64,000 nucleotides of DNA, taken from positions 426,451-490,450 of the forward strand of contig LN890280.1 in NCBI GenBank assembly GCA_900065925.1, read 5' to 3'. The translations under genes were made by a program, and so were the position numbers. This document shows, one piece after another, positions 1 through 64,000 of this stretch; position 1 is the first letter of the stretch; the number at the start of each line of letters is the position of its first letter. Source of the DNA: Nitrosotalea devaniterrae (GTDB lineage: Archaea; Thermoproteota; Nitrososphaeria; Nitrososphaerales; Nitrosopumilaceae). The notes beneath the pieces are model-generated. The model did no database searches. It had not been told where the DNA came from and saw nothing but the letters and a program-made list of their open reading frames with translations.

Positions 1-608
1 CTTTTGAAAACTGCCTTGTTCCAAAACAAAATATTCTTGGAAAAATTGGAAATGGCATGAGTGTTGCTTTTAGTGCATTAATTGATGGTAGATTAAGTGT
101 GGCAGCAGGTGCTGTTGGTGTAATGAAAGACTGTCTTGATGAATCAATTCGATATTCTCAAAAAAGAGAACAACACGGTTCTGCCCTTGCAAAAAAACAA
201 CTGATTCAGGAGCATCTGGCTACAATGATTGTAAACATTGAAAGTTCAAGGTGGCTTGTGTATAGAGCAGGAATGGCAAGACAAAAACTCCATGATTATG
301 TAGAGGATCTAAAAGAAAAGGATGCAAATTGGCTAGATTCTCTTAACAGGCAGAACAAAGAGTATTCTACACTACGCAATAGGGTAGACAGGCTTGCAGC
401 CATTGCAAAATTGCATGCTACAAATGCTGCCTTTGACTGTGCAAACAGGGCAGTCCAAGTGTTTGGCTCTTATGGGTATCAAAAAACAAGCAGAGTTGCA
501 CGACATTTTCTTGATTCAAGGGCAATTGTAATCTATGAGGGTGCAAACGAAGTGCTCAAACTAAAGATAGCTTCGCTTGAAATGGGCGACAAGTATGATG
601 CATACTAG
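1..608 (+). CDS. Acyl-CoA dehydrogenase, C-terminal part (5' end outside window)
   Basis: The frame is open from the left edge (first full codon at 3) and ends at TAG 606-608, giving about 200 residues of the helical C-terminal domain of a FAD-dependent acyl-CoA dehydrogenase. A VPKQNILG segment leads into the C-terminal helices, followed by the family hallmarks VFGSYGYQ and YEGANEVLK near the end. The family oxidises acyl-CoA to enoyl-CoA with transfer to an electron-transfer flavoprotein; the chain-length class cannot be told from this part. An ATG at 57 lies inside the conserved domain and is not the start. The gene meets the convergent aminotransferase gene with a 4-bp overlap. Confidence 0.9.
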   Translation, partial: FENCLVPKQNILGKIGNGMSVAFSALIDGRLSVAAGAVGVMKDCLDESIRYSQKREQHGSALAKKQLIQEHLATMIVNIESSRWLVYRAGMARQKLHDYVEDLKEKDANWLDSLNRQNKEYSTLRNRVDRLAAIAKLHATNAAFDCANRAVQVFGSYGYQKTSRVARHFLDSRAIVIYEGANEVLKLKIASLEMGDKYDAY

Positions 609-1819
609 GTTTTCATCAAAACTTTATGCATGATACCAAGACCCTCGTTAATCTGCTCTTTTGTAATTATTAGTGGCGGTATTATTCTCATTGACTTTTG
701 ACCTGCTCCTAAGGTCAACAAGCCATGCTTGAATAATTCTGTGAGTTTTTTATCACGACGCAGAGCAGAATCAAACTCCAACCCAACCATGAGCCCTAGC
801 CCTCTTACATCTGTCACACCTTTCTTTCCTACAAGTTCCAGCAATCCCTTCTTGAGTATGCATCCCATCTTTGTGGCATTCTCAAGCAACTTGTCTCGTT
901 TTATCACATCTATTACCTGAGAGCCAACTGCCATGTCAATTCTGTTTCCTCCTCCCCATGTGCTTGATAATACCGACCTTTGACCTGGATCAAATTTTTT
1001 GTTAAATGCTGTAGCTCCTACCTGTAATGCTTTTGCAGTACTCATTATGTCTGGCTTTATGTTGTAGTGCTCAAAGGCCCACCATTTGCCAGTATGACCT
1101 ATTCCTGATTGGACCTCGTCTAAAATTAATGGAACGCCATATTTTGTTGCAATCTTTCTTAGATTTGAAATGAATTTTTTGCTTGCAACATTATACCCAC
1201 CTTCGCCTTGAATTACCTCAGTTAGGATAAACGCAGCCTTGTTTTCTTTTAAAATATTTTCCGCAGCATCAATTTCTGGGTCATCATCTTTTATGCAGAA
1301 TTTAATTCTCTTTGATGGTAACTCTGGAAAGTTGTGTTTCTGGACAGGTCTGCTAAATGTAAAACTCAGTGCACCAAGTGTTCTTCCATGAAATGCACCT
1401 GTGCAAGAAATCCCTGGCAATGGACCCATCTTTTTGTATGCAATTTTAATTGCATTTTCAACTGCTTCTGCACCACTGTTTATGAAAAATGTCTTGAAAC
1501 CCTCTGGCAAAATAGTTGAAATGTTTTCTGCAAGATCTGCATGTTCCTGGCAGTAAAAGTCCTGCCCTGCTATCTTGTATGTACCATTTGATGCATACTG
1601 GGCAAGTGTTTCTATGATATCTGGATGGGAATATCCTAAAGGGCATGCACCAATGTTTGATGTAAAATCAAGATACTTGTTACCGTCAATATCTTCGATG
1701 ATGCAGTTGTGACCGTGTGAGACAACAAGTGAATACATGAATGTCGAGTCATACGCATGTTTTTTCATCGTACCAATTACACGCATGGCTTTGGGTCCTG
1801 GTATCGTTTTTGTCTTCAT
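605..1819 (-). CDS. Class III (ornithine/GABA-type) PLP aminotransferase
   Basis: A 404-residue fold-type I aminotransferase. Visible are the N-terminal LVVSHGHNCIIEDIDGNKYL block, SGAEAVENAIK, the aspartate in LILDEVQSGIG that contacts the PLP ring nitrogen, and the Schiff-base lysine K263 in STAKALQVG. The family covers 4-aminobutyrate, acetylornithine and related omega-aminotransferases; the IPGPKA start and spacing resemble archaeal GABA-type enzymes, but the substrate is not fixed by sequence. I chose ATG 1819 because the frame upstream of it runs into tRNA-Leu and encodes an unrelated hydrophobic stretch. The 3' end overlaps the acyl-CoA dehydrogenase gene by 4 bp in convergent orientation. 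Confidence 0.88.
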   Translation of the reverse strand: MKTKTIPGPKAMRVIGTMKKHAYDSTFMYSLVVSHGHNCIIEDIDGNKYLDFTSNIGACPLGYSHPDIIETLAQYASNGTYKIAGQDFYCQEHADLAENISTILPEGFKTFFINSGAEAVENAIKIAYKKMGPLPGISCTGAFHGRTLGALSFTFSRPVQKHNFPELPSKRIKFCIKDDDPEIDAAENILKENKAAFILTEVIQGEGGYNVASKKFISNLRKIATKYGVPLILDEVQSGIGHTGKWWAFEHYNIKPDIMSTAKALQVGATAFNKKFDPGQRSVLSSTWGGGNRIDMAVGSQVIDVIKRDKLLENATKMGCILKKGLLELVGKKGVTDVRGLGLMVGLEFDSALRRDKKLTELFKHGLLTLGAGQKSMRIIPPLIITKEQINEGLGIMHKVLMKT

Positions 1820-1941
1820 CTGGTATGATATAGAAAAATTTTCTAATAAACACTTGGCATGTATACAATGGGAGAAAACCATCGTGGATATGATGAGCCA
1901 AACCGTAAACAGACAGAGACGAGAAAAAAAGAAAAGAAAAA

Positions 1942-2040
1942 TGCAGAGGGTGGGATTTGAACCCACGAACCCCTAAGGGAAGGGATATCTTATAGAAGAT
2001 CTTGAGTCCCTCTCGGTTGACCGGGCTTCGGTACCTCTGC
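1942..2040 (-). tRNA. tRNA-Leu(CAA) with a 14-nt intron
   Basis: On the minus strand the acceptor stem GCAGAGG/CCUCUGC closes with discriminator A at 1942. The T arm is GUGGG-UUCAAAU-CCCAC and the long class II variable arm has a CCCU/GGGG stem. The anticodon stem AGGGA/UCCCU brackets CUCAAG, and about 14 extra nt (AUCUU-CUAU-AAGAU) sit at the canonical 37/38 position as their own hairpin, so I read it as an archaeal bulge-helix-bulge intron. Mature length would be 85 nt with anticodon CAA. A TATA box (AATATATAAC on the plus strand, 2061-2070) lies about 26 bp upstream. The D stem is weak. Confidence 0.93.
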
Positions 2041-2104
2041 AACGAGAGATCCCTTTACTGAATATATAACTGAAACCGTATTTGTAGTGATTCTGGGATA
2101 TTTT

Positions 2105-2263
2105 TTACTGCTCACTTACAATTTTTTCTGACATGGCAGGCATTGTATAGAAAAATTCATCCTCAAAGCCATAATCCTGTTTTCCAGTCTTTCTTAATGC
2201 TTCAAAATATCTCATACAGTTTGTGTAAAACTCGTTTGATCTTGTCTGATTATCTATTTGCAT
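2105..2263 (-). CDS. Small conserved-looking protein, 52 aa
   Basis: An ATG at 2263 opens a 52-codon frame ending at TAA 2105-2107. The product is acidic with an amphipathic helix (CMRYFEALRKTGK), a YGFEDEFFYTMP segment and a SEKIVSEQ tail. No domain is recognised. It lies between tRNA-Leu and the peroxiredoxin gene on the same strand as both. Codon choice and composition look protein-like, but there is no homology proof. Confidence 0.5.
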   Translation of the reverse strand: MQIDNQTRSNEFYTNCMRYFEALRKTGKQDYGFEDEFFYTMPAMSEKIVSEQ

Positions 2264-2348
2264 GCATATTGATTAAAAAAATTGGGTTTGTATACCGATG
2301 TAAGAAACTTTAGACACTGTTATTGTCTTTTTTTAATTACTTGAACTA

Positions 2349-2786
2349 CTAGGAATCAGCAAGGCTTTCTACAAATTCTATGTGGCTAGAGGCTCTCATA
2401 CTGTCTATAACATTCTCAATTCTACCGTCTAGTCCAATGAGATATGTTATCCTTTTTGTGTACATGCCAAGGATGCCGGTTGCATGGTATAGTGTGGCCA
2501 CTTTCTTTCCCTTGTCTGTCAATATCTTAAAGGGAAGGTCATGTCTTTGACAAAAATTCGTATGTGACTCTGTCGAATCCTGGTTTATTCCCAAGACTTC
2601 ATACTTGTCTGATATCTTTGGGTGGTAATTTTTTATCCCTTTCATCTCTGCAGTGCAGCCAGGAGTGTTGTCTTTTACATAGAAAACCAAAACAACTTTC
2701 TTTTTTCTAAAATAGTCTGAAAGTTTTATCTTTTCACCAGTGTTTGATTCAAGTTCAAAGTCTGGTGCAGGATCGCCTATTTTCAT
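2349..2786 (-). CDS. Peroxiredoxin, BCP/AhpC-TSA type
   Basis: A 145-residue thioredoxin-fold peroxidase that reduces hydrogen peroxide and organic hydroperoxides in the cytoplasm. It begins with the family opening GDPAPDFELES and carries the peroxidatic cysteine C44 in TPGCTAE. The BCP resolving cysteine five residues later is missing (methionine-lysine there); C79 in NFCQRHDLPF may serve instead or the enzyme may be 1-Cys. Length is normal for the family. It lies 41 bp downstream of sufC on the same strand, so both may be expressed together in oxidative or iron-sulfur stress. Confidence 0.93.
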   Translation of the reverse strand: MKIGDPAPDFELESNTGEKIKLSDYFRKKKVVLVFYVKDNTPGCTAEMKGIKNYHPKISDKYEVLGINQDSTESHTNFCQRHDLPFKILTDKGKKVATLYHATGILGMYTKRITYLIGLDGRIENVIDSMRASSHIEFVESLADS

Positions 2787-2827
2787 ATTATTTATCTAGA
2801 ATTGTTATTTGGTATGAAAAATTTTTC

Positions 2828-3604
2828 TTATTCTGTAGTTTCTTGAATTCCAAGCCAAGAGTATCCTTTCTGCTCTAATTCATCGGCAAGCTCTTTTGGA
2901 CCTTCTTTTATCATCTTTCCTTGTGCCATCACATGTACATAATCAAGCTTATCCAAGAACTTTAGAATTCTTGCATAGTGTGTAATGACTATTACTGTTG
3001 CATCTTTTCTTGATACCGAACTGATTGCTTTTGCAACTGCTTGGACTGCATCAATATCAAGACCCGAGTCTGGTTCATCAAGAATTGAAATTCTTGGCTG
3101 GAGCACTGCCATCTGCAAAACCTCTGATCTTTTTTTCTCTCCGCCTGAGAATCCCTCGTTGAGGTATCTTGACAGGAAATCATGCTTTAACCCTACTTCG
3201 TCAAGATTTTTCTTAAGATAGTTTTGAAACTCTCTGACTGTAAGAAAGACTTCTCTTTTTTCGTCTGCAAGTGATTTGCTTAGTGCATTGTATGCAGTTC
3301 TAAGAAAATGAGAATAACCCACACCTGCAACTTCTGTTGGATACTGGAATGCCAAAAATAATCCCTTCTTTGATCTTTCATCTGGTGAAAGGCCTAGTAT
3401 GCTTTCTCCGTCAAGTAAAATGTCGCCCTTTGTAACCTCGTATTTTGGATGACCTAAAATTGTATATGATAACGTACTTTTACCAGACCCGTTTGGACCC
3501 ATGATTGCATGAACCTCTCCTGGACCTGTCTTGAGATTTACTCCCTTGAGAATTTCTTTACCGTCTCTTTGTACATGTAAATCTCTAATCTCAAGTATTG
3601 CCAT
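2828..3604 (-). CDS. sufC: Fe-S cluster assembly ATPase SufC
   Basis: A 258-residue ABC-type ATPase with Walker A GPNGSGKST, signature FSGGEKKRSE, Walker B ISILDEPDSGLDID and the H-loop VITHYARIL. The SGLDID sequence after Walker B and the KRSE signature are SufC-specific features. SufC powers the SufBCD scaffold that builds Fe-S clusters. sufB and sufD normally adjoin sufC but neither is next to it here; the upstream neighbour is an unrelated membrane protein 71 bp away, so the partners must lie elsewhere. The ATG at 3604 fits the family start (MAILEIRDLHV). Confidence 0.96.
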   Translation of the reverse strand: MAILEIRDLHVQRDGKEILKGVNLKTGPGEVHAIMGPNGSGKSTLSYTILGHPKYEVTKGDILLDGESILGLSPDERSKKGLFLAFQYPTEVAGVGYSHFLRTAYNALSKSLADEKREVFLTVREFQNYLKKNLDEVGLKHDFLSRYLNEGFSGGEKKRSEVLQMAVLQPRISILDEPDSGLDIDAVQAVAKAISSVSRKDATVIVITHYARILKFLDKLDYVHVMAQGKMIKEGPKELADELEQKGYSWLGIQETTE

Positions 3605-3675
3605 TGTGAACCATGGATGCTTTTGGGTATATAATCTAACAAAAAATTAGCTTCATCTAATCGATTTATCAGTGT

Positions 3676-4203
3676 CTAATCTTCGTCAAGTTCCTTGTCT
3701 ACTTTGTCTTTTAGTGACTTGTACTTGGTAAACCTCTTATTCCAATGTGAAAAGAAGCGGTATTCCTTAATCGCAATGAACAGCAAGATTATTGCAAACA
3801 CTATTGAAATTATGATGAACACTCGTAGTCCGAAAAATATTGGTGCCACATGAGATCTATCTCCGTATGGTTGCATCATTGGTAATTCTCTGACTACTGT
3901 ACCGTTTTGGTCCACAAGTTGGAGGTGCATTCCAGGCATCCGGTGCATACCTGTAAAGTTTTCACTAGGTTCCAGATGCTTTATGTTGTAATCTGGATGC
4001 TCAAGTAAAACTCCTCCCAAAATCAATGCAACAGGTCCGAAAAATAATGCACTTGCAATAAAAATCAAGAATAAACGTCTTGAACTATTAGTATGGGATA
4101 AAAGTTCATCTAAAATTTTCAGAATACTGTCAGATTCTTTCTTTGCGCCCTTGTCAGATGGAACTCCGTTATTTCCAGATTGATTATTTTCGGGTTCTGA
4201 CAT
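3676..4203 (-). CDS. Two-TM membrane protein of unknown function
   Basis: The 175-residue product has an acidic and polar cytoplasmic-type N-terminus, a membrane segment around residues 44-66, an external loop of about 60 residues rich in Met and His (HRMPGMHLQLVDQNGT), a second membrane segment around 127-150 and a charged C-terminal tail. The loop could bind metal or face the periplasm-like space, which is inference. A TATA-like TTTTTAATG lies about 25 bp before ATG 4203, supporting a leaderless transcript. I recognise no family. Confidence 0.75.
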   Translation of the reverse strand: MSEPENNQSGNNGVPSDKGAKKESDSILKILDELLSHTNSSRRLFLIFIASALFFGPVALILGGVLLEHPDYNIKHLEPSENFTGMHRMPGMHLQLVDQNGTVVRELPMMQPYGDRSHVAPIFFGLRVFIIISIVFAIILLFIAIKEYRFFSHWNKRFTKYKSLKDKVDKELDED

Positions 4204-4240
4204 TTACTAAAAACACTCCTGTTGCATTAAAAATGCTTCG

Positions 4241-4546
4241 CTAACTTTGTTCTTGATCACGTTTCTCACTCCTTGGAAATATGTCCTCATATGGTTCTAG
4301 AATTAACTTGCAAAACTCTCTTCCTTTTTGTGTAACCGCGTATTTTATTATTTTTTTATTTCCCCATGCCTGTTCTGCTCTGCTTATGAATCCTTTTCTC
4401 TCCAGGCTTTCAAGGATATCCTTGTGTTTCATTAAATTCAAACCGCAATAGCTAAGAAGTGATGTTTGATTGAGTTCGCCATGCTCTGTCAATTTTAATA
4501 TGATATCTTTTCTGATATAGACTCGGTCTCTGTATTCGTGCGACAA
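4241..4546 (-). CDS. Winged-helix DNA-binding regulator
   Basis: The domain runs from YRDRVYIRKDIILKL through a helix-turn-helix (ELNQTSLLSYCGLN) to the wing (LESLERKGFI ... IIKYAVTQKGREF), the layout of short archaeal winged-helix regulators of about 95 residues that usually begin just before a YRDR/RSR motif. I therefore prefer TTG 4546 (101 aa). The frame is open to TTG 4648, which would add 34 basic residues and place the start inside a putative operator. It is divergent from the secreted PepSY-like gene and adjacent to the first of four matching operators, so it is my candidate regulator for them (inference). Confidence 0.72.
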   Translation of the reverse strand: MSHEYRDRVYIRKDIILKLTEHGELNQTSLLSYCGLNLMKHKDILESLERKGFISRAEQAWGNKKIIKYAVTQKGREFCKLILEPYEDIFPRSEKRDQEQS

Positions 4547-4643
4547 GATTATTGTTCTGCCGTATAAATTATGTATTAAGCTTTTTACTTTAAACCTCTG
4601 AGGAAAATTGAAACTGACATCCCTGGTACTTTTACCTTTCAGT

Positions 4644-4665
4644 AACAATGTTCACTGACATAGTT
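4644..4665 (+). promoter_or_regulatory. Operator-like paired box, site A
   Basis: Box AACAATGTT (4644-4652), 4-bp spacer, second box GACATAGTT (4657-4665). A TATA-like TTTTTTATT follows at about 4672-4680 and ATG 4705 comes 39 bp after the second box. Sites B, C and D share the architecture. It lies in the divergent region between the winged-helix gene and the secreted protein gene. Confidence 0.65.
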
Positions 4666-4704
4666 GCGCAATTTTTTATTAAGCAAATGTGCAATCTATG
4701 GATA

Positions 4705-5235
4705 ATGAATACAAAAGACCTCGTCAAGAACCACAAGATGCTTGCAGCCATAATTGGTGTGGCAATCATTGCTACACTGGGAGTGTCAGCAGCATCTGCA
4801 CAAGTTCAGGGAACACAAACAACTCAACAACCTCCAACAATACAGGGTACAATCAACCTACAGCAGACAATAATGTCTAATGTACAGACAAAATTCTCTG
4901 CAGCATCTGATACTGCCGCATCTGCAGTAACAAATGGAAAAACCATTGGTGGAAGCCTGACTGTTGCACAAGGATATGTTGTATATAGTTTCAAGGTCAT
5001 TGATGACAAGAATATGGTATATTCAGTAATTATCGATCCGGCAAATGATAAAGTTCTGTATACCTCTACTGGTCATCAATTTGGAATGGGCGGTTTTGCA
5101 ATGGGCGGCCAGCATGGAATGATGAAACATAAATTCCACATGGGCGGTAATCCTCAAAGCTCATCTCCATCTACACCTGGAACCACAAATCCTTCATCTG
5201 AAGACACAACTCCATACAGCGGATCACAATCCTGA
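4705..5235 (+). CDS. Secreted PepSY-like protein with Met/His-rich tail
   Basis: The 176-residue protein has a signal peptide (MNTKDLVKNHK, then a hydrophobic stretch ending ASAQ). A PepSY-like segment follows with the pattern ...GYVVYSFKVIDDKNMVYSV then IIDPANDKVLYTS. The tail has GMGGFAMGGQHGMMKHKFHM, which could bind copper or another soft metal, and then a Ser/Thr/Pro-rich end. ATG 4705 is chosen because it starts the signal peptide and sits about 28 bp after a TATA-like box and 39 bp after operator site A; the frame upstream to 4648 would cross that operator. Export and metal binding are inference. Confidence 0.8.
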   Translation: MNTKDLVKNHKMLAAIIGVAIIATLGVSAASAQVQGTQTTQQPPTIQGTINLQQTIMSNVQTKFSAASDTAASAVTNGKTIGGSLTVAQGYVVYSFKVIDDKNMVYSVIIDPANDKVLYTSTGHQFGMGGFAMGGQHGMMKHKFHMGGNPQSSSPSTPGTTNPSSEDTTPYSGSQS

Positions 5236-5257
5236 TCCAAAACTTTTTTCCTTTTTA
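5221..5257 (+). terminator. Stem-loop plus T-runs after the PepSY-like gene
   Basis: GGATCA (5221-5226) pairs with TGATCC (5233-5238) around a 6-nt loop, overlapping the stop codon, and is followed by AACTTTTTTCCTTTTT (5242-5257). T-runs are the usual archaeal termination signal; the hairpin adds a bacterial-like look. Confidence 0.5.
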
Positions 5258-5294
5258 TAGTAAAATGTTTTTGAAAAACAGTTTCTCCTTGAAT

Positions 5295-5316
5295 AACAAT
5301 GTTCCTTAACAATGTT
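5295..5316 (+). promoter_or_regulatory. Operator-like paired box, site B
   Basis: Two identical boxes AACAATGTT (5295-5303 and 5308-5316) separated by CCTT. A TATA-like TTTTATT (5326-5332) follows, centred about 25 bp before ATG 5354; the second box ends 37 bp before that ATG. This is the cleanest copy of the four. Confidence 0.7.
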
Positions 5317-5353
5317 TGATAAATGTTTTATTCAAAACGACTGGTAAAAAAAT

Positions 5354-5779
5354 ATGAAATCTGGGCTTGAATCAATTCCAAATTATGGACGTAAAATTCG
5401 TTCCCAGGAAACATTAGAGCACATCTGTGACATGATTTTAGACTTGGATTCTAATATCAGATTTGCAGGAATAATAAACAACAAGGGCAGACTTCTTACT
5501 GGTCATAAAAAGAAAGGAATTCTGACTTCTACTACTCCACAAGATCAAGAAATGTTACTCATGGAAACTGCATTGGGGATAAGAATGCGCAAAGAACATG
5601 ACTCCCACTTGGGACCTGTAAATTTCACCATCTCATATGGTGAGAAAATAGTGTCAATGAATTTTCCATTAGATGATGAAATCTTGTGCGTCTCTGCAGA
5701 AAAAAAGATCAATCTTATGACTGTGCCATTTCTAATACTGGAATTTTTGGAAACAAACGTGGATGAAAAAGAAGGATGA
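5354..5779 (+). CDS. DUF6659-like (roadblock-like) protein
   Basis: A 141-residue protein of a family abundant in Thaumarchaeota and, as I recall, catalogued as DUF6659. The pattern is ICDMILDLDSNIRFAGIINN (the family's I.LD..IRFAG core), a G/K-rich turn, LMETALGIRMRKEHDSHLG and a last strand with SMNFPLDDEILCVSAEK. The fold resembles roadblock/LC7 modules and may sense a ligand or bind a partner; no function is proven. It starts at ATG 5354, leaderless after operator B, and its stop overlaps the next start as ATGA, so it is co-translated with a zinc finger protein. Confidence 0.8.
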   Translation: MKSGLESIPNYGRKIRSQETLEHICDMILDLDSNIRFAGIINNKGRLLTGHKKKGILTSTTPQDQEMLLMETALGIRMRKEHDSHLGPVNFTISYGEKIVSMNFPLDDEILCVSAEKKINLMTVPFLILEFLETNVDEKEG

Positions 5780-5940
5780 CAGCAAAAAGTTCTGGTAATA
5801 TGGTTGATAGAAAAAAGAATTTCAAATGCAAGGAATGTGATATGGAATTTGATGACCCTGTAAGGCTAGAGAGACATTTCAAAGCAGCACATCCTGCAAA
5901 ACATGATGGATTTAGACCAAAATGGTATTGGGAAACTTAG
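5776..5940 (+). CDS. 54-aa C2H2 zinc finger protein
   Basis: ATG 5776 overlaps the TGA of the DUF6659-like gene (ATGA) and the frame stops at TAG 5938-5940. One C2H2 finger is visible: C18-x2-C21-x12-H34-x4-H39 (FKCKECDMEF ... RLERHFKAAHP), with the aromatic and leucine core positions in place, a basic N-terminus and an aromatic tail (FRPKWYWET). Single-finger archaeal proteins of this size may bind DNA or protein. The translational coupling suggests it works with the DUF6659-like protein, perhaps as its nucleic-acid arm (inference). Confidence 0.85.
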   Translation: MTAKSSGNMVDRKKNFKCKECDMEFDDPVRLERHFKAAHPAKHDGFRPKWYWET

Positions 5941-6197
5941 TGCATGTATTACAAGATTTTTCTGCAAAAGGCAAGTCAGAACAAAAATTTGCAAAATATT
6001 GTTCAACAAACTTTTCCAGTGATGAGTTTCACATGATGCAAATTAAGCTAGAACCACGAGATGTTGCAAGATTAAGCTCGTTTGGTAATAATGTGTGTAG
6101 GAAATGCACTATAAAATTGATTGAAGGAGACATTGTAGTGAGAATCGGTGCAAGACCTCCAAAATATTATCACAAGGAATGCTTCAAAGTATACTAG
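5922..6197 (+). CDS. Small zinc-binding protein (CxxC...HxxxC)
   Basis: The conserved-looking part is the last 53 residues, starting around ATG 6033 or 6036: a charged start, FGNNVCRKC, a turn with EGDIVVRIG, then YYHKECFKVY. The C-x2-C ... H-x3-C arrangement suggests one structural zinc site, as in LIM- or PARP-type half fingers. The frame is open back to ATG 5922, overlapping the C2H2 gene, but the added 37 residues look less conserved in type. It is the third gene of the operon behind operator B. Function unknown. Confidence 0.65.
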   Translation: MVLGNLVHVLQDFSAKGKSEQKFAKYCSTNFSSDEFHMMQIKLEPRDVARLSSFGNNVCRKCTIKLIEGDIVVRIGARPPKYYHKECFKVY

Positions 6198-6266
6198 TTT
6201 GATCTTAAACCTTGTCTATTCCATGTCTCTTTTAGACACAAAATTATGTGTGATCATGCTTTCACT

Positions 6267-6288
6267 AACAATGTTCCTTAACAAGGTT
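6267..6288 (+). promoter_or_regulatory. Operator-like paired box, site C
   Basis: AACAATGTT (6267-6275), CCTT, AACAAGGTT (6280-6288). TTTTATT (6298-6304) follows, and an ATG lies at 6327, 38 bp after the second box. That ATG opens a 24-codon frame (6327-6401) ending 21 bp before the ABC ATPase start, so the transporter operon either has a leader peptide or a leader of about 95 nt. Confidence 0.65.
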
Positions 6289-6422
6289 TGATAAGCATTT
6301 TATTCTAAAAATAAGAAAGAAAACTAATGACATCTTTCTTTTTGTATAGTTCACATAGTGCTTTTTTTTATAAATCTGAAAGTAAGATAGATGAATTCTA
6401 AAAGGGATTGGTTTTGGGAAAC

Positions 6423-7163
6423 ATGACAAAAGAATTGGTAGTTGAAAAAGAAACTCAAAATAAAATTGTTAATAATAGTTCATTTGCCTTAAAAGTGGAA
6501 AATCTCTCTAAAATTTATGATTCTGCTGCAGGACGAGTTGTTGCATTAGATAAAGTCAGTTTTGCCATAAAAAAAGGTGAATTTGTGTCTGTTGTAGGTC
6601 CATCTGGAAGTGGAAAGTCTACAGTTTTGAATTTGGTTGGGGCACTTGATAGACCAACAAGCGGAAAAATCTACATCGATGGAATTGACATATTTTCTCT
6701 TAATGATTCTAAAATTGCTACCATGCGAAACAGCCGTATTGGTTTTATTTTCCAGTCATTTAATTTGATTAATAGAACAACTGTACAAAAAAATGTAAAA
6801 TTGCCCGGAATAATTGCTGGTATGTCAAGCGATGATGCAAATTCTCGTTCTATTAAGATCCTAGAGGCTCTTGGTATTGCTGACAAGAAAAACCAAAAAC
6901 CAGTAAATCTCAGTGGTGGTCAGCAGCAACGAGTTGCAATTGCTCGCTCTTTGATAAACAATCCATCTATAATTTTGGCTGACGAACCAACTGGTAACTT
7001 GGATACAAAAACAGGAGATGATGTATTTGATATGCTAAAGATGCTTTCACATAAATTCAAACGTACTATAATCATGGTAACACACAATCCAGAACTTGCC
7101 GAATCTACCGATAGATCAATATTACTACGAGATGGGAGGATAGAAAAAGATGTTATCAACTAG
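6423..7163 (+). CDS. ABC transporter ATP-binding protein, MacB/LolD type
   Basis: A 246-residue nucleotide-binding domain with Walker [12 protein letters not shown]-loop FIFQSFNLI, signature [14 protein letters not shown], Walker [13 protein letters not shown] and the H-loop TMVTHN-like MVTHNPELA. The GNLD and [12 protein letters not shown] segments are typical of the LolD/MacB/FtsE branch, which drives mechanotransmission or extrusion rather than import. ATG 6423 is preferred over TTG 6408. It overlaps the following secreted protein gene by 14 bp, and the FtsX/MacB-like permease follows, so the three form one export or envelope complex behind operator C. Confidence 0.93.
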
Positions 7164-9339
7164 AATGCCTTTCAAGTTTTCAACTAGAGGACTTGGAGTA
7201 AAACTTGCTATTCCACTTTTGATTGTAATGCTATTTGTACCTACTACACTTTCAACTTTGAATGCATATGGACAAGTAGTTACAGTAGTGCCTTCTGGAA
7301 ATGGTCATTTGGGTATAGTGCAGACACAAGATTGTTTTGCACCGCTTACTACAATACTTGATGCAACTTATGCTGGACCTGTAGTTGTTGACTCGTATTG
7401 GGTTGATCAAGGAACATCTTCTGCTACTGATGTTACTAGTAATCCTGTGAAAAAAGAAATAGGTCCGGGAGAAGGACCATCTGTTTTTGCTGTAGTGTTT
7501 AACAATAGGGGAACAGCTTATTCAATAACTTCTATCACTGCTTTCCTTAACCTACCATCTGGATTCTCACCTACTGGGGAAAGCGCAAATCCTCAATTAC
7601 TCCAACATTACAATCAGGCATCAAGAGTTGCAACTACTCCGGCAATCGGAAACTATTATGGTACAGTAGCACCTGGAGCGTCATTTACTATGTATTTTAA
7701 CATAAATGTACTACCAACCGCAAAAGTAGGTACATTTGCAACAACAGCTGTTGCAAATTATGTTCAGGTAGGTGTAGTTGGACAACAATGTACTTCAGCA
7801 TTACTCAATGTACCACTTGTTCTTCCTGGAAAAGTAGTATTGGATGCATCTACTGTAATTTCTGATCTTGCACCTCAAAGTAAGGATTCAATTTCGATAG
7901 CAATTGAAAACAAGGGCTCTGCTGATGCAACAGGGGTAGTAGCAACAATTGTAAACCTTGGTAATTCTAAAGGTGGTACAGGAAGTAGTGGGAGTGGAGG
8001 GTCTGTTGTATTACAATCATCAACAACTCAAATTGTCAATCTTGGACCTAATACTTTCAATCTGGGAACAATCCCTGCAAAATCAAAAGCGGTGATAAGT
8101 ACAACGGTTTATCCGGGTACTGCTGCAAGTGGTTCCACTCAAGAAGTGCAACTTCAGATAGACTACCAAAATGCGTGGGGTAAGCTTTTGACCACTACAA
8201 TTAGTACCGGACTTGTAATAGCACCAAATCCAGCACAATCTCTTAGCTTATCATATCTTGGAAATACATCAACTCCTGTGATCACTGCATCTGCATTAGA
8301 TGATCTTAATTTTGCTGTTGCAAACAATAGTACTGATCCTATGTCAAATATCCTAATCTCACTTGTACCACAATCTACCTCGGTCTCTGTAGTTGGTCCA
8401 TCCACTTGGACAATAACAGATTTAGAACCAGGAGATAGACAGATACTCACAACCAAAGTATATGCGGCAAATACCTTGATCAATAGTCCGACCTCTTTTA
8501 CATTGACTGCAAATTATGTCTCAAAAGGACAAACACAAACAAACTCTCTTACACTGGGAACTTTTGTAGTTGGAGACATCAAACTCCAAATATATGGTTT
8601 AACTGCAAGTTCTGCTGGCGGAACTTCTAATCTTGTGGGTAACTTACTAAATCAAGGTAGTACAACTGCATTGTATACCACTGTACAACTTGCACCTTCA
8701 CAACTCACGAGTGCCATGAAAGCTGCACGACTTGCAAATTCTACAAATAACCAAACTGGACATTCATTTGGACAATCTGCACAAGGTGGAGACCAAGGAT
8801 TCCAGGGAGTACAAGGCACAGGCGGTCAAGGATTTCAAGGTGGACAGGGAGCTGGGGGCCAAGGATTCCAGGGAGGACAAGGAGGCGGAGGTCAAGGACG
8901 TTCTGGTCCGGGATTCCAAGGCGGTGGTGGCCAGAGAGGCTCGAGCTCAACTAATGGACCACAATTCATAGGAGATCTTTCGCCGGATTCACCAATTCCA
9001 ATCAATGTACCACTTAGACTTAATTCTCTACCGTCTGGAATGTATCAAGTAGCATTCAAGGTAGTGTATGCCGATGATTTGAAGAACTTTCACACTGTAA
9101 TATTAAACGGAACAGTTTTTGTTGCTAAAAGTGCACCAACCACTGCACCACAATCTGAATCTATACTTGATCAGATCCCTCTACCAGTAATTATTGGAAT
9201 CCCAATTGCGGTAGCAGTAGCAATTGCATTCATAATAAAAAGAAAAAGATCAGCAAAGAAAAAATTGAGTTTGTTAACACAGGGGGATACTGATATAGTC
9301 TCAATATTTGATGGCACTAAGAAGGAAAATGAATCCTAA
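7150..9339 (+). CDS. Large secreted, C-terminally anchored adaptor protein
   Basis: The 729-residue protein has a signal peptide ([13 protein letters not shown], ending near NAYGQ), several tandem beta-rich modules typical of COG1361/CARDB-like envelope proteins (repeated [15 protein letters not shown]-type blocks around residues 230-500), a Gly/Gln/Phe-rich repeat tract at about residues 537-600, one more beta segment and a C-terminal membrane helix ([18 protein letters not shown]) followed by RKR and a short cytoplasmic tail. It sits between the ATPase and the permease with overlaps on both sides, so it is probably their extracellular partner or substrate-capture arm (inference). Confidence 0.85.
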
Positions 9340-10570
9340 AGATCTTTTTTTATTGTCATTTGAAGCACTAGTTGATAGAAAAGTCAGAACACTACTTACA
9401 ATTCTGATGGTTGTACTTGGCAGCAGTCTTGTTGTAGTGTTAAACGGTTTGAGTGCCGGTCAATCCGCATTCTTGGAAAAACAACTCAATACATTGGCAG
9501 CAAATGTTCTTTTTGTAGGTAGTGGACAGCGTTCCCTTAGCTCATTTGCAACTTCCACCAGTAATTCAATAACAATTAATGATGTTATAGTACAAAAACT
9601 TAGGAGTCTTCCAAATGTGTCTGATGTCATACCAGAGTATACTGGTTCAGTACAAATGAATTCAGAAGGAAACACTCAACGCGCTTCAATCACTGCAATT
9701 GACCCTTCAAAATTACCTGTAGAGTTGCCAAATCTTGAATACGTTGATGGCTCAACAGTAAGTCCGGGCGATCGATCCGCTGCACTGGTGGGGGATACAA
9801 TAGTAAATCCTCCTGGGGCAGATAGTGCTTTTGTTGTGCTTGGTCAAACAATCAAGGCGACTGCAACCTATACTGATGCTGGAAAGCAAGTAACTGTAGT
9901 AAAGAATTTTGTAGTTACGGGAATTCTAAAACCGTCTGGCAATACGGGAATAGACCGTTCAATTATAGTAAATCTTGATGCTGGTAATCAATTATTGCAC
10001 AAGCAGAACCGATATGATCAGGTAATAATTGCTGCAACCACTCCTGAGGATGTTGATACAGTACAGCAGGAGATCACTGGCATGTTTGGAAAAACTCTTG
10101 GTGCTACAACTCCAAAGGCAATCATGGCAGTAAGACAACAAGCTGCAAGTGGAAATGCTGCTTTTATTCTCATGGTCGGAATCATTGCACTTGTTGTGGG
10201 AGCAGTTGGTATTGTTACAACGTTATACAATTCAGTTACAGAACGAATTAGAGAGATAGGTACCATGAAAGCAATTGGAGCTCAAAACATAACCATTCTT
10301 GCACTGTTTCTAGTAGAGGCCAGCTTGATTGGAGTGATAGGGGCTTCGCTTGGAACTGTAATAGGTATTGGTGGTGGATACATAATGAGTATCGCTACAA
10401 CTACTACTCCTACAGGCGGCGGTCCACCCATACATATACCACCAATCTTTGTTCCAATGGATTTGATTAAAGTCTGGTTGCTTTCTCTTACACTAAGTGT
10501 TTTGGCTGGAATGTATCCTGCATGGAAGGCATCAAAACTGTCTCCAATGGTAGCATTAAGAAGAGAATAG
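9329..10570 (+). CDS. ABC transporter permease, MacB/FtsX family
   Basis: A 413-residue permease with the MacB layout: a cytosolic N-terminus (FEALVDRKVRTLLTILM), first membrane helix, a periplasmic-type MacB core domain of about 220 residues with Ser/Thr-rich loops, then three membrane helices containing TERIREIGTMKAIGA and a final MYPAWKASKLSPMVALRRE, the family's diagnostic end. ATG 9329 follows GAAGGA and overlaps the adaptor gene by 11 bp; TTG 9308 or ATG 9311 would be longer. In MacB systems this subunit transmits ATPase strokes to an external partner, here the preceding secreted protein. Confidence 0.93.
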   Translation: MNPKDLFLLSFEALVDRKVRTLLTILMVVLGSSLVVVLNGLSAGQSAFLEKQLNTLAANVLFVGSGQRSLSSFATSTSNSITINDVIVQKLRSLPNVSDVIPEYTGSVQMNSEGNTQRASITAIDPSKLPVELPNLEYVDGSTVSPGDRSAALVGDTIVNPPGADSAFVVLGQTIKATATYTDAGKQVTVVKNFVVTGILKPSGNTGIDRSIIVNLDAGNQLLHKQNRYDQVIIAATTPEDVDTVQQEITGMFGKTLGATTPKAIMAVRQQAASGNAAFILMVGIIALVVGAVGIVTTLYNSVTERIREIGTMKAIGAQNITILALFLVEASLIGVIGASLGTVIGIGGGYIMSIATTTTPTGGGPPIHIPPIFVPMDLIKVWLLSLTLSVLAGMYPAWKASKLSPMVALRRE

Positions 10571-10731
10571 ATTATCTCAAAGTACAAAATAATTTTAATT
10601 TCTTTTTTGATATTAATGTATGGTCCGGAAACAAGAATGCCAATTCCTCATGTAGTTAGAAAAACCTTGCAGTAGAATCCCCCACAGTTTTATATTTTTG
10701 AAATATTGGTTGATAAAATAAAATATTACTT

Positions 10732-10857
10732 CTATCCTGAAATCATTGGAACTACAGTCTTTACCGTCATCTGTGCTGCAGCAGAAAATATGTCGCCTGA
10801 AAATGGGACTATTAGCATCATTATGTAGGCCGCAAGCATACTACATTCTCTGTTCAT
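10732..10857 (-). CDS. 41-aa hydrophobic peptide behind operator D
   Basis: ATG 10857 opens 41 codons ending at 10732: a short N-terminus (MNREC), a hydrophobic stretch (SMLAAYIMMLIVPF) and a polar tail (SAAAQMTVKTVVPMISG). It looks like a small exported or membrane peptide. Support is mostly from the promoter: a TATA box (TTATAAAC, centre near 10882) lies 25 bp upstream and operator D ends 38 bp upstream, the same geometry as at the other three operator genes. No homologue is recognised. Confidence 0.55.
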   Translation of the reverse strand: MNRECSMLAAYIMMLIVPFSGDIFSAAAQMTVKTVVPMISG

Positions 10858-10895
10858 ATGGTATAGTATACATTTTTGTTTATAATGGATTGTGC

Positions 10896-10917
10896 AACCA
10901 TGTTCAGTAACATGGTT
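10896..10917 (-). promoter_or_regulatory. Operator-like paired box, site D
   Basis: AACCATGTT and AACATGGTT separated by 4 bp; the two boxes are exact reverse complements, so this copy is a perfect inverted repeat. On the minus strand it precedes a TATA box and ATG 10857 with the same spacing as sites A-C. Confidence 0.65.
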
Positions 10918-11014
10918 AACAGTGATCTTTTCAAATTCTATACATTCCTTCAAGTTGGAAAGATTTGACATGTCTTCTAGGTGAAATCTAGTTTGCAGAT
11001 ATTAAAATACGGAT

Positions 11015-12208
11015 TTATGTAGCGCTAAAGTCTTTGGTCCAGTTTGAATATTCTTCAATCATTCCGGCATTGACACTGGGTCTTCTTTTCTTGATTGTCT
11101 TTCTGAAATCATCAATGGTCACATCACGTAATTGTACGCGTGTAAGATCTTTATTTCCACTAGATTCTGCTGAGCTGAAAAACTCGTCTATTACAGATAA
11201 CTGGACTGATTGACAAATGTCTCGTATGTCACTTGCACTATATCCTTCTATTAGTTGTGCAAGCTGAGCTGCATTAACAGAAGAATCTTTTTTCAATTTT
11301 GATAAATATGATGAAAATAAACTTACTCTGGTCTCCAACGATGGTAACGGTATGTAAATTCTCTTTGAAAATCTCCTGAGAAATGCCCAATCTAATTTCC
11401 AAGGTTTGTTTGTTGCTGCTATGACATATGTTTGAAGATTTTTTCCTTTGTCATTTACTCCATCCATCTCTGTGAGAAATTGGTTTTTCACTCTGATTTC
11501 TCCTCCGTTTTCATTCTGTGAATTTCCAAGGAGAGAATCTACTTCATCTATTAGCATGATTACTGGCACGTTTTCTTTTTTGGACGAATCACGTGCCATA
11601 TGGAATAACTGGGATACATTTTTTTCGGCATCGCCTAACCATTTGCTCATCATTGATGCTGCATCTACGTTTATGAAATACCCATTAATCTCGCTTGCAG
11701 TTGCTGCGGCAAGCATTGTCTTACCGCATCCTGGGGGTCCATACAAAAGAATTCCTCGTGGCCAACCCAATGTAAAAAGTTCTGGTTTTTTAGCAGGATA
11801 TACAATAGATTCACGTAGTGCAGTCTTTACCTCTTCTAATCCTATTACTTCTTTCCAGCTAACGTTTGGTTTTTCTTTTATAATCATATTTTCAATATTG
11901 CTACTGATAGTTTGATTGGAACTGCTGGCATGAATTGATGCCCCGGGCTGATTATTGTCGTTTTGAGAATGATAGCCATCAGGTGAATTCTGTAATTCGC
12001 TTATTCTTTTCTTGTATTGATAACAATGTTGTTCATAAACTGCATTCAAGGTATTATCAGGAAATAACTGGATTAATTTTACTAGAGCGTCTATTGCTCT
12101 TTGATAACTGGTGATTGCCGAATTTCTGTCGCCCTGGCCGTCTTGTCTTATTGCTTCTGCCGCAAACTTTCCTGCTACTCCTTCTAGTGCTAGCGCTGCA
12201 GAACTCAT
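11015..12208 (-). CDS. cdvC: CdvC, Vps4-type AAA+ ATPase
   Basis: The 397-residue protein has an N-terminal MIT-like three-helix domain (residues about 5-72, NSAITSYQRAIDALVKLIQL), a low-complexity linker (75-105) and an AAA+ domain with Walker A GPPGCGKT (157-164), Walker B IMLIDEVDS (DE 221-222), sensor 1 AATNKP and an arginine-finger region LRRFSKRIYIPLP. This is the CdvC/Vps4 layout: the ATPase that remodels CdvB/ESCRT-III filaments in archaeal cell division. cdvA and cdvB are not in the window; in Thaumarchaeota the cdv genes are dispersed. Confidence 0.9.
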   Translation of the reverse strand: MSSAALALEGVAGKFAAEAIRQDGQGDRNSAITSYQRAIDALVKLIQLFPDNTLNAVYEQHCYQYKKRISELQNSPDGYHSQNDNNQPGASIHASSSNQTISSNIENMIIKEKPNVSWKEVIGLEEVKTALRESIVYPAKKPELFTLGWPRGILLYGPPGCGKTMLAAATASEINGYFINVDAASMMSKWLGDAEKNVSQLFHMARDSSKKENVPVIMLIDEVDSLLGNSQNENGGEIRVKNQFLTEMDGVNDKGKNLQTYVIAATNKPWKLDWAFLRRFSKRIYIPLPSLETRVSLFSSYLSKLKKDSSVNAAQLAQLIEGYSASDIRDICQSVQLSVIDEFFSSAESSGNKDLTRVQLRDVTIDDFRKTIKKRRPSVNAGMIEEYSNWTKDFSAT

Positions 12209-12407
12209 GAGACCATACCATGTGGTATTCTATGATTTTCAAGGTATTGTATACTGTAAAACCATACAATTCGATTAGTTAAATTAATTAAAGTATTTTC
12301 AATGCAACTACTGTTTTTGTTTTATTTGTCTAACACACTATGAGAATCAAACATGATCTGTCATACCTATTATAATACCGACTATGGTATAGTAAGAGGA
12401 ACGAGAT

Positions 12408-13742
12408 TTGGAACCGCTTGAATTTTGTGATGTTTGTTTTCAGAGGGGAAAACCTAATCTCTGTGAAACATATCGGAATACGTTTACCAAAATCGTTTCA
12501 TTACAATTTTCACAGAAATCCCGATTAGACAGGATCCTCAACAATTTGGAGATACGACCGCGTTCTGTTGACAAACGCTGGACATTGATAGTAGGTGCAG
12601 AGAAACGCAAGGAATTTCTTGATTCGCTGTGGGGTGTAAATGTCACAGTGCATACGCTAGAAGATCATGTCAAGGTCATAACAAGACTCTACAAACCCGA
12701 AGTGAGAAAACTTGGAGCCAAGGAACAAGTTGAACTTCCAAGCAAGGAATCATGGGAGGAGTTTGATCCAAAAACTCGAGACTGGATTCCCATCAAAGTT
12801 GATACAAAAAAAGAAAAATTCTATGCTCAAGTAAACTTGGGAAATGTACTCAAGTGTTCGAGTTTTGAAGGCACAGCCTATTTCCGTACTTACATGAATG
12901 CTGATGTCACTATGCTTGCCCCTATGGAAAAGCGTGCAGTATACAATATTGTATCTACCATCTCTGAGCCAATAACAGCTGTTTGGAAATCCGACGGTAA
13001 GGATCAATACGGATTCATCGAGCATGATCAATTGCCAAATGTCCCTGATGAAATTTTCAATGTTCTACGAAGATTGGCAACTGTAGACAAACGAATTCCT
13101 GATACGATGATATTTGAAAATGGTGATTTTGAATTGGTACAGACAGTTCTAGGCTGCATAAAAATTGAGCTTACAAAATCTTCTGAGACCATAACTACTC
13201 TGACAGAAAAAAAATCTGATGTACCACTAGAAATTAATGAAATGCAAAAAGAACGCCTGCAAGTTATGCTTGATATTGTTAAAGAAATGGGTGGAAAAAT
13301 CGAGACTGAAAAAGATGCTCTTGTCATATCTGGAACACGTGGATTGGTAAAAGTTGCCTTTGTAGACAGTGACAAAAGCGCGCAAGATGGCAACATGATG
13401 AGAATATCTGTATCTGCACTTGAAGATCCACCAAGATTTGCAGAAATCTTGTCTATGATCAAGAAAAGATTAGGTCTTCTTGATTTGCCACTTGAAAATA
13501 TGTTGAGTCAACACTGGCCAATTATTTCAGACAATGACTTACAATATGTTATCCATACTGCAATCTCATGGTGGTCTAACAATCCTGTATTGGCTACAAA
13601 AATAATTGGTGATGCGGACAAGTTTGCCAAAGTAAAAGAATGGAACACAAAAATCAAGGAGGGAAAGATTCGCTCTACACTTGATACTATAACACTTGGA
13701 AAGATAATCAAACAAAAAGAATCAAATCAAATTATAAAATAA
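12408..13742 (+). CDS. Conserved thaumarchaeal-type protein of unknown function
   Basis: The 444-residue soluble protein starts at TTG 12408, about 35 bp after TATTATAATACC and just after AAGAGG. An N-terminal C-x2-C (FCDVCF) is not matched by a clear second pair. The rest is alternating alpha/beta with no membrane helix; a C-terminal Lys-rich end follows a W-rich helix (HTAISWWSNNP). I do not recognise a domain. It is divergent from cdvC and convergent with a thymidylate kinase gene 5 bp away. Confidence 0.75.
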   Translation: MEPLEFCDVCFQRGKPNLCETYRNTFTKIVSLQFSQKSRLDRILNNLEIRPRSVDKRWTLIVGAEKRKEFLDSLWGVNVTVHTLEDHVKVITRLYKPEVRKLGAKEQVELPSKESWEEFDPKTRDWIPIKVDTKKEKFYAQVNLGNVLKCSSFEGTAYFRTYMNADVTMLAPMEKRAVYNIVSTISEPITAVWKSDGKDQYGFIEHDQLPNVPDEIFNVLRRLATVDKRIPDTMIFENGDFELVQTVLGCIKIELTKSSETITTLTEKKSDVPLEINEMQKERLQVMLDIVKEMGGKIETEKDALVISGTRGLVKVAFVDSDKSAQDGNMMRISVSALEDPPRFAEILSMIKKRLGLLDLPLENMLSQHWPIISDNDLQYVIHTAISWWSNNPVLATKIIGDADKFAKVKEWNTKIKEGKIRSTLDTITLGKIIKQKESNQIIK

Positions 13743-13747
13743 GTTGT

Positions 13748-14479
13748 CTATTGATTACCTACACGTTGAAGAAAACCGTCTATTCTTTTTTGCAGGTCAT
13801 TGTGAATCTCTGGCATCGATCTGTTGCCATTGATGGGTATTAGGCCATATTTTTTTTGCATTGCATGAAACTCTTGTGAAATTCTTTTCTGGTATATCAA
13901 AAATGATTCATACATGTCCTCTGATAGACCAATGTCAGCACCTGATTCATAGTGGTCTAACGTGGAATTTTTCTGAAAGACTCTGTGTATCAGTACTGAT
14001 GGCTCTACGTCAAGATAAAATACAATGTCTGGTTTTATGGCAAATCCATACAGGTTGTGACACCATGTTCTATCCAGGCCTCTTACCAAATTTCTTGCGA
14101 TGAGTGTGTAAATGTACCTGTCTGCAAGTACAATGTATCCTGCTTGTAATGCCGGTATTATTTTGTACTCGAATTGATCTGCAAAATCTGCTGCATAGTA
14201 TAATGCTAGTGTTTTTCTTCCTAGATTGTAGTCTCTTTTTGCTTCAAGTATGCCCCTACCAACAAGTTCTGATCTCTTCAGTCCGGTGTTTAATACAGCA
14301 TGTCCATCTGCTTCAAGTCTTGTAGTAATTTCTTGGATTTGTGTACTACGGCCTGATGCATCTGGACCTTCTATTACTATGAGTCTTCCCTTGATTTCTA
14401 TGTCTTGCAAATTTTTAATTCCATGACCATAAAACTCCACTGTTCTCTTTCCAAGATCTTTGTATTTTGCACGTGTCAT
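13748..14479 (-). CDS. Thymidylate kinase-like protein with altered P-loop
   Basis: This 243-residue TMPK-fold protein has the P-loop VIEGPDASGRST, in which the phosphate-binding lysine (GKS/T) is arginine. The substrate-side motif LADRYIYTLIARN (DRY) and the late YESGADIGLSEDMYESF block, shared with its neighbour, are intact. An extra N-terminal stretch of about 30 residues (YKDLGKRTVEFYGHGIKN) precedes the domain. It is encoded 1 bp after a second, canonical TMPK. The Arg change may lower catalysis or make it a regulatory or partner subunit (inference). Confidence 0.85.
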   Translation of the reverse strand: MTRAKYKDLGKRTVEFYGHGIKNLQDIEIKGRLIVIEGPDASGRSTQIQEITTRLEADGHAVLNTGLKRSELVGRGILEAKRDYNLGRKTLALYYAADFADQFEYKIIPALQAGYIVLADRYIYTLIARNLVRGLDRTWCHNLYGFAIKPDIVFYLDVEPSVLIHRVFQKNSTLDHYESGADIGLSEDMYESFLIYQKRISQEFHAMQKKYGLIPINGNRSMPEIHNDLQKRIDGFLQRVGNQ

Positions 14480-14480
14480 T

Positions 14481-15155
14481 TTATCGTCTAGTCCTTGCCT
14501 TTGTTTGATGACCTTCTAGTAGGGGCATGATCTTTTTTCTTACAATATTTTGTTGTTCTTCAATGTTCAGTGTTCCATCAATTACTGTAAACCCCTCGCT
14601 TTCTGCAAGAGAATCATACTGTTCAATTATTCTTCCCTGGAAAATTCTATAGCTTTCATACTGGTCATTGCTCAAATTCATGTCCATACCAGCTTCGTAA
14701 TACTTTAGCTTGGGTCTACCTATCAAAATTCTATCAACTGCAATGTCTACTGGAACTTTAAAATAAAATGCTACATCTGGTTTTATTGCAAAATCATAAA
14801 CCTTCTTGACCCATTCTGGGTTGCAACCTCTCACTATATCTCTTGCAAATGCAGTATACACATATCTGTCTGCTAGCACAAAATGTCCAGCTCTTAGCAA
14901 TGGAGAAATGTTTCTTTCATATCTATCTGCAAAATCTGTAGCATGCAATAAACTAAAAGTAGTTGGAGTGAGCAATCCTTTCTTCTTTCCTTTAGACGTG
15001 ATCTCCTTTACCATCTCCGAAGAATTCCATTCTGATCTGAAAACACTGACACCTTTGTATGCTAGCCATTTTTCTAAAAGATGAATCTGTGTTGATTTAC
15101 CTGAGCCATCTATGCCTTCTACAATGATGAGTTTTCCTCTGGGTTCTGCCTTCAT
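14481..15155 (-). CDS. tmk: Thymidylate kinase
   Basis: A 224-residue dTMP kinase (dTMP to dTDP) with canonical P-loop VEGIDGSGKST, DR-box LADRYVYTAFARD and the lid region RPKLKYYEAGMDMNLS. Length and layout are normal. It is the first gene of a two-gene unit with the altered paralogue downstream. A TMPK with normal catalytic residues makes this the likely housekeeping enzyme of the pair. Confidence 0.88.
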   Translation of the reverse strand: MKAEPRGKLIIVEGIDGSGKSTQIHLLEKWLAYKGVSVFRSEWNSSEMVKEITSKGKKKGLLTPTTFSLLHATDFADRYERNISPLLRAGHFVLADRYVYTAFARDIVRGCNPEWVKKVYDFAIKPDVAFYFKVPVDIAVDRILIGRPKLKYYEAGMDMNLSNDQYESYRIFQGRIIEQYDSLAESEGFTVIDGTLNIEEQQNIVRKKIMPLLEGHQTKARTRR

Positions 15156-15254
15156 ATTAGATCACTCTTTGATGTCAAGGCAATTTTAGGTTTTATCGAT
15201 GACACTACTAACTTGTCTCACGTGTCAATGATTTTGTAAAAGTAATGACTGTGA

Positions 15255-15305
15255 TCTATATAGTAAATGTAACTCTATGAAATATTAGAAATCATGGTCG
15301 AATTT
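15255..15305 (+). promoter_or_regulatory. TCTATATAG element and repeated leader sequence upstream of sixA
   Basis: TCTATATAGT at 15255-15264, followed after 12 bp by CTATGAAA and then AGAAATCATGGTCGAA ending near 15302. The same order recurs upstream of pstC (21167-21215). sixA seems to have its own TATA (TCATAAATG near 15367-15375, about 26 bp before its ATG), so this element may serve an additional transcript running into sixA. Confidence 0.5.
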
Positions 15306-15396
15306 TAGATATCTCATCATTTCAAACTCGAGTGAATGGTATGTCAGATCACGTCTTGTGTAACTCATAAATGCCTGAAAAATTGGTGACTGATCA

Positions 15397-15888
15397 ATGG
15401 ATTTGCTAGTTTTACGACATGGTGAGGCTGGGAGGGGATCTGCTTTACCTGGGGATTCCAAGAGATCCCTTACTGCAGAAGGAAAACAAGAGGTTGCAGA
15501 TCTATCCAATGGCATAAAATCATTGGATGTGAAACTCGATATAGTTTATACCAGTCCGCTCTTGAGAGCCAAGCAAACTGCGGAAATTGTGGCAAAATCT
15601 CTGAAATACAAAGGCAAAATTGAAGAACTTGATTCGCTAAAACCTGAGGGAAACAAGTTAGAATTTTACTCTACACTGTCTAAATTAAAACAGGATTCTA
15701 TAGTGCTTGTAGTAGGTCATGAGCCATATCTAAGTGAAATGATAGGTGAAGCAATATCTCAATCAGGTTGTAGAATAAATCTAAAGAAAGCAGGATTGGC
15801 AAGGATAAAAGTAATCTCGACTCTTCCTAAAATCAAGGGAGAATTAAGATGGCTACTCACTCCAAAACACTTGAAAAAAATTGTATAG
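15397..15888 (+). CDS. sixA: SixA-type phosphohistidine phosphatase
   Basis: A 163-residue histidine phosphatase with the catalytic LLVLRHGEA (H8) near the start, the conserved YTSPLLRAKQTAE block and the second histidine H108 in VVGHEPYLSEM. SixA enzymes remove phosphate from phosphohistidine or small phosphorylated metabolites. Position at the head of a phosphate/polyphosphate island next to ppx hints at a role in phosphate signalling or polyphosphate turnover, which is inference. ATG 15397 fits a leaderless start with TCATAAATG 26 bp upstream. Confidence 0.92.
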   Translation: MDLLVLRHGEAGRGSALPGDSKRSLTAEGKQEVADLSNGIKSLDVKLDIVYTSPLLRAKQTAEIVAKSLKYKGKIEELDSLKPEGNKLEFYSTLSKLKQDSIVLVVGHEPYLSEMIGEAISQSGCRINLKKAGLARIKVISTLPKIKGELRWLLTPKHLKKIV

Positions 15889-15981
15889 TATTATGTTCTC
15901 TATGTTTTTCATTTAGTAAAAAAATGTAAATCAGAAGTAGATTAATAGTAACATGATGAATCTCAAGCGGGTAATGTTTAT

Positions 15982-17493
15982 CTGAAAATCTCTGTAATTG
16001 ATCTGGGTTTTAACTCTGCTAAATTAGTTATCTATAACGTAAAAGATGATGATTCATTTGATGTTTATCACCAAGAGGGAATCAAAGTAAGATTGGGAGA
16101 GGGACTTGATGAAAAAGACAAATTGGGAAAAAAACCAATGTCACGAGCAATTGATACTCTAAAAGTTTTCAGGGATATCATCCAGTTGAATCCCATCAAA
16201 TCTGTATTGCCTATTGCCACCAGTGCAGTTAGAGAGGCAGGCAATAGGGATGAATTTCTAAATTCTGTTTCCAAAGAAACTGGATTTAATTTCAAAGTTT
16301 TATCTGAAAGAGAGGAAGCATTGTACTCTTATGTTGGTGCAATAAAATCTCTTAATATTCCAGATGTCTTGTTCTTTGACATTGGTGGAGGTAGCCTAGA
16401 AATTGTACACGCAGAGCGATTCAGAATAAAAAAAGTAATTTCATTGCCTCTTGGGGCTCTAAGATTAACACACCAATTTGATGGTAAAAAGGGAAAACTG
16501 ACTGACAAGAATATTAAAAGTCTAAAGCGGTATGTGTGGAATCTTCTTCCAAACAAAAAAGACTTGGGCCTAAATGAGAGTACAAAGCTTGTAGGGGTAG
16601 GTGGCGCATTACGTGCATTATCAAGATATGAACAAAAAATCTCAGGATATCCCTTGGATAAAATACACAATTACAAAATAAGCAACAAGTCGCTTGATTC
16701 AACAGTTAACCGACTATTCAAGATGAAGCCTGATGACCTTTCAAAAATCTCAGTCATAGGATCTAGTAGGGCAGAAACAATTGTGGCCGGATCTTTTGTG
16801 ATAAACACTCTGATGGAAAAGTATGATTTTTCAAATCTATGTGTAAGTAATCATGGACTACGAGAGGGTGCACTTTCTATATTTCTAGAGGATCCAAAGG
16901 CGTATCATGACGGTAGCCTTACTGCTGAACAAATTAGAAAAACAATTGGTCTTGATGAACCACACAAAATAAACCATGAAAAAGAAAATTTCCTTAATAC
17001 TCTGGTCTCCATCAAACTCATTTCTAAGAGGGAAAAAATGATATTTGATTACGCTGAAAAAATCATGTCCGAGAAATCCTCGTTTAGTAATCCTCAAAGT
17101 GTATTTTATTCAATTATGGATGAAGATATGCCTCTTGATCATAATGATCAGCTAGTATTGGGACTCTCTTTGGTACATGCAAGACACACCAAGACATCTG
17201 ATTGGTTGTTTGCTAGATATAAGACAATTTTGTCTCAACAAGATAGGGTATCATTTAAGAAAATTTCTGTATTGATTACACTACAAAAAATTCTTGAGAG
17301 GACAAAGTCAAAGGTTGAATTAAAATTACATGGTATGAGAATAGTTGAAATCAATATTTCCCAGTCTCGTTCTACTCAGATTTTCTTACTCAAAGATGCT
17401 TTGAGAAAGTTTGAATCTGCATTTGATGTCAAAGTGATTCTTTCAATGCGTCAATACTCTGGAAGTTCACACAATTCCATGTTGGAATTATAA
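15982..17493 (+). CDS. ppx: Ppx/GppA exopolyphosphatase, probable CTG start
   Basis: The ASKHA-fold N-terminus is complete only if translation begins at CTG 15982 (LKISVIDLGFNSAKLVIY), giving 503 residues. The conserved phosphate-1 loop IDLGFNS lies upstream of the first TTG in frame (16093), and no ATG, GTG or TTG occurs between the upstream stop (15949-15951) and that loop. Further motifs: VLPIATSAVREAGN, FFDIGGGSLEI (phosphate 2), GLREGALS, then an HD-like helical C-terminal domain. Ppx hydrolyses polyphosphate or pppGpp. Its end overlaps the convergent CHAD gene by 6 bp. Confidence 0.88.
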   Translation: MKISVIDLGFNSAKLVIYNVKDDDSFDVYHQEGIKVRLGEGLDEKDKLGKKPMSRAIDTLKVFRDIIQLNPIKSVLPIATSAVREAGNRDEFLNSVSKETGFNFKVLSEREEALYSYVGAIKSLNIPDVLFFDIGGGSLEIVHAERFRIKKVISLPLGALRLTHQFDGKKGKLTDKNIKSLKRYVWNLLPNKKDLGLNESTKLVGVGGALRALSRYEQKISGYPLDKIHNYKISNKSLDSTVNRLFKMKPDDLSKISVIGSSRAETIVAGSFVINTLMEKYDFSNLCVSNHGLREGALSIFLEDPKAYHDGSLTAEQIRKTIGLDEPHKINHEKENFLNTLVSIKLISKREKMIFDYAEKIMSEKSSFSNPQSVFYSIMDEDMPLDHNDQLVLGLSLVHARHTKTSDWLFARYKTILSQQDRVSFKKISVLITLQKILERTKSKVELKLHGMRIVEINISQSRSTQIFLLKDALRKFESAFDVKVILSMRQYSGSSHNSMLEL

Positions 17494-18294
17494 TTCAAAA
17501 TTAATTACCTTTGGATTTTTTTTAAAGGCTGTAACAAATGCATTGTATTTTTTACTTCGATGTGACACTTCTGCTATGATGATCTCTGAATATTTTGAAT
17601 CACTATCTACATTCTTGAGATAATCTATTATGATGTCACTATCATGAATTTCGCCTAACGTGTCTTGAATGTTTTTTAAATTTTGTAGGATTTCATGAGT
17701 TGTTTTTTTGTCTGATGCAAGTTCTAATGTATATCGCAATTTTTTAAAATTTTTTCTTAACATGTGAAGCTCATTAATTTTTTGCTCATCTCCAAGTGCG
17801 ATTATTGAATTTTTATGTATGTCAAGTATTGTTTCATCTAAAATCTTGAGGTATCTTTTTGCAAGTTTTGATTTTTTTATGCCTGATTTGGGAATTTTTG
17901 GGATATTTTGATGTGATATTTTTAGTGCTAGTTTGTTGGCATTTTTTACATGCTCACTTCTAGCATTTTTTAGAGTCATAACTAGATCCTTTGTTTTATC
18001 CATGTACCGCGATTCCATGTTTATACCAATAATGTCAAAATCTCTTATCTTTGCATTTAGTTTGAAAAGTTCCTTTGTCTGCTTTGCATATTTTTTTATC
18101 TTTTCTTGTTTTCTTACATCCTTTGGAAGTATTTGGTATGCACTTTCTAGTCGTCTGATTGACACTCGAATATCATGTATGTTTTCATCATTAGGGTCTG
18201 ATGTATAATTACACAGTTTTTGATAGAAATTCTCTGAGATTTTTTTAAATTTTTTAAGAAAAACTTTCTTGTCTAATTCTAGATATCTTTTCAT
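17488..18294 (-). CDS. CHAD domain protein
   Basis: A 268-residue, lysine-rich all-helical protein with the CHAD pattern: IHDIRVSIRRLESAYQ near residue 40, LHMLRKNFKKLRYTLEL near 190 and LGEIHDSDIIIDYL. The conserved histidines and basic face of CHAD bind polyphosphate. Convergent overlap with ppx and the nearby phosphate transporters fit that role. It may target polyphosphate granules or escort polyphosphate to enzymes. No CYTH domain is attached. Confidence 0.9.
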   Translation of the reverse strand: MKRYLELDKKVFLKKFKKISENFYQKLCNYTSDPNDENIHDIRVSIRRLESAYQILPKDVRKQEKIKKYAKQTKELFKLNAKIRDFDIIGINMESRYMDKTKDLVMTLKNARSEHVKNANKLALKISHQNIPKIPKSGIKKSKLAKRYLKILDETILDIHKNSIIALGDEQKINELHMLRKNFKKLRYTLELASDKKTTHEILQNLKNIQDTLGEIHDSDIIIDYLKNVDSDSKYSEIIIAEVSHRSKKYNAFVTAFKKNPKVINFEL

Positions 18295-18328
18295 TTTACT
18301 TGTTATGGCATGTTATTTCTTTTAAGTT

Positions 18329-19321
18329 CTAGTTTGGAGATATTGCTTTTATGACTAGCATTATGACAAATGACACTGCTGCACTGGCAGGTATGGTGAT
18401 TATCCATGCCCAGACAATTCTTTTTCCAATGCCCCATCGTACTGCAGACATTCTCCTCACTGCTCCCACTCCCATTATGCTTCCAGAAATTGCATGTGTA
18501 GTACTTGCAGGAATTCCTAATCCTGCAAGAGCTGCCAATATGCTTGCTGCACTTGTTTCTGCAGCAAATCCTTGGTATGGTCTTAATTGTGTGATCTTTA
18601 CTGCCATTGTTTTTACTATGCGCCATCCTCCAAAGAAAGTTCCAAGGCTTATGGCTAGTGCAGCCATTATGATAACATAGTATGGCACACTAAATTTTGT
18701 AATTACACCTTGAGTCAGTAAAATCAAAGCAATGATGCCCATTGTTTTTTGTCCATCGTTTGCTCCGTGGGTTAGAGAAAAGTATGTTGATGAAACCAAC
18801 TGCAGTCGTCCAAATGCAGAATTTACTGCATGTGGTTTTGCTTTTGCAAATACTTTCATTATTGCCAATCCAAGTACAAATGCTGCAGCAAAACCTGCCA
18901 CCGGGGAAACTAGAATTCCAATCCCGACCTTTTGTACTCCATCTAATACTATTGCATGTGAACCTGCACCTGCTATGCCTGCACCTATTATTCCTCCTAC
19001 CAATGCGTGACTACTGGAAGTAGGCAGGCCTAGTAACCATGTGATGACATCCCAAACTATGGCGCCTGCCAGGGCACCAATTATTATGTTGAGTGTTACA
19101 AAATCTGGATTTATGATTCCCTTTCCTATTGTTGTAGCAACTGCAACTCCGAAAAGAAATGGACCAATAAAATTTGCTGCTGAAGCTAAAGCTACTGCAT
19201 GTAATGGTCTTAGTATTCTTGTTCCAACTACTGTTGCAATAGAGTTTGCCGCATCATGAAATCCATTGAGGAAATCAAAAACTAGTGCGACTAATATTGC
19301 TCCAATCGCTAGTTCAATCAT
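18329..19321 (-). CDS. pit: PiT-family inorganic phosphate transporter
   Basis: A 330-residue polytopic permease with the two inverted-repeat signatures of the family: DFLNGFHDAANSIATVVGTR at the start and LTHGANDGQKTMGIIAL after the middle, plus LPTSSSHALVGGI and the matching GIPASTTHAISGSI. PiT carriers import phosphate, often as a metal-phosphate complex, with protons or sodium. It follows the DUF47 gene by 9 bp on the same strand, the common accessory-transporter pair. Confidence 0.94.
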   Translation of the reverse strand: MIELAIGAILVALVFDFLNGFHDAANSIATVVGTRILRPLHAVALASAANFIGPFLFGVAVATTIGKGIINPDFVTLNIIIGALAGAIVWDVITWLLGLPTSSSHALVGGIIGAGIAGAGSHAIVLDGVQKVGIGILVSPVAGFAAAFVLGLAIMKVFAKAKPHAVNSAFGRLQLVSSTYFSLTHGANDGQKTMGIIALILLTQGVITKFSVPYYVIIMAALAISLGTFFGGWRIVKTMAVKITQLRPYQGFAAETSAASILAALAGLGIPASTTHAISGSIMGVGAVRRMSAVRWGIGKRIVWAWIITIPASAAVSFVIMLVIKAISPN

Positions 19322-19330
19322 GAAAAATAC

Positions 19331-19984
19331 CTATGTGTATTTGAGAACAATGTCCTCTATGGAATCAGCTACGTCAAGACATCTGTCTGAAGCATGTTCT
19401 AGAGCTTCATAGGTATCTTTCATCTTGATTATATTGATAACATCTGTTGTTTCAAATAACTCTCCAATAGCTTTGCGATAAATTGCATCAACACGGTGTT
19501 CTTGTTCGTTTATTGCACGACAGTGTTCAATTAGTGATTTATCGGCCTTTACCTTGTTCAGTCTTGTAATCATTAAATTAATTTCTTTTGTAGAATTATG
19601 GATCTCTATTGCCATTTCAAGCATGTGTGGCGGGCAAGATTTTATCTTGAAACCAATTATTCTTCCGACTATTCCGTCAATAAAATCAATGATGTCATCT
19701 GTCTTTGATGCAATTCTAGAAATGTCTTCTCTGTCTAGTGGAGTTATGAATGTCTTGTTTAATTCTTCAAAGATCGAGTGTGTGAGTTTATCTGCTTCTT
19801 TTTCTAATTTTTCAATCTGATCATGGTTTTCATTTAATTTCTCAAAGTGTGTAAATAGATCAACTAACAGTTTTGCAGATTCTTCTGCTTTGTTTGCTAG
19901 ATCATTTAATATTGAAATAATTTCTTTATCGTTTGATTTTATCCACGACATCCATTGTGCCATGTAGTCACTCCTAAGCTTCAT
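19331..19984 (-). CDS. DUF47/PhoU-like Pit accessory protein
   Basis: A 217-residue all-helical PhoU-fold protein with the family's EKEADKLTHSIFEELNK and FITPLDREDISRIASKTDDI blocks. DUF47 proteins sit beside PiT transporters and are thought to control them. ATG 19984 is preferred; ATG 19963 (MAQWMSW) is possible. Upstream are two TCTATATAG elements on this side (19999-20026). Confidence 0.9.
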   Translation of the reverse strand: MKLRSDYMAQWMSWIKSNDKEIISILNDLANKAEESAKLLVDLFTHFEKLNENHDQIEKLEKEADKLTHSIFEELNKTFITPLDREDISRIASKTDDIIDFIDGIVGRIIGFKIKSCPPHMLEMAIEIHNSTKEINLMITRLNKVKADKSLIEHCRAINEQEHRVDAIYRKAIGELFETTDVINIIKMKDTYEALEHASDRCLDVADSIEDIVLKYT

Positions 19985-19998
19985 AGATAAATACCTGC

Positions 19999-20026
19999 TC
20001 TATATAGGACACGGAATCTATATAGA
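19999..20026 (-). promoter_or_regulatory. Double TCTATATAG element upstream of the DUF47-pit operon
   Basis: TCTATATAGG (19999-20008) and TCTATATAGA (20017-20026), 18 bp apart. The proximal copy is centred about 19 bp and the distal about 37 bp before ATG 19984. The second is a perfect 10-bp palindrome and also a good TATA sequence. Related copies occur at 15255, 21167 and 24591. Confidence 0.5.
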
Positions 20027-20059
20027 TGAAAAACTTACTCGATCTACTTTTAAGCCATT

Positions 20060-21121
20060 TTAGAGCACGTTATTCTCTGAAATTACGTCCTGCACCGTCT
20101 CATTGATGACTGCTTCTGCAATATCGCTTGAATATTCTGCAGTCCTACGAATGTCTTCCAAAACAAATTTGATCACACTAGAATACTTTTTTGATTCTTC
20201 TAGGCTGTCTGTGAATTCTCTTTCTTTTTCAGCTATTCTACATGCATTAGATGCAACACTGTCTGCAAGAGCATAATCTCTCTTATTTAGAGCTAAAATG
20301 GAATCCTCAAAAACTTTGAGTGACTCTTCACTTAGTTTAGTTATTTTTTGTATCAGTGAAGGCTCTAATGTTGATTTCAAGAATTTTATTCTGCCTGCAA
20401 TTGATACTGCATGATCTGCAATCCTTTCTATTGATTTTACAACTATTCTATAACTAATGCAATCTGATGGTTTTTTAAGTCCAATGTCTCGTAGGACTTT
20501 TTCATGTTCTACTGCAAGTGTTAAATTTCGTAATATGTATAGACTGAATCTATCTACTTCATCATCTAAATGAGTAATCTCCTCGCCCATCTCAACATTC
20601 ATTTCTTTTAGGGCATCAATTGCTTGTCTATGCATTGTTGATGTGAGCAAAAACATCCTCTTGAGTGCATCACTTATTGAAAGCTCAGGAAGGCTAGTTA
20701 AAATCTGGATTGTGATGGATTCTGGAGTAGATTCTACTATTTCTGTTCCTATCATGTTCTTTCTTACAAGATCTCTGATTGCTTGTTTGTGTTCTAATTG
20801 AATTCTGCCGCCTTTTGCGTGAATTTCAATTATCTGATAACCTGCCAAATACATTGCAATGATCTTTCGTTGGACTGACTCTACAGAGTCTTTCTGGCTG
20901 ATAATTGTCTTTGATTTTGAAACCTTTGGAGATGAAGAACTCTGCGTTGGCAATATTGAAAGAGATTTGTTGACATTTTTAATTATTGAAACCGGATCTC
21001 CTGTCTTTAGTTTTAATTCGTCAACCCATTTTTTTGGAAGTGATAAAACATATGTAGAACCACCAACGAGTTGCAGTTTTCTAACCTCTTTATCGTTTAG
21101 TATCTCAGACAATGCATACAT
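20060..21121 (-). CDS. AbrB-type DNA-binding plus PhoU domain phosphate regulator
   Basis: A 353-residue fusion: residues 10-55 form a SpoVT/AbrB-like swapped-hairpin DNA-binding domain (RKLQLVGGSTYVLSLPKKWV ... LKTGDPVSII), followed by two PhoU-like helical bundles (conserved LDDEVDRFSLYILRNL, RIADHAVSIAGRI, RRTAEYSSDIAEAV). Such archaeal proteins act as phosphate-uptake regulators. It is divergent from pstC, and the 129-bp region between them holds a TCTATATAG element and a palindrome, so it is the natural candidate to bind there (inference). Confidence 0.9.
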   Translation of the reverse strand: MYALSEILNDKEVRKLQLVGGSTYVLSLPKKWVDELKLKTGDPVSIIKNVNKSLSILPTQSSSSPKVSKSKTIISQKDSVESVQRKIIAMYLAGYQIIEIHAKGGRIQLEHKQAIRDLVRKNMIGTEIVESTPESITIQILTSLPELSISDALKRMFLLTSTMHRQAIDALKEMNVEMGEEITHLDDEVDRFSLYILRNLTLAVEHEKVLRDIGLKKPSDCISYRIVVKSIERIADHAVSIAGRIKFLKSTLEPSLIQKITKLSEESLKVFEDSILALNKRDYALADSVASNACRIAEKEREFTDSLEESKKYSSVIKFVLEDIRRTAEYSSDIAEAVINETVQDVISENNVL

Positions 21122-21166
21122 TGTATTTCTTATAATTAAAGCACTTGTCCACCAATTCTATGTGTA

Positions 21167-21215
21167 TCTATATAGTTCTATAGTGAACTATGAAACCTAA
21201 GAAATCATGGTCGAA
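21167..21215 (+). promoter_or_regulatory. pst promoter region: TCTATATAG, palindrome and repeated leader
   Basis: TCTATATAGT (21167-21176) overlaps the inverted repeat ATAGTTC-N6-GAACTAT (21172-21191), and AGAAATCATGGTCGAA follows (ending about 21214), the same 16-mer as upstream of sixA. It lies between the divergent AbrB-PhoU regulator and pstC. A GTTC-N6-GAAC relative occurs at 27297-27310. Confidence 0.55.
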
Positions 21216-21250
21216 CTTCTCATATCTTGTTGAAATCCACGAACCATATC

Positions 21251-22219
21251 ATGATGGCCATAAAAATGAAAAAAGGGTCACCTATCACTGATAAAATTTT
21301 CAAGTATGTTGCAATTGGCGCAGCAACGTATGTTCTGGTAATCATAATCATGATTGTAGTCAATCTTACTACAGGTTCCGCACAAGTTTGGCAACAAGAA
21401 GGAATCTCATTTCTTACGGGTTCAGACTGGAATTCTGTTGAAGGCAGAGAGTCCTATGGGGCAGCACCTTACATAATGGGAACTCTAGTTAATGCTGGAA
21501 TTGCAATGGCGATTTCAATTCCTCTAAGCTTTGGAATTGCAATGTTCTTGTCTGAACTTGCACCTAAATTACTTAGAACGCCCCTTGCCATGGTTATAGA
21601 ACTTTTAGCAGCTGTTCCAAGTGTAGTATATGGATTGTGGGGTCTTCTTGTTTTTAGAACATACATCCAAAACTGGATCGAGGTACCACTGCACAATTTG
21701 TTTGGGGACCAAAGTATAATATTTGCTGGAACTCCATTTGGATTGGACATTCTCACTGCAAGTATAATTTTAGCTATTATGATAGTTCCAACAATTGCTT
21801 CCATCTCAAAGGAAATAATGTTGGCAGTACCAAACAGTCAACGCGAAGCAGCATACATGTTAGGTGCAACAAAGTGGGAAGTTTTCAGAATTGCAGTTTT
21901 ACCATATTCAAAATCTGGATTAATTGGTGCTACAATATTGGGTCTTGGCAGAGCTGTGGGAGAAACTATGGCAGTTACAATGTTGATAGGAAACGCAACA
22001 GGTGCTGCAGCTTTTCCGTCTTCTCTATTTGGACCTGGACAGACACTAGCTAGCATAATGGCAAATGAATTTGCAGAAGCCTCGCAAGGGGGACTTCATC
22101 TGGCAGCTCTTGTTGGTATAGGGTTGATTCTATTTCTCATGGCTTTTGCCATAAATGTAGTTGCACATCTTCTTGTTGCAAAGGTAGTCAAATCACATGA
22201 AGGAGCTGTATTGGCATGA
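21251..22219 (+). CDS. pstC: Phosphate ABC transporter permease PstC
   Basis: A 322-residue inner permease with the PstC order: an N-terminal membrane helix, the external loop FLTGSDWNSVEGRESYGAAP, then the transporter domain with LSELAPKLLRTPLAMVIELL and the EAA-type loop NSQREAAYMLGATKWEVFRI that docks to PstB. ATG 21251 (or 21254) opens the basic segment KMKKGS before the first helix; TTG 21227 is less likely. Stop overlaps pstA as ATGA. Confidence 0.94.
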   Translation: MMAIKMKKGSPITDKIFKYVAIGAATYVLVIIIMIVVNLTTGSAQVWQQEGISFLTGSDWNSVEGRESYGAAPYIMGTLVNAGIAMAISIPLSFGIAMFLSELAPKLLRTPLAMVIELLAAVPSVVYGLWGLLVFRTYIQNWIEVPLHNLFGDQSIIFAGTPFGLDILTASIILAIMIVPTIASISKEIMLAVPNSQREAAYMLGATKWEVFRIAVLPYSKSGLIGATILGLGRAVGETMAVTMLIGNATGAAAFPSSLFGPGQTLASIMANEFAEASQGGLHLAALVGIGLILFLMAFAINVVAHLLVAKVVKSHEGAVLA

Positions 22220-23136
22220 TAACTGTAGAACAAAGAACTGAATTTAGAAAGCATTTCAGATATAATGTTGGTAGGAGACTTGTTCTTGATAAAGTCGTCA
22301 AGTGTATGGTATTTCTATGTGTGGTAGTTGCAATTGTGCCACTCGTAGCTATTCTAGTCAATGTATTTAGTAATGGTGCAGCTGCACTATCTTGGAATTT
22401 TCTTACTCAAATACCTGGAGCAGTGGGAAGCGATGACCCTGGTGGAATTGGTCCTGCTATTCAAGGAACTTTGGTATTGATTGGATTGTCTAGTCTCATA
22501 GGTGTGCCAGTTGGTGTGATGGGTGGAATATTTCTTTCAGAGTATGGTAACAACAGGTATGGGCGAACTGTACGATTTTTCAACGATGTTCTTGCGGAAT
22601 TTCCAACCATAGTAATTGGAGTATTTACATTTGTTCTGATTGTACTGACTATTGGAAACTTTTCTGTTTGGGCTGGATCCTTTGCGCTTTCTATTATCAT
22701 GTTGCCAATTATAATGCGAACAACTGAAGAATCACTCAAGTTAGTGCCTGTTACATACAGAGAAGCAGGTTATGCTCTTGGAATCCGAAGATGGAGAGTA
22801 GTTTTCACAATAGTGCTAAGCGGTGCAAAGAGTGGTCTTGTAACTGGTATTTTATTGGCAGTTGCAAGAATTGCTGGAGAAACGGCACCTCTTGTATTTA
22901 CAATTCTTGGAAGTAGCCAATTCATACAAGGCTTAGATGGGCCAGTTGATGCATTACCATTAAGAATTTGGAGGCTCTCGTCTCTTCCATATGATAGTTC
23001 AGTAGTACAAGGATGGGGCGCGGCATTTGTCTTGATAATTTTAGTTCTTTCAATAAATATTGGTGTAAGATACTTGTTCTTGCGAAGAAAGGGACAGGCC
23101 ATGTTAAAGTTCAAGAAACTAGGAAGTATGTCATGA
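22216..23136 (+). CDS. pstA: Phosphate ABC transporter permease PstA
   Basis: A 306-residue permease, partner of PstC. Motifs: [20 protein letters not shown] in the external loop, [17 protein letters not shown], the docking loop [20 protein letters not shown] and [13 protein letters not shown], a PstA signature. It overlaps pstC by 4 bp and pstB by 4 bp (ATGA at both junctions), indicating coupled translation. Confidence 0.95.
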
Positions 23137-23942
23137 TGGAAACCATGACAAAGATTCCATTGAAGGATAACTCTACTGAGGATGTAAAATACAAACTCAT
23201 TGCAGAAAATATCTCTGCAAGCTATGATGGAATTATTGCTGTCAAAAATGTATCTATGAAATTCCGCGACAGGGCAGTAACTGCACTCATAGGACCATCT
23301 GGTTGTGGAAAAACAACATTTCTCCGATGCTTGAATCGAATGCACGAGCTTACAAAGAATGCAACACTGACTGGAAGAGTTTTGCTTGATGGGGAGGATC
23401 TTTATTCAAATAAAGTGGATCCTATCATAAACAGAAGAAAAATAGGGATGGTATTTCAGAAACCGAATCCGTTTCCTACCATGTCTATCTATGATAATGT
23501 TGCATGCGGACTGAAACTTAACGGAGTTAAAGATAAAAAAATAATTGATGAGGTAGTAGAGGGATGTCTGAAGATGGCTTCGTTGTGGGATGAAGTCAAA
23601 GAAAAACTGAAAAATCCTGGAATGAGTCTCTCTGGAGGTCAGCAACAACGTTTGTGTATTGCTAGAGCGCTTGCCATACAGCCCGAAGTTCTCCTGATGG
23701 ATGAGCCTGCTTCTGCCCTTGATCCTATTGCAACTCAGAAAATTGAGGAAATGATACAAGAGTTGAAAAAAGAATATACTATAATCATTGTAACACATAA
23801 CATGCAGCAGGCAACCAGGGTATCAGACTATACTGGATTTATGTATCTAGGAGATCTAGTAGAATTTGGAGAAACAAAACAAATCTTTGAAAATCCTAGA
23901 AATGAAATAACTGCAAAGTATGTTCAGGGCCAGTTTGGATAA
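23133..23942 (+). CDS. pstB: Phosphate ABC transporter ATPase PstB
   Basis: A 269-residue ATPase with Walker [18 protein letters not shown] (the CLNRM extension is PstB-specific), signature [14 protein letters not shown], Walker [15 protein letters not shown] and H-loop [14 protein letters not shown] 23133 overlaps the pstA stop; the open frame upstream to 23013 is pstA in another frame. phoU follows 5 bp later. Confidence 0.95.
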
Positions 23943-23947
23943 ATATC

Positions 23948-24574
23948 ATGACTCGTCTCATAGACCCGCACCTTGCAAATTTATCTGAAATGATGAAACA
24001 AATGTGTGACTTGTCAGTTACATGTACAAATCTTGCAATTGACGCATATCTGGGAGGACAAAATGCACGAAAAGAAGTTCATGATTTATCCAGTCAAATG
24101 ATGGATCTATATGACAAAGTGGGCGAATTGACCTTTGACATGATCCTAAGATACCAGCCAGTTGCAAGTGACTTTAGACTGATACGTTCCTCACTTGAGA
24201 TTTCATATGGATTTACCAGACTGGGAAGATATGCATATGACATTACCCTAGTACGAGATACTTTTGGCGATCTCTCTGATTGTAAAAATGAAGTTGTCTA
24301 TACTTTATCAGGTGAAATAAAACAGATGGTCAAACTTGCAGTAGAATGTTTTGCAACACTTGATCTAGAAAAAGCCAAGGAATTGCGAACAGATGAAGAT
24401 CTTGTTGACAAATACTATAACAAGCATTTGCCAATGTTGATTACTCTAAGCAATGTCAAATGTGCACTTGCAGATGCTTTGGTTCTACGGTACATGGAAC
24501 GAATGGCTGATCACGCTGCATTTGTAGGCGATTCTGTAAGCTATATTGTTACTGGCGCAAGAACATATCGTTAA
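23948..24574 (+). CDS. phoU: PhoU phosphate regulator
   Basis: A 208-residue PhoU with two three-helix bundles; visible are LVDKYYNKHLPMLI and the metal-site block RYMERMADHAAFVGDSVSY. In other organisms PhoU links Pst transport to signalling and limits uptake. It ends the pstCAB-phoU operon. It is the third PhoU-fold protein in this 9-kb island. Confidence 0.92.
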   Translation: MTRLIDPHLANLSEMMKQMCDLSVTCTNLAIDAYLGGQNARKEVHDLSSQMMDLYDKVGELTFDMILRYQPVASDFRLIRSSLEISYGFTRLGRYAYDITLVRDTFGDLSDCKNEVVYTLSGEIKQMVKLAVECFATLDLEKAKELRTDEDLVDKYYNKHLPMLITLSNVKCALADALVLRYMERMADHAAFVGDSVSYIVTGARTYR

Positions 24575-24590
24575 CTGAAAACTCATTTTA

Positions 24591-24600
24591 TCTATATAGA
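24591..24600 (+). promoter_or_regulatory. TCTATATAGA element upstream of first pstS
   Basis: A perfect 10-bp palindrome, 63 bp before the pstS ATG at 24664. TATGAAA follows it, as at the sixA and pstC copies. If it acts as the TATA box, transcription would begin near 24622, giving a 40-nt leader. Confidence 0.5.
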
Positions 24601-24663
24601 TTATCAATTAATATGAAAACTATGTTGACCAAGGGTAAATAGAGTAATTTTCCTGACAATGTG

Positions 24664-25845
24664 ATGACCAAAATCATTCTGGGATTAACATTGATGTTAA
24701 TCCTAATAGTGCCCGCATTGTCATTGCATGCAAGTGCACAGACAAGTCAATCTTATACGATTACAGGGGCAGGATCAACTTTCGTGTTTCCATTGATGGA
24801 TACATGGAGAGTTGAATACAACAAAATACACCAGAACATCCAGCTCAACTACCAATCAATTGGCAGTGGTGCAGGGATAAAACTCTTGGAACAAAAAAAT
24901 GTGGACTTTGCAGCATCTGATGCTCCATTATCAGCATCTGATATGCAGCAGGCTCCTGGCGTACTTACAATTCCGGATTCAATAGGTGGAATAACTATTG
25001 CCTATAATATTCCTGGAATTGATAAGGGACTAAAACTAACAGGGCCTGTAATTGCACAGATCTTTATGGGCGATATTACCTCATGGAACGATCCGGCAAT
25101 ATCTAATCTTAATCCTGGAGTGAATCTACCTAGCCAAAAGATAGTGGTAGCTCATAGATCTGATGGATCTGGAACAACATATGCATTTACTGACTATCTT
25201 TCCAAAGTTAGTCCTGATTGGAAAACTAAGGTAGGCCAAGGAAAGACAGTACCATGGCCAATTGGTACTGGAGGTCAAGGAAATGCAGGTGTTGCAAGTA
25301 TTGTAAAATCTACACAATACGCCATTGGATATATAGAATTGGCATATGTATTTCAAAATAAAATGACATATGCATTTGTCCAAAATGCTGATGGAAATTC
25401 CTTTGTAGAGCCAACTCTTGATACTGTTGCAGCTGATGCTGCAGCAGCTAGTACAAACTTACCAGCAGCAGATGGTGACTGGAGCCAAGTATCCATAGTA
25501 AACCAGCCTGGAAGTAACTCCTATCCTATATCCACATTGACTTATGTGATGATATACAAGGACCTGAGTACCGTGTCTGGAGAAACATCGGATAAATCAA
25601 CTGAGGTGATCAATTTCCTACATTGGATAATTAACGATGGCCAACAGTACTCTACAGGTTTGTTGTATGTGCCACTACCTGATTCAATAAAAAAGATTGA
25701 TGAGGCTGGACTTTCCCAAGTCGCATTTTCTGGAGGTGCAGTTCCGGAATTTGGTCCAATTGCAGCTCTAGTTCTTGCGATTGCAATTGCATCCATAATT
25801 GCGGTTTCAACAAAAACCAGATTTGGATTTAATCCAAAGTTCTAA
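24664..25845 (+). CDS. pstS: Phosphate-binding protein PstS with PEFG-type anchor
   Basis: The 393-residue secreted binding protein begins with a signal peptide (MTKIILGLTLMLILIVPALS ... HASAQ). Phosphate-site motifs are GAGSTFVFPLM, YQSIGSGAGIK, FAASDAPL and VAHRSDGSGTTYAFTDYLS. The C-terminus PEFGPIAALVLAIAIASI plus KTRF is the thaumarchaeal PEFG-CTERM sorting/anchor signal. GTG 24661 precedes ATG 24664, and the paralogue starts at the position matching 24664. It would deliver phosphate to PstCAB. Confidence 0.94.
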   Translation: MTKIILGLTLMLILIVPALSLHASAQTSQSYTITGAGSTFVFPLMDTWRVEYNKIHQNIQLNYQSIGSGAGIKLLEQKNVDFAASDAPLSASDMQQAPGVLTIPDSIGGITIAYNIPGIDKGLKLTGPVIAQIFMGDITSWNDPAISNLNPGVNLPSQKIVVAHRSDGSGTTYAFTDYLSKVSPDWKTKVGQGKTVPWPIGTGGQGNAGVASIVKSTQYAIGYIELAYVFQNKMTYAFVQNADGNSFVEPTLDTVAADAAAASTNLPAADGDWSQVSIVNQPGSNSYPISTLTYVMIYKDLSTVSGETSDKSTEVINFLHWIINDGQQYSTGLLYVPLPDSIKKIDEAGLSQVAFSGGAVPEFGPIAALVLAIAIASIIAVSTKTRFGFNPKF

Positions 25846-25846
25846 A

Positions 25847-25865
25847 CTCTTTTTTCTTTTTAATT
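25847..25865 (+). terminator. T-rich terminator after first pstS
   Basis: CTCTTTTTTCTTTTTAAT directly after the stop codon; pyrimidine-rich T-runs of this kind end archaeal transcripts. It separates the two pstS genes. Confidence 0.45.
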
Positions 25866-26031
25866 ATTCAAAAATTATCTGTACATCCTGAATGATTTAT
25901 TTTAAACTCACTGTTTAATTTTGTAGAATGTACTGATCGACAAGTGAATTTCATAAAACACTATACCGTATAGCTATTTACATGATCTATGTCGATTATA
26001 TGTAAATAAACAAATCCTTCATACCCAACTA

Positions 26032-27195
26032 ATGACAAAAAAAATCTTTTTAGGATTGACATTAATGTTAATCCTATTAGTACCGACAACTGTTCTTAGT
26101 GCACATGCAGACTCTGCACCTCCAACAGCACCTAGTGACACCGACAAATACAATTTCAATGCAGGAGGATCAACTTTTGCATTCCCAATTGTTGACAAAT
26201 GGCGAGTTGAATACAACAAACTATTTCCGGGAATCACATTGAATTATCAAGCTGTAGGTAGTGGAGCTGGCATTAAGCTGTTTACAACAAAGAAGGTAGA
26301 GTTTGCAGGAACTGATGCACCATTACAGTCTGCTGATATTGCAAAGGCTCCAAAAGGAATACTTACAATTCCAGAATCAATGGGCGCGATAGTTGTTACA
26401 TATAATCTTCCAGGAGTACAACAAAATGGACTCAAATTAACTGGAGATGTGATAGCAAAAATCTTTTCAGGCCAAATAATTTATTGGCATGACCAATCTA
26501 TCGTAAAACTCCAAACTGATCCAAACATTGCAAAAGCATTGCAGAACGACAGGAACAAGATAATTGTTGTTCACAGATCTGATGGTTCTGGTACAACATT
26601 TGCCTTCACTGGCTATCTCTCACAAGTAAGTTCTGACTGGAGTGCCAAAGTAGGACATTCAACATCTGTCCCATGGCCAACCGGAATGGGAGGTTCTGGT
26701 AATGCTGGAGTAGCTGCAATAGTGAAGAAGGTACCTGAATCCGTAGGATATGTAGAATTGGCATATGCCAAGACAAACAAATTGGCATCTGGAATTCCAA
26801 TGACATATGCATTTGTTCAGAACCATGACAAGACTGCATTTCTTGATGCTACAGTAGATACCACTGCGGCAGCAGCAGTAGGGGCAATATCCTCACTACC
26901 TGCAGCTGATGGAGTTTGGAGTAGTGTATCAATCAATAATGCACCAGGATCAAATTCGTATCCTATTGTCACATTCACCTATCTATTGGTGAATCCAAAC
27001 CTTGAACAACTCAAGGGTATGGATAAGCAAAAGGCACAGGATCTAGTCCACATGCTCTACTGGTTTGTAACAGACGGCCAAAAATACGCTACAAAACTAT
27101 TGTATGTACCACTACCAAGTGCGGTACAAGAGTTAGACAAGATGGGTATTTCAGAAATAAAATTCAATGGCCAACAACTCTGGGCATATCCATAA
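26032..27195 (+). CDS. Second phosphate-binding protein PstS, without PEFG anchor
   Basis: A 387-residue paralogue of the preceding PstS, sharing the start (MTKKIFLGLTLMLILLVP), the GGSTFAFPIVDKWRVEYNK block, YQAVGSGAGIK, FAGTDAPL and VHRSDGSGTTFAFTGYLS. It ends at QQLWAYP with no PEFG segment or membrane helix, so it may be released or held by the transporter only. Upstream (25961-25973) is the palindrome CTATACCGTATAG, distinct from the first gene's element, so the two copies may respond to different conditions (inference). Confidence 0.93.
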   Translation: MTKKIFLGLTLMLILLVPTTVLSAHADSAPPTAPSDTDKYNFNAGGSTFAFPIVDKWRVEYNKLFPGITLNYQAVGSGAGIKLFTTKKVEFAGTDAPLQSADIAKAPKGILTIPESMGAIVVTYNLPGVQQNGLKLTGDVIAKIFSGQIIYWHDQSIVKLQTDPNIAKALQNDRNKIIVVHRSDGSGTTFAFTGYLSQVSSDWSAKVGHSTSVPWPTGMGGSGNAGVAAIVKKVPESVGYVELAYAKTNKLASGIPMTYAFVQNHDKTAFLDATVDTTAAAAVGAISSLPAADGVWSSVSINNAPGSNSYPIVTFTYLLVNPNLEQLKGMDKQKAQDLVHMLYWFVTDGQKYATKLLYVPLPSAVQELDKMGISEIKFNGQQLWAYP

Positions 27196-27201
27196 AGGAT
27201 A

Positions 27202-27226
27202 TCTTTCCCTTTCTTTTTATTTTCCC
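27202..27226 (+). terminator. T-rich terminator after second pstS
   Basis: TCTTTCCCTTTCTTTTTATTTTCCC just downstream of the stop codon; pyrimidine-rich run typical of archaeal termination. Confidence 0.45.
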
Positions 27227-27372
27227 TAAAATTACATGTTAGTACATCATATCTTGATTCACATGTTACACAATATTTGTAATCATCTCAAAATGGGTTC
27301 TATGGTGAACTACTAGAACTATTTACACTCTGCTAAAAGCACAGGATCATCACTCATAGAATTGGTTATCTA

Positions 27373-27558
27373 ATGCCTGATGAAAGCTGCAGAAAATGCG
27401 GAGGAGAACTTGCAAAACATCTTTGGTGCAGTCAGTGCCGAAAAACAATACAAAAAATATGCAGGATGTGTAGTAGGGAAACACTTCAGCAACCCCATAT
27501 CTCGTGTCTCTCTCAACTAGTCGACTTGAGATATTTGACCAAAATTACCATGACTTGA
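27373..27558 (+). CDS. Small zinc-ribbon-like protein, 61 aa
   Basis: Three CxxC knuckles: CRKCGGEL, CSQCRKT and CRMCSRE, plus a later HISC. The compact start (MPDESCRKCGGELAKHLWC) resembles small zinc-ribbon proteins seen in Thaumarchaeota. The last 15 residues look less structured. It may bind nucleic acid or protein; function unknown. Isolated between pstS and the convergent tfb gene. Confidence 0.65.
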   Translation: MPDESCRKCGGELAKHLWCSQCRKTIQKICRMCSRETLQQPHISCLSQLVDLRYLTKITMT

Positions 27559-27582
27559 GATGTGATACATATGGGTCTGAAA

Positions 27583-27606
27583 CATCAATAAAAATAAGAA
27601 AAAGGG
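27583..27606 (-). terminator. T-rich terminator after tfb
   Basis: On the minus strand the run CCCTTTTTCTTATTTTTATTG follows the tfb stop, a typical archaeal T-run terminator for the S8e-SRP19-Gar1-TFB unit. Confidence 0.45.
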
Positions 27607-28569
27607 TTAGTTCTTGACTAACGACTGTCGTAATGTAACTTTCATCTTGTATGCTGTGAGAATTTCCTTGCATCTGTTTCTTATGGTGACTTCTGTTATT
27701 CCTGCAACGCTTGAGACATCTCTTTGAAGGATGCTCTGCCCAAGAAGGGTTGATGCTATGTACAGGTATGCAGCGGCTAATCCATTTGGTGCCTTTCCGT
27801 CTGCAAGACTGTGATCAGATGTCTTTTCTGCAATTTCAGCAGCAAGTCTTTCTACACGAACTTCAAGTTTTGCCAGATTTGCTATTTTTGATATGTATTT
27901 TTCAAGAGTTACAACCGGTGCTGTTTTAGAGCCAAGTTCCATCACAAGTATTCTATAGTATTTTGCAGTCAGTTTGACATTGAGATTTTCTTCTTTTGAA
28001 CTTCCTGTTGCAGCACAAATTTCGTCAAGGGATCTTACTACATCACATTGTTTGCATGCCATGTAAATTGTTGCAGCTGACATGCACGCAACTGATTTGC
28101 CTTTTGCATCTGCCTGTCCCTGGAAGTTTCTGTATATCATGGATGCTGACTCGATAACATTTCTTGGCAATGATAATGCATGACATGTTTCTCCTATCTT
28201 TGCCAAAATGTTTGCTAGTCTTCGCTCTTCTGGAGATGCAACCCTTATCCTAGTCTGCCATTTTCTTAGGTTGTACATCTGATTTGCAACATCGCTTGAT
28301 ATTGTTCTTCCACTGAAGTCTTTTGTTCCCAATGCAATCTCTGTCCTGATTCCCAAGTCATGCTGCGCATAACTTGTCTGTCCTGATGCTCTTGTCAACT
28401 TCATTTTTTCTTCGGGATTTGTTGCTCTTGATTCAGTTCCATAATCTGGCATCTGTTCCATTGCGACCAATCCGCAGCCAGAACAAATCTTCTCGCCACT
28501 GTGAATGTCGTCAATCAAATTAGAACGACATTCCGGGCAATGTGTTTGTAATTCTGTTATTGTGGTCAT
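27607..28569 (-). CDS. tfb: Transcription initiation factor B (TFB)
   Basis: The 320-residue factor has a zinc ribbon (CPECRSN ... ICSGCGLV), a B-finger/linker region (DYGTESRATNPEEKMKLTRA) and two cyclin folds (RRLANILAKIGETCHALSLP and the second at about 220-300). TFB recruits RNA polymerase to TBP-bound promoters and reads the BRE next to the TATA box. The start overlaps the gar1 stop (ATGA), a conserved archaeal pairing. Confidence 0.96.
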   Translation of the reverse strand: MTTITELQTHCPECRSNLIDDIHSGEKICSGCGLVAMEQMPDYGTESRATNPEEKMKLTRASGQTSYAQHDLGIRTEIALGTKDFSGRTISSDVANQMYNLRKWQTRIRVASPEERRLANILAKIGETCHALSLPRNVIESASMIYRNFQGQADAKGKSVACMSAATIYMACKQCDVVRSLDEICAATGSSKEENLNVKLTAKYYRILVMELGSKTAPVVTLEKYISKIANLAKLEVRVERLAAEIAEKTSDHSLADGKAPNGLAAAYLYIASTLLGQSILQRDVSSVAGITEVTIRNRCKEILTAYKMKVTLRQSLVKN

Positions 28570-28844
28570 CTTCTTCTATTTCCTTTGAATCTTTTTGGTC
28601 TCATCACAGGAGTTTCTTCGACGATGAAAACCTTCTTTCCGATTTGTTTTTTGATATTGTTGGTAAGCGGAACCGCTGACGCATATGGTGCATCAACAGG
28701 ACCTATCATTTCTGATACTTTGGCGACTTTGACTCCAGAACCGTCTACTACTATCTGGTTGTCTCTTAGATGTTTCGTGAGTCTAATGATGACTCTACCG
28801 CTACTCGCTAGATGTAATACTTCGCCTACCTCCTGCAATTGCAT
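28566..28844 (-). CDS. gar1: H/ACA RNP protein Gar1
   Basis: A 92-residue beta-barrel protein (EVGEVLHLASSGRVIIRL ... VGPVDAPYASAVPL-type segment) with a basic RPKRFKGNRRR tail. Gar1 is the H/ACA pseudouridylation complex subunit that binds Cbf5. ATG 28844 is preferred to TTG 28850. It is coupled to tfb by a 4-bp overlap and lies 62 bp downstream of the SRP19 gene. Confidence 0.9.
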   Translation of the reverse strand: MQLQEVGEVLHLASSGRVIIRLTKHLRDNQIVVDGSGVKVAKVSEMIGPVDAPYASAVPLTNNIKKQIGKKVFIVEETPVMRPKRFKGNRRR

Positions 28845-28912
28845 TCTCAACGAAATACTGTTATCAATAGAGTTCTGTCAAAATTACTTTAGCTGCAAGC
28901 TATAAACGATAT

Positions 28913-29212
28913 TTACTTTGACTGCTTGGCTCTTTTTGAAACTAGTTTTTCAGAAATTGCAGAAATAATTTTAGATTTTGGCTGGGCCTTTGCAAGTGTG
29001 ATGTATCCAGACCTGACATATGGTCGCCTCGGGAATCTCACTTGATCATTTGTCTCAGTTGGTTCTAGCCCTGCAGCCTTGGCTGCTGCAATCAACTCAT
29101 TTAATGATGGGTCAAAAACACTTTTTTCGCGAGAAACTCTTCTACCCATTTTCTTTGGGATTGTCTTGTTGAAATAATCCAGCCAGATTACGATGTGTTC
29201 GTAATCCTTCAT
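28913..29212 (-). CDS. srp19: Signal recognition particle protein SRP19
   Basis: A 99-residue protein with the family pattern: an N-terminal strand ending in WLDYFN, KKMGRRVSREKSVFDPSL, helix NELIAAAKAAGLEP and the basic end RPYVRSGYITLAK. SRP19 helps assemble SRP54 on 7S RNA; srp54 itself is at 36.4 kb. It follows S8e by 4 bp. Confidence 0.88.
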   Translation of the reverse strand: MKDYEHIVIWLDYFNKTIPKKMGRRVSREKSVFDPSLNELIAAAKAAGLEPTETNDQVRFPRRPYVRSGYITLAKAQPKSKIISAISEKLVSKRAKQSK

Positions 29213-29216
29213 CTTA

Positions 29217-29597
29217 TCACTTTATCAAGATTGCATTTACTACGCCGTCTTGACCGGGTCTAGAAATTACCTTGCATTGACCTGCTTCGGTTTCTAGGAT
29301 TGCTCCCTTTGAAATTACTCCACGTCTTTCATAGTCCTTGTTTGACGGGTTTTTCAATACTTTGAGAATTTTTAATTTTTTAACTTTAGAACCTGGAACT
29401 GTCAAGTTGACAAGATTTGTGGTCTTCAATGATGTTTTATGATTGCCTCCTCTGACCTTGCGTGTTATGGTTACCTGCTCTCCTGGAACTGCTTCTACTG
29501 AATATCTGTCAATTTCGTATTTTCGTCTTGATCTGAGTGGGTATCTTCTACCGCCCGTAATCTTACTTGTTGCAAGATTTTCCACAGATTTCTTCAT
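29217..29597 (-). CDS. rps8e: 30S ribosomal protein S8e
   Basis: A 126-residue S8e: the basic ITGGRRYPLRSRRKYEIDR segment, TRKVRGGNHKTSLKTTN and the C-terminal ISRPGQDGVVNAILIK. A TATA box (TTTATATTTA on the minus strand) lies about 26 bp upstream, inside a 104-bp sequence that recurs at 30543. First gene of the S8e-SRP19-Gar1-TFB unit. Confidence 0.95.
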   Translation of the reverse strand: MKKSVENLATSKITGGRRYPLRSRRKYEIDRYSVEAVPGEQVTITRKVRGGNHKTSLKTTNLVNLTVPGSKVKKLKILKVLKNPSNKDYERRGVISKGAILETEAGQCKVISRPGQDGVVNAILIK

Positions 29598-29615
29598 GTT
29601 GATTCGATAAAGTAA

Positions 29616-29719
29616 CTCTAAATATAAATGTGAGATTCAAGGTATTAATTTTCTACTGCTTTTTCCTTTTTAATTTCGATAAATTTGATAAAAATATGCG
29701 TCAAGTAGAGTTTTCATTT
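29616..29719. repeat. 104-bp direct repeat, copy A (contains S8e promoter)
   Basis: Matches 30543-30646 at an offset of 927 bp with only a few mismatches near its right part (for example TTTGATAAAAATATGCGTC against TTTAATGAAAATATGTACC). Carries the S8e TATA box at its left end. Confidence 0.9.
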
Positions 29720-29823
29720 CATAATTTTTCTTGATTTTAATATTTTTGTCTACTGCAATACAGTGGTCTAAACGCTAATCGTTGTTAGGTTATTCATATA
29801 GAAATAATCTAGTTTTTGTTTTC

Positions 29824-30477
29824 TTAACTAGTAGAATTACTAACTACAAAATGTCGTATTACAATATGTCCCCATTCATCTCCACCTATGACCGTATATG
29901 TTCCACTCGAGAATTGTTGAAACTGGTCACCAACAAAATAACCATAGAATGAAAGGTGACGCATCAATTCGTAGGAATGGTTTATCGATCCGTCTTCAAA
30001 CATAGCCATGTCAGTCAAGGGTTGAAAAGCATAACTCTTGATGGAGAAAATTGCTTGACAATGATAAATTCCATTCTGATAAAGTGAAAGAGGTTTAGAT
30101 GTAGTTATGTTATTTTGTAAATAATTCCCTTGTAGTATTGCAATTCCAAAGGGCATTTCATCATCACAAGGCTTCAATCCCAATCCTTTCAAAGACCAAT
30201 TATCCGAGTGGTTTGCAATCAATACTTTTGAAGAGGTATTATTGAGTCTGACATCAATCCCTATTGCCTGTCCTATCTTCAAGGACGTAGTGTTTGTAGA
30301 AATGGAGAGATTAAGAAATGAGGTTGAATCCGTAGAATTTGTTGAATCATAATATGGGATTTTTCGAAGCGGAATTGAAGTATACACACTAGAAAGATAA
30401 TGCAAAACAACAAAGTATGTAATTAAACTTCCAGCTCCTATCAAGAGCACAATTATTACAATATTTTCTATTTTCAA
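29824..30477 (-). CDS. Anchored extracytoplasmic protein, cassette gene 1
   Basis: TTG 30477 starts a 217-residue protein with an uncleaved-type signal anchor (MKIENIVIIVLLIGAGSLI) and an external domain rich in Asn-x-Ser/Thr sites, with two cysteines (CDDEMPFG, YHCQAIFS) and a DEWGHIVIRHF end, resembling thaumarchaeal surface proteins of unknown role. A TATA-like TTTTTTAAATC lies about 29 bp upstream. Promoter, anchor start and 3' flank resemble those of the next gene, whereas the body does not. Confidence 0.7.
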   Translation of the reverse strand: MKIENIVIIVLLIGAGSLITYFVVLHYLSSVYTSIPLRKIPYYDSTNSTDSTSFLNLSISTNTTSLKIGQAIGIDVRLNNTSSKVLIANHSDNWSLKGLGLKPCDDEMPFGIAILQGNYLQNNITTSKPLSLYQNGIYHCQAIFSIKSYAFQPLTDMAMFEDGSINHSYELMRHLSFYGYFVGDQFQQFSSGTYTVIGGDEWGHIVIRHFVVSNSTS

Positions 30478-30542
30478 AATATGCTATCATTCATACTCCA
30501 AGATTTAAAAAACTGACGTAGATTTTCACAGTAAGGCATTCT

Positions 30543-30646
30543 CTCTAAATATAAATGTGAGATTCAAGGTATTAATTTTCTACTGCTTTTTCCTTTTTAA
30601 TTTCGATAAATTTAATGAAAATATGTACCAAGTAGAGTTTTCATTT
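30543..30646. repeat. 104-bp direct repeat, copy B
   Basis: Near-identical to 29616-29719. It abuts the promoter of cassette gene 1 on one side and overlaps the last codons of cassette gene 2 on the other. It keeps the S8e-type TATA sequence TTTATATTTAGAG, now pointing at cassette gene 1. Confidence 0.9.
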
Positions 30647-31306
30647 TTTGACTTCTGCTATGTATGCATTGTAATAGTCCTTTTTTATTTGGTATTGATG
30701 CTGTACTATGCCAGCAGTCTTATTTTTGTCAAGCCAAGTTACTAGCATGCCACTGTAGATTGGAACTCCGCCGAGACCAGTATCTTTCATTTCTATTATC
30801 TTGGGATTTGTAAATGGAGACCAGCACAGAATTGTTGAGTTTGTGGTTCCATCTGCAAGTCGTACTGCAAAGTGACGTGTTTCATTTACCTTGTAATATC
30901 CATCAAATACAATTATTGGAGGATGATGTCCAAAAGTTATATTAATTGCTCTTGGAAATTCAGTGTCACAATTCAGGTTATCTTTTTCTGGTGTACTAGA
31001 ACCCGTATAAAGAAATGTTACGTTATCCATCTCAACTGTCCTGTTTGAGTAATCATATGTCTGTGATTCATCATAATTGCGGTTTTGACTATCTACCTCC
31101 ATGTTCATCCCATGACAAATCATAATGTTTTGATCGTCTTCGCATCTTAGAGGATGGATTACAGGTAGGGAAGCGAATATTTCATCAGAGACGGATTGGG
31201 AGACTGACTGTCTCATAGGTTGTGTGGTAAGAAGAAAAATTATTCCGAGTGATATGATGGATGTAATTCCAATAACTGTAATTATTACAAGATGTAGAGT
31301 TTTCAA
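30641..31306 (-). CDS. Anchored extracytoplasmic protein, cassette gene 2
   Basis: A 221-residue protein starting at TTG 31306 (LKTLHLVIITVIGITSII), which aligns with the start of cassette gene 1 and lies 30 bp after TTTTTTAAAG; TTG 31330 would lie too close to that TATA box. External part: many Asn-x-Ser/Thr sites, cysteines at CEDDQNIMICHG, LNCDTEFP and ILCWSPF, and a polar end. No family recognised. Upstream 60 bp resemble those of gene 1. Confidence 0.7.
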   Translation of the reverse strand: MKTLHLVIITVIGITSIISLGIIFLLTTQPMRQSVSQSVSDEIFASLPVIHPLRCEDDQNIMICHGMNMEVDSQNRNYDESQTYDYSNRTVEMDNVTFLYTGSSTPEKDNLNCDTEFPRAINITFGHHPPIIVFDGYYKVNETRHFAVRLADGTTNSTILCWSPFTNPKIIEMKDTGLGGVPIYSGMLVTWLDKNKTAGIVQHQYQIKKDYYNAYIAEVKK

Positions 31307-31411
31307 AATCTGACCTTCTTTAATCTCCAAACTTTAAAAAACTGTAGTATATTTCCATAGAAGGCATTCTCTCTAATTATACCATTTACAGATGGAGGCA
31401 CCATTTTTGGA

Positions 31412-31996
31412 CTAATTGTTAACTTGGGTTAAAGGTTCGACAGAAATTTGGGGTTGTTGAATTACAACTTGGCTTGGGTTTCTTACCTTTGTGAAGAGTT
31501 TTTGCTTGAGAAGATCCTTGTCTCCTTGTATGCCAAAATATTTCTGGAATTTTTCAGTAGTGTTGTAAATCTTTAGTCTTCCAACATTTTGGTGTTCGAT
31601 ATAGTCTAATTGTTGTAATAGTTTAAGGTGCATGTATACTCCTGATCCTCTTACCTCCACTAGCCTTTTTGATGAAACGGGTTGCATGTATGCAATATAT
31701 GATAATGTTTTGAGTGTGGCTGTAGGCAAAAGTGGTTTTGACGCATATTTTCTAATCACTGTATTAAACTCTGGTTTTAGTTGAAATACGTATGACCCAT
31801 CTGGCAGACTTGCAACCTCGATTGCCTTGAATACCACTTTTGTCTTTTTTACAAGATTAGTCATTAGGGCCAAAGTTTTGGTTCTAGATTCTGTACCTGA
31901 TGCCTTGATGAGTTCTTCTATGGTTAGAGGTCTTCCTGCTGAATATAGTGCAGCCTCTAGCCTTGCCATGGCATCATCGTCTTCTATCTTTCCCAT
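31412..31996 (-). CDS. scpB: Segregation and condensation protein ScpB
   Basis: A 194-residue protein with two winged-helix domains: EAALYSAGRPLTIEELIKAS and the second with LKTLSYIAYMQPVSSKRLVEVRG. ScpB dimers join ScpA as the kleisin-KITE part of an SMC complex. ATG 31996 is chosen since a TATA (TTTAAGTATAC) lies about 26 bp upstream. scpA follows upstream on the same strand with its own promoter. smc is not in the window. Confidence 0.92.
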   Translation of the reverse strand: MGKIEDDDAMARLEAALYSAGRPLTIEELIKASGTESRTKTLALMTNLVKKTKVVFKAIEVASLPDGSYVFQLKPEFNTVIRKYASKPLLPTATLKTLSYIAYMQPVSSKRLVEVRGSGVYMHLKLLQQLDYIEHQNVGRLKIYNTTEKFQKYFGIQGDKDLLKQKLFTKVRNPSQVVIQQPQISVEPLTQVNN

Positions 31997-32065
31997 GTAT
32001 AACACAAGTAGGTTGTAGTATACTTAAATGAAATTCCTACTTAGTGTTGATCTGATTGTAAATTT

Positions 32066-32725
32066 CTATTTTATCAGTGATACAACTATGTCGTCTTCTG
32101 TCTGTTCAAGATCTACTTTCATATCTCTTGCCAAGAATAAAATGGCAAAAAAGCATCTGATTACGTCAATTAGCTCAAGTTCTGACACTATATTCTTAAA
32201 GGAACCATAACCTGTGGCCTTAATTTTGTTCATTATCAATTCTTCATACTGTCCTATTATCTTCTCAAGGGAGATGAAATAATCATCAAAATTTGGTGCT
32301 TGGACTGGCTCAAATTCTAACTGTCTTCTACTTGAACGTGGGTTTGCTATTGTTCCAATGAGATTCTCAAGTACTGATAATAATTCATCTAGTGTTACTG
32401 GGTAGGTTGACTCGTGCCTATATGGCATGTTTATCACTTCAATGTCAACGTCCTCTCTTTGTGTGAGGGGCTTTTTCTCCATGGCTGCCTTTTGTAGCGC
32501 AAAGATGCTCTCTACTTTCATTCTATGTATCATGGCAGACGATAATGCAGCAATTCCTGCAACTCTAAGATCTTTTTTATCTGTCTGACTGAGAATTTTA
32601 ATTAAAATCTCTAGAATGCGTACTACATCAATACTCCATACATCCTTCTTTGAAACATCTAGAGGACTAAACAGTATGTTTACTGGAGGTTGAGAGATGC
32701 CTACATTGGGGTTTTCCTTGCTCAC
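32066..32725 (-). CDS. scpA: Segregation and condensation protein ScpA (kleisin)
   Basis: A 219-residue kleisin-like protein with an N-terminal helical part (FSPLDVSKKDVWSIDVVRIL), a middle acidic region and a C-terminal winged helix (LIDVIRCFFAILFLARDMKV). Start is GTG 32725; TATTATAAAC is centred about 25 bp upstream, a leaderless layout. Divergent from the response-regulator gene. Confidence 0.9.
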   Translation of the reverse strand: MSKENPNVGISQPPVNILFSPLDVSKKDVWSIDVVRILEILIKILSQTDKKDLRVAGIAALSSAMIHRMKVESIFALQKAAMEKKPLTQREDVDIEVINMPYRHESTYPVTLDELLSVLENLIGTIANPRSSRRQLEFEPVQAPNFDDYFISLEKIIGQYEELIMNKIKATGYGSFKNIVSELELIDVIRCFFAILFLARDMKVDLEQTEDDIVVSLIK

Positions 32726-32845
32726 TCTGTTACTGCTCTGTTTTTGTTTATAATACGTGTTTTATCTACTCTTTTCCTAATTCAAGTCAAGAGTTTTCCT
32801 CTTGCACAAACCAAATATTATACGCAGTGTTGTAAATCATTAGCA

Positions 32846-33589
32846 ATGGAAAAGGATCTAGAAAAATTTGATCTTGCTTGCACTTATCTGAAAAACGATC
32901 AAAATATGACGGCTCACAACATGTTCATGGATCTTGCTCAAAAGGAGATGAAAAATAACAACTACAAAGCTGGACTCTATCTCATACTTGCGTCTGAATG
33001 TAAATCAAGGCAAGGAAAAGAAAGAAAAGATGAACTCTTGGAAGCAGCTAAGCTTTACATTAAATTTGCAAAAAAGGACAAAAATAATTCAAACTATGCA
33101 TATCAGTGTGCAGCACGGTGCTTTCTTCGAATAGGGCACTATGGTGATGCCATGAAGGCATTTGAAGAGGCCCAAAAATATTCCCATGAAGTAGTTGAGG
33201 AAAAAAGGCCTATTGTTGTAGTTGATGATAGTCCTGCAATCCTATTGAGGATCCAAAGTTTTCTGCAGCAATTAGGCTATGATGATATACAAACTGTAGC
33301 AGATGGTAAATCCGCAATTAATCTTATTTCAAAACTTGTCAAATCAAAACAAAATCCTATTGTATTACTTGACATGGACTTGCCTGATCTAAAAGGTGAT
33401 GTAGTTGCAAGAACTCTCCTTGAATCAAAACCCGACATGTCTATCATATTGATAACTGCTGATGAAAAGTCTACACCGCGTGTTAGAAAGACAATTGGTT
33501 TTGGTTCTACTGCATTTGTTCAAAAACCGTTTTCAATAAATGAATTGAAAAATGCACTAGACACAACTAAAATGTCTGAAATCAAGTAA
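32846..33589 (+). CDS. TPR-like helical domain fused to response-regulator receiver
   Basis: A 247-residue protein. Residues 1-115 are helical repeats (NMFMDLAQKEMKNNNYKAGL, YAYQCAARCFLRIGHYGDAM), and 122-243 form a CheY-like receiver with the acid pair D127/D128, phosphoacceptor D176 (VLLDMDLPD) and lysine in FVQKPF. There is no DNA-binding output. ATG 32846 lies 26 bp after a TATA (TTATACG), and the frame upstream overlaps the scpA promoter. The receiver may control a partner bound by the helical domain; no histidine kinase is nearby. Confidence 0.88.
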   Translation: MEKDLEKFDLACTYLKNDQNMTAHNMFMDLAQKEMKNNNYKAGLYLILASECKSRQGKERKDELLEAAKLYIKFAKKDKNNSNYAYQCAARCFLRIGHYGDAMKAFEEAQKYSHEVVEEKRPIVVVDDSPAILLRIQSFLQQLGYDDIQTVADGKSAINLISKLVKSKQNPIVLLDMDLPDLKGDVVARTLLESKPDMSIILITADEKSTPRVRKTIGFGSTAFVQKPFSINELKNALDTTKMSEIK

Positions 33590-34088
33590 GCAATAACATT
33601 GACATGTTTAGCAGGTTTACATCCTTGATCTGAATTCCACTCATCTTGTAATCTATTATCTGGTCAGAGAATTTTTCTACTATTCTTGCGGATGGATTCT
33701 TTTCAACTCCTTCTACTCTTAGTACAACAATCATGTTCCAGTCTCCATCCACAGTTGCAACAAAAAGATAATTTGGTAAAGTTTTGATATAATTTTTTAT
33801 TGACTCTGTTATGTTATCCATGGATCTTGTTATTTTGAGTTTAAGGAATAATGCTTCAAACTGATCATTTGATGATATTCCACTCAAGACTGCTTTGTAA
33901 CCTTTGATGATTCCATTTTTTTCCAACCTTTCAATTCTTTTTCGGATGGTTCTGTCAGATACATCAACACCCAAATTTCTCAATTCTGTTGCTATTTCTT
34001 TTGAAGGTGTCCTTGCATTTTTGTTAAGAATGTTAATTATTTTTTGATCAACCTCATCTAATGTAGACCAATTTTTATCATCAGACAT
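33582..34088 (-). CDS. Lrp/AsnC-family transcriptional regulator
   Basis: A 168-residue regulator with an N-terminal helix-turn-helix (DQKIINILNKNARTPSKEIA ... VSDRTIRKRIERLEKNGIIKG) and a C-terminal RAM/AsnC sensor (LFVATVDGDWNMIVVL). Proteins of this class form dimers to octamers and respond to amino acids or other small molecules. It overlaps the convergent receiver-protein gene by 8 bp; tRNA-Tyr lies just upstream. Confidence 0.92.
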   Translation of the reverse strand: MSDDKNWSTLDEVDQKIINILNKNARTPSKEIATELRNLGVDVSDRTIRKRIERLEKNGIIKGYKAVLSGISSNDQFEALFLKLKITRSMDNITESIKNYIKTLPNYLFVATVDGDWNMIVVLRVEGVEKNPSARIVEKFSDQIIDYKMSGIQIKDVNLLNMSMLLLT

Positions 34089-34131
34089 GACTATGTAATT
34101 GAGTAATGACTTTTTGAAGTTTATGATATGG

Positions 34132-34252
34132 TCCCACGCGCAGGATTTGAACCTGCGACAACCCGGTTTCTGTAAGCCTGATAGGCTGAATGACGGTTAG
34201 CCGATGGCCAACCACTACAGCCGGAAGCTCTACCAGGCTGAGCTAGCGTGGG
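34132..34252 (-). tRNA. tRNA-Tyr(GUA) with a 47-nt intron
   Basis: Acceptor CCCACGC/GCGUGGG with discriminator A; C1-G72 is the archaeal tRNA-Tyr identity pair. D arm GCUCAGCCUGGUAGAGC, anticodon stem UCCGG/CCGGG, loop CUGUAG then an insertion, variable UUGUC and T arm GCAGG-UUCAAAU-CCUGC. The inserted 47 nt follow position 37 and contain two hairpins (GGUUGGCC/GGCUAACC and AGCCU/AGGCU). Removal leaves 74 nt with anticodon GUA. A TATA (TTTAATACG) lies about 29 bp upstream. Confidence 0.93.
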
Positions 34253-34383
34253 ACTGTTTCTCACGCGGTTTTTTCGTATTAAATAACTATCGATAATTCA
34301 TTTTTTTTAAAAAACTTTGGATCTAAATGATAAATTTTTGACTGATCAAATTACATATAAACAGGAAAGAAGGTCCCGATAAT

Positions 34384-34992
34384 GTGTCGGGGGCTATGTC
34401 TGAAGGTGGGTATGTATGTGTACCATATTTGCAAAACAATGATTTTGTTACATTAAGGGATAATTTTAAAAAATCTGATTTTATTGATGACATGTATTTT
34501 GTAACAGCTACATTTTCTGAAGATGGGCGAGCATATTTTCCATCACACTCTAACACATATCTTCTTGCTAGATTCAAAAATCGATCACAGATAATGAGTG
34601 AGGTTGAAAAATGCAATCCCGATACTCCTACATTTGTATTTACAAAAAATGATGAATTATTTGAAAGACTGACTAGTGATAATCTTAACTTGGTTTCAAT
34701 ATACTATCTTGAACATGTAGACTCGGAATCTGATCTATCTGATCTTGGTTTTATTGTGGCCAAACGTCATAGGGTGCGAAGAGCTGAATTGGGAAATCTC
34801 AAACTGTCTACAACGCAAACTCAAAAATTCACTTTTCCATATGAGGGAAATCTGATAGTTCTAGAGGTAACAAGCGACAATAAACATCAAGCTGATAACA
34901 AGTACTGTGAAAAGACAAGAAAAGAGGTACAAAGAAAAGGAATTGGAATGACAAGCCTTCTTAATTTGTCAGTAATCGAGAGACTGAAATAG
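34384..34992 (+). CDS. Hypothetical soluble protein, 202 aa
   Basis: GTG 34384 lies about 27 bp after TTACATATAAAC, a leaderless arrangement; ATG 34396 is an alternative. The protein is mixed alpha/beta with no cysteines beyond VCVPY, KCNPD and YCEKT, no membrane helix, and a basic C-terminal region (KRHRVRRAELGNLK, KTRKEVQRKG). I recognise no family. Its neighbour aIF5A begins 90 bp later with its own promoter. Confidence 0.7.
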   Translation: MSGAMSEGGYVCVPYLQNNDFVTLRDNFKKSDFIDDMYFVTATFSEDGRAYFPSHSNTYLLARFKNRSQIMSEVEKCNPDTPTFVFTKNDELFERLTSDNLNLVSIYYLEHVDSESDLSDLGFIVAKRHRVRRAELGNLKLSTTQTQKFTFPYEGNLIVLEVTSDNKHQADNKYCEKTRKEVQRKGIGMTSLLNLSVIERLK

Positions 34993-35082
34993 AGTTTTTG
35001 ACAAATATCGTTTTGAAGAGATCAATTGGAATTCTAAACAATAGTAGAAAAGTTATATACTCTTCTAAATTCTGTTTTGGTG

Positions 35083-35490
35083 ATGAGTAAGCCATCTGAG
35101 CTCGGTGCGCTAAAAATTGGCTCTTACATATTACTTCCAGTAGGTGGTCCAAATGAAGAACCCTGTAGAATAGTTGAATATGATACAAGTAAACCGGGTA
35201 AACACGGTGCAGCAAAAGCAAGAATTGTGGGAGTTGGAATCTTTGACAAGAAAAAATATTCTCACGTTTCACCAGTAAGTGCACAGGTTCAAGTTCCTCT
35301 CATCGATAAAAGAGTGGGTTCAATAATATCAAAAACTCCTTCCAGTGTTCAGATTATGGATTCTGAATCATTTGAAGTCTTTGACGCACAACAAATTGAA
35401 GATGAAATCAAAGAAAGAGTTTTGCAAGGTGTTGACGTTGAATACTGGAAAGTCATGGATAGAACTATTATAGTAAGAATCAAAAGTTAG
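35083..35490 (+). CDS. eif5A: Translation factor aIF5A
   Basis: A 135-residue factor with an N-terminal SH3-like barrel carrying the hypusination loop TSKPGKHGAAKAR (modified lysine K40) and a C-terminal OB fold. aIF5A rescues stalled peptide-bond formation. ATG 35083 is preferred over TTG 35077, as TTATATAC is centred 26 bp upstream. Confidence 0.95.
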   Translation: MSKPSELGALKIGSYILLPVGGPNEEPCRIVEYDTSKPGKHGAAKARIVGVGIFDKKKYSHVSPVSAQVQVPLIDKRVGSIISKTPSSVQIMDSESFEVFDAQQIEDEIKERVLQGVDVEYWKVMDRTIIVRIKS

Positions 35491-35492
35491 TT

Positions 35493-35560
35493 TGGATGCT
35501 GATGATGACGAGAAAAGCCAACTGACGGTATGATGAAGATTATGAGTATTGAAGCATCTA
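35493..35560 (+). ncRNA. Candidate C/D box sRNA, predicted guide for Cm34 of elongator tRNA-Met
   Basis: Ordered elements: 8-bp terminal stem (UGGAUGCU/AGCAUCUA), C box AUGAUGA (35502-35508), 13-nt guide, D' box CUGA (35522-35525), C' box AUGAUGA (35530-35536), 12-nt guide, D box UUGA (35549-35552, non-canonical first base). The second guide pairs with ACUCAUAAUC, the anticodon-loop sequence usual for elongator tRNA-Met, and the D+5 rule picks C34, a methylation known to be C/D-guided in archaea. A TATA (TATTATAG, 35466-35473) is centred 24-25 bp upstream. Confidence 0.75.
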
Positions 35561-35612
35561 TGCTTTTCAAATATTAGAACTAGTTATACGATACAACTTG
35601 TATTAATAAAAC

Positions 35613-35726
35613 ATGAAAGGATTATGTCATGTTTGTTTGGCATCTAATGTGGAAATCACTTTGAAGGGTAATCTTACCTTGTGTACTGATTGTTCAAGCC
35701 GTGTGAATACACTAGAAAAAAATTAA
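35613..35726 (+). CDS. 37-aa zinc-ribbon protein
   Basis: ATG 35613 opens 37 codons with C5-x2-C8 (GLCHVCLAS) and C24-x2-C27 (LCTDCSSR), a minimal zinc ribbon, ending EKN at TAA 35724-35726. TTATACG (35584-35590) is centred 26 bp before the ATG, a leaderless promoter. It precedes dph6 by 26 bp and may share its transcript. Function unknown. Confidence 0.75.
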   Translation: MKGLCHVCLASNVEITLKGNLTLCTDCSSRVNTLEKN

Positions 35727-35752
35727 TTGACTGGATATATTGTGAACTTGAA

Positions 35753-36436
35753 TTGAAACTGGCGTCTCTTTTTTCAGGCGGAAAGGATAGTACCTATGCA
35801 ATTTACAGAGCCAGGCAAGAGGGCCATGATATTGAATGCCTTGTTTCCATATTTCCAAAATCTGAAGAAAGTCACCTACTGCATTACCCAAACATTGCAG
35901 TTACATCACTACAGGCCAAATCTATGCAGATACCTCAGATCGTGGCTCATACTGATACTAGTGATTCTCAAACAGAACTTGATGAGTTACAAAATCTCTT
36001 GGAAAAAGCAAAAAGGAATTTTGGGATAGATGGCATTGTTCATGGAGGGCTGTTCAGTAATTACCAAAGAATACGTTTTGAAAAAATTGGAAGTAATCTT
36101 GATCTAAAAATAATATCACCATTGTGGCATATTGATCAAAAAAATTACATGCGCGAGTTATTAGAATCTAAATTCAAATTTATTGTAACTAGCGTTACAT
36201 CTGCAGGACTTGATCAAATATGGTTGGGAAGGGAAATAACCCTGGAAGACATGGAAGAACTTGTAAAACTATCTGTAAAACATGGTTTTAATTTGACATT
36301 TGAGGGTGGAGAGGCTGAAACGTTTGTTATTGATTGCCCTTTGTTTTACTCTCCAATTAGAATACTCAAAGCAAACAAGATCTGGGATGGTTATCGAGGA
36401 AGATTTGAAATAACCGAGGCCGTTTTAGAAAAGTAA
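35753..36436 (+). CDS. dph6: Diphthine-ammonia ligase (Dph6 family)
   Basis: A 227-residue PP-loop ATP pyrophosphatase: SLFSGGKDSTYAIYRA at the N-terminus, the EGHDIECLVSIFP strand, GIVHGGLFSNYQR and the C-terminal FEGGEAETFVIDCPLF typical of the family. It amidates diphthine on elongation factor 2. TTG 35753 (MKLASLFSGG) matches the usual family start; the open frame from 35690 overlaps the zinc-ribbon gene. The stop overlaps the srp54 start by 1 bp (TAATG). Confidence 0.9.
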   Translation: MKLASLFSGGKDSTYAIYRARQEGHDIECLVSIFPKSEESHLLHYPNIAVTSLQAKSMQIPQIVAHTDTSDSQTELDELQNLLEKAKRNFGIDGIVHGGLFSNYQRIRFEKIGSNLDLKIISPLWHIDQKNYMRELLESKFKFIVTSVTSAGLDQIWLGREITLEDMEELVKLSVKHGFNLTFEGGEAETFVIDCPLFYSPIRILKANKIWDGYRGRFEITEAVLEK

Positions 36437-37761
36437 TGCTAGATGGATTAAAGACAGGTCTAAGGGCAGCACTAAAAAAAATAGTAAACTCTTCTGCAGT
36501 TGACGAAGGCCTCATCAAAGAACTCTCAAAAGATATCCAAAGGGCTCTATTACAATCAGACGTAAATGTAAAACTTGTTTTTCAGATTACAAAAAATCTT
36601 GAGGAAAGATCTCTCAAGGAAACACCGCCACCAGGGCTTTCTCGAAAAGATCACATTGTAAAAATTCTATATGAAGAGCTTGCCAAACTACTTGGTACTG
36701 AAGAGCAATATGTGTTCCAGCCAGGCAAAGCAAACAAAGTACTGATGCTTGGAATTCAAGGTAGTGGAAAGACTACCGCAACTTCAAAACTTGCCAAATT
36801 ACTAACAAGGCAGGGCTATAGGGTTGCAGTTGTTGGCGCTGATACATATCGACCTGGTGCTCTTACTCAGCTTAGAACAATGTGTGAAAAGGCAAATGTA
36901 GAAGTATATGGTGAAGAAGGAAACAAGGATTCGCCTGATATTGTAAAAAATGGTCTAAAGCATTTTGAAGGACAAAATTTTGATATCATCCTAATAGACA
37001 CTGCAGGAAGACACAAGGAAGAAAAAGATCTTCTTGATGAAATGACCAAAATTGGAAAAATTGCAAATCCTGATCTTGCATTGCTGATAATTGATGGGAC
37101 AATTGGACAGCAGTGTTACAATCAAGCTGAAGCATTTCACAAGACAGTCCCAGTGGGAGGTATCATAATAACCAAATTGGATAGCAGCGCAAAAGGTGGA
37201 GGAGCTCTTGCAGCTGCAGCTGCAACAGGCGCTCAAATAATGTACATTGGAACAGGTGAGCGAATTGACGATCTTGAAAAGTTTTCCCCAACAAGATTTG
37301 TTGGAAGGATGCTTGGAATGGGTGATATTCAAGCATTGCTTGATATGGCAAAAAGACTCGAGACTGAAGGCAATGAAGATAGGCTAAAGAGAATATCGCA
37401 TGGAAAAATGAACATGGAAGATTTCTATTTTCAAATTGAGGAAGCAACAAAGGCTGGGGGGTTGCGTAATATCCTGGAAAACATGCCAGGCTTTTCTGGA
37501 ATGGTAAAAGAGGATCAGGTTGAACAACAAGAACAAAGAATGGAAAAATGGCGTTACATTATTCAATCTATGACAAAGGATGAAAAATCTGATCCTGATT
37601 TGATAAATGCATCAAGAGTAAAAAGAATTGCACGTGGCTCTGGCTGGCCAGAACATGAAGTAAAAGAGCTTCTCAAAGCATACAAAAATTCAAAGACCAT
37701 GATGAAAGCTTCCAAAGGAAGGCAGATGCAAGGAATGCTCAGGAAAATGGGGCTGGGCTAG
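36436..37761 (+). CDS. srp54: Signal recognition particle GTPase SRP54
   Basis: A 441-residue protein with an N-domain (residues 1-90), G-domain (MLGIQGSGKTT, DTYRPGALTQL, DTAGRHKEE, TKLDSSAKGGGAL) and a methionine-rich M-domain (MGDIQALLDMAKR to RQMQGMLRKMG) that binds 7S RNA and signal peptides. Full family length. Confidence 0.97.
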   Translation: MLDGLKTGLRAALKKIVNSSAVDEGLIKELSKDIQRALLQSDVNVKLVFQITKNLEERSLKETPPPGLSRKDHIVKILYEELAKLLGTEEQYVFQPGKANKVLMLGIQGSGKTTATSKLAKLLTRQGYRVAVVGADTYRPGALTQLRTMCEKANVEVYGEEGNKDSPDIVKNGLKHFEGQNFDIILIDTAGRHKEEKDLLDEMTKIGKIANPDLALLIIDGTIGQQCYNQAEAFHKTVPVGGIIITKLDSSAKGGGALAAAAATGAQIMYIGTGERIDDLEKFSPTRFVGRMLGMGDIQALLDMAKRLETEGNEDRLKRISHGKMNMEDFYFQIEEATKAGGLRNILENMPGFSGMVKEDQVEQQEQRMEKWRYIIQSMTKDEKSDPDLINASRVKRIARGSGWPEHEVKELLKAYKNSKTMMKASKGRQMQGMLRKMGLG

Positions 37762-37812
37762 TCATTCTAAAAAGATGTATCTAAATATGTTGTACTGTAT
37801 ACCTGAAATATC

Positions 37813-38493
37813 TTGTTGAACACCTATCAGTGTTATCAAGCACTGGGTCTCAAAGAGGGATCTTCAATTAAGGATGTAAAATATGCTTACAGAAAACTTG
37901 CTCTACAGTTTCATCCAGACAAGAATTCTTCTGATCAGGAAAGTACAAAATTCAAAGTGATAACTGAGGCCTATCAAATACTTCGTGCAGAATACAAAAA
38001 CAACGTTGCACAAAATTCCTCTGAAAAATACTATGACAAAGATTTCCAGAAAAAATCTGGATTTGCTTCTGGAGCATATTCCTGGGGGGCAAGAAAGTCT
38101 GATAGGAATCCAAATGAAGATTGGACTAAATATACAAAGTATGCCGAAAATGAATATCAAAATTTCTGGGCACATTATGAAAAGACTTTCTGGGATTATT
38201 ATGAAAAAGTAAGATCAGAAACAAGATCTGAGACTGAGCCTGTCCAAGTTGAAAATGACGTCTCTGTTTCTGTAAATGTTGACCCTGGTAGATGTATAGC
38301 ATGCTGTAGCTGTGAGACAATTGCACCATCTGTATTTAGAGTAGAAAAAAATGTCAAGGTAAATCCCAAGTCCAGGGTGATTAATGAACAAGGAGCAAAC
38401 TCTGAAAAAATACTTGATGCAGCACAGACATGTCCTACAAAAGCCATCAGTGTTTCAGAAAAAGAATCTTGTAGAAGACTGTATCCGTGGTAG
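37813..38493 (+). CDS. DnaJ-ferredoxin fusion protein
   Basis: The 226-residue protein has an N-terminal J domain (HPD at 34-36, LQFHPDKN), an aromatic linker (FWAHYEKTFWDYYEKV) and a C-terminal ferredoxin domain with C161-x2-C164-x2-C167 and a distant CP (C207). J-ferredoxin fusions are known from plant chloroplasts and Thaumarchaeota, where transfer from the plastid lineage was proposed. The J domain would stimulate DnaK while the cluster could sense redox. TTG 37813 is about 25 bp after a TATA-like CTAAATATG. dnaK is not in the window. Confidence 0.92.
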   Translation: MLNTYQCYQALGLKEGSSIKDVKYAYRKLALQFHPDKNSSDQESTKFKVITEAYQILRAEYKNNVAQNSSEKYYDKDFQKKSGFASGAYSWGARKSDRNPNEDWTKYTKYAENEYQNFWAHYEKTFWDYYEKVRSETRSETEPVQVENDVSVSVNVDPGRCIACCSCETIAPSVFRVEKNVKVNPKSRVINEQGANSEKILDAAQTCPTKAISVSEKESCRRLYPW

Positions 38494-38555
38494 CTGTATA
38501 ATTAAGATTAAAACACCTCATTTGTTTACTTGATGCACTGTTGAAAAAAACCAAG

Positions 38556-39704
38556 ATGAGTATAGTGATTGAAGAAACTAGGCAAATCTTGCGAGACTAT
38601 CGCCTTTGTGATTATTGTCTTGGGAGGATGTTTGCAAGCAAACTACGGTTAGTTTCACACAAAAATCTCGGAGAAAAAATTCGAAAAATCGTCAAACAAA
38701 GTAAACCAAAGTCATGCTATCTCTGTAAAAACCTAATGACTGAACTTGACGTATTTTTAAAAAAAATACTTGATATTTCAAAAGAATATGAATTCTCAAC
38801 ATTTCTAATAGGTGCAATTCTCCAGCCCTCAATTTTGGACCGCGATGATATCATACGTTCCAAATTCAAGCTTCGAGGTATTGCTGGAATAAAAAGCGAT
38901 GTTACAAGAGAGATGGGAAAACAATTTGGAAAAAAGACTAGGACTAAAGTTGACTATCAAAATCCTGATATTGTATTTACAATTGATTTCAAAAAAGATC
39001 AATGTGACATAAAACCGAAAGCGTTGATCCTGCAAGGTAGGTACATAAAAGAAACTAGGGGCATTCCGCAAAAACAAGAGTCTTGTAATAGGTGTGAAGG
39101 GAAAGGATGTTTTGTTTGTGATTTTCATGGAATATCTGAATTTAATAGTGTAGAGGGCCACATTGCTAAATTCTTATTTGAAAAATTTGGTGCTCAGCAA
39201 GCAAAAATCACTTGGATAGGAAGTGAGGATGAATCAAGTCTTGTTCTGGGAAATGGTAGGCCATTTTTTGTCAAGATGATAAACCCACATAAAAGAAAAA
39301 CCCAATTACCAAAAAAGATCAAACTTGATAATATTTCAATCTTAAATCTACGAATCGTATCGAAGGTTCCAACTGATCCGATTAAATTCAAAACAGATGT
39401 CTTATTGGAAATTGCCACCGAAAAAGACCTAGCACCGGGAGTGCTGGATGTATTACACAGTCTAAAAGATATGCCCATATCAATAAGTGAAAATCTGCCA
39501 TGGAAGAACCAAAAAAGAATTCATGACATTAAGATCAAAAAAATGGATACAAGATCATTTACTGTCTTGGTTACAATGGATGGTGGAATACCGTTAAAAC
39601 GACTTGTAACTGGGACTAATGTTGAACCAAACATCAGCATGTTGCTTGAAAACCAATGCAAATGTATCACATTTGATTTTCATAAAATAGTGTCTGGTAA
39701 CTAA
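38556..39704 (+). CDS. pus10: tRNA pseudouridine synthase Pus10
   Basis: A 382-residue enzyme. The N-terminal zinc module has CDYCLGRMF and CYLCKN, then a THUMP-like part, and CNRCEGKGCFVC inside the protein. The catalytic block is WIGSEDESSLVLGNGRPFFVKM with the catalytic aspartate in SED. Pus10 makes pseudouridine 54 and 55 in the archaeal T loop. ATG 38556 is preferred; TTG 38541 would add five residues. Confidence 0.92.
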   Translation: MSIVIEETRQILRDYRLCDYCLGRMFASKLRLVSHKNLGEKIRKIVKQSKPKSCYLCKNLMTELDVFLKKILDISKEYEFSTFLIGAILQPSILDRDDIIRSKFKLRGIAGIKSDVTREMGKQFGKKTRTKVDYQNPDIVFTIDFKKDQCDIKPKALILQGRYIKETRGIPQKQESCNRCEGKGCFVCDFHGISEFNSVEGHIAKFLFEKFGAQQAKITWIGSEDESSLVLGNGRPFFVKMINPHKRKTQLPKKIKLDNISILNLRIVSKVPTDPIKFKTDVLLEIATEKDLAPGVLDVLHSLKDMPISISENLPWKNQKRIHDIKIKKMDTRSFTVLVTMDGGIPLKRLVTGTNVEPNISMLLENQCKCITFDFHKIVSGN

Positions 39705-39818
39705 ATTTTTTCGAGTAATTATAACAAATACTAGTGAATCTTTTGATAAAACGAAACTGTTTAAAATTCATCTTCTATGTGTCAAGCTTTTATTATAGTC
39801 TAATTCAATCTTGTTCCA

Positions 39819-40526
39819 TTGGATCCTTTACTTAGAGTTCACGAAGCCAAAAAAAATGGATTGATTTCTGATAAAATTCATTCATTGATAGTAGAGAGGT
39901 TTGAGGTAGCCTTGTCTGGAATTCGTAGAATAGAAAAAGCATCAGGGATTAATTTTCCTCTTGCGTATGTGGAACCATCTATAGTTGTGTCTCATCCACA
40001 TGCTGGCTCTTTTGATTATGGCATACTGTTTGCAAGGACAATTCCTGTTGTTTCAAATGATAAACTAAACATCATAATCCAAATTACTGCACCTCTAATT
40101 GCTTATGGTCTCAAAGGTACAATACATGCCATTTTGGCACATGAATTTTTACACTATCTGGATTTGATCAGAAAAATATCCAAGATGGATATTGTGTCAG
40201 ATGAAATTAGTGGTAATCTTTTTGAGAGTAGTTATTCAGATTCTACTAGACTCTCTGAGCCTAGAGCAGTCTTTGATGACAAAACGCTTTTGTTGCATAT
40301 AACTAAAAAATTTCCGGAAGGATTTCGAGATTACAAACTAGAAGACAAGGTGATGAAACTCTGGATCGAAAAAAATCTCCCTGTGATAAACATAACCATG
40401 GATACCAACATAGCCAAAATTCCGGCTACCGCTATTGCAAACACTGTGATTGATCCACATCTTTTACAAAAATTAGATCAAATAGAACAAAAAGTTTCTC
40501 GTCTTAGAAAGAAGAAATTATACTAG
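39819..40526 (+). CDS. Putative zinc metalloprotease-like protein (HExxH)
   Basis: A 235-residue protein with H108-E-F-L-H112-YLDL inside a helix preceded by GTIHAILA, the zincin signature; a third ligand is not evident, although E/D-rich stretches follow. No signal peptide or membrane helix, so a cytoplasmic role is likely. A leaderless TTG start is supported by TTATAGTC about 25 bp upstream. Substrate unknown. A coiled-coil-like tail (LDQIEQKVSRLRKKK) ends the protein, and the S27ae gene begins 1 bp away on the other strand. Confidence 0.75.
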   Translation: MDPLLRVHEAKKNGLISDKIHSLIVERFEVALSGIRRIEKASGINFPLAYVEPSIVVSHPHAGSFDYGILFARTIPVVSNDKLNIIIQITAPLIAYGLKGTIHAILAHEFLHYLDLIRKISKMDIVSDEISGNLFESSYSDSTRLSEPRAVFDDKTLLLHITKKFPEGFRDYKLEDKVMKLWIEKNLPVINITMDTNIAKIPATAIANTVIDPHLLQKLDQIEQKVSRLRKKKLY

Positions 40527-40700
40527 TTATTGATTAAATTCAGTAAAACCACATTTGCCACAGCTTCGTCTGTTTTTGTGGTTGGACATGAATACACCCT
40601 TGCCACATCTTGAGCATTCTTTTTTGATTCTCTCTACTTTTTCTCCAGAAACTTTGTAATACTTGTACACTGATGGGCTTGATCCTTTCTTGCCTGCCAT
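40527..40700 (-). CDS. rps27ae: 30S ribosomal protein S27ae
   Basis: 57 residues with the zinc knuckle pairs CSRCGKG and CGKCGF and the start MAGKKGSSPSVYKYYKV. Here the archaeal form lacks the ubiquitin fusion of eukaryotes. It starts on the base shared with the S24e stop (TAATG) and is thus coupled to it. Confidence 0.95.
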   Translation of the reverse strand: MAGKKGSSPSVYKYYKVSGEKVERIKKECSRCGKGVFMSNHKNRRSCGKCGFTEFNQ

Positions 40701-41053
40701 TACTTACTCTCTTCCTTTGGAGCTTCGGCGGTTTCTGCAGCTGTTTCACCTTCTGCTTTTACAGCTGCGCCTTTTGCTTTTTCAATTCTTGCAAAGACTG
40801 CAGCCTTTAGATGTTCTTTGGCAAGTTTCTCGTCCTCATATACATAGAAACTTCCTGATACTACGGGTCTTCCAGTTTCATTTTTCAATAAAATTGGTAT
40901 TACAATTTTTCCTTCCAAATTGAACTTTTTTGAGATCATGTCTACTGCCTCTAGTTTTTTTAGTCTTCCAGATAGGCCTTTGAAATTACATGTGATTTCC
41001 CTTCTTGACAGTAGGGAGTTTTTTACATCTCGTGTAACTTCGATCATTGACAT
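40700..41053 (-). CDS. rps24e: 30S ribosomal protein S24e
   Basis: A 117-residue S24e: IEVTRDVKNSLLSRREI, the basic GLSGRLKKLEAV, GSFYVYEDEKLAKEH and an Ala/Glu/Lys-rich tail. ATG 41053 is preferred to TTG 41062 because GATTTATATG is centred about 28 bp upstream. Operon with S27ae. Confidence 0.95.
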   Translation of the reverse strand: MSMIEVTRDVKNSLLSRREITCNFKGLSGRLKKLEAVDMISKKFNLEGKIVIPILLKNETGRPVVSGSFYVYEDEKLAKEHLKAAVFARIEKAKGAAVKAEGETAAETAEAPKEESK

Positions 41054-41135
41054 GTAATCCAAGTCCTTTTAATTGTTCATATAAATCTTAACCGCTTCTA
41101 GATAACAATTTAAGAAATCAACATGTGAAAAATTC

Positions 41136-41696
41136 GTGGATAGATTTATGGTTCACCTGAAAAACTCGGGTTATGTTCCAATTGATGCTAAAGCATTACT
41201 TGCAAAAGCTGATCAATTAACTTCTGATATGGATGTTATTGTGCGCGATATGCGGGTCTCAACTCAATATCTAGAGTTTGATGTATCTGTAAAAAAAGAA
41301 GAACTAGATATAGTTGTAAAAAAGTTTGAATCTATTGGATTTCTTTATGATGCAAAACATGTAGTGGAGGAAAAAATTGAAAAAGAAGATGCGCTAAAAA
41401 GAGCAAAACAATACTTTAATGATGAAAGATACTGGGAATGTCACGAAGTTCTTGAGGGTGTTTGGAAAAAAACACATGAGGGAGAAAAAGATCTTGTCCA
41501 AGGAATAATTCTTGTTGCTGCTGCATTGGTTCACTACCAAAAATATGAAAATGACATATGCCTTTCAATCATGAATCGTGCCATGGAAAAATTTTCTAAT
41601 GCCTCTGGGATGTATTATGGGATTGATGTGGACAAGTTTCAAAAAACTGTTGGAATGATGATATCTGCTAAATCTATAAGGGCATTTATGATTTGA
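41136..41696 (+). CDS. DUF309 domain protein
   Basis: A 186-residue protein. The C-terminal half has the DUF309 pattern (YFNDERYWECHEVLEGVWKK, QGIILVAAALVHYQK); the N-terminal ~80 residues form an alpha/beta segment (VIVRDMRVSTQYLEFDVSVK) that looks like an added ferredoxin-fold module. GTG 41136 sits about 26 bp after AATTTAAG. DUF309 has conserved W, E and H residues but no established reaction. Overlaps the convergent phosphoglycerate mutase gene by 11 bp. Confidence 0.85.
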   Translation: MDRFMVHLKNSGYVPIDAKALLAKADQLTSDMDVIVRDMRVSTQYLEFDVSVKKEELDIVVKKFESIGFLYDAKHVVEEKIEKEDALKRAKQYFNDERYWECHEVLEGVWKKTHEGEKDLVQGIILVAAALVHYQKYENDICLSIMNRAMEKFSNASGMYYGIDVDKFQKTVGMMISAKSIRAFMI

Positions 41697-42966
41697 TCAT
41701 GTTCACTGAAGTTTTGATAACGTCTGCTCCCATGAGGAGACCGATTTTACCTTTCTTTGCTTGATCTTCAGTGAATCTTGTAGTTCCATCTTTTTTGACA
41801 AAGTCTCCTGAAACTAGAATTGGAACTGGATCGTCGCTATGACTTTTGTTTATGCAAGGTGTGGAGTGATCTCCTGATATGACAACTGCCACTTTTGATG
41901 TATCTATATTGTCAAGTAATGTTCCAAAGAATCGCTGGTCTATCTCTTCTATATTTTGCATCTTGCCAATTGCATCTCCATCGTGACCAAATTCGTCTGG
42001 TCCCTTGATATGGACATAAATTGCATTCTGCGTCTCCATGGCCTTTGCTGCTACACGTGCTTTTTCTTCATAGTCTGTAAGTCCTCCTGCACTAAAAGAC
42101 TTCATCTTCAAAACATTTGCAATTCCTATTTCTACTGGCATGTCAACTATACATGAAAACTGCATTTGGTGTAAGTTGTTTATTGGAACAACATCTGGAA
42201 ATTTATTTCCTGCATCGCGTAGTAAAATGGAATTTAACATCTTCTTTCCTTGGTCTTTTCTATTCTTATTGACTTGACTGTCTTTCATAATTTGAAGCGA
42301 TTTATCCGTAAACTCGTTTACAAATGACGCAGAAAGCTTGGCACCATCTGATTCGTTTAGTGGTAATGATTTTTCTATGCTCATGTAATCACCAACTGCC
42401 TTGGCAACTCCCATGCCATCTATTCTTGCATATGCAGGATCAGTATTGCTGATATCGGGTGTTAGAAATGTACCATCACATCTTATTCTTACAATTACTC
42501 TATGTCCAATTGTTGGGGCTACAACAACTGATGCTTTTGGATCTGAAAACTTGAGTTTTTCTTCTATTTCCCGAGCAATTGCAAGTGCGTCTTCTTTTTC
42601 AATTTTTCTTCCAGCTCTTCGGTCTGTGATTATTCTCTCGTCGTTCACTGTAGCAAAGTTTCCTCGTAGAGCAAGGTCGCCATTTTTGAAATCAATTCCT
42701 ACTCCAATTGCTTCGATTACTCCTCTTCCAACATACTGTGTATTTTCAAATCTATAACCTAGCATGTTGAAGACCGCAATGTCTGATTGAGGCGCTATAC
42801 CTTTGCCAACTGAAATAACCTCTCCTATGGCTCCATTTCTTGCAAGTCTGTCAAGATTGGGAGTTTTTGCATAACTTAGTGGTGTTGCTCCTTTTAGATC
42901 TGGATGGGGCAAATCCCCTATGCCATCAAGAAGAACATACACCATGTGAATATCAGAATTATTCAT
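41686..42966 (-). CDS. apgM: 2,3-BPG-independent phosphoglycerate mutase (archaeal ApgM)
   Basis: A 426-residue alkaline-phosphatase-superfamily mutase interconverting 2- and 3-phosphoglycerate. Motifs: VYVLLDGIGDLPHPDLKGAT with the metal aspartate, HIKGPDEFGHDGD and ISGDHSTPCINKSHSDDPVP. Length matches the archaeal class. ATG 42966 lies about 28 bp after GATATAAAAAAC. Confidence 0.95.
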   Translation of the reverse strand: MNNSDIHMVYVLLDGIGDLPHPDLKGATPLSYAKTPNLDRLARNGAIGEVISVGKGIAPQSDIAVFNMLGYRFENTQYVGRGVIEAIGVGIDFKNGDLALRGNFATVNDERIITDRRAGRKIEKEDALAIAREIEEKLKFSDPKASVVVAPTIGHRVIVRIRCDGTFLTPDISNTDPAYARIDGMGVAKAVGDYMSIEKSLPLNESDGAKLSASFVNEFTDKSLQIMKDSQVNKNRKDQGKKMLNSILLRDAGNKFPDVVPINNLHQMQFSCIVDMPVEIGIANVLKMKSFSAGGLTDYEEKARVAAKAMETQNAIYVHIKGPDEFGHDGDAIGKMQNIEEIDQRFFGTLLDNIDTSKVAVVISGDHSTPCINKSHSDDPVPILVSGDFVKKDGTTRFTEDQAKKGKIGLLMGADVIKTSVNMIKS

Positions 42967-43112
42967 TATCTAATCTACAACTGTTCGTTTTTTATATCAC
43001 ACATAAACCTTGATTTTTCAAGCGATCTAAATTCTGAAATTATTTATTAATGATATTTCTTTTAACGAATTTTTCTAAAATGATATTTGAATTTTCTTGT
43101 AATAAAAGAAAA

Positions 43113-43547
43113 TTAGGAAGATGATATGGATGATATTTTTATCTTGAAATTCAGTCTCTTTCCAGCGAGAGGATGGTTCAAGTCCACTGATACAATTTCT
43201 CCTTGCACTTCGGTTATTGTCGCAGGTACTTTTTCTCCAGTGGGAAGCCCCGCCTCAAATAATAATCCGGGAACAAGCTCTGCATCCTGAGGGAATGCCT
43301 CTCTTGGTACCTTTTGAACTAAAGTTGGATCGTGTTCTCCATATGCATCAGCTGGTGGAATACTGAATTGTTTTTCTTCACTTTCATTCATTCCGAGTAC
43401 TGCGTCGTCAAATCCTTTTATTACTTGACCTCCGCCCACCTCGAATTCTAGTGGATTTCCATGTTCGGCTGAACTGTCAAACACTGTTCCATCATCTAAA
43501 GTTCCTGTATATTCTAGCTTGACCTTATCGCCAGTCTTTATGGTCAA
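43113..43547 (-). CDS. FKBP-type peptidyl-prolyl isomerase
   Basis: A 144-residue SlyD-like isomerase: KVKLEYTGTLDDGTVFDSS, GQVIKGFDDAVLGMNESEEK, YGEHDPTLVQKVP and the insert-in-flap chaperone domain, then HPLAGKRLNFKIKI. Start is TTG 43547 with GGAG about 10 bp before it, one of few clear ribosome-binding sites here. It speeds proline isomerisation and prevents aggregation. Confidence 0.93.
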   Translation of the reverse strand: MTIKTGDKVKLEYTGTLDDGTVFDSSAEHGNPLEFEVGGGQVIKGFDDAVLGMNESEEKQFSIPPADAYGEHDPTLVQKVPREAFPQDAELVPGLLFEAGLPTGEKVPATITEVQGEIVSVDLNHPLAGKRLNFKIKISSISSS

Positions 43548-43666
43548 TACTGAATTCTCCTTTTTTGTATGTAAAAACTTACCATCTGATGCTTTTCTGA
43601 CTTCATACTTTTCTCATGTATCTATACTAAAAAAATTCTTTGGTGGATTTTTTAATAAAATTTGGA

Positions 43667-44221
43667 CTAGTCTTGTGGAGGATATTGTTTTGTGAATTCG
43701 TCTGCAAATCGTTCATAGTCTTCTCGGGTCTTGCCTAATTCCTTGAGCTTTGTGTCTTCTACATCTTGGAGACTCTTGTTGACTTGTTCTACGTCATTTC
43801 TAAGAGCCATCTCTGCCATTTCAAATAATCTGTTATTTTCCTTCCACAAATGCTGTACAACATGATTGATGTATTCTTGCATGTCAACTATCAATTGGGT
43901 AGCATCGCCATTTTTCAAGTATGTTTTTGAAGATGTTTCCATTCTTGTTGCTATCTTTCGTGTAACTTCATGTTCCATTAACATGACTGCAATTGGCCCT
44001 GAGTTTCTTGGCATCCCCTTCTTTTCAAGCTCCGGAAAGAGAGAGTTTTCTTCTTTTCCATGATGACAAACATCTGTGAAATTCATTGAAAAGTCAATTA
44101 CTTGGTTTAGTATTGGTTCTGGTATGGTCTTTCCCGATTTAAGTAATGGAATGGTAGACCACATTGATTTTAGTACTTTTTCAATTAAAGCATGATCTCG
44201 TTTTAATGATGCTGTTGACAT
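43667..44221 (-). CDS. Hemerythrin HHE-domain protein
   Basis: A 184-residue four-helix bundle with a di-iron-type set of residues: RDHALIEKVL, CHHGKEENSLFPELE, EHEVTRKIA and HVVQHLWKENNRLF. HHE proteins bind oxygen, nitric oxide or iron or repair iron centres. ATG 44221 is chosen; the frame upstream to 44299 encodes a lysine/isoleucine-rich stretch and crosses a TATA-like AAACTTAAATT. Divergent from galT. Confidence 0.88.
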   Translation of the reverse strand: MSTASLKRDHALIEKVLKSMWSTIPLLKSGKTIPEPILNQVIDFSMNFTDVCHHGKEENSLFPELEKKGMPRNSGPIAVMLMEHEVTRKIATRMETSSKTYLKNGDATQLIVDMQEYINHVVQHLWKENNRLFEMAEMALRNDVEQVNKSLQDVEDTKLKELGKTREDYERFADEFTKQYPPQD

Positions 44222-44371
44222 GATAATCTCGAAGATCTGAGATTCCAATTTAAGTTTAATTTTTATCAAAATGACCTTCTTAGACTGATTGGATGTCAAA
44301 ATTATGTAGAATTGGTGTTTATTTCCGATCTTTGCAAAGGTTTTAAATTGCTAGATCCAAAATCTAGCAGT

Positions 44372-45388
44372 ATGGGGGACTTGCGTAAGGATTATTCTAT
44401 TGATCGGTTTGTGATCACATCTCCTGAAAATAACTCTGTAGTTGATTCAAAAAAATGCCCGTATTGTCCAGGCAATGAATCTATGACTAATCCATCAACA
44501 CTATCTCTTGTGGCAAAAGATGGAATGTTACAAAGACTTCAAGATACTGAAGATAATTATGTTCAAAATTGGTCCGTTAGAGTATTTGAAAGTAAAAACC
44601 CAATTGTTACTACCACATCTGAAAACTCTTACAGTGATAGACCGCTTTACAGTGAACCTGCATATGGATATCATTATGTTGTGGTTGCCTCAGAAAAACA
44701 CAAAGATTCTCTTGCAAGCATATCGACAGAGCAATGGTCCAACGTACTTGTAGTGATACAAGACAGACTTAGGTGGTTGTACACACAACGTGGTGTTACA
44801 TATGTTTCAATATATGTAGACCACGGAAAAGAAGCAGGTGGTTCAACAACTCATGCACATCTGAACATTGTAACATTTTCAACAATTCCTCCTGTAATAG
44901 AACAAGAAGCAGAGGCTGCACATAAAATACTCAATGAAAAAGGAATATGTCCAATGTGCCAAACTGTTGGTACTGAGACAGGCGGACCAAGGCAAATACT
45001 TCAGACTGAAGGCTTTCTTGCTTTTTGTCCTTGGGCTCCATCACATCCATATGAATTTTGGATTTATCCAAAAAAACACATAACAAGTTTTTCTAAAATA
45101 ACTCAAAAAGAGATTAATGATCTGTCGCTTATTTTGCGTGCTACATTGGGTGGACTTGCAAATACAATGAAAAACTTGTCATATAATATGGTCTTCCATC
45201 TTTCACCTGAAAAAAAGAACAATAGGCAAATTCATTGGCACATTGAAGTATATCCTCAGGCTGATCCTTGGTCTGGACTTGAAAGAGGGTATGGGGTATT
45301 TCTTAACAAAGTAACTCCTGAAAAAGCTGCAGAAGAGCTTGGCTCTGCTTGCAGAAAAGAACTCGCAAATCTTGTTGGAATAGTTTAG
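44372..45388 (+). CDS. galT: Galactose-1-phosphate uridylyltransferase (GalT-like)
   Basis: A 338-residue HIT-superfamily enzyme: GDLRKDYSIDRFVI, zinc-site CPYCPGNE, a second CPMC pair, the HDHGKEAGGSTTHAH-like segment (DHGKEAGGSTTHAHLNI) and the terminal IHWHIEVYPQ. The active-site motif normally reads HPH; here the uridylylated position must be checked within THAHL. It would transfer UMP between UDP-sugars and sugar 1-phosphates. ATG 44372 is the natural start; the upstream frame lacks family similarity. Confidence 0.85.
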   Translation: MGDLRKDYSIDRFVITSPENNSVVDSKKCPYCPGNESMTNPSTLSLVAKDGMLQRLQDTEDNYVQNWSVRVFESKNPIVTTTSENSYSDRPLYSEPAYGYHYVVVASEKHKDSLASISTEQWSNVLVVIQDRLRWLYTQRGVTYVSIYVDHGKEAGGSTTHAHLNIVTFSTIPPVIEQEAEAAHKILNEKGICPMCQTVGTETGGPRQILQTEGFLAFCPWAPSHPYEFWIYPKKHITSFSKITQKEINDLSLILRATLGGLANTMKNLSYNMVFHLSPEKKNNRQIHWHIEVYPQADPWSGLERGYGVFLNKVTPEKAAEELGSACRKELANLVGIV

Positions 45389-45432
45389 AGACAACCATTT
45401 GGTTTATTTATTGAACAAAGAGAAGAATTATT

Positions 45433-45861
45433 GTGGCAATTGAGCGATGGGTGGCTGTTGCAAGTCTTGGCTTGTTTGTAATGTTTGTAGCTCAAATGAT
45501 ATCCATCAGTGTTTACTTGGCACACCCGTCTCATGATATTGATCCTTCTTCTGAAATACGCGAATTCATTTCTATCAGTGTAGCACCTGCACTGGTTTTG
45601 GCAGGATCATCTTTTGTACTAGCACGTAGATATGGCTCCAGACTTGTTGGTTCTCTGCTAATATCTGGAGGATTGGTTACTATTGGTGGAATGCATTATG
45701 TCAGTACACTGATACCAAAAATAGCTCCGGCATATGTTGTACCAGAACTTACTGGTTCGCCAATTGCATTTGCAATAACTTCTATTCCTGTGATTGTGAT
45801 TGGCATACTATTGTTTAGGGTAAAACCTATGCCCAAAAGGGACTATTTTTTTGATAGATGA
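45433..45861 (+). CDS. Four-TM membrane protein of unknown function
   Basis: 142 residues with hydrophobic segments around 7-29, 49-66, 71-93 and 110-127 and a short basic tail (KPMPKRDYFFDR). GTG 45433 lies about 26 bp after TTTATTTATT. No family recognised; charged residues are limited to loops. It overlaps the convergent GNA1-like gene by 19 bp. Confidence 0.75.
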   Translation: MAIERWVAVASLGLFVMFVAQMISISVYLAHPSHDIDPSSEIREFISISVAPALVLAGSSFVLARRYGSRLVGSLLISGGLVTIGGMHYVSTLIPKIAPAYVVPELTGSPIAFAITSIPVIVIGILLFRVKPMPKRDYFFDR

Positions 45862-46289
45862 TCAAATCGCATTGAATTTGAATGTCTCTTGAATCCTATA
45901 TTTTCATAAAAAGGAATCAACTCGTCTGTGCAATCAAGAATTGTTTTATAACATCCTTGTTTTTCAGCATATTTTAAAAGTGCATCAACTATCTTTTTTC
46001 CTATTCCTTTTCCCTGGAACTCTTTTGTTACTACTACATCTTCAATATGTCCCACTTTGCCTCCATCATGGATGAATTTCTGTTCAATCAAAATGCTTGC
46101 TGAACCTATTATTTTTGAATTCTCTTCTGCGACATAGATTACCTGATGTGGGTTTTTTGAGATCTTGTTGAAAATCATACTTGCTTTTTTTGGTTTAATG
46201 TGGCTTGATTTTCTAAGTGAGTCAAGTGAAAGTAAAAAACCATTACTGATGTCTCTTCTTTGTAATTTGCGTATCTTGATGGCCGTCAT
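45843..46289 (-). CDS. gna1: GNA1-type glucosamine-6-phosphate N-acetyltransferase
   Basis: A 148-residue GNAT enzyme strikingly like eukaryotic GNA1: ASILIEQKFIHDGGKVGHIE, DVVVTKEFQGKGIGKKIVDAL (acetyl-CoA pyrophosphate loop), GCYKTILDCTDELIPFYENI and GFKRHSNSMRF. GNA1 makes GlcNAc-6-P in UDP-GlcNAc synthesis. It lies 8 bp after a sugar nucleotidyltransferase gene on the same strand, in keeping with that pathway, though a phosphomutase is not adjacent. Confidence 0.82.
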   Translation of the reverse strand: MTAIKIRKLQRRDISNGFLLSLDSLRKSSHIKPKKASMIFNKISKNPHQVIYVAEENSKIIGSASILIEQKFIHDGGKVGHIEDVVVTKEFQGKGIGKKIVDALLKYAEKQGCYKTILDCTDELIPFYENIGFKRHSNSMRFDHLSKK

Positions 46290-46297
46290 ACTTTGGT

Positions 46298-47008
46298 CTA
46301 AATCCGGCCTAGTCGTGTGATGTAGTGTTGGTAAGCTCTTCTGTATGAAGTCTTGTCTCCAATATCCAGAAAACCTTTCTTTATGTGGTATCCACTTACT
46401 TTATTTTTCTTTGCTATGGCACTGCGTATTACGTCATCCATACCATATGGTTTGTTAGGGGGTATGAACTTGAAAATGCCTGGCTCCATTACATAGCAAC
46501 CTATGTTGATATTTCCTTTAACTTCTGGTTTTTCACGCCATGCCTTTACCCTGTCTGATTTATCAGTCTCTATGAATCCGTATTGTAATTTAGTCTTGTA
46601 TTCAAATAATCCCATGGTTGCAAATGATTTTTTTCTGCGATGATTCTCTATCATACCTTTCAAATTAAAATCAAATATTGAATCTCCATATAGGCAGACA
46701 AAAGTGTCATCAATGAATTCTTCTGCAGTTTTTAGTTGACCTGCTGTGGCAAGAGGTCTATTTGCAACTGCATATTCAATTTTTACCCCAAATCTACTAC
46801 CATCTTCAAAATAATCCTCAATGGTCTTTCTTAGGTAGCTGACGCAAAGTACAAACGAGTCAACTCCTCCTTGTTTGACCCATTCTATGAGGTGCTCTAA
46901 AAGCGGCTTTTCACCTAGTGGCAACATTGCTTTTGGTAGAAATATTGTATATGGCTGAAGTCTTGTACCAAGACCGCCAGCTAAAATGACTGCTTTCACA
47001 TAATTCAT
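46298..47008 (-). CDS. Sugar-phosphate nucleotidyltransferase
   Basis: A 236-residue NTP_transferase domain protein: AVILAGGLGTRLQPYTIFLP with KAMLPLGEKPLLEH, then CLYGDSIFDF (metal-binding aspartate), WREKPEVKGNINIGCYVM and FLDIGDKTSYRRAY. No C-terminal hexapeptide acetyltransferase is present, so it is not a GlmU. The sugar could be glucose, mannose or GlcNAc; the neighbouring GNA1 favours an amino sugar (inference). Confidence 0.88.
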   Translation of the reverse strand: MNYVKAVILAGGLGTRLQPYTIFLPKAMLPLGEKPLLEHLIEWVKQGGVDSFVLCVSYLRKTIEDYFEDGSRFGVKIEYAVANRPLATAGQLKTAEEFIDDTFVCLYGDSIFDFNLKGMIENHRRKKSFATMGLFEYKTKLQYGFIETDKSDRVKAWREKPEVKGNINIGCYVMEPGIFKFIPPNKPYGMDDVIRSAIAKKNKVSGYHIKKGFLDIGDKTSYRRAYQHYITRLGRI

Positions 47009-47046
47009 CCTGGATTTCTGGTATTTATGTTGAGAGATGAAATATA

Positions 47047-48354
47047 CTATCTTAACATCTTCAAAATTTTTCTCAGTGTGTCTTCTGGGTTTTTTCCAAA
47101 AATTAGGATCATGGGTTCTTTTCCAAAATCACCCTTGTGAAATATGACATCTGGAGGTGTCTTTAAACTGGTTATGGCAGTTCTAATGCCCCATGGTACT
47201 GTGCTACCATCTTTCTTTTTGTTCTTTAGTGGTTCTTGTTTCCTATCATATGAAGAAACTTTCAATCCTTCCGAAATTGCTTTCTTTATTGTATTGTTAT
47301 CATACTTCAAATTCACACCAGATCTAATGGAAGGAAACTTTCTTGCCACTTCTAATACTGAGGATGCAACATGTTTTGATCCACCATATCTGAGATTACC
47401 GGCAACAGTTCCAAATTTTCCTGTTCTCACAATTCTTCCTTCTAATCCCATTACATCTTTTAGCGATAATGGATTTAATGTTGAATATACAAAATTTGTC
47501 TGGCATTCTGGAATGTATTTGTCTATGGAATTTATAGAACAAAATTTTGTGATGGCACGCGATAATTGATTTTCAATTTCGTCGCTCTTTGAATGCATAG
47601 TTATTGCAAGTCCGCTCCCAATCCTTGATGCATTTTTGATTGATTTTACTGTGAAAAGGCGTGCAGCGTCTACCGCATCTGGCAATTTTTTTCCTCTTGC
47701 AATGTTTGCGCATAACGAAGCTGAAAATGTACACCCGCCTCCATGGTTTTCAAATTTTAGTCTATCGTGAGAAAACACATGAAATTGCTTACCATGTAAG
47801 AGTATGTCGATGACCTTGGAGCCTGAAAGAAAATGCCCTCCTTTTATTATTACGTTTCTTGCTCCAAGTTTCTGAATTTTTCTTGCGACATTTTTTGCAT
47901 CTTTCAATGATCTAATCTTGGTACCAGAAATCTTTTCGGCCTCTACTATGTTTGGAGTAATTATGTACGAAAGAGGGATGAGACATTTTTTAAAATCTGA
48001 CAAGGCGTTTTCCATCTGAAGAATTCCACCTGTTGTGGATTTGAATATGGGGTCAAGAATTATTGGTTCTTTAATTTTTTCAAGTTCTGAGTGTATTACT
48101 CTGATGGTCTGTTTATCATAAACCATTCCTATCTTTATTGCATCTATGTGAAAATCTTCAAGAATTGATATTATCTGGCTTTTTACAAGTGATGGCCTAA
48201 CAGGTTTTACGTCAAAAAATTTCTTTGTGTTCTGACTTGTAATTGCTGTGATTACGCTTAGACCATATGCTCCAAATGTGCTAAATGTCTTCATGTCTCC
48301 TTGTACGCCTGCTCCCGAGGATGGATCAGAGCCTGCAATGGATAATATGTTCAT
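47047..48354 (-). CDS. thiDN: Bifunctional ThiD-ThiN: HMP(-P) kinase / thiamine-phosphate synthase
   Basis: The 435-residue fusion has a ThiD ribokinase-like domain (IAGSDPSSGAGVQGDMKTF, IILDPIFKSTTGG, GGGCTFSASLCANIARG) over residues 1-250 and a ThiN domain at about 265-435 (NPLSLKDVMGLEGRIVRTGK, VPWGIRTAITSL, DVIFHKGDFGKEPMIL). ThiD phosphorylates HMP-P; archaeal ThiN joins the pyrimidine and thiazole parts. Divergent from thiC across 55 bp. Confidence 0.94.
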   Translation of the reverse strand: MNILSIAGSDPSSGAGVQGDMKTFSTFGAYGLSVITAITSQNTKKFFDVKPVRPSLVKSQIISILEDFHIDAIKIGMVYDKQTIRVIHSELEKIKEPIILDPIFKSTTGGILQMENALSDFKKCLIPLSYIITPNIVEAEKISGTKIRSLKDAKNVARKIQKLGARNVIIKGGHFLSGSKVIDILLHGKQFHVFSHDRLKFENHGGGCTFSASLCANIARGKKLPDAVDAARLFTVKSIKNASRIGSGLAITMHSKSDEIENQLSRAITKFCSINSIDKYIPECQTNFVYSTLNPLSLKDVMGLEGRIVRTGKFGTVAGNLRYGGSKHVASSVLEVARKFPSIRSGVNLKYDNNTIKKAISEGLKVSSYDRKQEPLKNKKKDGSTVPWGIRTAITSLKTPPDVIFHKGDFGKEPMILIFGKNPEDTLRKILKMLR

Positions 48355-48409
48355 GATATTTGGTTTAGAAACTCACGTTTAAATCCAATTACTGGCTAAA
48401 ATTAGTAAA

Positions 48410-49738
48410 TTGAGCACACAGATGAATGCTGCCCGAAGAGGTGTAGCTACAGATGAAATGAAAGCAGTTGCACGTGATGAAGATGTAACATTAGAGTGGC
48501 TTATCCCAAAGATTGCAAACGGTTCTATCATTATACCACATAACAATGCCCGTCTGCAAAAGATTAGGGTAGTTGGAATTGGAAAAGGCATGAAGACAAA
48601 GGTAAATGTGAACATTGGAAATTCCACATTAAACCAAAATCTTGAAGAAGAAGTAAAAAAAGCTGAAGTTGCAATTAGATATCATGCTGATACCATAATG
48701 GATCTCAGCGATGGGGGTGATGTTGGGGTATTTCGAAGAAGGCTACTTGAGGTTGCTCCTATAGCATTTGGAACAGTACCTGTTTATGAGGCGTATAACT
48801 ATGGAGTGGAAAAACACAAAAACCCTCTTGATATTACAGAAGATGATTTTCTTAATGCTTTTGAGCATAATGTAAAAGATGGGGTTGATTATACAACAAT
48901 TCATTCAGGAATTACAAAGGATATTGCAAAACGTATTCTTGCAGTAAAAAGACATGCTGGAATAGTCAGCAAGGGAGGTACTATCACAGCTGCATGGATG
49001 TTAAAGTATGACAAGGAAAATCCATACTATGAACACTTTGACTATCTTATAGAACTTGCAAGAAAATATGATGTCACTTTTAGCTTGGGTGATGCACTAA
49101 GACCAGGATCTATTCTTGATTCTCATGATGAACTCCAAGTGCAGGAAATGATCAACATCTCACGACTTACTAAAATTGCGCATGAAAAAGATGTACAAGT
49201 GATGGTTGAGGGTCCCGGACATGTTCCGCTCAATGAAGTTGCCGCTAATGTACGACTGGCAAAATCACTGATTGGTGAGGTACCATATTATGTACTAGGA
49301 CCTCTGGTGACCGATATTGCTTCAGGACATGATCATATAGCTAGCGCTATTGGTGCTGCGATTTCTGCAAGTGAAGGTGTAGATCTATTATGTTATCTTA
49401 CTCCTGCTGAACATCTTGCATTGCCAACCGCAGAAGAGGTCAAAGCAGGATTAATTGCATATAGAATTGCTGCACATGCAGGAGATCTTGTCAAGCTAAG
49501 AGACAAAGCAATCAAGTGGGATATGGAAATGACTGAAGCAAGAAGAACTCTCAACTGGGAAAAACAAATTGCACTATCAATTGATCCTGAAGAAGCATCT
49601 CGCATACATGCAAGAACTGGACAACTCAAAGGAAATACTGTTCCTTGTACAATGTGTGGAGGTGCTTGCGTCTACATTATGCTTCCACAACAACGATTTG
49701 CTAAAACTGACGTGGAAAAATTACAACAGACTGGCTAA
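48410..49738 (+). CDS. thiC: Phosphomethylpyrimidine synthase ThiC
   Basis: The 442-residue radical SAM enzyme converts aminoimidazole ribotide to HMP-P. Motifs: MDLSDGGDVG, EAYNYGVEKHKNP, HDELQVQEMINIS, MVEGPGHVPLNEV, TDIASGHDHIASAIGAA, and the C-terminal cluster C-x2-C-x4-C in PCTMCGGACVY. TTG 48410 is the start suggested by TTTAAATCC about 27 bp upstream; ATG 48422 is possible. No TPP riboswitch fits in the short divergent region. Confidence 0.96.
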   Translation: MSTQMNAARRGVATDEMKAVARDEDVTLEWLIPKIANGSIIIPHNNARLQKIRVVGIGKGMKTKVNVNIGNSTLNQNLEEEVKKAEVAIRYHADTIMDLSDGGDVGVFRRRLLEVAPIAFGTVPVYEAYNYGVEKHKNPLDITEDDFLNAFEHNVKDGVDYTTIHSGITKDIAKRILAVKRHAGIVSKGGTITAAWMLKYDKENPYYEHFDYLIELARKYDVTFSLGDALRPGSILDSHDELQVQEMINISRLTKIAHEKDVQVMVEGPGHVPLNEVAANVRLAKSLIGEVPYYVLGPLVTDIASGHDHIASAIGAAISASEGVDLLCYLTPAEHLALPTAEEVKAGLIAYRIAAHAGDLVKLRDKAIKWDMEMTEARRTLNWEKQIALSIDPEEASRIHARTGQLKGNTVPCTMCGGACVYIMLPQQRFAKTDVEKLQQTG

Positions 49739-50125
49739 CACTTTCTCAAGACTTGGCACTGTTTGAAATTTTACAAGTTCTGATGGTGATACCCATTGAT
49801 ATTCAGAGTTTTCCCAGTTCAATTTTATCTTAGGATCTTTTACTGAAAACAAAAATGGAAAAATCAACCACTCATGATTCTCATACTGTGGTGAATCTGT
49901 TCTCATTTGTGATGCAGCATGAATCAACGTAATTTGGTTTTCAGTAATACTGGTCTCTTCCTGTATCTCTTTTTTTGCTCTGTATAGGGGATCTTCACTA
50001 CCTTCTATGATTCCGCTTATGCCTGCCCAGAGATCTTTCATTGATCTCACTTTGTTACTTCGTTTTAGAATGAGATACTTGCCATTCTGAGTTAAAAAAG
50101 AAGTTACTATTTTGGTAGATTTCAA
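49721..50125 (-). CDS. NUDIX hydrolase
   Basis: 134 residues with the NUDIX box GIIEGSEDPLYRAKKEIQEE (the usual REUXEE is KEIQEE) and MutT-like surrounding strands. Substrate unknown; the family hydrolyses nucleoside diphosphate-linked compounds. Start is immediately (0 bp) after the tyrA stop, so it ends the aromatic operon transcript. The 3' end overlaps thiC by 18 bp. Confidence 0.88.
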   Translation of the reverse strand: MKSTKIVTSFLTQNGKYLILKRSNKVRSMKDLWAGISGIIEGSEDPLYRAKKEIQEETSITENQITLIHAASQMRTDSPQYENHEWLIFPFLFSVKDPKIKLNWENSEYQWVSPSELVKFQTVPSLEKVLASLL

Positions 50126-50980
50126 TTATTTTTCTACAGCGTTTACCATTGTTACAAGCTTTTTGTATGACTCGTCAAGATCAACGTTTTTCGCTAATCT
50201 TTCCTTTGCACTTGAGATGTATTTTATCATCTCTTCAGTTTTATTCTCTTGAATTAAAATAAGCATCCTACCTATGTCCTTCCAAAATTCTTCTGCGTAT
50301 CTTCTTATCTCTGGATTTGAAATTATTGTTTCAATAAGCTCTTGTGGCTCTGTCATTATGCCTGTAGTGAGATATTTTTGTGCTTTGAAAGTAGTTCCAG
50401 CCATTTTTTCTACTAGGGAGAAGTTTTCCTCCTTTGCAAATATGTTGGCGAGTGCCAAGTTTACTAGATGTGGCATTCCTAACACCATTGCTATTTTTTT
50501 ATCATGCTCTGTTGCATCTATTTGAACAAAATTTGCTTCCTCAAACAATGATTTTGTTACGGCCATCTCTTTTTTTGCATCTCGAATTGGAATTGATATG
50601 ATGTTTTGTCCTTTTAATCTCTTAGTTCCTGGACCAAACATTGGGTGAATGCAGATTGGATTTACCTTGTCTGGTATCTTAGAAAGAGCTGCCGCAGTCT
50701 TTGTTTTGAGTGAAGAAATATCTATCAAGTAAGAATCACGTTTCATCTCTTTTGCTATGAGTCGTATAGTTTCGGGCGTGCGCTTTACTGGTATGCACAA
50801 AATAACGTAATCAGCTGTTAGAATGGCACCTACTAGGGATTGTGCTTTTGTAACTGATTTGTTTAAAATCTCTTTTTCAGAGTCATATCCTATTATTTCA
50901 AAGTCTTTCTCAAGAAAATACTTTGAGAACCATTTTCCCATTTGACCTTCTGCTCCGATTATTGCAATCTTTTTTTTCAT
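50126..50980 (-). CDS. tyrA: Prephenate dehydrogenase TyrA
   Basis: A 284-residue protein: Rossmann start IAIIGAEGQMGKWFSKYF, then VILCIPVKRTPETIRLI, DISSLKTKTAAALSKIP, HPMFGPGTKRLKGQ and MLGMPHLVNLALANI. It oxidatively decarboxylates prephenate (or arogenate) toward tyrosine. It overlaps the chorismate mutase-aminotransferase gene by 1 bp and lacks a mutase or ACT domain of its own. Confidence 0.92.
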   Translation of the reverse strand: MKKKIAIIGAEGQMGKWFSKYFLEKDFEIIGYDSEKEILNKSVTKAQSLVGAILTADYVILCIPVKRTPETIRLIAKEMKRDSYLIDISSLKTKTAAALSKIPDKVNPICIHPMFGPGTKRLKGQNIISIPIRDAKKEMAVTKSLFEEANFVQIDATEHDKKIAMVLGMPHLVNLALANIFAKEENFSLVEKMAGTTFKAQKYLTTGIMTEPQELIETIISNPEIRRYAEEFWKDIGRMLILIQENKTEEMIKYISSAKERLAKNVDLDESYKKLVTMVNAVEK

Positions 50981-52347
50981 TATTTGCTTTTCAACCTGTC
51001 CTCTATTATTTGCATTCCCTGATTAAGTGTATCTTCTGGCTGACAGGCTGATATTCTGACAAATCCTTGATAATTTCCAAAACCCTCTCCTGGTGCTATT
51101 GCTACTCCTGTATCTAAAAGCTTATTTGTGAAATCTACCGAATCAAAGTTATCTTGTCTTATTTTGGCAAACAAGTACATGGCACCATCTGGTTCTACAA
51201 AGTCTAATTGCATAGTTTTTGCCTTTTTCAATATGGTTTCTAGTCTGTTCCTGATGGTTTTAGTATTATCGGTTGTATCTGCCTTTAACGCCTTCATAGC
51301 AACATATTGAATGGGTTCTGATACATTTGTTAATGCAAGGGCCTGAAGCTTTGACATTTTTTCTATTATCTCTGGACTTGATACTGCATACCCAATTCTA
51401 AAACCAGTCATGGCATGTGACTTTGAAAATGACTGTGTTATTACAGATTTATTGTATCGATAAGTGAGGATACTCTTCCATGGTTTGTTTGCATATGCTG
51501 AATAAATTTCATCGCTTAGTACATACAAGTCATTCTTCATTGCCACTTCCATTATCTGATCTTGTAGATTTTCTGGAAGGATTTTACCAGTTGGATTATT
51601 TGGATAGTTGAGAACTATCATTCTAGTATTTTCATTTATTACATTTTTGATATCTTCTATTCTTGGTTCCCATTTATTTTCAAGTGTTGTATGTATTGTC
51701 CTGACCTTGATTCCAGAATTAAGGGCATTATCTCGATATGCTGGCCATGCTGGTTCTATTACTATTATCTCATTTCCAGGACTAAGAAGACTAGAAATTG
51801 CAAGAAATACAGAAAAGCGTGCTCCTGGAGATACCAGAATATTTTGGTCTAATGTTTCCACTCCAAATTTTTCTGTAACATATTTTGCAAGAGCCTCTCT
51901 AAAATCTGGCATTCCTTTTGAATCTCCATATTTTGTATACCCCTTGTCATAAACTTCAGAAAGTGCACTACTGACAATCTTTGGTGGGAGAAAATCCGGT
52001 TCGCCTACTTCCATATGGATTATCTTTTTCCCTTCTTTTTCTAATTTTTTGGCTTTTAAAAATACAGACAAGTGTGTCTGTTTGCTCTCTGATTGAATCT
52101 TGACAGATTCGTTTAATAGGAAATTTAACATTGTCATTGCGGTTTTTTCATCAAGTCTTATCTCTTTACATAATGTCAAAACATTCACACGTAGTTGGTT
52201 TTCTCTCTCTTCGTTTGTAATTCCGATACCGAGATTATTTTTTAAATTTCCAATTTCTTTTGCCGTGTCATTTCTTTCCTTGAGTAATTTTAGAATATCA
52301 AATGTTATCTTGTCTATCCTGTCACGCAGTTTGTTAATGTCTGACAT
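50980..52347 (-). CDS. Chorismate mutase (AroQ) fused to class I aminotransferase
   Basis: A 455-residue fusion. Residues 1-85 form an AroQ helical mutase (INKLRDRIDKITFDILKLLK ... NDTAKEIGNLK). Residues 95-455 form a class I aminotransferase with MEVGEPDFLPP, VLNYPNNPTGKILP, LSDEIYSAYA, PLP lysine in SFSKSHAMTGFRIGY and the substrate arginine in GFVRISACQP. It could convert chorismate to prephenate and act as prephenate or aromatic aminotransferase in one chain. It lies 3 bp after aroC and overlaps tyrA. Confidence 0.93.
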   Translation of the reverse strand: MSDINKLRDRIDKITFDILKLLKERNDTAKEIGNLKNNLGIGITNEERENQLRVNVLTLCKEIRLDEKTAMTMLNFLLNESVKIQSESKQTHLSVFLKAKKLEKEGKKIIHMEVGEPDFLPPKIVSSALSEVYDKGYTKYGDSKGMPDFREALAKYVTEKFGVETLDQNILVSPGARFSVFLAISSLLSPGNEIIVIEPAWPAYRDNALNSGIKVRTIHTTLENKWEPRIEDIKNVINENTRMIVLNYPNNPTGKILPENLQDQIMEVAMKNDLYVLSDEIYSAYANKPWKSILTYRYNKSVITQSFSKSHAMTGFRIGYAVSSPEIIEKMSKLQALALTNVSEPIQYVAMKALKADTTDNTKTIRNRLETILKKAKTMQLDFVEPDGAMYLFAKIRQDNFDSVDFTNKLLDTGVAIAPGEGFGNYQGFVRISACQPEDTLNQGMQIIEDRLKSK

Positions 52348-52350
52348 TTC

Positions 52351-53448
52351 TTATCTGATGACCGCTGGAATAAAACCTGCTCTAATTGCATGATCTGCAA
52401 GTACTACTGATACTAGAGAATCTACTACTGGAGGTGCACGGGGAACTACGCATGGATCATGTCTTCCTTGAACTATCAAAGATGCAGGTTTTTTTGTTTT
52501 AAGATCAACCGTTCGTTGTTTTTTTGATATTGACGATGCTGGCTTGAATGCTACTCGTAGGACTATTGGCATGCCGGTGGATATGCCACCTAATATTCCT
52601 CCAGCATTGTTGGTCTTGGTTTGAATTTTTCCATTTTTAATTAAAAATTCATCATTATTTTCTGAGCCGTGCAAAGTAGATCCATGAAAACCTGAACCAA
52701 ACTCCACCCCCTTTACAGCAGGAATTGAAAAAAGTGCTTTACTCAGATCTGATTCTAATGATCCAAAGATTGGCTCACCAAGTCCTACTGGCAAATTCAC
52801 AGTTAACGATTCAATTATGCCGCCGATGGAATCTCCTTTTCGCCTTGCGGCAAGAATTGTTTCACGCATCTTGGTGGCAATTTTTGGATCCGGACATCTC
52901 ACTTCGTTACTGTATACAGAATTTTTCATCTTCATCATTGCATGGTCTTTCATTTTCACATTTCCGACTTGGCAGGTGTATGAAAAAGTCTCGATTCCCA
53001 AAGTTTTTAAAAGTAATTTTCTTGCTATGGCTCCAGCCATTACAAATGTAGCTGTAAGTCTTCCTGAAAACCTCCCTCCTCCTCGTATGTCATTGAAACC
53101 GTTGTACTTGATAAATGCGGGATAGTCCGAATGTCCAGGTCTTGGTTTCATGGTAAGATTGTCGTAATCTTTTGAACGCTGGTCCTTATTCCAAATGACC
53201 ATTGTGATTGGTGCTCCTGTTGTATGTCCTCTGTACACTCCTGAAAGAATCTCTACTTTGTCATCCTCTTTTCTTTGTGTAGTAACAATGGACTGACCAG
53301 GTTTACGTAAATCTAACATTGTTTGAATATCGTTTTCCTCAATTTTCAATCCTGCTGGGCAACCATCTACTGTGGCACCTATGCATCTACCATGACTTTC
53401 ACCAAAACTTGTAAACACAAAACGTTGTCCTATGCTACTTGAAGACAT
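52351..53448 (-). CDS. aroC: Chorismate synthase AroC
   Basis: A 365-residue enzyme: FTSFGESHGRCIGATVDGCP, the flavin/substrate signatures GRFSGRLTATFVMAGAIARK and LRVAFKPASSISKKQ, and RHDPCVVPRAPPVVDSL. It eliminates phosphate from EPSP using reduced FMN. A TATA (TTATAAAC) about 25 bp upstream gives aroC its own leaderless promoter within the cluster. Confidence 0.96.
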   Translation of the reverse strand: MSSSSIGQRFVFTSFGESHGRCIGATVDGCPAGLKIEENDIQTMLDLRKPGQSIVTTQRKEDDKVEILSGVYRGHTTGAPITMVIWNKDQRSKDYDNLTMKPRPGHSDYPAFIKYNGFNDIRGGGRFSGRLTATFVMAGAIARKLLLKTLGIETFSYTCQVGNVKMKDHAMMKMKNSVYSNEVRCPDPKIATKMRETILAARRKGDSIGGIIESLTVNLPVGLGEPIFGSLESDLSKALFSIPAVKGVEFGSGFHGSTLHGSENNDEFLIKNGKIQTKTNNAGGILGGISTGMPIVLRVAFKPASSISKKQRTVDLKTKKPASLIVQGRHDPCVVPRAPPVVDSLVSVVLADHAIRAGFIPAVIR

Positions 53449-53522
53449 GATGAAATTTTCTTTTACATGTTTATAATCCTTCTAGGAATTAAGAGCCTTT
53501 TGGCATGTAATTGTTTGATAAT

Positions 53523-54785
53523 TCAAACTGTGATGTTTGCACCAATCTTCTTCATGTCTTCTACAAATGTTGGATATGAGACATCAACAGAATCAGGATC
53601 TGTGATAGTGCAATTTCCCACAAACATACCTGCTATGGAAAACGCCATGAAAAGTCTATGATCCTCTGAAGACTCTAACTCTGCACTCTTTAGAACTTTG
53701 GGCGATTCTAAAACCAATCCGTCTTCATTCTCTGTTACAATCACACCAATCTTTGTCAACTCTTTTGCCAAAATCGCTATTCTGTCTGTCTCTTTGAATC
53801 GTGCATGTTTCACATTGTAAATCTCAATTGGTTTTGATGTTTTTAGAGCCAAAATTGCCATTGGAGGAAGCAGGTCTGGATTATTTGAGAGATCAAATTT
53901 TCCCCCATTGAGAAGTTTTGGAGAATCTACCGTTATTTTTTCGCCTATGTTTATTTTTACTCCGAGTTTTTCTAAATATGATAATATTTCTCGATCTCCC
54001 TGTGGCAAATCTCCTAGAGATGCATTAATTGACATGCCTTCTCCTAAAAGTACTGCAGCTGACAACAATAATGCCATGCTTGAAAAATCTGAAGGAACTA
54101 CAAAATCTGTTGCTTTGTATTCTTGATTTGATACCTTGTATTTTTTGTATGGGGAAATTGTATCGACTGTAGCACCAAACTTTTTCATTGTGGAAATGGT
54201 GGAATCAAGATATGGTTTTGATACCAAGTTGCCCTCTATTTCTAATGTTATACCATTTTTCATTTTTGGACCTGAGATCAATAGTGCAGAAATAAACTGG
54301 CTTGAGATCGAGCCTGAAATATGTGTACTTCCTCCATCTGCTCTACCTTTTACAGTGACAGGTGGCTTACCATCAGTTGAGGTGCATTGCACCCCTAGTT
54401 GTTTTAGTGCATCAAGAAGTGGCCCCATTGGTCTTTTTTTCAAACTGGCATCACCGGTGAGTGTTATTGTTTTATCTGAGAGAGAGGCAATCGCAGTTGA
54501 AATTCTAATTGTAGTACCTGAATTTGATGCATCAATTTCCAGAGTTTGTGGATCTATTCTTCCATTACTCTCAACTGTTACCATGGAATCGTTGATTTCT
54601 ATTTTGGCACCAAATGTCTTACATGCATTAACTGTCGCAAGGGTATCTCTAGAAAGTAGAACATTTCTCAATGTACTTTTTCCATCTGACATAGCTGCAA
54701 GAAAAATGGCACGATGGGAATAACTCTTGTTTGGAGGGCATGTTATTGTTCCAGTTAAAATGGACTTGTCTACTTTACATTTCAT
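53523..54785 (-). CDS. aroA: EPSP synthase AroA
   Basis: 420 residues with both halves of the inside-out barrel: CPPNKSYSHRAIFLAAMSDG, SNSGTTIRISTAIASL, SSQFISALLISGPKMKNGIT, DFSSMALLLSAAVL and a late HARFKETDRIAILAKEL. It joins shikimate-3-phosphate and phosphoenolpyruvate. It overlaps aroK by 11 bp. Confidence 0.96.
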   Translation of the reverse strand: MKCKVDKSILTGTITCPPNKSYSHRAIFLAAMSDGKSTLRNVLLSRDTLATVNACKTFGAKIEINDSMVTVESNGRIDPQTLEIDASNSGTTIRISTAIASLSDKTITLTGDASLKKRPMGPLLDALKQLGVQCTSTDGKPPVTVKGRADGGSTHISGSISSQFISALLISGPKMKNGITLEIEGNLVSKPYLDSTISTMKKFGATVDTISPYKKYKVSNQEYKATDFVVPSDFSSMALLLSAAVLLGEGMSINASLGDLPQGDREILSYLEKLGVKINIGEKITVDSPKLLNGGKFDLSNNPDLLPPMAILALKTSKPIEIYNVKHARFKETDRIAILAKELTKIGVIVTENEDGLVLESPKVLKSAELESSEDHRLFMAFSIAGMFVGNCTITDPDSVDVSYPTFVEDMKKIGANITV

Positions 54786-55629
54786 GGACTTCGGCCTTCT
54801 TGTTGTTTATTGGTGAAACGATTATGCTTCCTTCTAAAGATGAAAATACTTTTTTTATGCTTGATATTTTGTCGTTTTTTACTACTGCTGCTATGGATGG
54901 CCCATTACCTGACACTGATGCTCCCAATGCTCCGCTGTCTAATAGATCAGTTAGAATTTTTGGATCAGAGCCTAGGATAGCAGATGTTGCAAGGCCATTG
55001 AGCGTCATGGCATTCCAATAGTCTGATTTATTGGCAAGATCCCATGCCTGTGAGAAAACACCATTTAGGATCTTTAGTTTTTTCACGTTACCTCTTCTTC
55101 TAGACTTTGGAATGAAAATTATTGCAGATAGGTCTTCTGGGGCTTTTTCTGATTTTATGATTTTTATGTTAGAGTTGTCTGTCACTACGAATCCTCCAAA
55201 ATAACATGCACATGCGTCATCAAAAGCACCTGTTATGCTTACCTTGGATTTAATCGATGCATGTACTCCATCTCTGAGAATTTCAAGATCAGTTGATTTG
55301 GGTCTAAATAATTTTGCACATGCAAGTGATATGACTGAAGAAATAGCACTTGAGCTCTTGAGTCCATATCCTGAAGGAATTTCTGATTTTACAAAAATTG
55401 TTATTTTATTTTTTTCAAGTTCTGGTTTTGGAACTGACATTTCTACAACATTTCGTATCAATCTGGAACTAAGGTTGGACTCTTTGTTTTCAAATATTAT
55501 TCCTCTTCCAGGTTGAGTTTCAATGGTTGCCTCTATGCCAAGTGATATTCCCAGTGTTGCCCCTTTGCCTGTGGCAATTGCATTTACAATTGACACTGCA
55601 CCATGCATGCTTGCTTTTATTGTACTCAT
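54775..55629 (-). CDS. aroK: Shikimate kinase, archaeal GHMP type
   Basis: A 284-residue GHMP-superfamily kinase: ATP motif IPSGYGLKSSSAISSVISLA, TGAFDDACACYFGG and VSGNGPSIAAV near the end. This family replaces bacterial AroK in archaea and phosphorylates shikimate. aroE lies 2 bp upstream and aroA overlaps downstream, so aroE-aroK-aroA are one transcript. Confidence 0.94.
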   Translation of the reverse strand: MSTIKASMHGAVSIVNAIATGKGATLGISLGIEATIETQPGRGIIFENKESNLSSRLIRNVVEMSVPKPELEKNKITIFVKSEIPSGYGLKSSSAISSVISLACAKLFRPKSTDLEILRDGVHASIKSKVSITGAFDDACACYFGGFVVTDNSNIKIIKSEKAPEDLSAIIFIPKSRRRGNVKKLKILNGVFSQAWDLANKSDYWNAMTLNGLATSAILGSDPKILTDLLDSGALGASVSGNGPSIAAVVKNDKISSIKKVFSSLEGSIIVSPINNKKAEVHEM

Positions 55630-55631
55630 CC

Positions 55632-56453
55632 CTAAAATCTCCCAAGCAGGGTTAATTTCATGGCTTCATATGGTGCTGGTTTGCCAGTCCAAATCTCAAA
55701 TGACTTCATCGCTTGAGCAAGAAGCATTTCCCACCCATATATGATGGTCGCACCTTGAATCTTTGACTGTTCAATCAAAGGAGTTTCTACTGGTACGTAA
55801 ACAATGTCATAAACTATGGAATTTTTGGTAATGTTTCTTGTAGATATGGGACAACCAATTCCCTTTAACCCTACTGAGGTGGCGTTTACTATGAACTTGT
55901 ATCTGTTGACAACTTCTCCTGCAGATTGGAGATCAAGATAATCTGATTTCAATCCAATTTCTTGGGCAAATCTAATCAGTTCTTCCGCTCTCTCGCGAGT
56001 TCTATTTGCAATGGTAATTTTATGGACCTTTTCCTTGCTAAATCCTGCTATGATTGCTCTTGCAGCTCCACCTGCACCGATTAGCAAAACATCCGAGTCT
56101 TTGGAATCTATCTTTCTCTTTTTAATGGGGTCTAAAAATCCGTCAACATCTGTGTTGTATCCTTTGAGACGTCCATTTTCATTGACTATTGTATTTGTGG
56201 CACCTGCCAGTTTACATTCAGTGTCTGACTCATCAAGAAATTTCATCATGTCAATCTTATGGGGAATTGTTACATTGAATCCAGAAATGTCTATTTTTTT
56301 AAGCGCCTCAATTCCATACTCTAACTCTCCTTTTGGAATTCTGTATGCAATATACGTACAATCAAGACCTAAAAATAAAAAAGCTGTATTATGAAGTGCA
56401 GGTGAAAATGAATGATCTATCGGATCTCCTATGATGGCATAGGTCTTGGTCAT
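55632..56453 (-). CDS. aroE: Shikimate dehydrogenase AroE
   Basis: 273 residues: IGDPIDHSFSPALHNTAF, catalytic lysine in FNVTIPHKIDMM, NTDVDGFL, Rossmann IGAGGAARAIIAG, NADP-type NRTRERAEEL and YGWEMLLAQAMKSFEIWTG. It reduces 3-dehydroshikimate. CTTAAATC is centred about 26 bp before ATG 56453, so this is the probable promoter for aroE-aroK-aroA. Confidence 0.95.
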   Translation of the reverse strand: MTKTYAIIGDPIDHSFSPALHNTAFLFLGLDCTYIAYRIPKGELEYGIEALKKIDISGFNVTIPHKIDMMKFLDESDTECKLAGATNTIVNENGRLKGYNTDVDGFLDPIKKRKIDSKDSDVLLIGAGGAARAIIAGFSKEKVHKITIANRTRERAEELIRFAQEIGLKSDYLDLQSAGEVVNRYKFIVNATSVGLKGIGCPISTRNITKNSIVYDIVYVPVETPLIEQSKIQGATIIYGWEMLLAQAMKSFEIWTGKPAPYEAMKLTLLGRF

Positions 56454-56520
56454 TATTTTCTACCTGGTGAATCGTGATTTAAGCGATTAGGGAACATGCA
56501 AGTGTTTATTTGTATAATTT

Positions 56521-56802
56521 TTAAATTCCGTACCTGTCGCTTTGAGAATAGATTTTCTTGAGTCTTGAACCACATTTTGGACAGGAAGGATTTTGGTGTA
56601 TGGTTGCACAGTCAAGACAAACGAAATTACCCTTGCCTGTTCTAGTTGAATTGTATTGGTATACTATTATGAATGCTAAAGCTGCAACCCAGACAAGTAT
56701 TAAAAATAGTACTAATCTGAACATGCCAAAAACTACTGTTACTATTGTAGCTAAAATGATAACATTTCTTGGTACGTTATTCTGGGACACTTTGGGGTTC
56801 AT
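56521..56802 (-). CDS. Two-TM protein with C-terminal zinc ribbon
   Basis: 93 residues: two adjacent membrane segments (VIILATIVTVVFGMF and LVLFLILVWVAALAFII), then a zinc ribbon CLDCATIHQNPSCPKCGSRL. The layout suggests a membrane-tethered ribbon, perhaps an assembly or regulatory factor. ATG 56802. No specific family recognised. Confidence 0.75.
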   Translation of the reverse strand: MNPKVSQNNVPRNVIILATIVTVVFGMFRLVLFLILVWVAALAFIIVYQYNSTRTGKGNFVCLDCATIHQNPSCPKCGSRLKKIYSQSDRYGI

Positions 56803-56885
56803 GGTATGTTTACATGCTTCTTTTATAATAAGGGTACCTTACAATTGACCAAATTAGAGATTAATTAATTAATACAAAGTGTTTG

Positions 56886-57134
56886 ATGAATACATTGGAC
56901 GACAAGGACGATTTTGCTAATTTGCTTGATGAGTGTATCAAGATACTAGATGACAATGTCACAGTTTTAAACGATATTGAATATTCTGCAGAGTCTGAAA
57001 AAGAAGATGCCGTCATAACTGATTTGACCAAAAATGATCTTGTAAATATGGCTCACGAAGTAGCTGATTCCTCTAGAATAAAAAAAGCGGAATCATATTT
57101 TGTTAAAAGATTTTTTGAATCAAAATCCGACTAG
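56886..57134 (+). CDS. Small acidic helical protein, 82 aa
   Basis: An acidic protein, helix-rich (DDFANLLDECIKILDDNVTVL, TKNDLVNMAHEVADSS) with a basic/aromatic end YFVKRFFESK. ATG 56886 follows AATTAATTAATAC by about 20 bp. No family recognised; a partner-binding or regulatory role is only a guess. Confidence 0.6.
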   Translation: MNTLDDKDDFANLLDECIKILDDNVTVLNDIEYSAESEKEDAVITDLTKNDLVNMAHEVADSSRIKKAESYFVKRFFESKSD

Positions 57135-57169
57135 TCTGAACATCTGTAACAATCCTAGTGATTATAATC

Positions 57170-57850
57170 TTAATTTTTATCTTCCAAAGATAGTATGCTT
57201 TTCATTTCTTTGAGACTGAATTGACCTGGTGCTACTGGCTTGCCGAGTGAGACATATGTGTAGGGGCTTCCAAGCTTTGTGCATAATATTCTTGACATTC
57301 TACCATAGTCTCCCATGGCAAAAGAAATTAGGTTGATCTTTCTTGTACTGATCTTGTAAAGAGAAAGGATGCGTATTGTATCATCAATTGTCTTTGCCAT
57401 GGTGACAATTTTGATATTGTTTGAATATTTGGACATTTTTTTAAACATTGATCTTAAAGTATGTTCGTTTGGAGTCTTGGCAAAATCATGCCATGACACT
57501 AACATTCTAGTTTTTCTACTTTTTAGATACTTTACCAATTCCTTGTTTTTCTTTAGTGTGTTGTATTCCACATCTATGAGATATGGTTCAAATTCTGAAA
57601 TGAGTTTCAATATGGATATTCTTTCCTTTTCACTGCCAGAAAATTTTCCACCTTCTGCAATGGGACGCAATGTGCATATGCATCTCTTAAGATGTTTTCT
57701 GACTAGTGTTAAACAAAAAGGAATTTGATTTGGTTTTAAAAAATCTAACCGTAGTTCTGCATACTCTGACTTGGCAAGTGCTCCCCTTAATTCACTGGAT
57801 ACCTTTGTAGGACTGGATGCTGCAATTGTTACGCAGACCTTGGTTGCCAT
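57170..57850 (-). CDS. aroD: 3-Dehydroquinate dehydratase, type I (AroD)
   Basis: 226 residues of a TIM-barrel type I enzyme: EYAELRLDFLKPN, YLIDVEYNTL, the acid/base histidine in LVSWHDFAKTP, the Schiff-base lysine in NIKIVTMA and SFAMGDYGRMSRI. It dehydrates 3-dehydroquinate. It begins 13 bp downstream of a small secreted-protein gene with no clear promoter between, so the two may be co-transcribed. Confidence 0.95.
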   Translation of the reverse strand: MATKVCVTIAASSPTKVSSELRGALAKSEYAELRLDFLKPNQIPFCLTLVRKHLKRCICTLRPIAEGGKFSGSEKERISILKLISEFEPYLIDVEYNTLKKNKELVKYLKSRKTRMLVSWHDFAKTPNEHTLRSMFKKMSKYSNNIKIVTMAKTIDDTIRILSLYKISTRKINLISFAMGDYGRMSRILCTKLGSPYTYVSLGKPVAPGQFSLKEMKSILSLEDKN

Positions 57851-57863
57851 GTGTTTTCGGTAC

Positions 57864-58172
57864 TTACTTAGTTGAGGTCTTTGGTGTTATGGTTGGTTCA
57901 CCACAATACATCCATCCTCTCAATTCATTGCATTTGCTAGGATCACGTTGTGCAACATGAAGTGTTTGCTTCATCTTGGCCCAACTATCTGGTGAGCATA
58001 AGCTTTCTCCACAAATGTGTTGTCCTCCTGGAAATCTGTCTGTTTTCTGGGAGAATCTATCATACACTGAACTTGGTGTTAGTGCATTTACAGCAGGTAA
58101 TGTTGCTGCAAAAACCATTATGGTTGACAACGCTAATGCGACCAAACCGATCTTAATTTGTTGGTTGGACAT
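57864..58172 (-). CDS. Small secreted protein with four cysteines
   Basis: 102 residues: signal peptide (IKIGLVALALSTIMVFAATL ... AVNA), then a short mature part with cysteines at ICGESLCSPDSW, KCNELRGWMYCG, likely two disulfides. CTAAATATACTAG is centred about 28 bp before ATG 58172. No family recognised. It is the first gene of a possible operon with aroD. Confidence 0.72.
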   Translation of the reverse strand: MSNQQIKIGLVALALSTIMVFAATLPAVNALTPSSVYDRFSQKTDRFPGGQHICGESLCSPDSWAKMKQTLHVAQRDPSKCNELRGWMYCGEPTITPKTSTK

Positions 58173-58412
58173 TATGTCAATCTACATTCCACTAGTATAT
58201 TTAGATTAGCATCAATTTATCCACGATAAAATAATGCGGATCTCAATATTATCTGCCAAACTCTGATGACGACCTGTTCTTCCTTCATAAACTCTCATGA
58301 CTTGGATCATGCGTATTATGTACCGATATTCTTTATCGGATTACCTGTTATGGTATCTGAAACCTGATAATGGAAGAAACTTTTATGAAACGATCATTTC
58401 TAGAGGATACTT

Positions 58413-58709
58413 ATGAGTTCGGATACACAACACGACACAAAAGATACAGTCTTCATCGGAAAAAAGCCCATCATGGCATACGTAACATCTGCGCTCATCC
58501 AACTTGCTAACAATCCCAAGGTCTCAATAAAGGCAAGAGGACTTAGCATAGGTAGAGCAGTAGATGTTGCACAAATAATTGCACGAAGGACTGATAGCTC
58601 CGGGTATTCTATAGGACAAATAAAAATAGGATCGGAGCAACTTCAATCATTAGATGGACGATCAAGAAACGTATCTACTATAGAAATAGAAGTAACAAAA
58701 AATGCATGA
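58413..58709 (+). CDS. albA: DNA/RNA-binding protein Alba
   Basis: 98 residues with the Alba signature FIGKKPIMAYVTSALIQLAN, the KARGLSIGRAVDVAQII helix and IGSEQLQSLDGRSRNVS loop. Alba dimers coat DNA and RNA. ACTTTTATG is centred about 27 bp before the ATG (leaderless). Confidence 0.95.
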   Translation: MSSDTQHDTKDTVFIGKKPIMAYVTSALIQLANNPKVSIKARGLSIGRAVDVAQIIARRTDSSGYSIGQIKIGSEQLQSLDGRSRNVSTIEIEVTKNA

Positions 58710-58713
58710 TTGT

Positions 58714-58741
58714 CTAAAACATGTAACTTAACATGTTTTAG
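58714..58741. repeat. Perfect 11-bp inverted repeat after alba
   Basis: CTAAAACATGT, 6-bp loop AACTTA, ACATGTTTTAG, starting 4 bp after the alba stop. As RNA it forms a stem-loop at the alba 3' end; as DNA it resembles a dimer operator for the methyltransferase gene 83 bp downstream. Confidence 0.7.
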
Positions 58742-58823
58742 GTGATTTTCTTTGATTTAATTTCAAATTGGAATTTTTTTCAATTTTTACAACTGTTAAA
58801 TATCAAAATGATTGAGGGAAATA

Positions 58824-59663
58824 ATGTGGAAACCAAACTCTATCAACGTGTCTGATTCTAAGGATCTTTCTGAGTTACCTTCCAATAAAATCGCACTAAC
58901 AGTGACATCTCCACCTTATCATAATGCAATAAACTATCAAGAACATCAGGATACTGAAAAATGGTATCGTGGAACCGTTGAGATATCTCTTGAGGACTGG
59001 ATTGAGGAAATGCGTAGAGTCTTCTCTGAAGTCTATCGTGTAACCAAGCCTGGAGGTTTTTGTTGTATTGTGATAGGAAACGAGATTATTGAAGGAAAAA
59101 GCAAACTTCCACTTCCTGCATTATTACTTGTGGAGTTGACAAAAAAAGAGATTGGCTGGAGTTTTTTTGAAGAAATAATATGGAATAAAGTTACTGGAGG
59201 GAAAAAAAGATTCAGAGTCACAGTTCAACATCCTTACCCCACATATTATTATCCAAACATCATGCACGAGCAGATTATTATTCTAAGAAAGATGCCATTT
59301 CACAACTTTAAGGACTCGAAAAGTAAACTAGTTCTTGACAATCTGATGAAAAAAGAAGTTGCAAATTCTATCTGGCATATTGCTCCGATGCCTCCAAGTT
59401 ATAGAAAATTTCATCCTGCTGCATTTCCTGAAGAGATACCTTATAGATTAATTCAACTCTACAGCAATGTTGGTGATCTTGTACTTGATCCATTTGTTGG
59501 AAGTGGCCAAACTACAAAGATGGCAAGATTTCTGCGCAGGAAATACTTTGGAGTGGATAAATCTGCAAAATATGTTAAAATTGCTCAGAAAAGAACCTTG
59601 GAACCTCCATCGCTTCGTAAGATGCAGCTTGTACCCAATTGGAAAAAACCAGAACCGCTGTAA
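58824..59663 (+). CDS. Orphan DNA methyltransferase (N4C/N6A, beta class order)
   Basis: 279 residues with catalytic motif IV VTSPPYHNAINY (TSPPY) near residue 30 and SAM motif I LVLDPFVGSGQTTKMARF near the C-terminus, so the order is IV then I as in beta-class amino-methyltransferases; TSPPY favours N4-cytosine. No restriction gene is nearby, so it may serve epigenetic or repair-related roles or act on RNA. ATG 58824 is supported by TTAAATATC centred about 26 bp upstream; TTG 58812 is an alternative. Confidence 0.88.
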   Translation: MWKPNSINVSDSKDLSELPSNKIALTVTSPPYHNAINYQEHQDTEKWYRGTVEISLEDWIEEMRRVFSEVYRVTKPGGFCCIVIGNEIIEGKSKLPLPALLLVELTKKEIGWSFFEEIIWNKVTGGKKRFRVTVQHPYPTYYYPNIMHEQIIILRKMPFHNFKDSKSKLVLDNLMKKEVANSIWHIAPMPPSYRKFHPAAFPEEIPYRLIQLYSNVGDLVLDPFVGSGQTTKMARFLRRKYFGVDKSAKYVKIAQKRTLEPPSLRKMQLVPNWKKPEPL

Positions 59664-59725
59664 ACCATTTGTTGGCAGTCTAACTAAATAGGAAAGGTTA
59701 TCTATTAAGAATCAAGATTTCTCAT

Positions 59726-59929
59726 ATGGTTACCTCTAACAGCAAGTCGTATTTTCGAATTGTTGAAAAAAGTCACAGAAAATATACTGCTGCATTAAAG
59801 CATGCCAGATCCAGACAATCTATGATGAATCTGTACTGGAGGCATAAAAGAGAACATGAATCTCTTTTGAAAAAACATCTCAAAGATGAGATGGCTGAAA
59901 TAATCCAGCTAAAAAAGAAATTCGAATAA
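59726..59929 (+). CDS. Small basic coiled-coil protein, 67 aa
   Basis: A highly charged helical peptide (SHRKYTAALKHARSRQSMMN, REHESLLKKHLKDEMAEIIQ, KKKFE) likely to form a coiled coil; the basic content would suit nucleic-acid binding. ATG 59726, with TTATCTATTAAG about 20-25 bp upstream. No family recognised. Confidence 0.65.
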   Translation: MVTSNSKSYFRIVEKSHRKYTAALKHARSRQSMMNLYWRHKREHESLLKKHLKDEMAEIIQLKKKFE

Positions 59930-60002
59930 CATATCTTTTTTATTTTTAAAAAGTTTTGTTAGTGTATACGTTGGTAAAAATATGACTCGTGTTAAAACAT
60001 CC

Positions 60003-60167
60003 TTATTGATTAAATGACTTGAGCCACATGGCTGCTACGCTTGTATTAAGACCTTTTCCACTCGGAGAAATTTTTGATTTATTTTCCATATGTTGTGGTG
60101 TGTTAATGTGTGACTCTACTTCCGTTTCATTTATTTCGGCAGAACAAATGTTGCAAAGAATACTCAA
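60003..60167 (-). CDS. 54-aa U1-like C2H2 zinc finger protein
   Basis: TTG 60167 opens 54 codons ending at TAA 60003-60005. C5-x2-C8-x11-H20-x5-H26 (LCNICSAEIN ... VESHINTPQHMENK) matches the U1/matrin-type finger spacing used by RNA-binding proteins, followed by a short Ser/Gly linker and an aromatic helix end (AAMWLKSFNQ). TTATACAG is centred about 26 bp before the TTG, a leaderless promoter. Function unknown. Confidence 0.78.
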   Translation of the reverse strand: MSILCNICSAEINETEVESHINTPQHMENKSKISPSGKGLNTSVAAMWLKSFNQ

Positions 60168-60225
60168 TGGATGATGTTGTCATGTATCTGTATAATAGTT
60201 TTACAAATCTAGTATCTAACTGGTT

Positions 60226-61281
60226 TTATTTTTCTACAATGTACTCGTCATCTACTTCCATGCCAAAATGTCTTCCAGTAGCTGGCTTGGAATATGCAAG
60301 AACGATATCTCCCTTCTTTAGATGTGTGACAGAAACAAGGTGACCGTCAGGACGTACAAAACGAATAGTCTCGGCATTTTGTGCAATTATTCCTCCTACT
60401 TCATCTCCAACCTGTGCCTTTATCATCAACATTGGTCTACTTTCTATCTTTGAGCGACCAACTGTAGCTCTTCTTGCTTTACCATGTGAATTAATGACAA
60501 GAACTTCTGAACCAGTTTCTAATTCTGATAAATAGTTTGTAGTTCCATCTGGAGATAAGGTATAACAGTGAACTGCCCCTGCATTTACTCTAAACGGTCT
60601 TGGTGATGTAAATGATGAACCCACCGACTCGTTGTGTACTAAGAAAAGAAAGTTAGATCTACTTCCAATCAGCATTCCCTCGCCTCGTCCTAATATGGAC
60701 GCCGTATCCACACAAACACGTTCTCCATTTCCAACTTCTTTTATTTCCAAAATCTTGGCAGGTCTGAGATCAAAGCTCTTTGTTCCTAGATATACTAGAG
60801 TCTCTCTTACCTCATTTACGGAACTGGTTGAAAATATTACTCCGTCTACACCTATCTCTAATATTGAAAACATCTTACGGACCTCTTCTGGAGTATTTGC
60901 CACCGCAAATATTTCAGTGTGAATCTTGTGTAACTTTGCTATTATATTTTCAAGTGGAATTATTTTCCAGTCTTTTACCTCTATTATTACAAAATCAAGC
61001 CCTGCTTTTGCAAACTGGAGTATTTTTTCAATGTCCGTATTTGAAAGGACCTTGAACTTCATTCCTATCTTTTTACCTTTAATCTTGGTGACTTTGTCAA
61101 CTATGACATAATTTGCATTTGTTGACGTATGGACTGTAGACATTTTTGATTTGATTCCCTTAAGATCAATCGGATCTAGATTTACTATCTTGATTCCTTC
61201 TTTCTCTATCTCAGACAAGAATTTGCCAAGCTGACCCCTTGAAACTTTTGGGGCAATAATTAACTCTCTATTTTTGCTCAA
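60226..61281 (-). CDS. aroB': 3-Dehydroquinate synthase II (archaeal AroB')
   Basis: 351 residues, the archaeal enzyme that converts the ADTH product to 3-dehydroquinate by oxidative deamination and cyclisation. Recognisable blocks: RELIIAPKVSRGQLGKFL, DFVIIEVKDWKIIPLENIIA, IGVDGVIFSTSSVNEVRETL, VCVDTASILGRGEGMLIGS, and the C-terminal LSPDGTTNYLSEL and LMIKAQVGDEVGGIIAQNAE. Overlaps the ADTH synthase gene by 14 bp. Confidence 0.95.
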   Translation of the reverse strand: MSKNRELIIAPKVSRGQLGKFLSEIEKEGIKIVNLDPIDLKGIKSKMSTVHTSTNANYVIVDKVTKIKGKKIGMKFKVLSNTDIEKILQFAKAGLDFVIIEVKDWKIIPLENIIAKLHKIHTEIFAVANTPEEVRKMFSILEIGVDGVIFSTSSVNEVRETLVYLGTKSFDLRPAKILEIKEVGNGERVCVDTASILGRGEGMLIGSRSNFLFLVHNESVGSSFTSPRPFRVNAGAVHCYTLSPDGTTNYLSELETGSEVLVINSHGKARRATVGRSKIESRPMLMIKAQVGDEVGGIIAQNAETIRFVRPDGHLVSVTHLKKGDIVLAYSKPATGRHFGMEVDDEYIVEK

Positions 61282-62056
61282 GATACTTCGCTGCTTCCTT
61301 TGCGGTTTCCTTTCTAAATATTATTGCAGAAAGAGCATGAGTCATCTTGCCTGGATCCTTGTGTTCAAAAATATTTCTACCATATGTTACTCCCTTGGCA
61401 CCTGCTTCCATGGCTTCTTCTGTCATCTGTAGTACATCCTTGTCTGTTTTTGCTTTTGGACCGCCTGCTATAACCACAGGTACTGGAGTGCTCTTTACTA
61501 TTTTTTTAAATGAATCGATATCTCCAGTGTAAAGTGTTTTTACAATATCTGCACCACATTCTGCTCCTATTCTTGCAACATGACCTACTATCTCTGGGTC
61601 GTGTGGGTTTTTGATATTCTCACCTCTGGGATACATCATTGCTAAAAGAGGCATACTCCACTTGTGGCAATCATCTGCAATTCTGCCTAGTTGTTCTATC
61701 ATTTCTGGTTCTTCTTTTCCTCCGATGTTAATGTGAAGTGAAACTCCGTCTGCACCCAATCGTAATGCCTCTTCAACTGATCCTGTCAACATCTTTCTAT
61801 TTGGCGATACTGATAGGGAAGTACTACCTGAGAAATGTACCAGTAATCCAATCTTGGTTGGTTTTGGTAAACTCTTTAAAATTCCTTTGTTGATTATAAC
61901 TGATGTAAGACCAAAGTGTTGACAATTGTAAATCAACGCATAAGGATCCTCTATTCCTTTTAGTGGACCACTTGATATTCCATGATCCATGGGTATGCAA
62001 AGCATCTTGCCGTTGCGTAGAATGCGATTCATTCGAATCTGGTGGCCTGTTACCAT
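61268..62056 (-). CDS. aroA': ADTH synthase (2-amino-3,7-dideoxy-threo-hept-6-ulosonate synthase)
   Basis: 262 residues of a class I aldolase barrel: CIPMDHGISSGPLKGIEDP, VSLHINIGGKEEPEMIEQL, PLLAMMYPRGENIKNPHD, the Schiff-base lysine in GADIVKTLYTGD and VVIAGGPKAKTDKDVLQ. It condenses 6-deoxy-5-ketofructose-1-phosphate with aspartate semialdehyde, the archaeal first step to dehydroquinate. TATTTTTAAG lies about 29 bp upstream of ATG 62056. Confidence 0.94.
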   Translation of the reverse strand: MVTGHQIRMNRILRNGKMLCIPMDHGISSGPLKGIEDPYALIYNCQHFGLTSVIINKGILKSLPKPTKIGLLVHFSGSTSLSVSPNRKMLTGSVEEALRLGADGVSLHINIGGKEEPEMIEQLGRIADDCHKWSMPLLAMMYPRGENIKNPHDPEIVGHVARIGAECGADIVKTLYTGDIDSFKKIVKSTPVPVVIAGGPKAKTDKDVLQMTEEAMEAGAKGVTYGRNIFEHKDPGKMTHALSAIIFRKETAKEAAKYLEQK

Positions 62057-62279
62057 TGGTGTTAATCGCTGGTGTGCCCTACTTAAAAATAGCGGGGAAA
62101 TGTCGTAGATTTTATAATTTAGGTAACTGAAAAATTATGATCAAAACAAGATGCATGTCCAAGATTTTCTAAAATTAATTTTTAATATTTCTCTAAAACT
62201 TGTCTTGATTGGTGCAATATAGAAATGAGGTTATTTTGTTCTCAAACGATTAAATACGCTAAAGAGAAAACACAGTCAA

Positions 62280-63398
62280 TTGAGCCAACTGACAGCACAA
62301 CTTCATCATTCTGAAATTGGTGACATCTTAGAGAATTCTCTTAGTGGTAAAAGGCCTGAAATTGAAGAATGTAAAAGATTGCTAGACTCTGACGATGTTC
62401 ATCTGATGGGACTTGTTGCGGGATATTTGACAAGAAAAAAGTTTGGACGACGATCCTCTTTTGTAAATAATATGATTTTGAATTATACAAACGTGTGTAT
62501 CACTGATTGCAAATTTTGTGCATTTTATAGGCCTCCCGGTCATGATGAATCTTATACTGTTACACTAGACAAGATAGAATCTAGGGTAAAAGCAGCGTGG
62601 GAGATGTTTGGAATAACCCAGGTAATGTTTCAGGGTGGACATAATCCATCTTTGAGAATTGAATATTTCGAAGATGCGTTCAGATTGATAAAAAAGAAAT
62701 TTCCAAAGGTTGGAATTCATGGTTTATCAGCTTCTGAAATTGACATGATCTCAAAAGTTGAACATACTAATACAAAAGAAGTCCTGTCACGACTCAAAGA
62801 ATCTGGAATGCAATCAATTCCTGGTGCAGGTGCAGAAATCTTGGTCGATGAAGTAAAACAAATCATCAGTCCAAAAAAGATCTCAAGCAATACTTGGCTT
62901 AGAATAATGGAAGAAGCTCATGGTCTTGGAATTCCAGCATCTGCTACAATGATGTATGGTCATGTAGAAACTAGAGATGATGTTGCAGAACACTTTATAA
63001 AAATTGCAAGACTTCAGGAAAAGACAAATGGTTTCATGGCATTTATTCCATGGAGCTTTGAGCCAAACAACACATTGATGCAAAAACAAGAAACTGTGAA
63101 ATATCCTGCAGGTGGAACTCAACTCCTGAAAATGATTGCAATATCTAGAATTATGTATGATGATCTGATTCATCACATCCAGTCCTCTTGGCTCACAAAT
63201 GGAGTTGCCATGGCACAAATGGCTTTGCAATATGGTGCTGATGATTTTGGCGGCACACTTCTTGGAGAAGAAGTAGTTTCTTGTACGGGAGCACGTTCAA
63301 CTGAACTTACTGGTGAAAGAATAATTCAAGCTGTAAAACAAATTGGCTATGAAGTCGAAGAGCGAGATAACTTCTACAATGTTGTACGAATCTGTTAA
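62280..63398 (+). CDS. mqnC: Radical SAM futalosine-pathway enzyme (MqnC-like)
   Basis: 372 residues with the SAM cluster C-x3-C-x2-C in NVCITDCKFCAFYR, then a TIM barrel with QVMFQGGHNPSLRIEYFEDA, GLSASEIDMIS, MQSIPGAGAEILVDEV and the late WLTNGVAMAQMALQYGADDFGGTLLGEE. This fits MqnC (dehypoxanthine futalosine cyclase); MqnE and CofH are close relatives and cannot be fully excluded. TTG 62280 lies about 27 bp after GATTAAATACG. The convergent UbiD-family neighbour supports menaquinone synthesis. Confidence 0.8.
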   Translation: MSQLTAQLHHSEIGDILENSLSGKRPEIEECKRLLDSDDVHLMGLVAGYLTRKKFGRRSSFVNNMILNYTNVCITDCKFCAFYRPPGHDESYTVTLDKIESRVKAAWEMFGITQVMFQGGHNPSLRIEYFEDAFRLIKKKFPKVGIHGLSASEIDMISKVEHTNTKEVLSRLKESGMQSIPGAGAEILVDEVKQIISPKKISSNTWLRIMEEAHGLGIPASATMMYGHVETRDDVAEHFIKIARLQEKTNGFMAFIPWSFEPNNTLMQKQETVKYPAGGTQLLKMIAISRIMYDDLIHHIQSSWLTNGVAMAQMALQYGADDFGGTLLGEEVVSCTGARSTELTGERIIQAVKQIGYEVEERDNFYNVVRIC

Positions 63399-64000
63399 AT
63401 GCCGTAACTAGACCATTTGGAATCTACCATTTTCTTTGTGACCTCGTCTGGCTTTACGAGTTCCTGAATTTCTCTTTGATATCCTTCTTCCTTTGTCTTT
63501 TGCGTGGCATCTATCCCAATCTTGGAACCCAAGTTTACAAATGGAGAAGCAGGATCAAGAGTATCTGTTGGGGTGTTGTTGATTATTATGGTATCTCTTG
63601 CAGCATCTGATCTTGTAGTAATTGCCCAAATTACATCATTCAAATCATGAACATTGACATCTTCATCTACAACTACAAAGAATTTGGTCAGTGCAAGCTG
63701 ACCCATTCCCCATAGACCCATCATCACTTTTTTTGCTTGTCCTGGATATCGTTTCTTAATTGAAATTATTGCCATGCCTTGAAACCACCCTGACGCTGGC
63801 ATTGAAAAATCTATCACCTCTGGATGGAACATTCTGATGAGCGGCAAAAATGAACGCTCAATTACTTTGCCAATGTATGCATCTTCTAGAATTGGTTTTC
63901 CTACTATGGTTGTAAGGTAAATTGGTTTTTGTCTTCGCATAATTCCAGTTAGTGTGAATACTGGATATGGTTCAGGTGGCGTATAGTATCCTGTATGATC
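63395..64000 (-). CDS. UbiD-family decarboxylase, C-terminal part (5' end outside window)
   Basis: The frame is open to the right edge; about 201 residues are seen. It has the UbiD pattern HTGYYTPPEPYPVFTLTG, MRRQKPIYLTTIVGKP, PASGWFQGMAIISIKK, VVDEDVNVHDLNDVIWAI and RSDAARDTI. These prenylated-FMN decarboxylases remove ring carboxylates; next to the MqnC-like gene it probably serves the futalosine menaquinone route (MqnL-like, inference). An ATG at 63940 is internal. The 3' end overlaps the mqnC-like gene by 4 bp. Confidence 0.9.
   Translation of the reverse strand, partial: DHTGYYTPPEPYPVFTLTGIMRRQKPIYLTTIVGKPILEDAYIGKVIERSFLPLIRMFHPEVIDFSMPASGWFQGMAIISIKKRYPGQAKKVMMGLWGMGQLALTKFFVVVDEDVNVHDLNDVIWAITTRSDAARDTIIINNTPTDTLDPASPFVNLGSKIGIDATQKTKEEGYQREIQELVKPDEVTKKMVDSKWSSYGI

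Follow-up and report, generated by a model that had tools for sequence, protein, structure and literature searches.

We found a 22-bp palindromic operator that is shared by a set of promoters in the genome analyzed here and in its relatives. It lies at a fixed distance from the TATA box and the start codon, is conserved, and is linked in the genome to a two-gene unit encoding a winged-helix protein (WH-A) and a membrane protein (T). An account that we consider probable on the sequence evidence is that the palindrome is the operator of WH-A, that WH-A and T form a pair, and that WH-A activates at least eight promoters.

RESULTS

The paired boxes form one palindrome

The preliminary description of the window, that is, the whole 64-kb stretch of DNA analyzed, had reported four sites with two 9-bp boxes each, and both the coordinates and the 4-bp gap proved exact in all four:

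4644..4665, plus strand: operator A, AACAATGTTCACTGACATAGTT, ahead of the PepSY-like gene, with WH-A divergent on its other side
5295..5316, plus strand: operator B, AACAATGTTCCTTAACAATGTT
6267..6288, plus strand: operator C, AACAATGTTCCTTAACAAGGTT
10896..10917, minus strand: operator D, AACCATGTTACTGAACATGGTT

Since each site matches on both strands, the box pair is a single 22-bp palindrome, AACAwTGTTCnnGAACAwTGTT, made of two AACnnnGTT boxes 13 bp apart from center to center. A search of the 64-kb window for AACAATGTT-N4-AACAATGTT with up to three mismatches returned these four places only, each on both strands (8 matches), against an average of 0.45 and at most 3 in shuffled controls, none of 100 shuffles reaching 8. 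Operator A is kept at L023, L026, L029, and L030 and in many Nitrosotalea genomes, and the operator D promoter fits the combined operator and TATA pattern with 0 mismatches. Some promoters carry three boxes at 13-bp steps (L024:1430-1464, L025:4441-4475, and L158:2312-2346); the third box, where present (e.g., L024 and G201), keeps the 13-bp period, which suggests that several dimers may bind cooperatively.

Operator, TATA box, and start codon are held in register

As previously proposed, the operator lies on the BRE side of the TATA box: the palindrome abuts BRE, and the TATA box follows about 10 bp downstream. The TTAT elements of the window promoters are as follows:

4676..4679, plus strand: TTAT of TATA box A, 10 bp past operator A
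5328..5331, plus strand: TTAT of TATA box B
6300..6303, plus strand: TTAT of TATA box C
10882..10885, minus strand: TTAT of TATA box D

The distance from box to ATG, given earlier as 37-39 bp, was measured at 39 bp for A (ATG at 4705), 37 bp for B (5354), 37 bp for C (6326), and 38 bp for D (10857). A common operator/TATA architecture was found in 109 distinct canonical promoters from this and related genomes. Operator positions 1-3, 6-9, 15-17, and 20-21 hold one base in 96-100% of them, a BRE-like AA is present at +5/+6 in 96-97%, and the TATA-box TT at +11/+12 in 98-100%, percentages that describe the architecture and do not prove it, the promoters having been chosen for the motif and a TATA-like element. 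In the flanks of all sites, taken before any selection for TATA, TTAT or TTTA occurred at +9, +10, and +11 in 79, 132, and 52 cases, respectively, and at other positions in 0-19. Start-codon offsets in the site flanks peaked at 37-40 bp past the operator, and in most conserved promoters the codon stands at +37 to +40, in line with the earlier expectation that transcription begins at the predicted ATGs. By sequence, the sites thus lie directly upstream of BRE/TATA at a fixed distance, as sites of an activator acting upstream of BRE would.

Judging from standard archaeal promoters, a start codon about 25 bp beyond the TATA box implies a transcription start at that codon or immediately beside it. 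The transcripts are thus probably leaderless, which would place the operator at about -59 to -38 of the start. In family f13, the start codon mostly stands about 49 bp from the operator and is preceded by a ribosome-binding-like GAGGTG, so that the leaderless geometry is not universal there.

Genes driven by the window promoters

The four window promoters stand before the following genes:

4705..5235, plus strand: target A, secreted PepSY-like protein, ATG at +39
5354..5779, plus strand: target B, DUF6659 protein (Pfam DUF6659, 2.2e-12), ATG at +37
5776-5940: C2H2-like zinc-finger ORF in an apparent operon opened by target B
6326..6400, plus strand: leader ORF of 24 codons, MTSFFLYSSHSAFFYKSESKIDEF, ATG at +37
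6408..10570, plus strand: target C, MacB-type ABC operon, with the leader ORF ahead of it
6408-7163, plus strand: ATPase of target C
7150-9339, plus strand: 729-aa secreted protein of target C
9308-10570, plus strand: FtsX/MacB permease of target C
10732..10857, minus strand: target D, 41-aa hydrophobic peptide, ATG at +38

Target A matches Pfam PepSY below the cut-off (E = 0.014), and its counterparts in Nitrososphaeraceae match above it (4.5e-8 and 2.1e-5). The target B promoter is likewise present in about 10 relatives. Target C matched Pfam ABC_tran (1.7e-35), FtsX (2.7e-20), and MacB_PCD (1.7e-19), together with LolCE/MacB-like NCBIfam models below their cut-offs. An ORF of 16-25 codons ending in (I/M/L)D(E/G)F, IDEF at this locus, is kept at the leader position in many relatives. 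Its last codons (GATGAATTCTAA in this genome) hold an ATG where the ABC gene of relatives begins (e.g., at L023), suggesting translational coupling. Read from that ATG, the frame in this genome runs for 11 codons before a stop, so that the ABC protein seems to start later. The target D promoter and ORF recur together at five loci including this one (L024, L025, L027, L176, and L192), and a related 45-aa peptide is encoded in L028 and L167; this joint conservation makes the 41-aa peptide probably a real gene.

The regulon extends beyond the window

Relatives of the locus include Candidatus Nitrosotalea and Thaumarchaeota MAGs, from which we take the host, an ammonia-oxidizing archaeon, to be a Nitrosotalea. 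Its genome (1.805 Mb) was scanned by mismatch pattern search, with flanks taken around matches only. AACAWTGTTCNNGAACAWTGTT with up to three mismatches gave 10 sites, and the reversed control gave 0. The motif is therefore not scattered at random, and the boxes are conserved in orthologous promoters; random scatter and lack of such conservation were two outcomes that the preliminary description had named as speaking against its proposal. Seven of the 10 matches, plus one weaker site, have a TATA box and start codon in register, giving at least eight promoters at five separate places in the genome, so that the operator is common to several unlinked promoters above chance. The idea of a small regulon thus stood, with the size revised from four genes to at least eight promoters. 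Those outside the window are marked by these operators:

C1:606759: operator before WH-B, a second winged-helix gene, next to a multicopper-oxidase-like gene
1095349: operator before a 1137-aa Ig-repeat surface protein
1225318: operator before a 76-aa protein
1185639: weaker operator before a 317-aa secreted protein

The remaining three of the 10 matches (C1:1281936, 1304631, and 1319966) are doubtful, one outer box being poor in each, and 1319966 falls inside an ORF.

All 37 genomes of the genus (37/37) contained matches at up to three mismatches, mostly in excess of their control counts. In relatives, the operator promoter also drives further PepSY paralogues and Ig-repeat proteins and, in one relative (G201, L161 about 1904-2598), a Rieske-like TAT-exported protein whose operator is in register with a GTG start at +37. 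Single matches in G006, G042, G095, and G118 were set aside as lacking WH-A or a recognizable architecture. Most targets are exported or membrane proteins (PepSY, Ig-repeat surface proteins, the MacB-type ABC system, the hydrophobic peptide, and the G201 Rieske-like protein), the exceptions being DUF6659, the 76-aa protein, and WH-B. Of the envelope-stress regulon suggested earlier, the envelope part fits most targets, and the stress part is unsupported.

The operator is linked to a winged-helix gene and its candidate membrane partner

The two genes of the candidate regulatory unit lie beside operator A:

4241..4546, minus strand: WH-A, HTH_45/Sso10a-like winged-helix protein of 101 aa, probable TTG start
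3676..4203, minus strand: T, membrane protein with two predicted TM helices flanking a loop that contains a beta-hairpin, directly downstream of WH-A

WH-A matches Pfam HTH_45 (PF14947) above the gathering cut-off (1.2e-7, 32.0 bits versus 25.5) and Sso10a_fam (NF053610) below the curated cut-off (6e-7, 29.4 bits versus 60); a PDB sequence search returned weak matches only, mostly MarR-like. Structure models built on shallow alignments were of low confidence (mean pLDDT 49 for WH-A and 55 for T).

The earlier choice of the protein at 4241-4546 as the best regulator candidate was borne out by the palindrome standing beside its orthologues across several genera and families, a second genus of Nitrosopumilaceae among them, which strongly supports WH-A in this putative role. 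Where the region upstream of WH-A could be read in Nitrosotalea genomes, the palindrome nearly always adjoins the gene, in almost every case about 80-110 bp before its start. An operator with up to four mismatches occurred within 1.2 kb of WH-A at 29 of 37 loci of at least 74% identity (reversed control, 1/37), 8 of 13 at 66-74%, 5 of 17 at 58-66%, and 2 of 8 below 58% (control 0 in each of these three classes). Over the family, 44 of 75 distinct loci had an operator within 1.2 kb, against 1 in the reversed control; many of these loci are close relatives and do not amount to 75 independent observations, so that independent support for the linkage comes from the different lineages with an operator beside WH-A.

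Those lineages vary in what surrounds the pair. Within Nitrosotalea, the neighbor changes and the linkage stays: depending on the genome, the gene divergent from WH-A is PepSY, DUF6659, or MacB-type. Outside the genus, the operator adjoining WH-A usually drives a secreted protein, often PepSY. In G018 (family f2), whose WH-A is 68% identical, the palindrome lies between WH-A and a divergent PepSY-like gene, 54 bp before the former and with the ATG of the latter at +37. G047, the only other f2 genome with WH-A, has a weaker site (4 mismatches) before another secreted protein at +38. The f2 genomes without WH-A (G001, G030, G039, G055, and G062) had no site at up to two mismatches; given the 4 mismatches of the G047 site, the contrast is firm only for G018. 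One Nitrososphaeraceae genome (G032) has the operator followed by PepSY, WH-A, and T on one strand in an apparent operon, its PepSY protein scoring above the Pfam cut-off. Two g7 genomes (a genus that is probably Nitrosopumilus), f13, g34, and some g41 genomes show the order WH-A, T, operator, secreted gene. The candidate regulator gene is thus a neighbor of the operator, and the two are conserved together, which in itself is no proof that WH-A binds there.

Of the 37 WH-A loci of at least 74% identity, 8 had no operator at up to four mismatches; most of these 8 belong to Nitrososphaeraceae, where a diverged core is present in some. A WH-A paralogue with about 60% identity (G000:C1:675232-675507, L145) also had no operator. 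It is convergent with a distant T homologue, and G024 and G051 have a comparable pair; this is possibly a parallel regulatory pair with an operator of its own. Two incomplete Nitrosotalea MAGs (G208 and G230) have sites and no WH-A that we could find, possibly owing to missing contigs. Copies of WH-A with in-frame stops or breaks (L123 in G207, L183 in G206, and G198:C45:59133-59435) suggest decay or assembly errors.

The preliminary description had missed T, as well as the second winged-helix gene among the targets. WH-A usually stands in a two-gene unit with T, the two being adjacent in f1, f2, f8, f13, and f14, and the pairing is kept even where the operator was not found. No family match for T was obtained in Pfam or NCBIfam. 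Its loop of 50-60 residues carries the conserved pattern G-x-H-L-Q-L-V-x-x-N-G-T-V, and the low-confidence model places helices at 40-67 and 120-173 with strands between them. By its adjacency, T is a candidate partner or sensor of WH-A. Several Nitrosotalea share a weaker operator-like sequence, here at 4229-4250 on the minus strand, that runs across the end of the WH-A gene right ahead of T; either an internal promoter for T or coding conservation could account for it. Copper or metal sensing, considered in view of the Met/His-rich tails of the PepSY protein and the T loop, is a weak lead, the residues being unconserved in the T alignment and, in part, in PepSY.

DISCUSSION

Proposed mechanism and alternatives

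We propose that a WH-A dimer binds the palindrome or, as the four AACA/TGTT half-sites would allow, that two dimers do. WH-A would sit immediately upstream of BRE and recruit or stabilize TFB/TBP, most likely activating at least eight promoters, namely, the four in the window and those of WH-B and the 1137-aa Ig-repeat, 76-aa, and 317-aa secreted proteins. The sign of regulation does not follow from the position of the operator by itself; we lean toward activation because the site lies just upstream of BRE, where archaeal activators such as EarA typically bind.

The alternative that survives best keeps the same regulon and makes WH-A a repressor that blocks TFB at BRE until a signal, perhaps via T, releases it. 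There is no spacer between the operator and the BRE-like element, and a bulky protein there could exclude TFB; autoregulation and a divergent arrangement are, moreover, common for repressors. Repressor sites, however, usually overlap TATA/BRE or the start, whereas the palindrome ends before the BRE AA in the 109 promoters, and contact with TFB/TBP would call for just such a strict operator-TATA spacing, here about 10 bp. We consider repression less likely than activation.

Less likely still is that another protein, WH-B or an unrecognized global regulator, binds the operator, with WH-A as its frequent neighbor or target. WH-B is also a winged-helix protein (Pfam HTH_45, 36.0 bits, above the cut-off; Sso10a_fam, 34.4 bits, below the cut-off of 60), and its orthologues (at least 74% identity) have the operator exactly 37 bp before their start. 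Such orthologues, however, occur in only part of the genus; G209, G180, G200, G198, and G206 have sites, and their best WH-B match is a paralogue of 55-59% identity. WH-B was rejected as a master regulator because sites exist in genomes without it, and outside the genus the site tracks WH-A/T. An operator before its orthologues points instead to WH-B as a target, perhaps a second tier; its more distant paralogues mostly have no operator.

An architectural or strong-promoter element with no dedicated regulator, such as a site for Sso10a-type chromatin proteins, which bend and organize DNA (PMC4941522) and to whose family WH-A is weakly similar, is very improbable given only about eight sites per genome, palindromic, confined to a restricted promoter set, and linked to one gene pair.

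To return to WH-A as an activator: if a DNA-binding protein with secreted proteins as targets has a partner in the membrane, a signal may be relayed from outside, and T may thus pass an envelope signal to WH-A. More tentatively, WH-A/T could be a transmembrane signaling pair widespread in Nitrososphaeria, in which T, a two-TM protein bearing a small sensor loop on the outside, controls the WH-A activator without phosphorylation. PepSY and other secreted proteins would be switched on from mostly leaderless promoters of fixed geometry, and in Nitrosotalea WH-B would add a second tier.

Ammonia-oxidizing archaea are major nitrifiers in which almost no gene-control circuit is known. The analysis yields an exact operator sequence, together with its candidate regulator, a putative membrane partner of that protein, and a set of targets. 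Start codons, such as the GTG of the G201 Rieske-like protein, are easier to assign with the 37-40 bp rule, which is also of use in finding small genes such as that of the 41-aa peptide.

Comparison with known systems

Our literature search, in which subscription papers were sparsely covered, returned no published description of this operator, regulator, or regulon, and none of this kind for ammonia-oxidizing archaea. Archaeal activators of the Ptr2/TrmBL1 type have sites upstream of BRE, and the operator described here resembles theirs in position relative to BRE and TATA; the protein families and operator sequences differ. SurR of Pyrococcus is a winged-helix protein with GTTn3AAC boxes. It shares with our system a winged helix and short AAC/GTT boxes, but the half-site order is inverted and the spacing unlike, as judged from the box pattern only. 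Sso10a proteins are DNA-bending chromatin organizers (PMC4941522); both WH-A and WH-B match HTH_45 above the cut-off and Sso10a_fam weakly, but WH-A has links to a specific operator and to a membrane gene and falls well short of the Sso10a_fam cut-off. EarA, the archaellum activator of Methanococcus maripaludis, likewise uses several short boxes immediately upstream of BRE/TATA (PMC5512572). There, however, four 6-bp boxes serve the fla operon, whereas here one 22-bp palindrome serves at least eight promoters; the comparison is one of site position. Taken together, regulon and operator are both new, and their general type is a known one.
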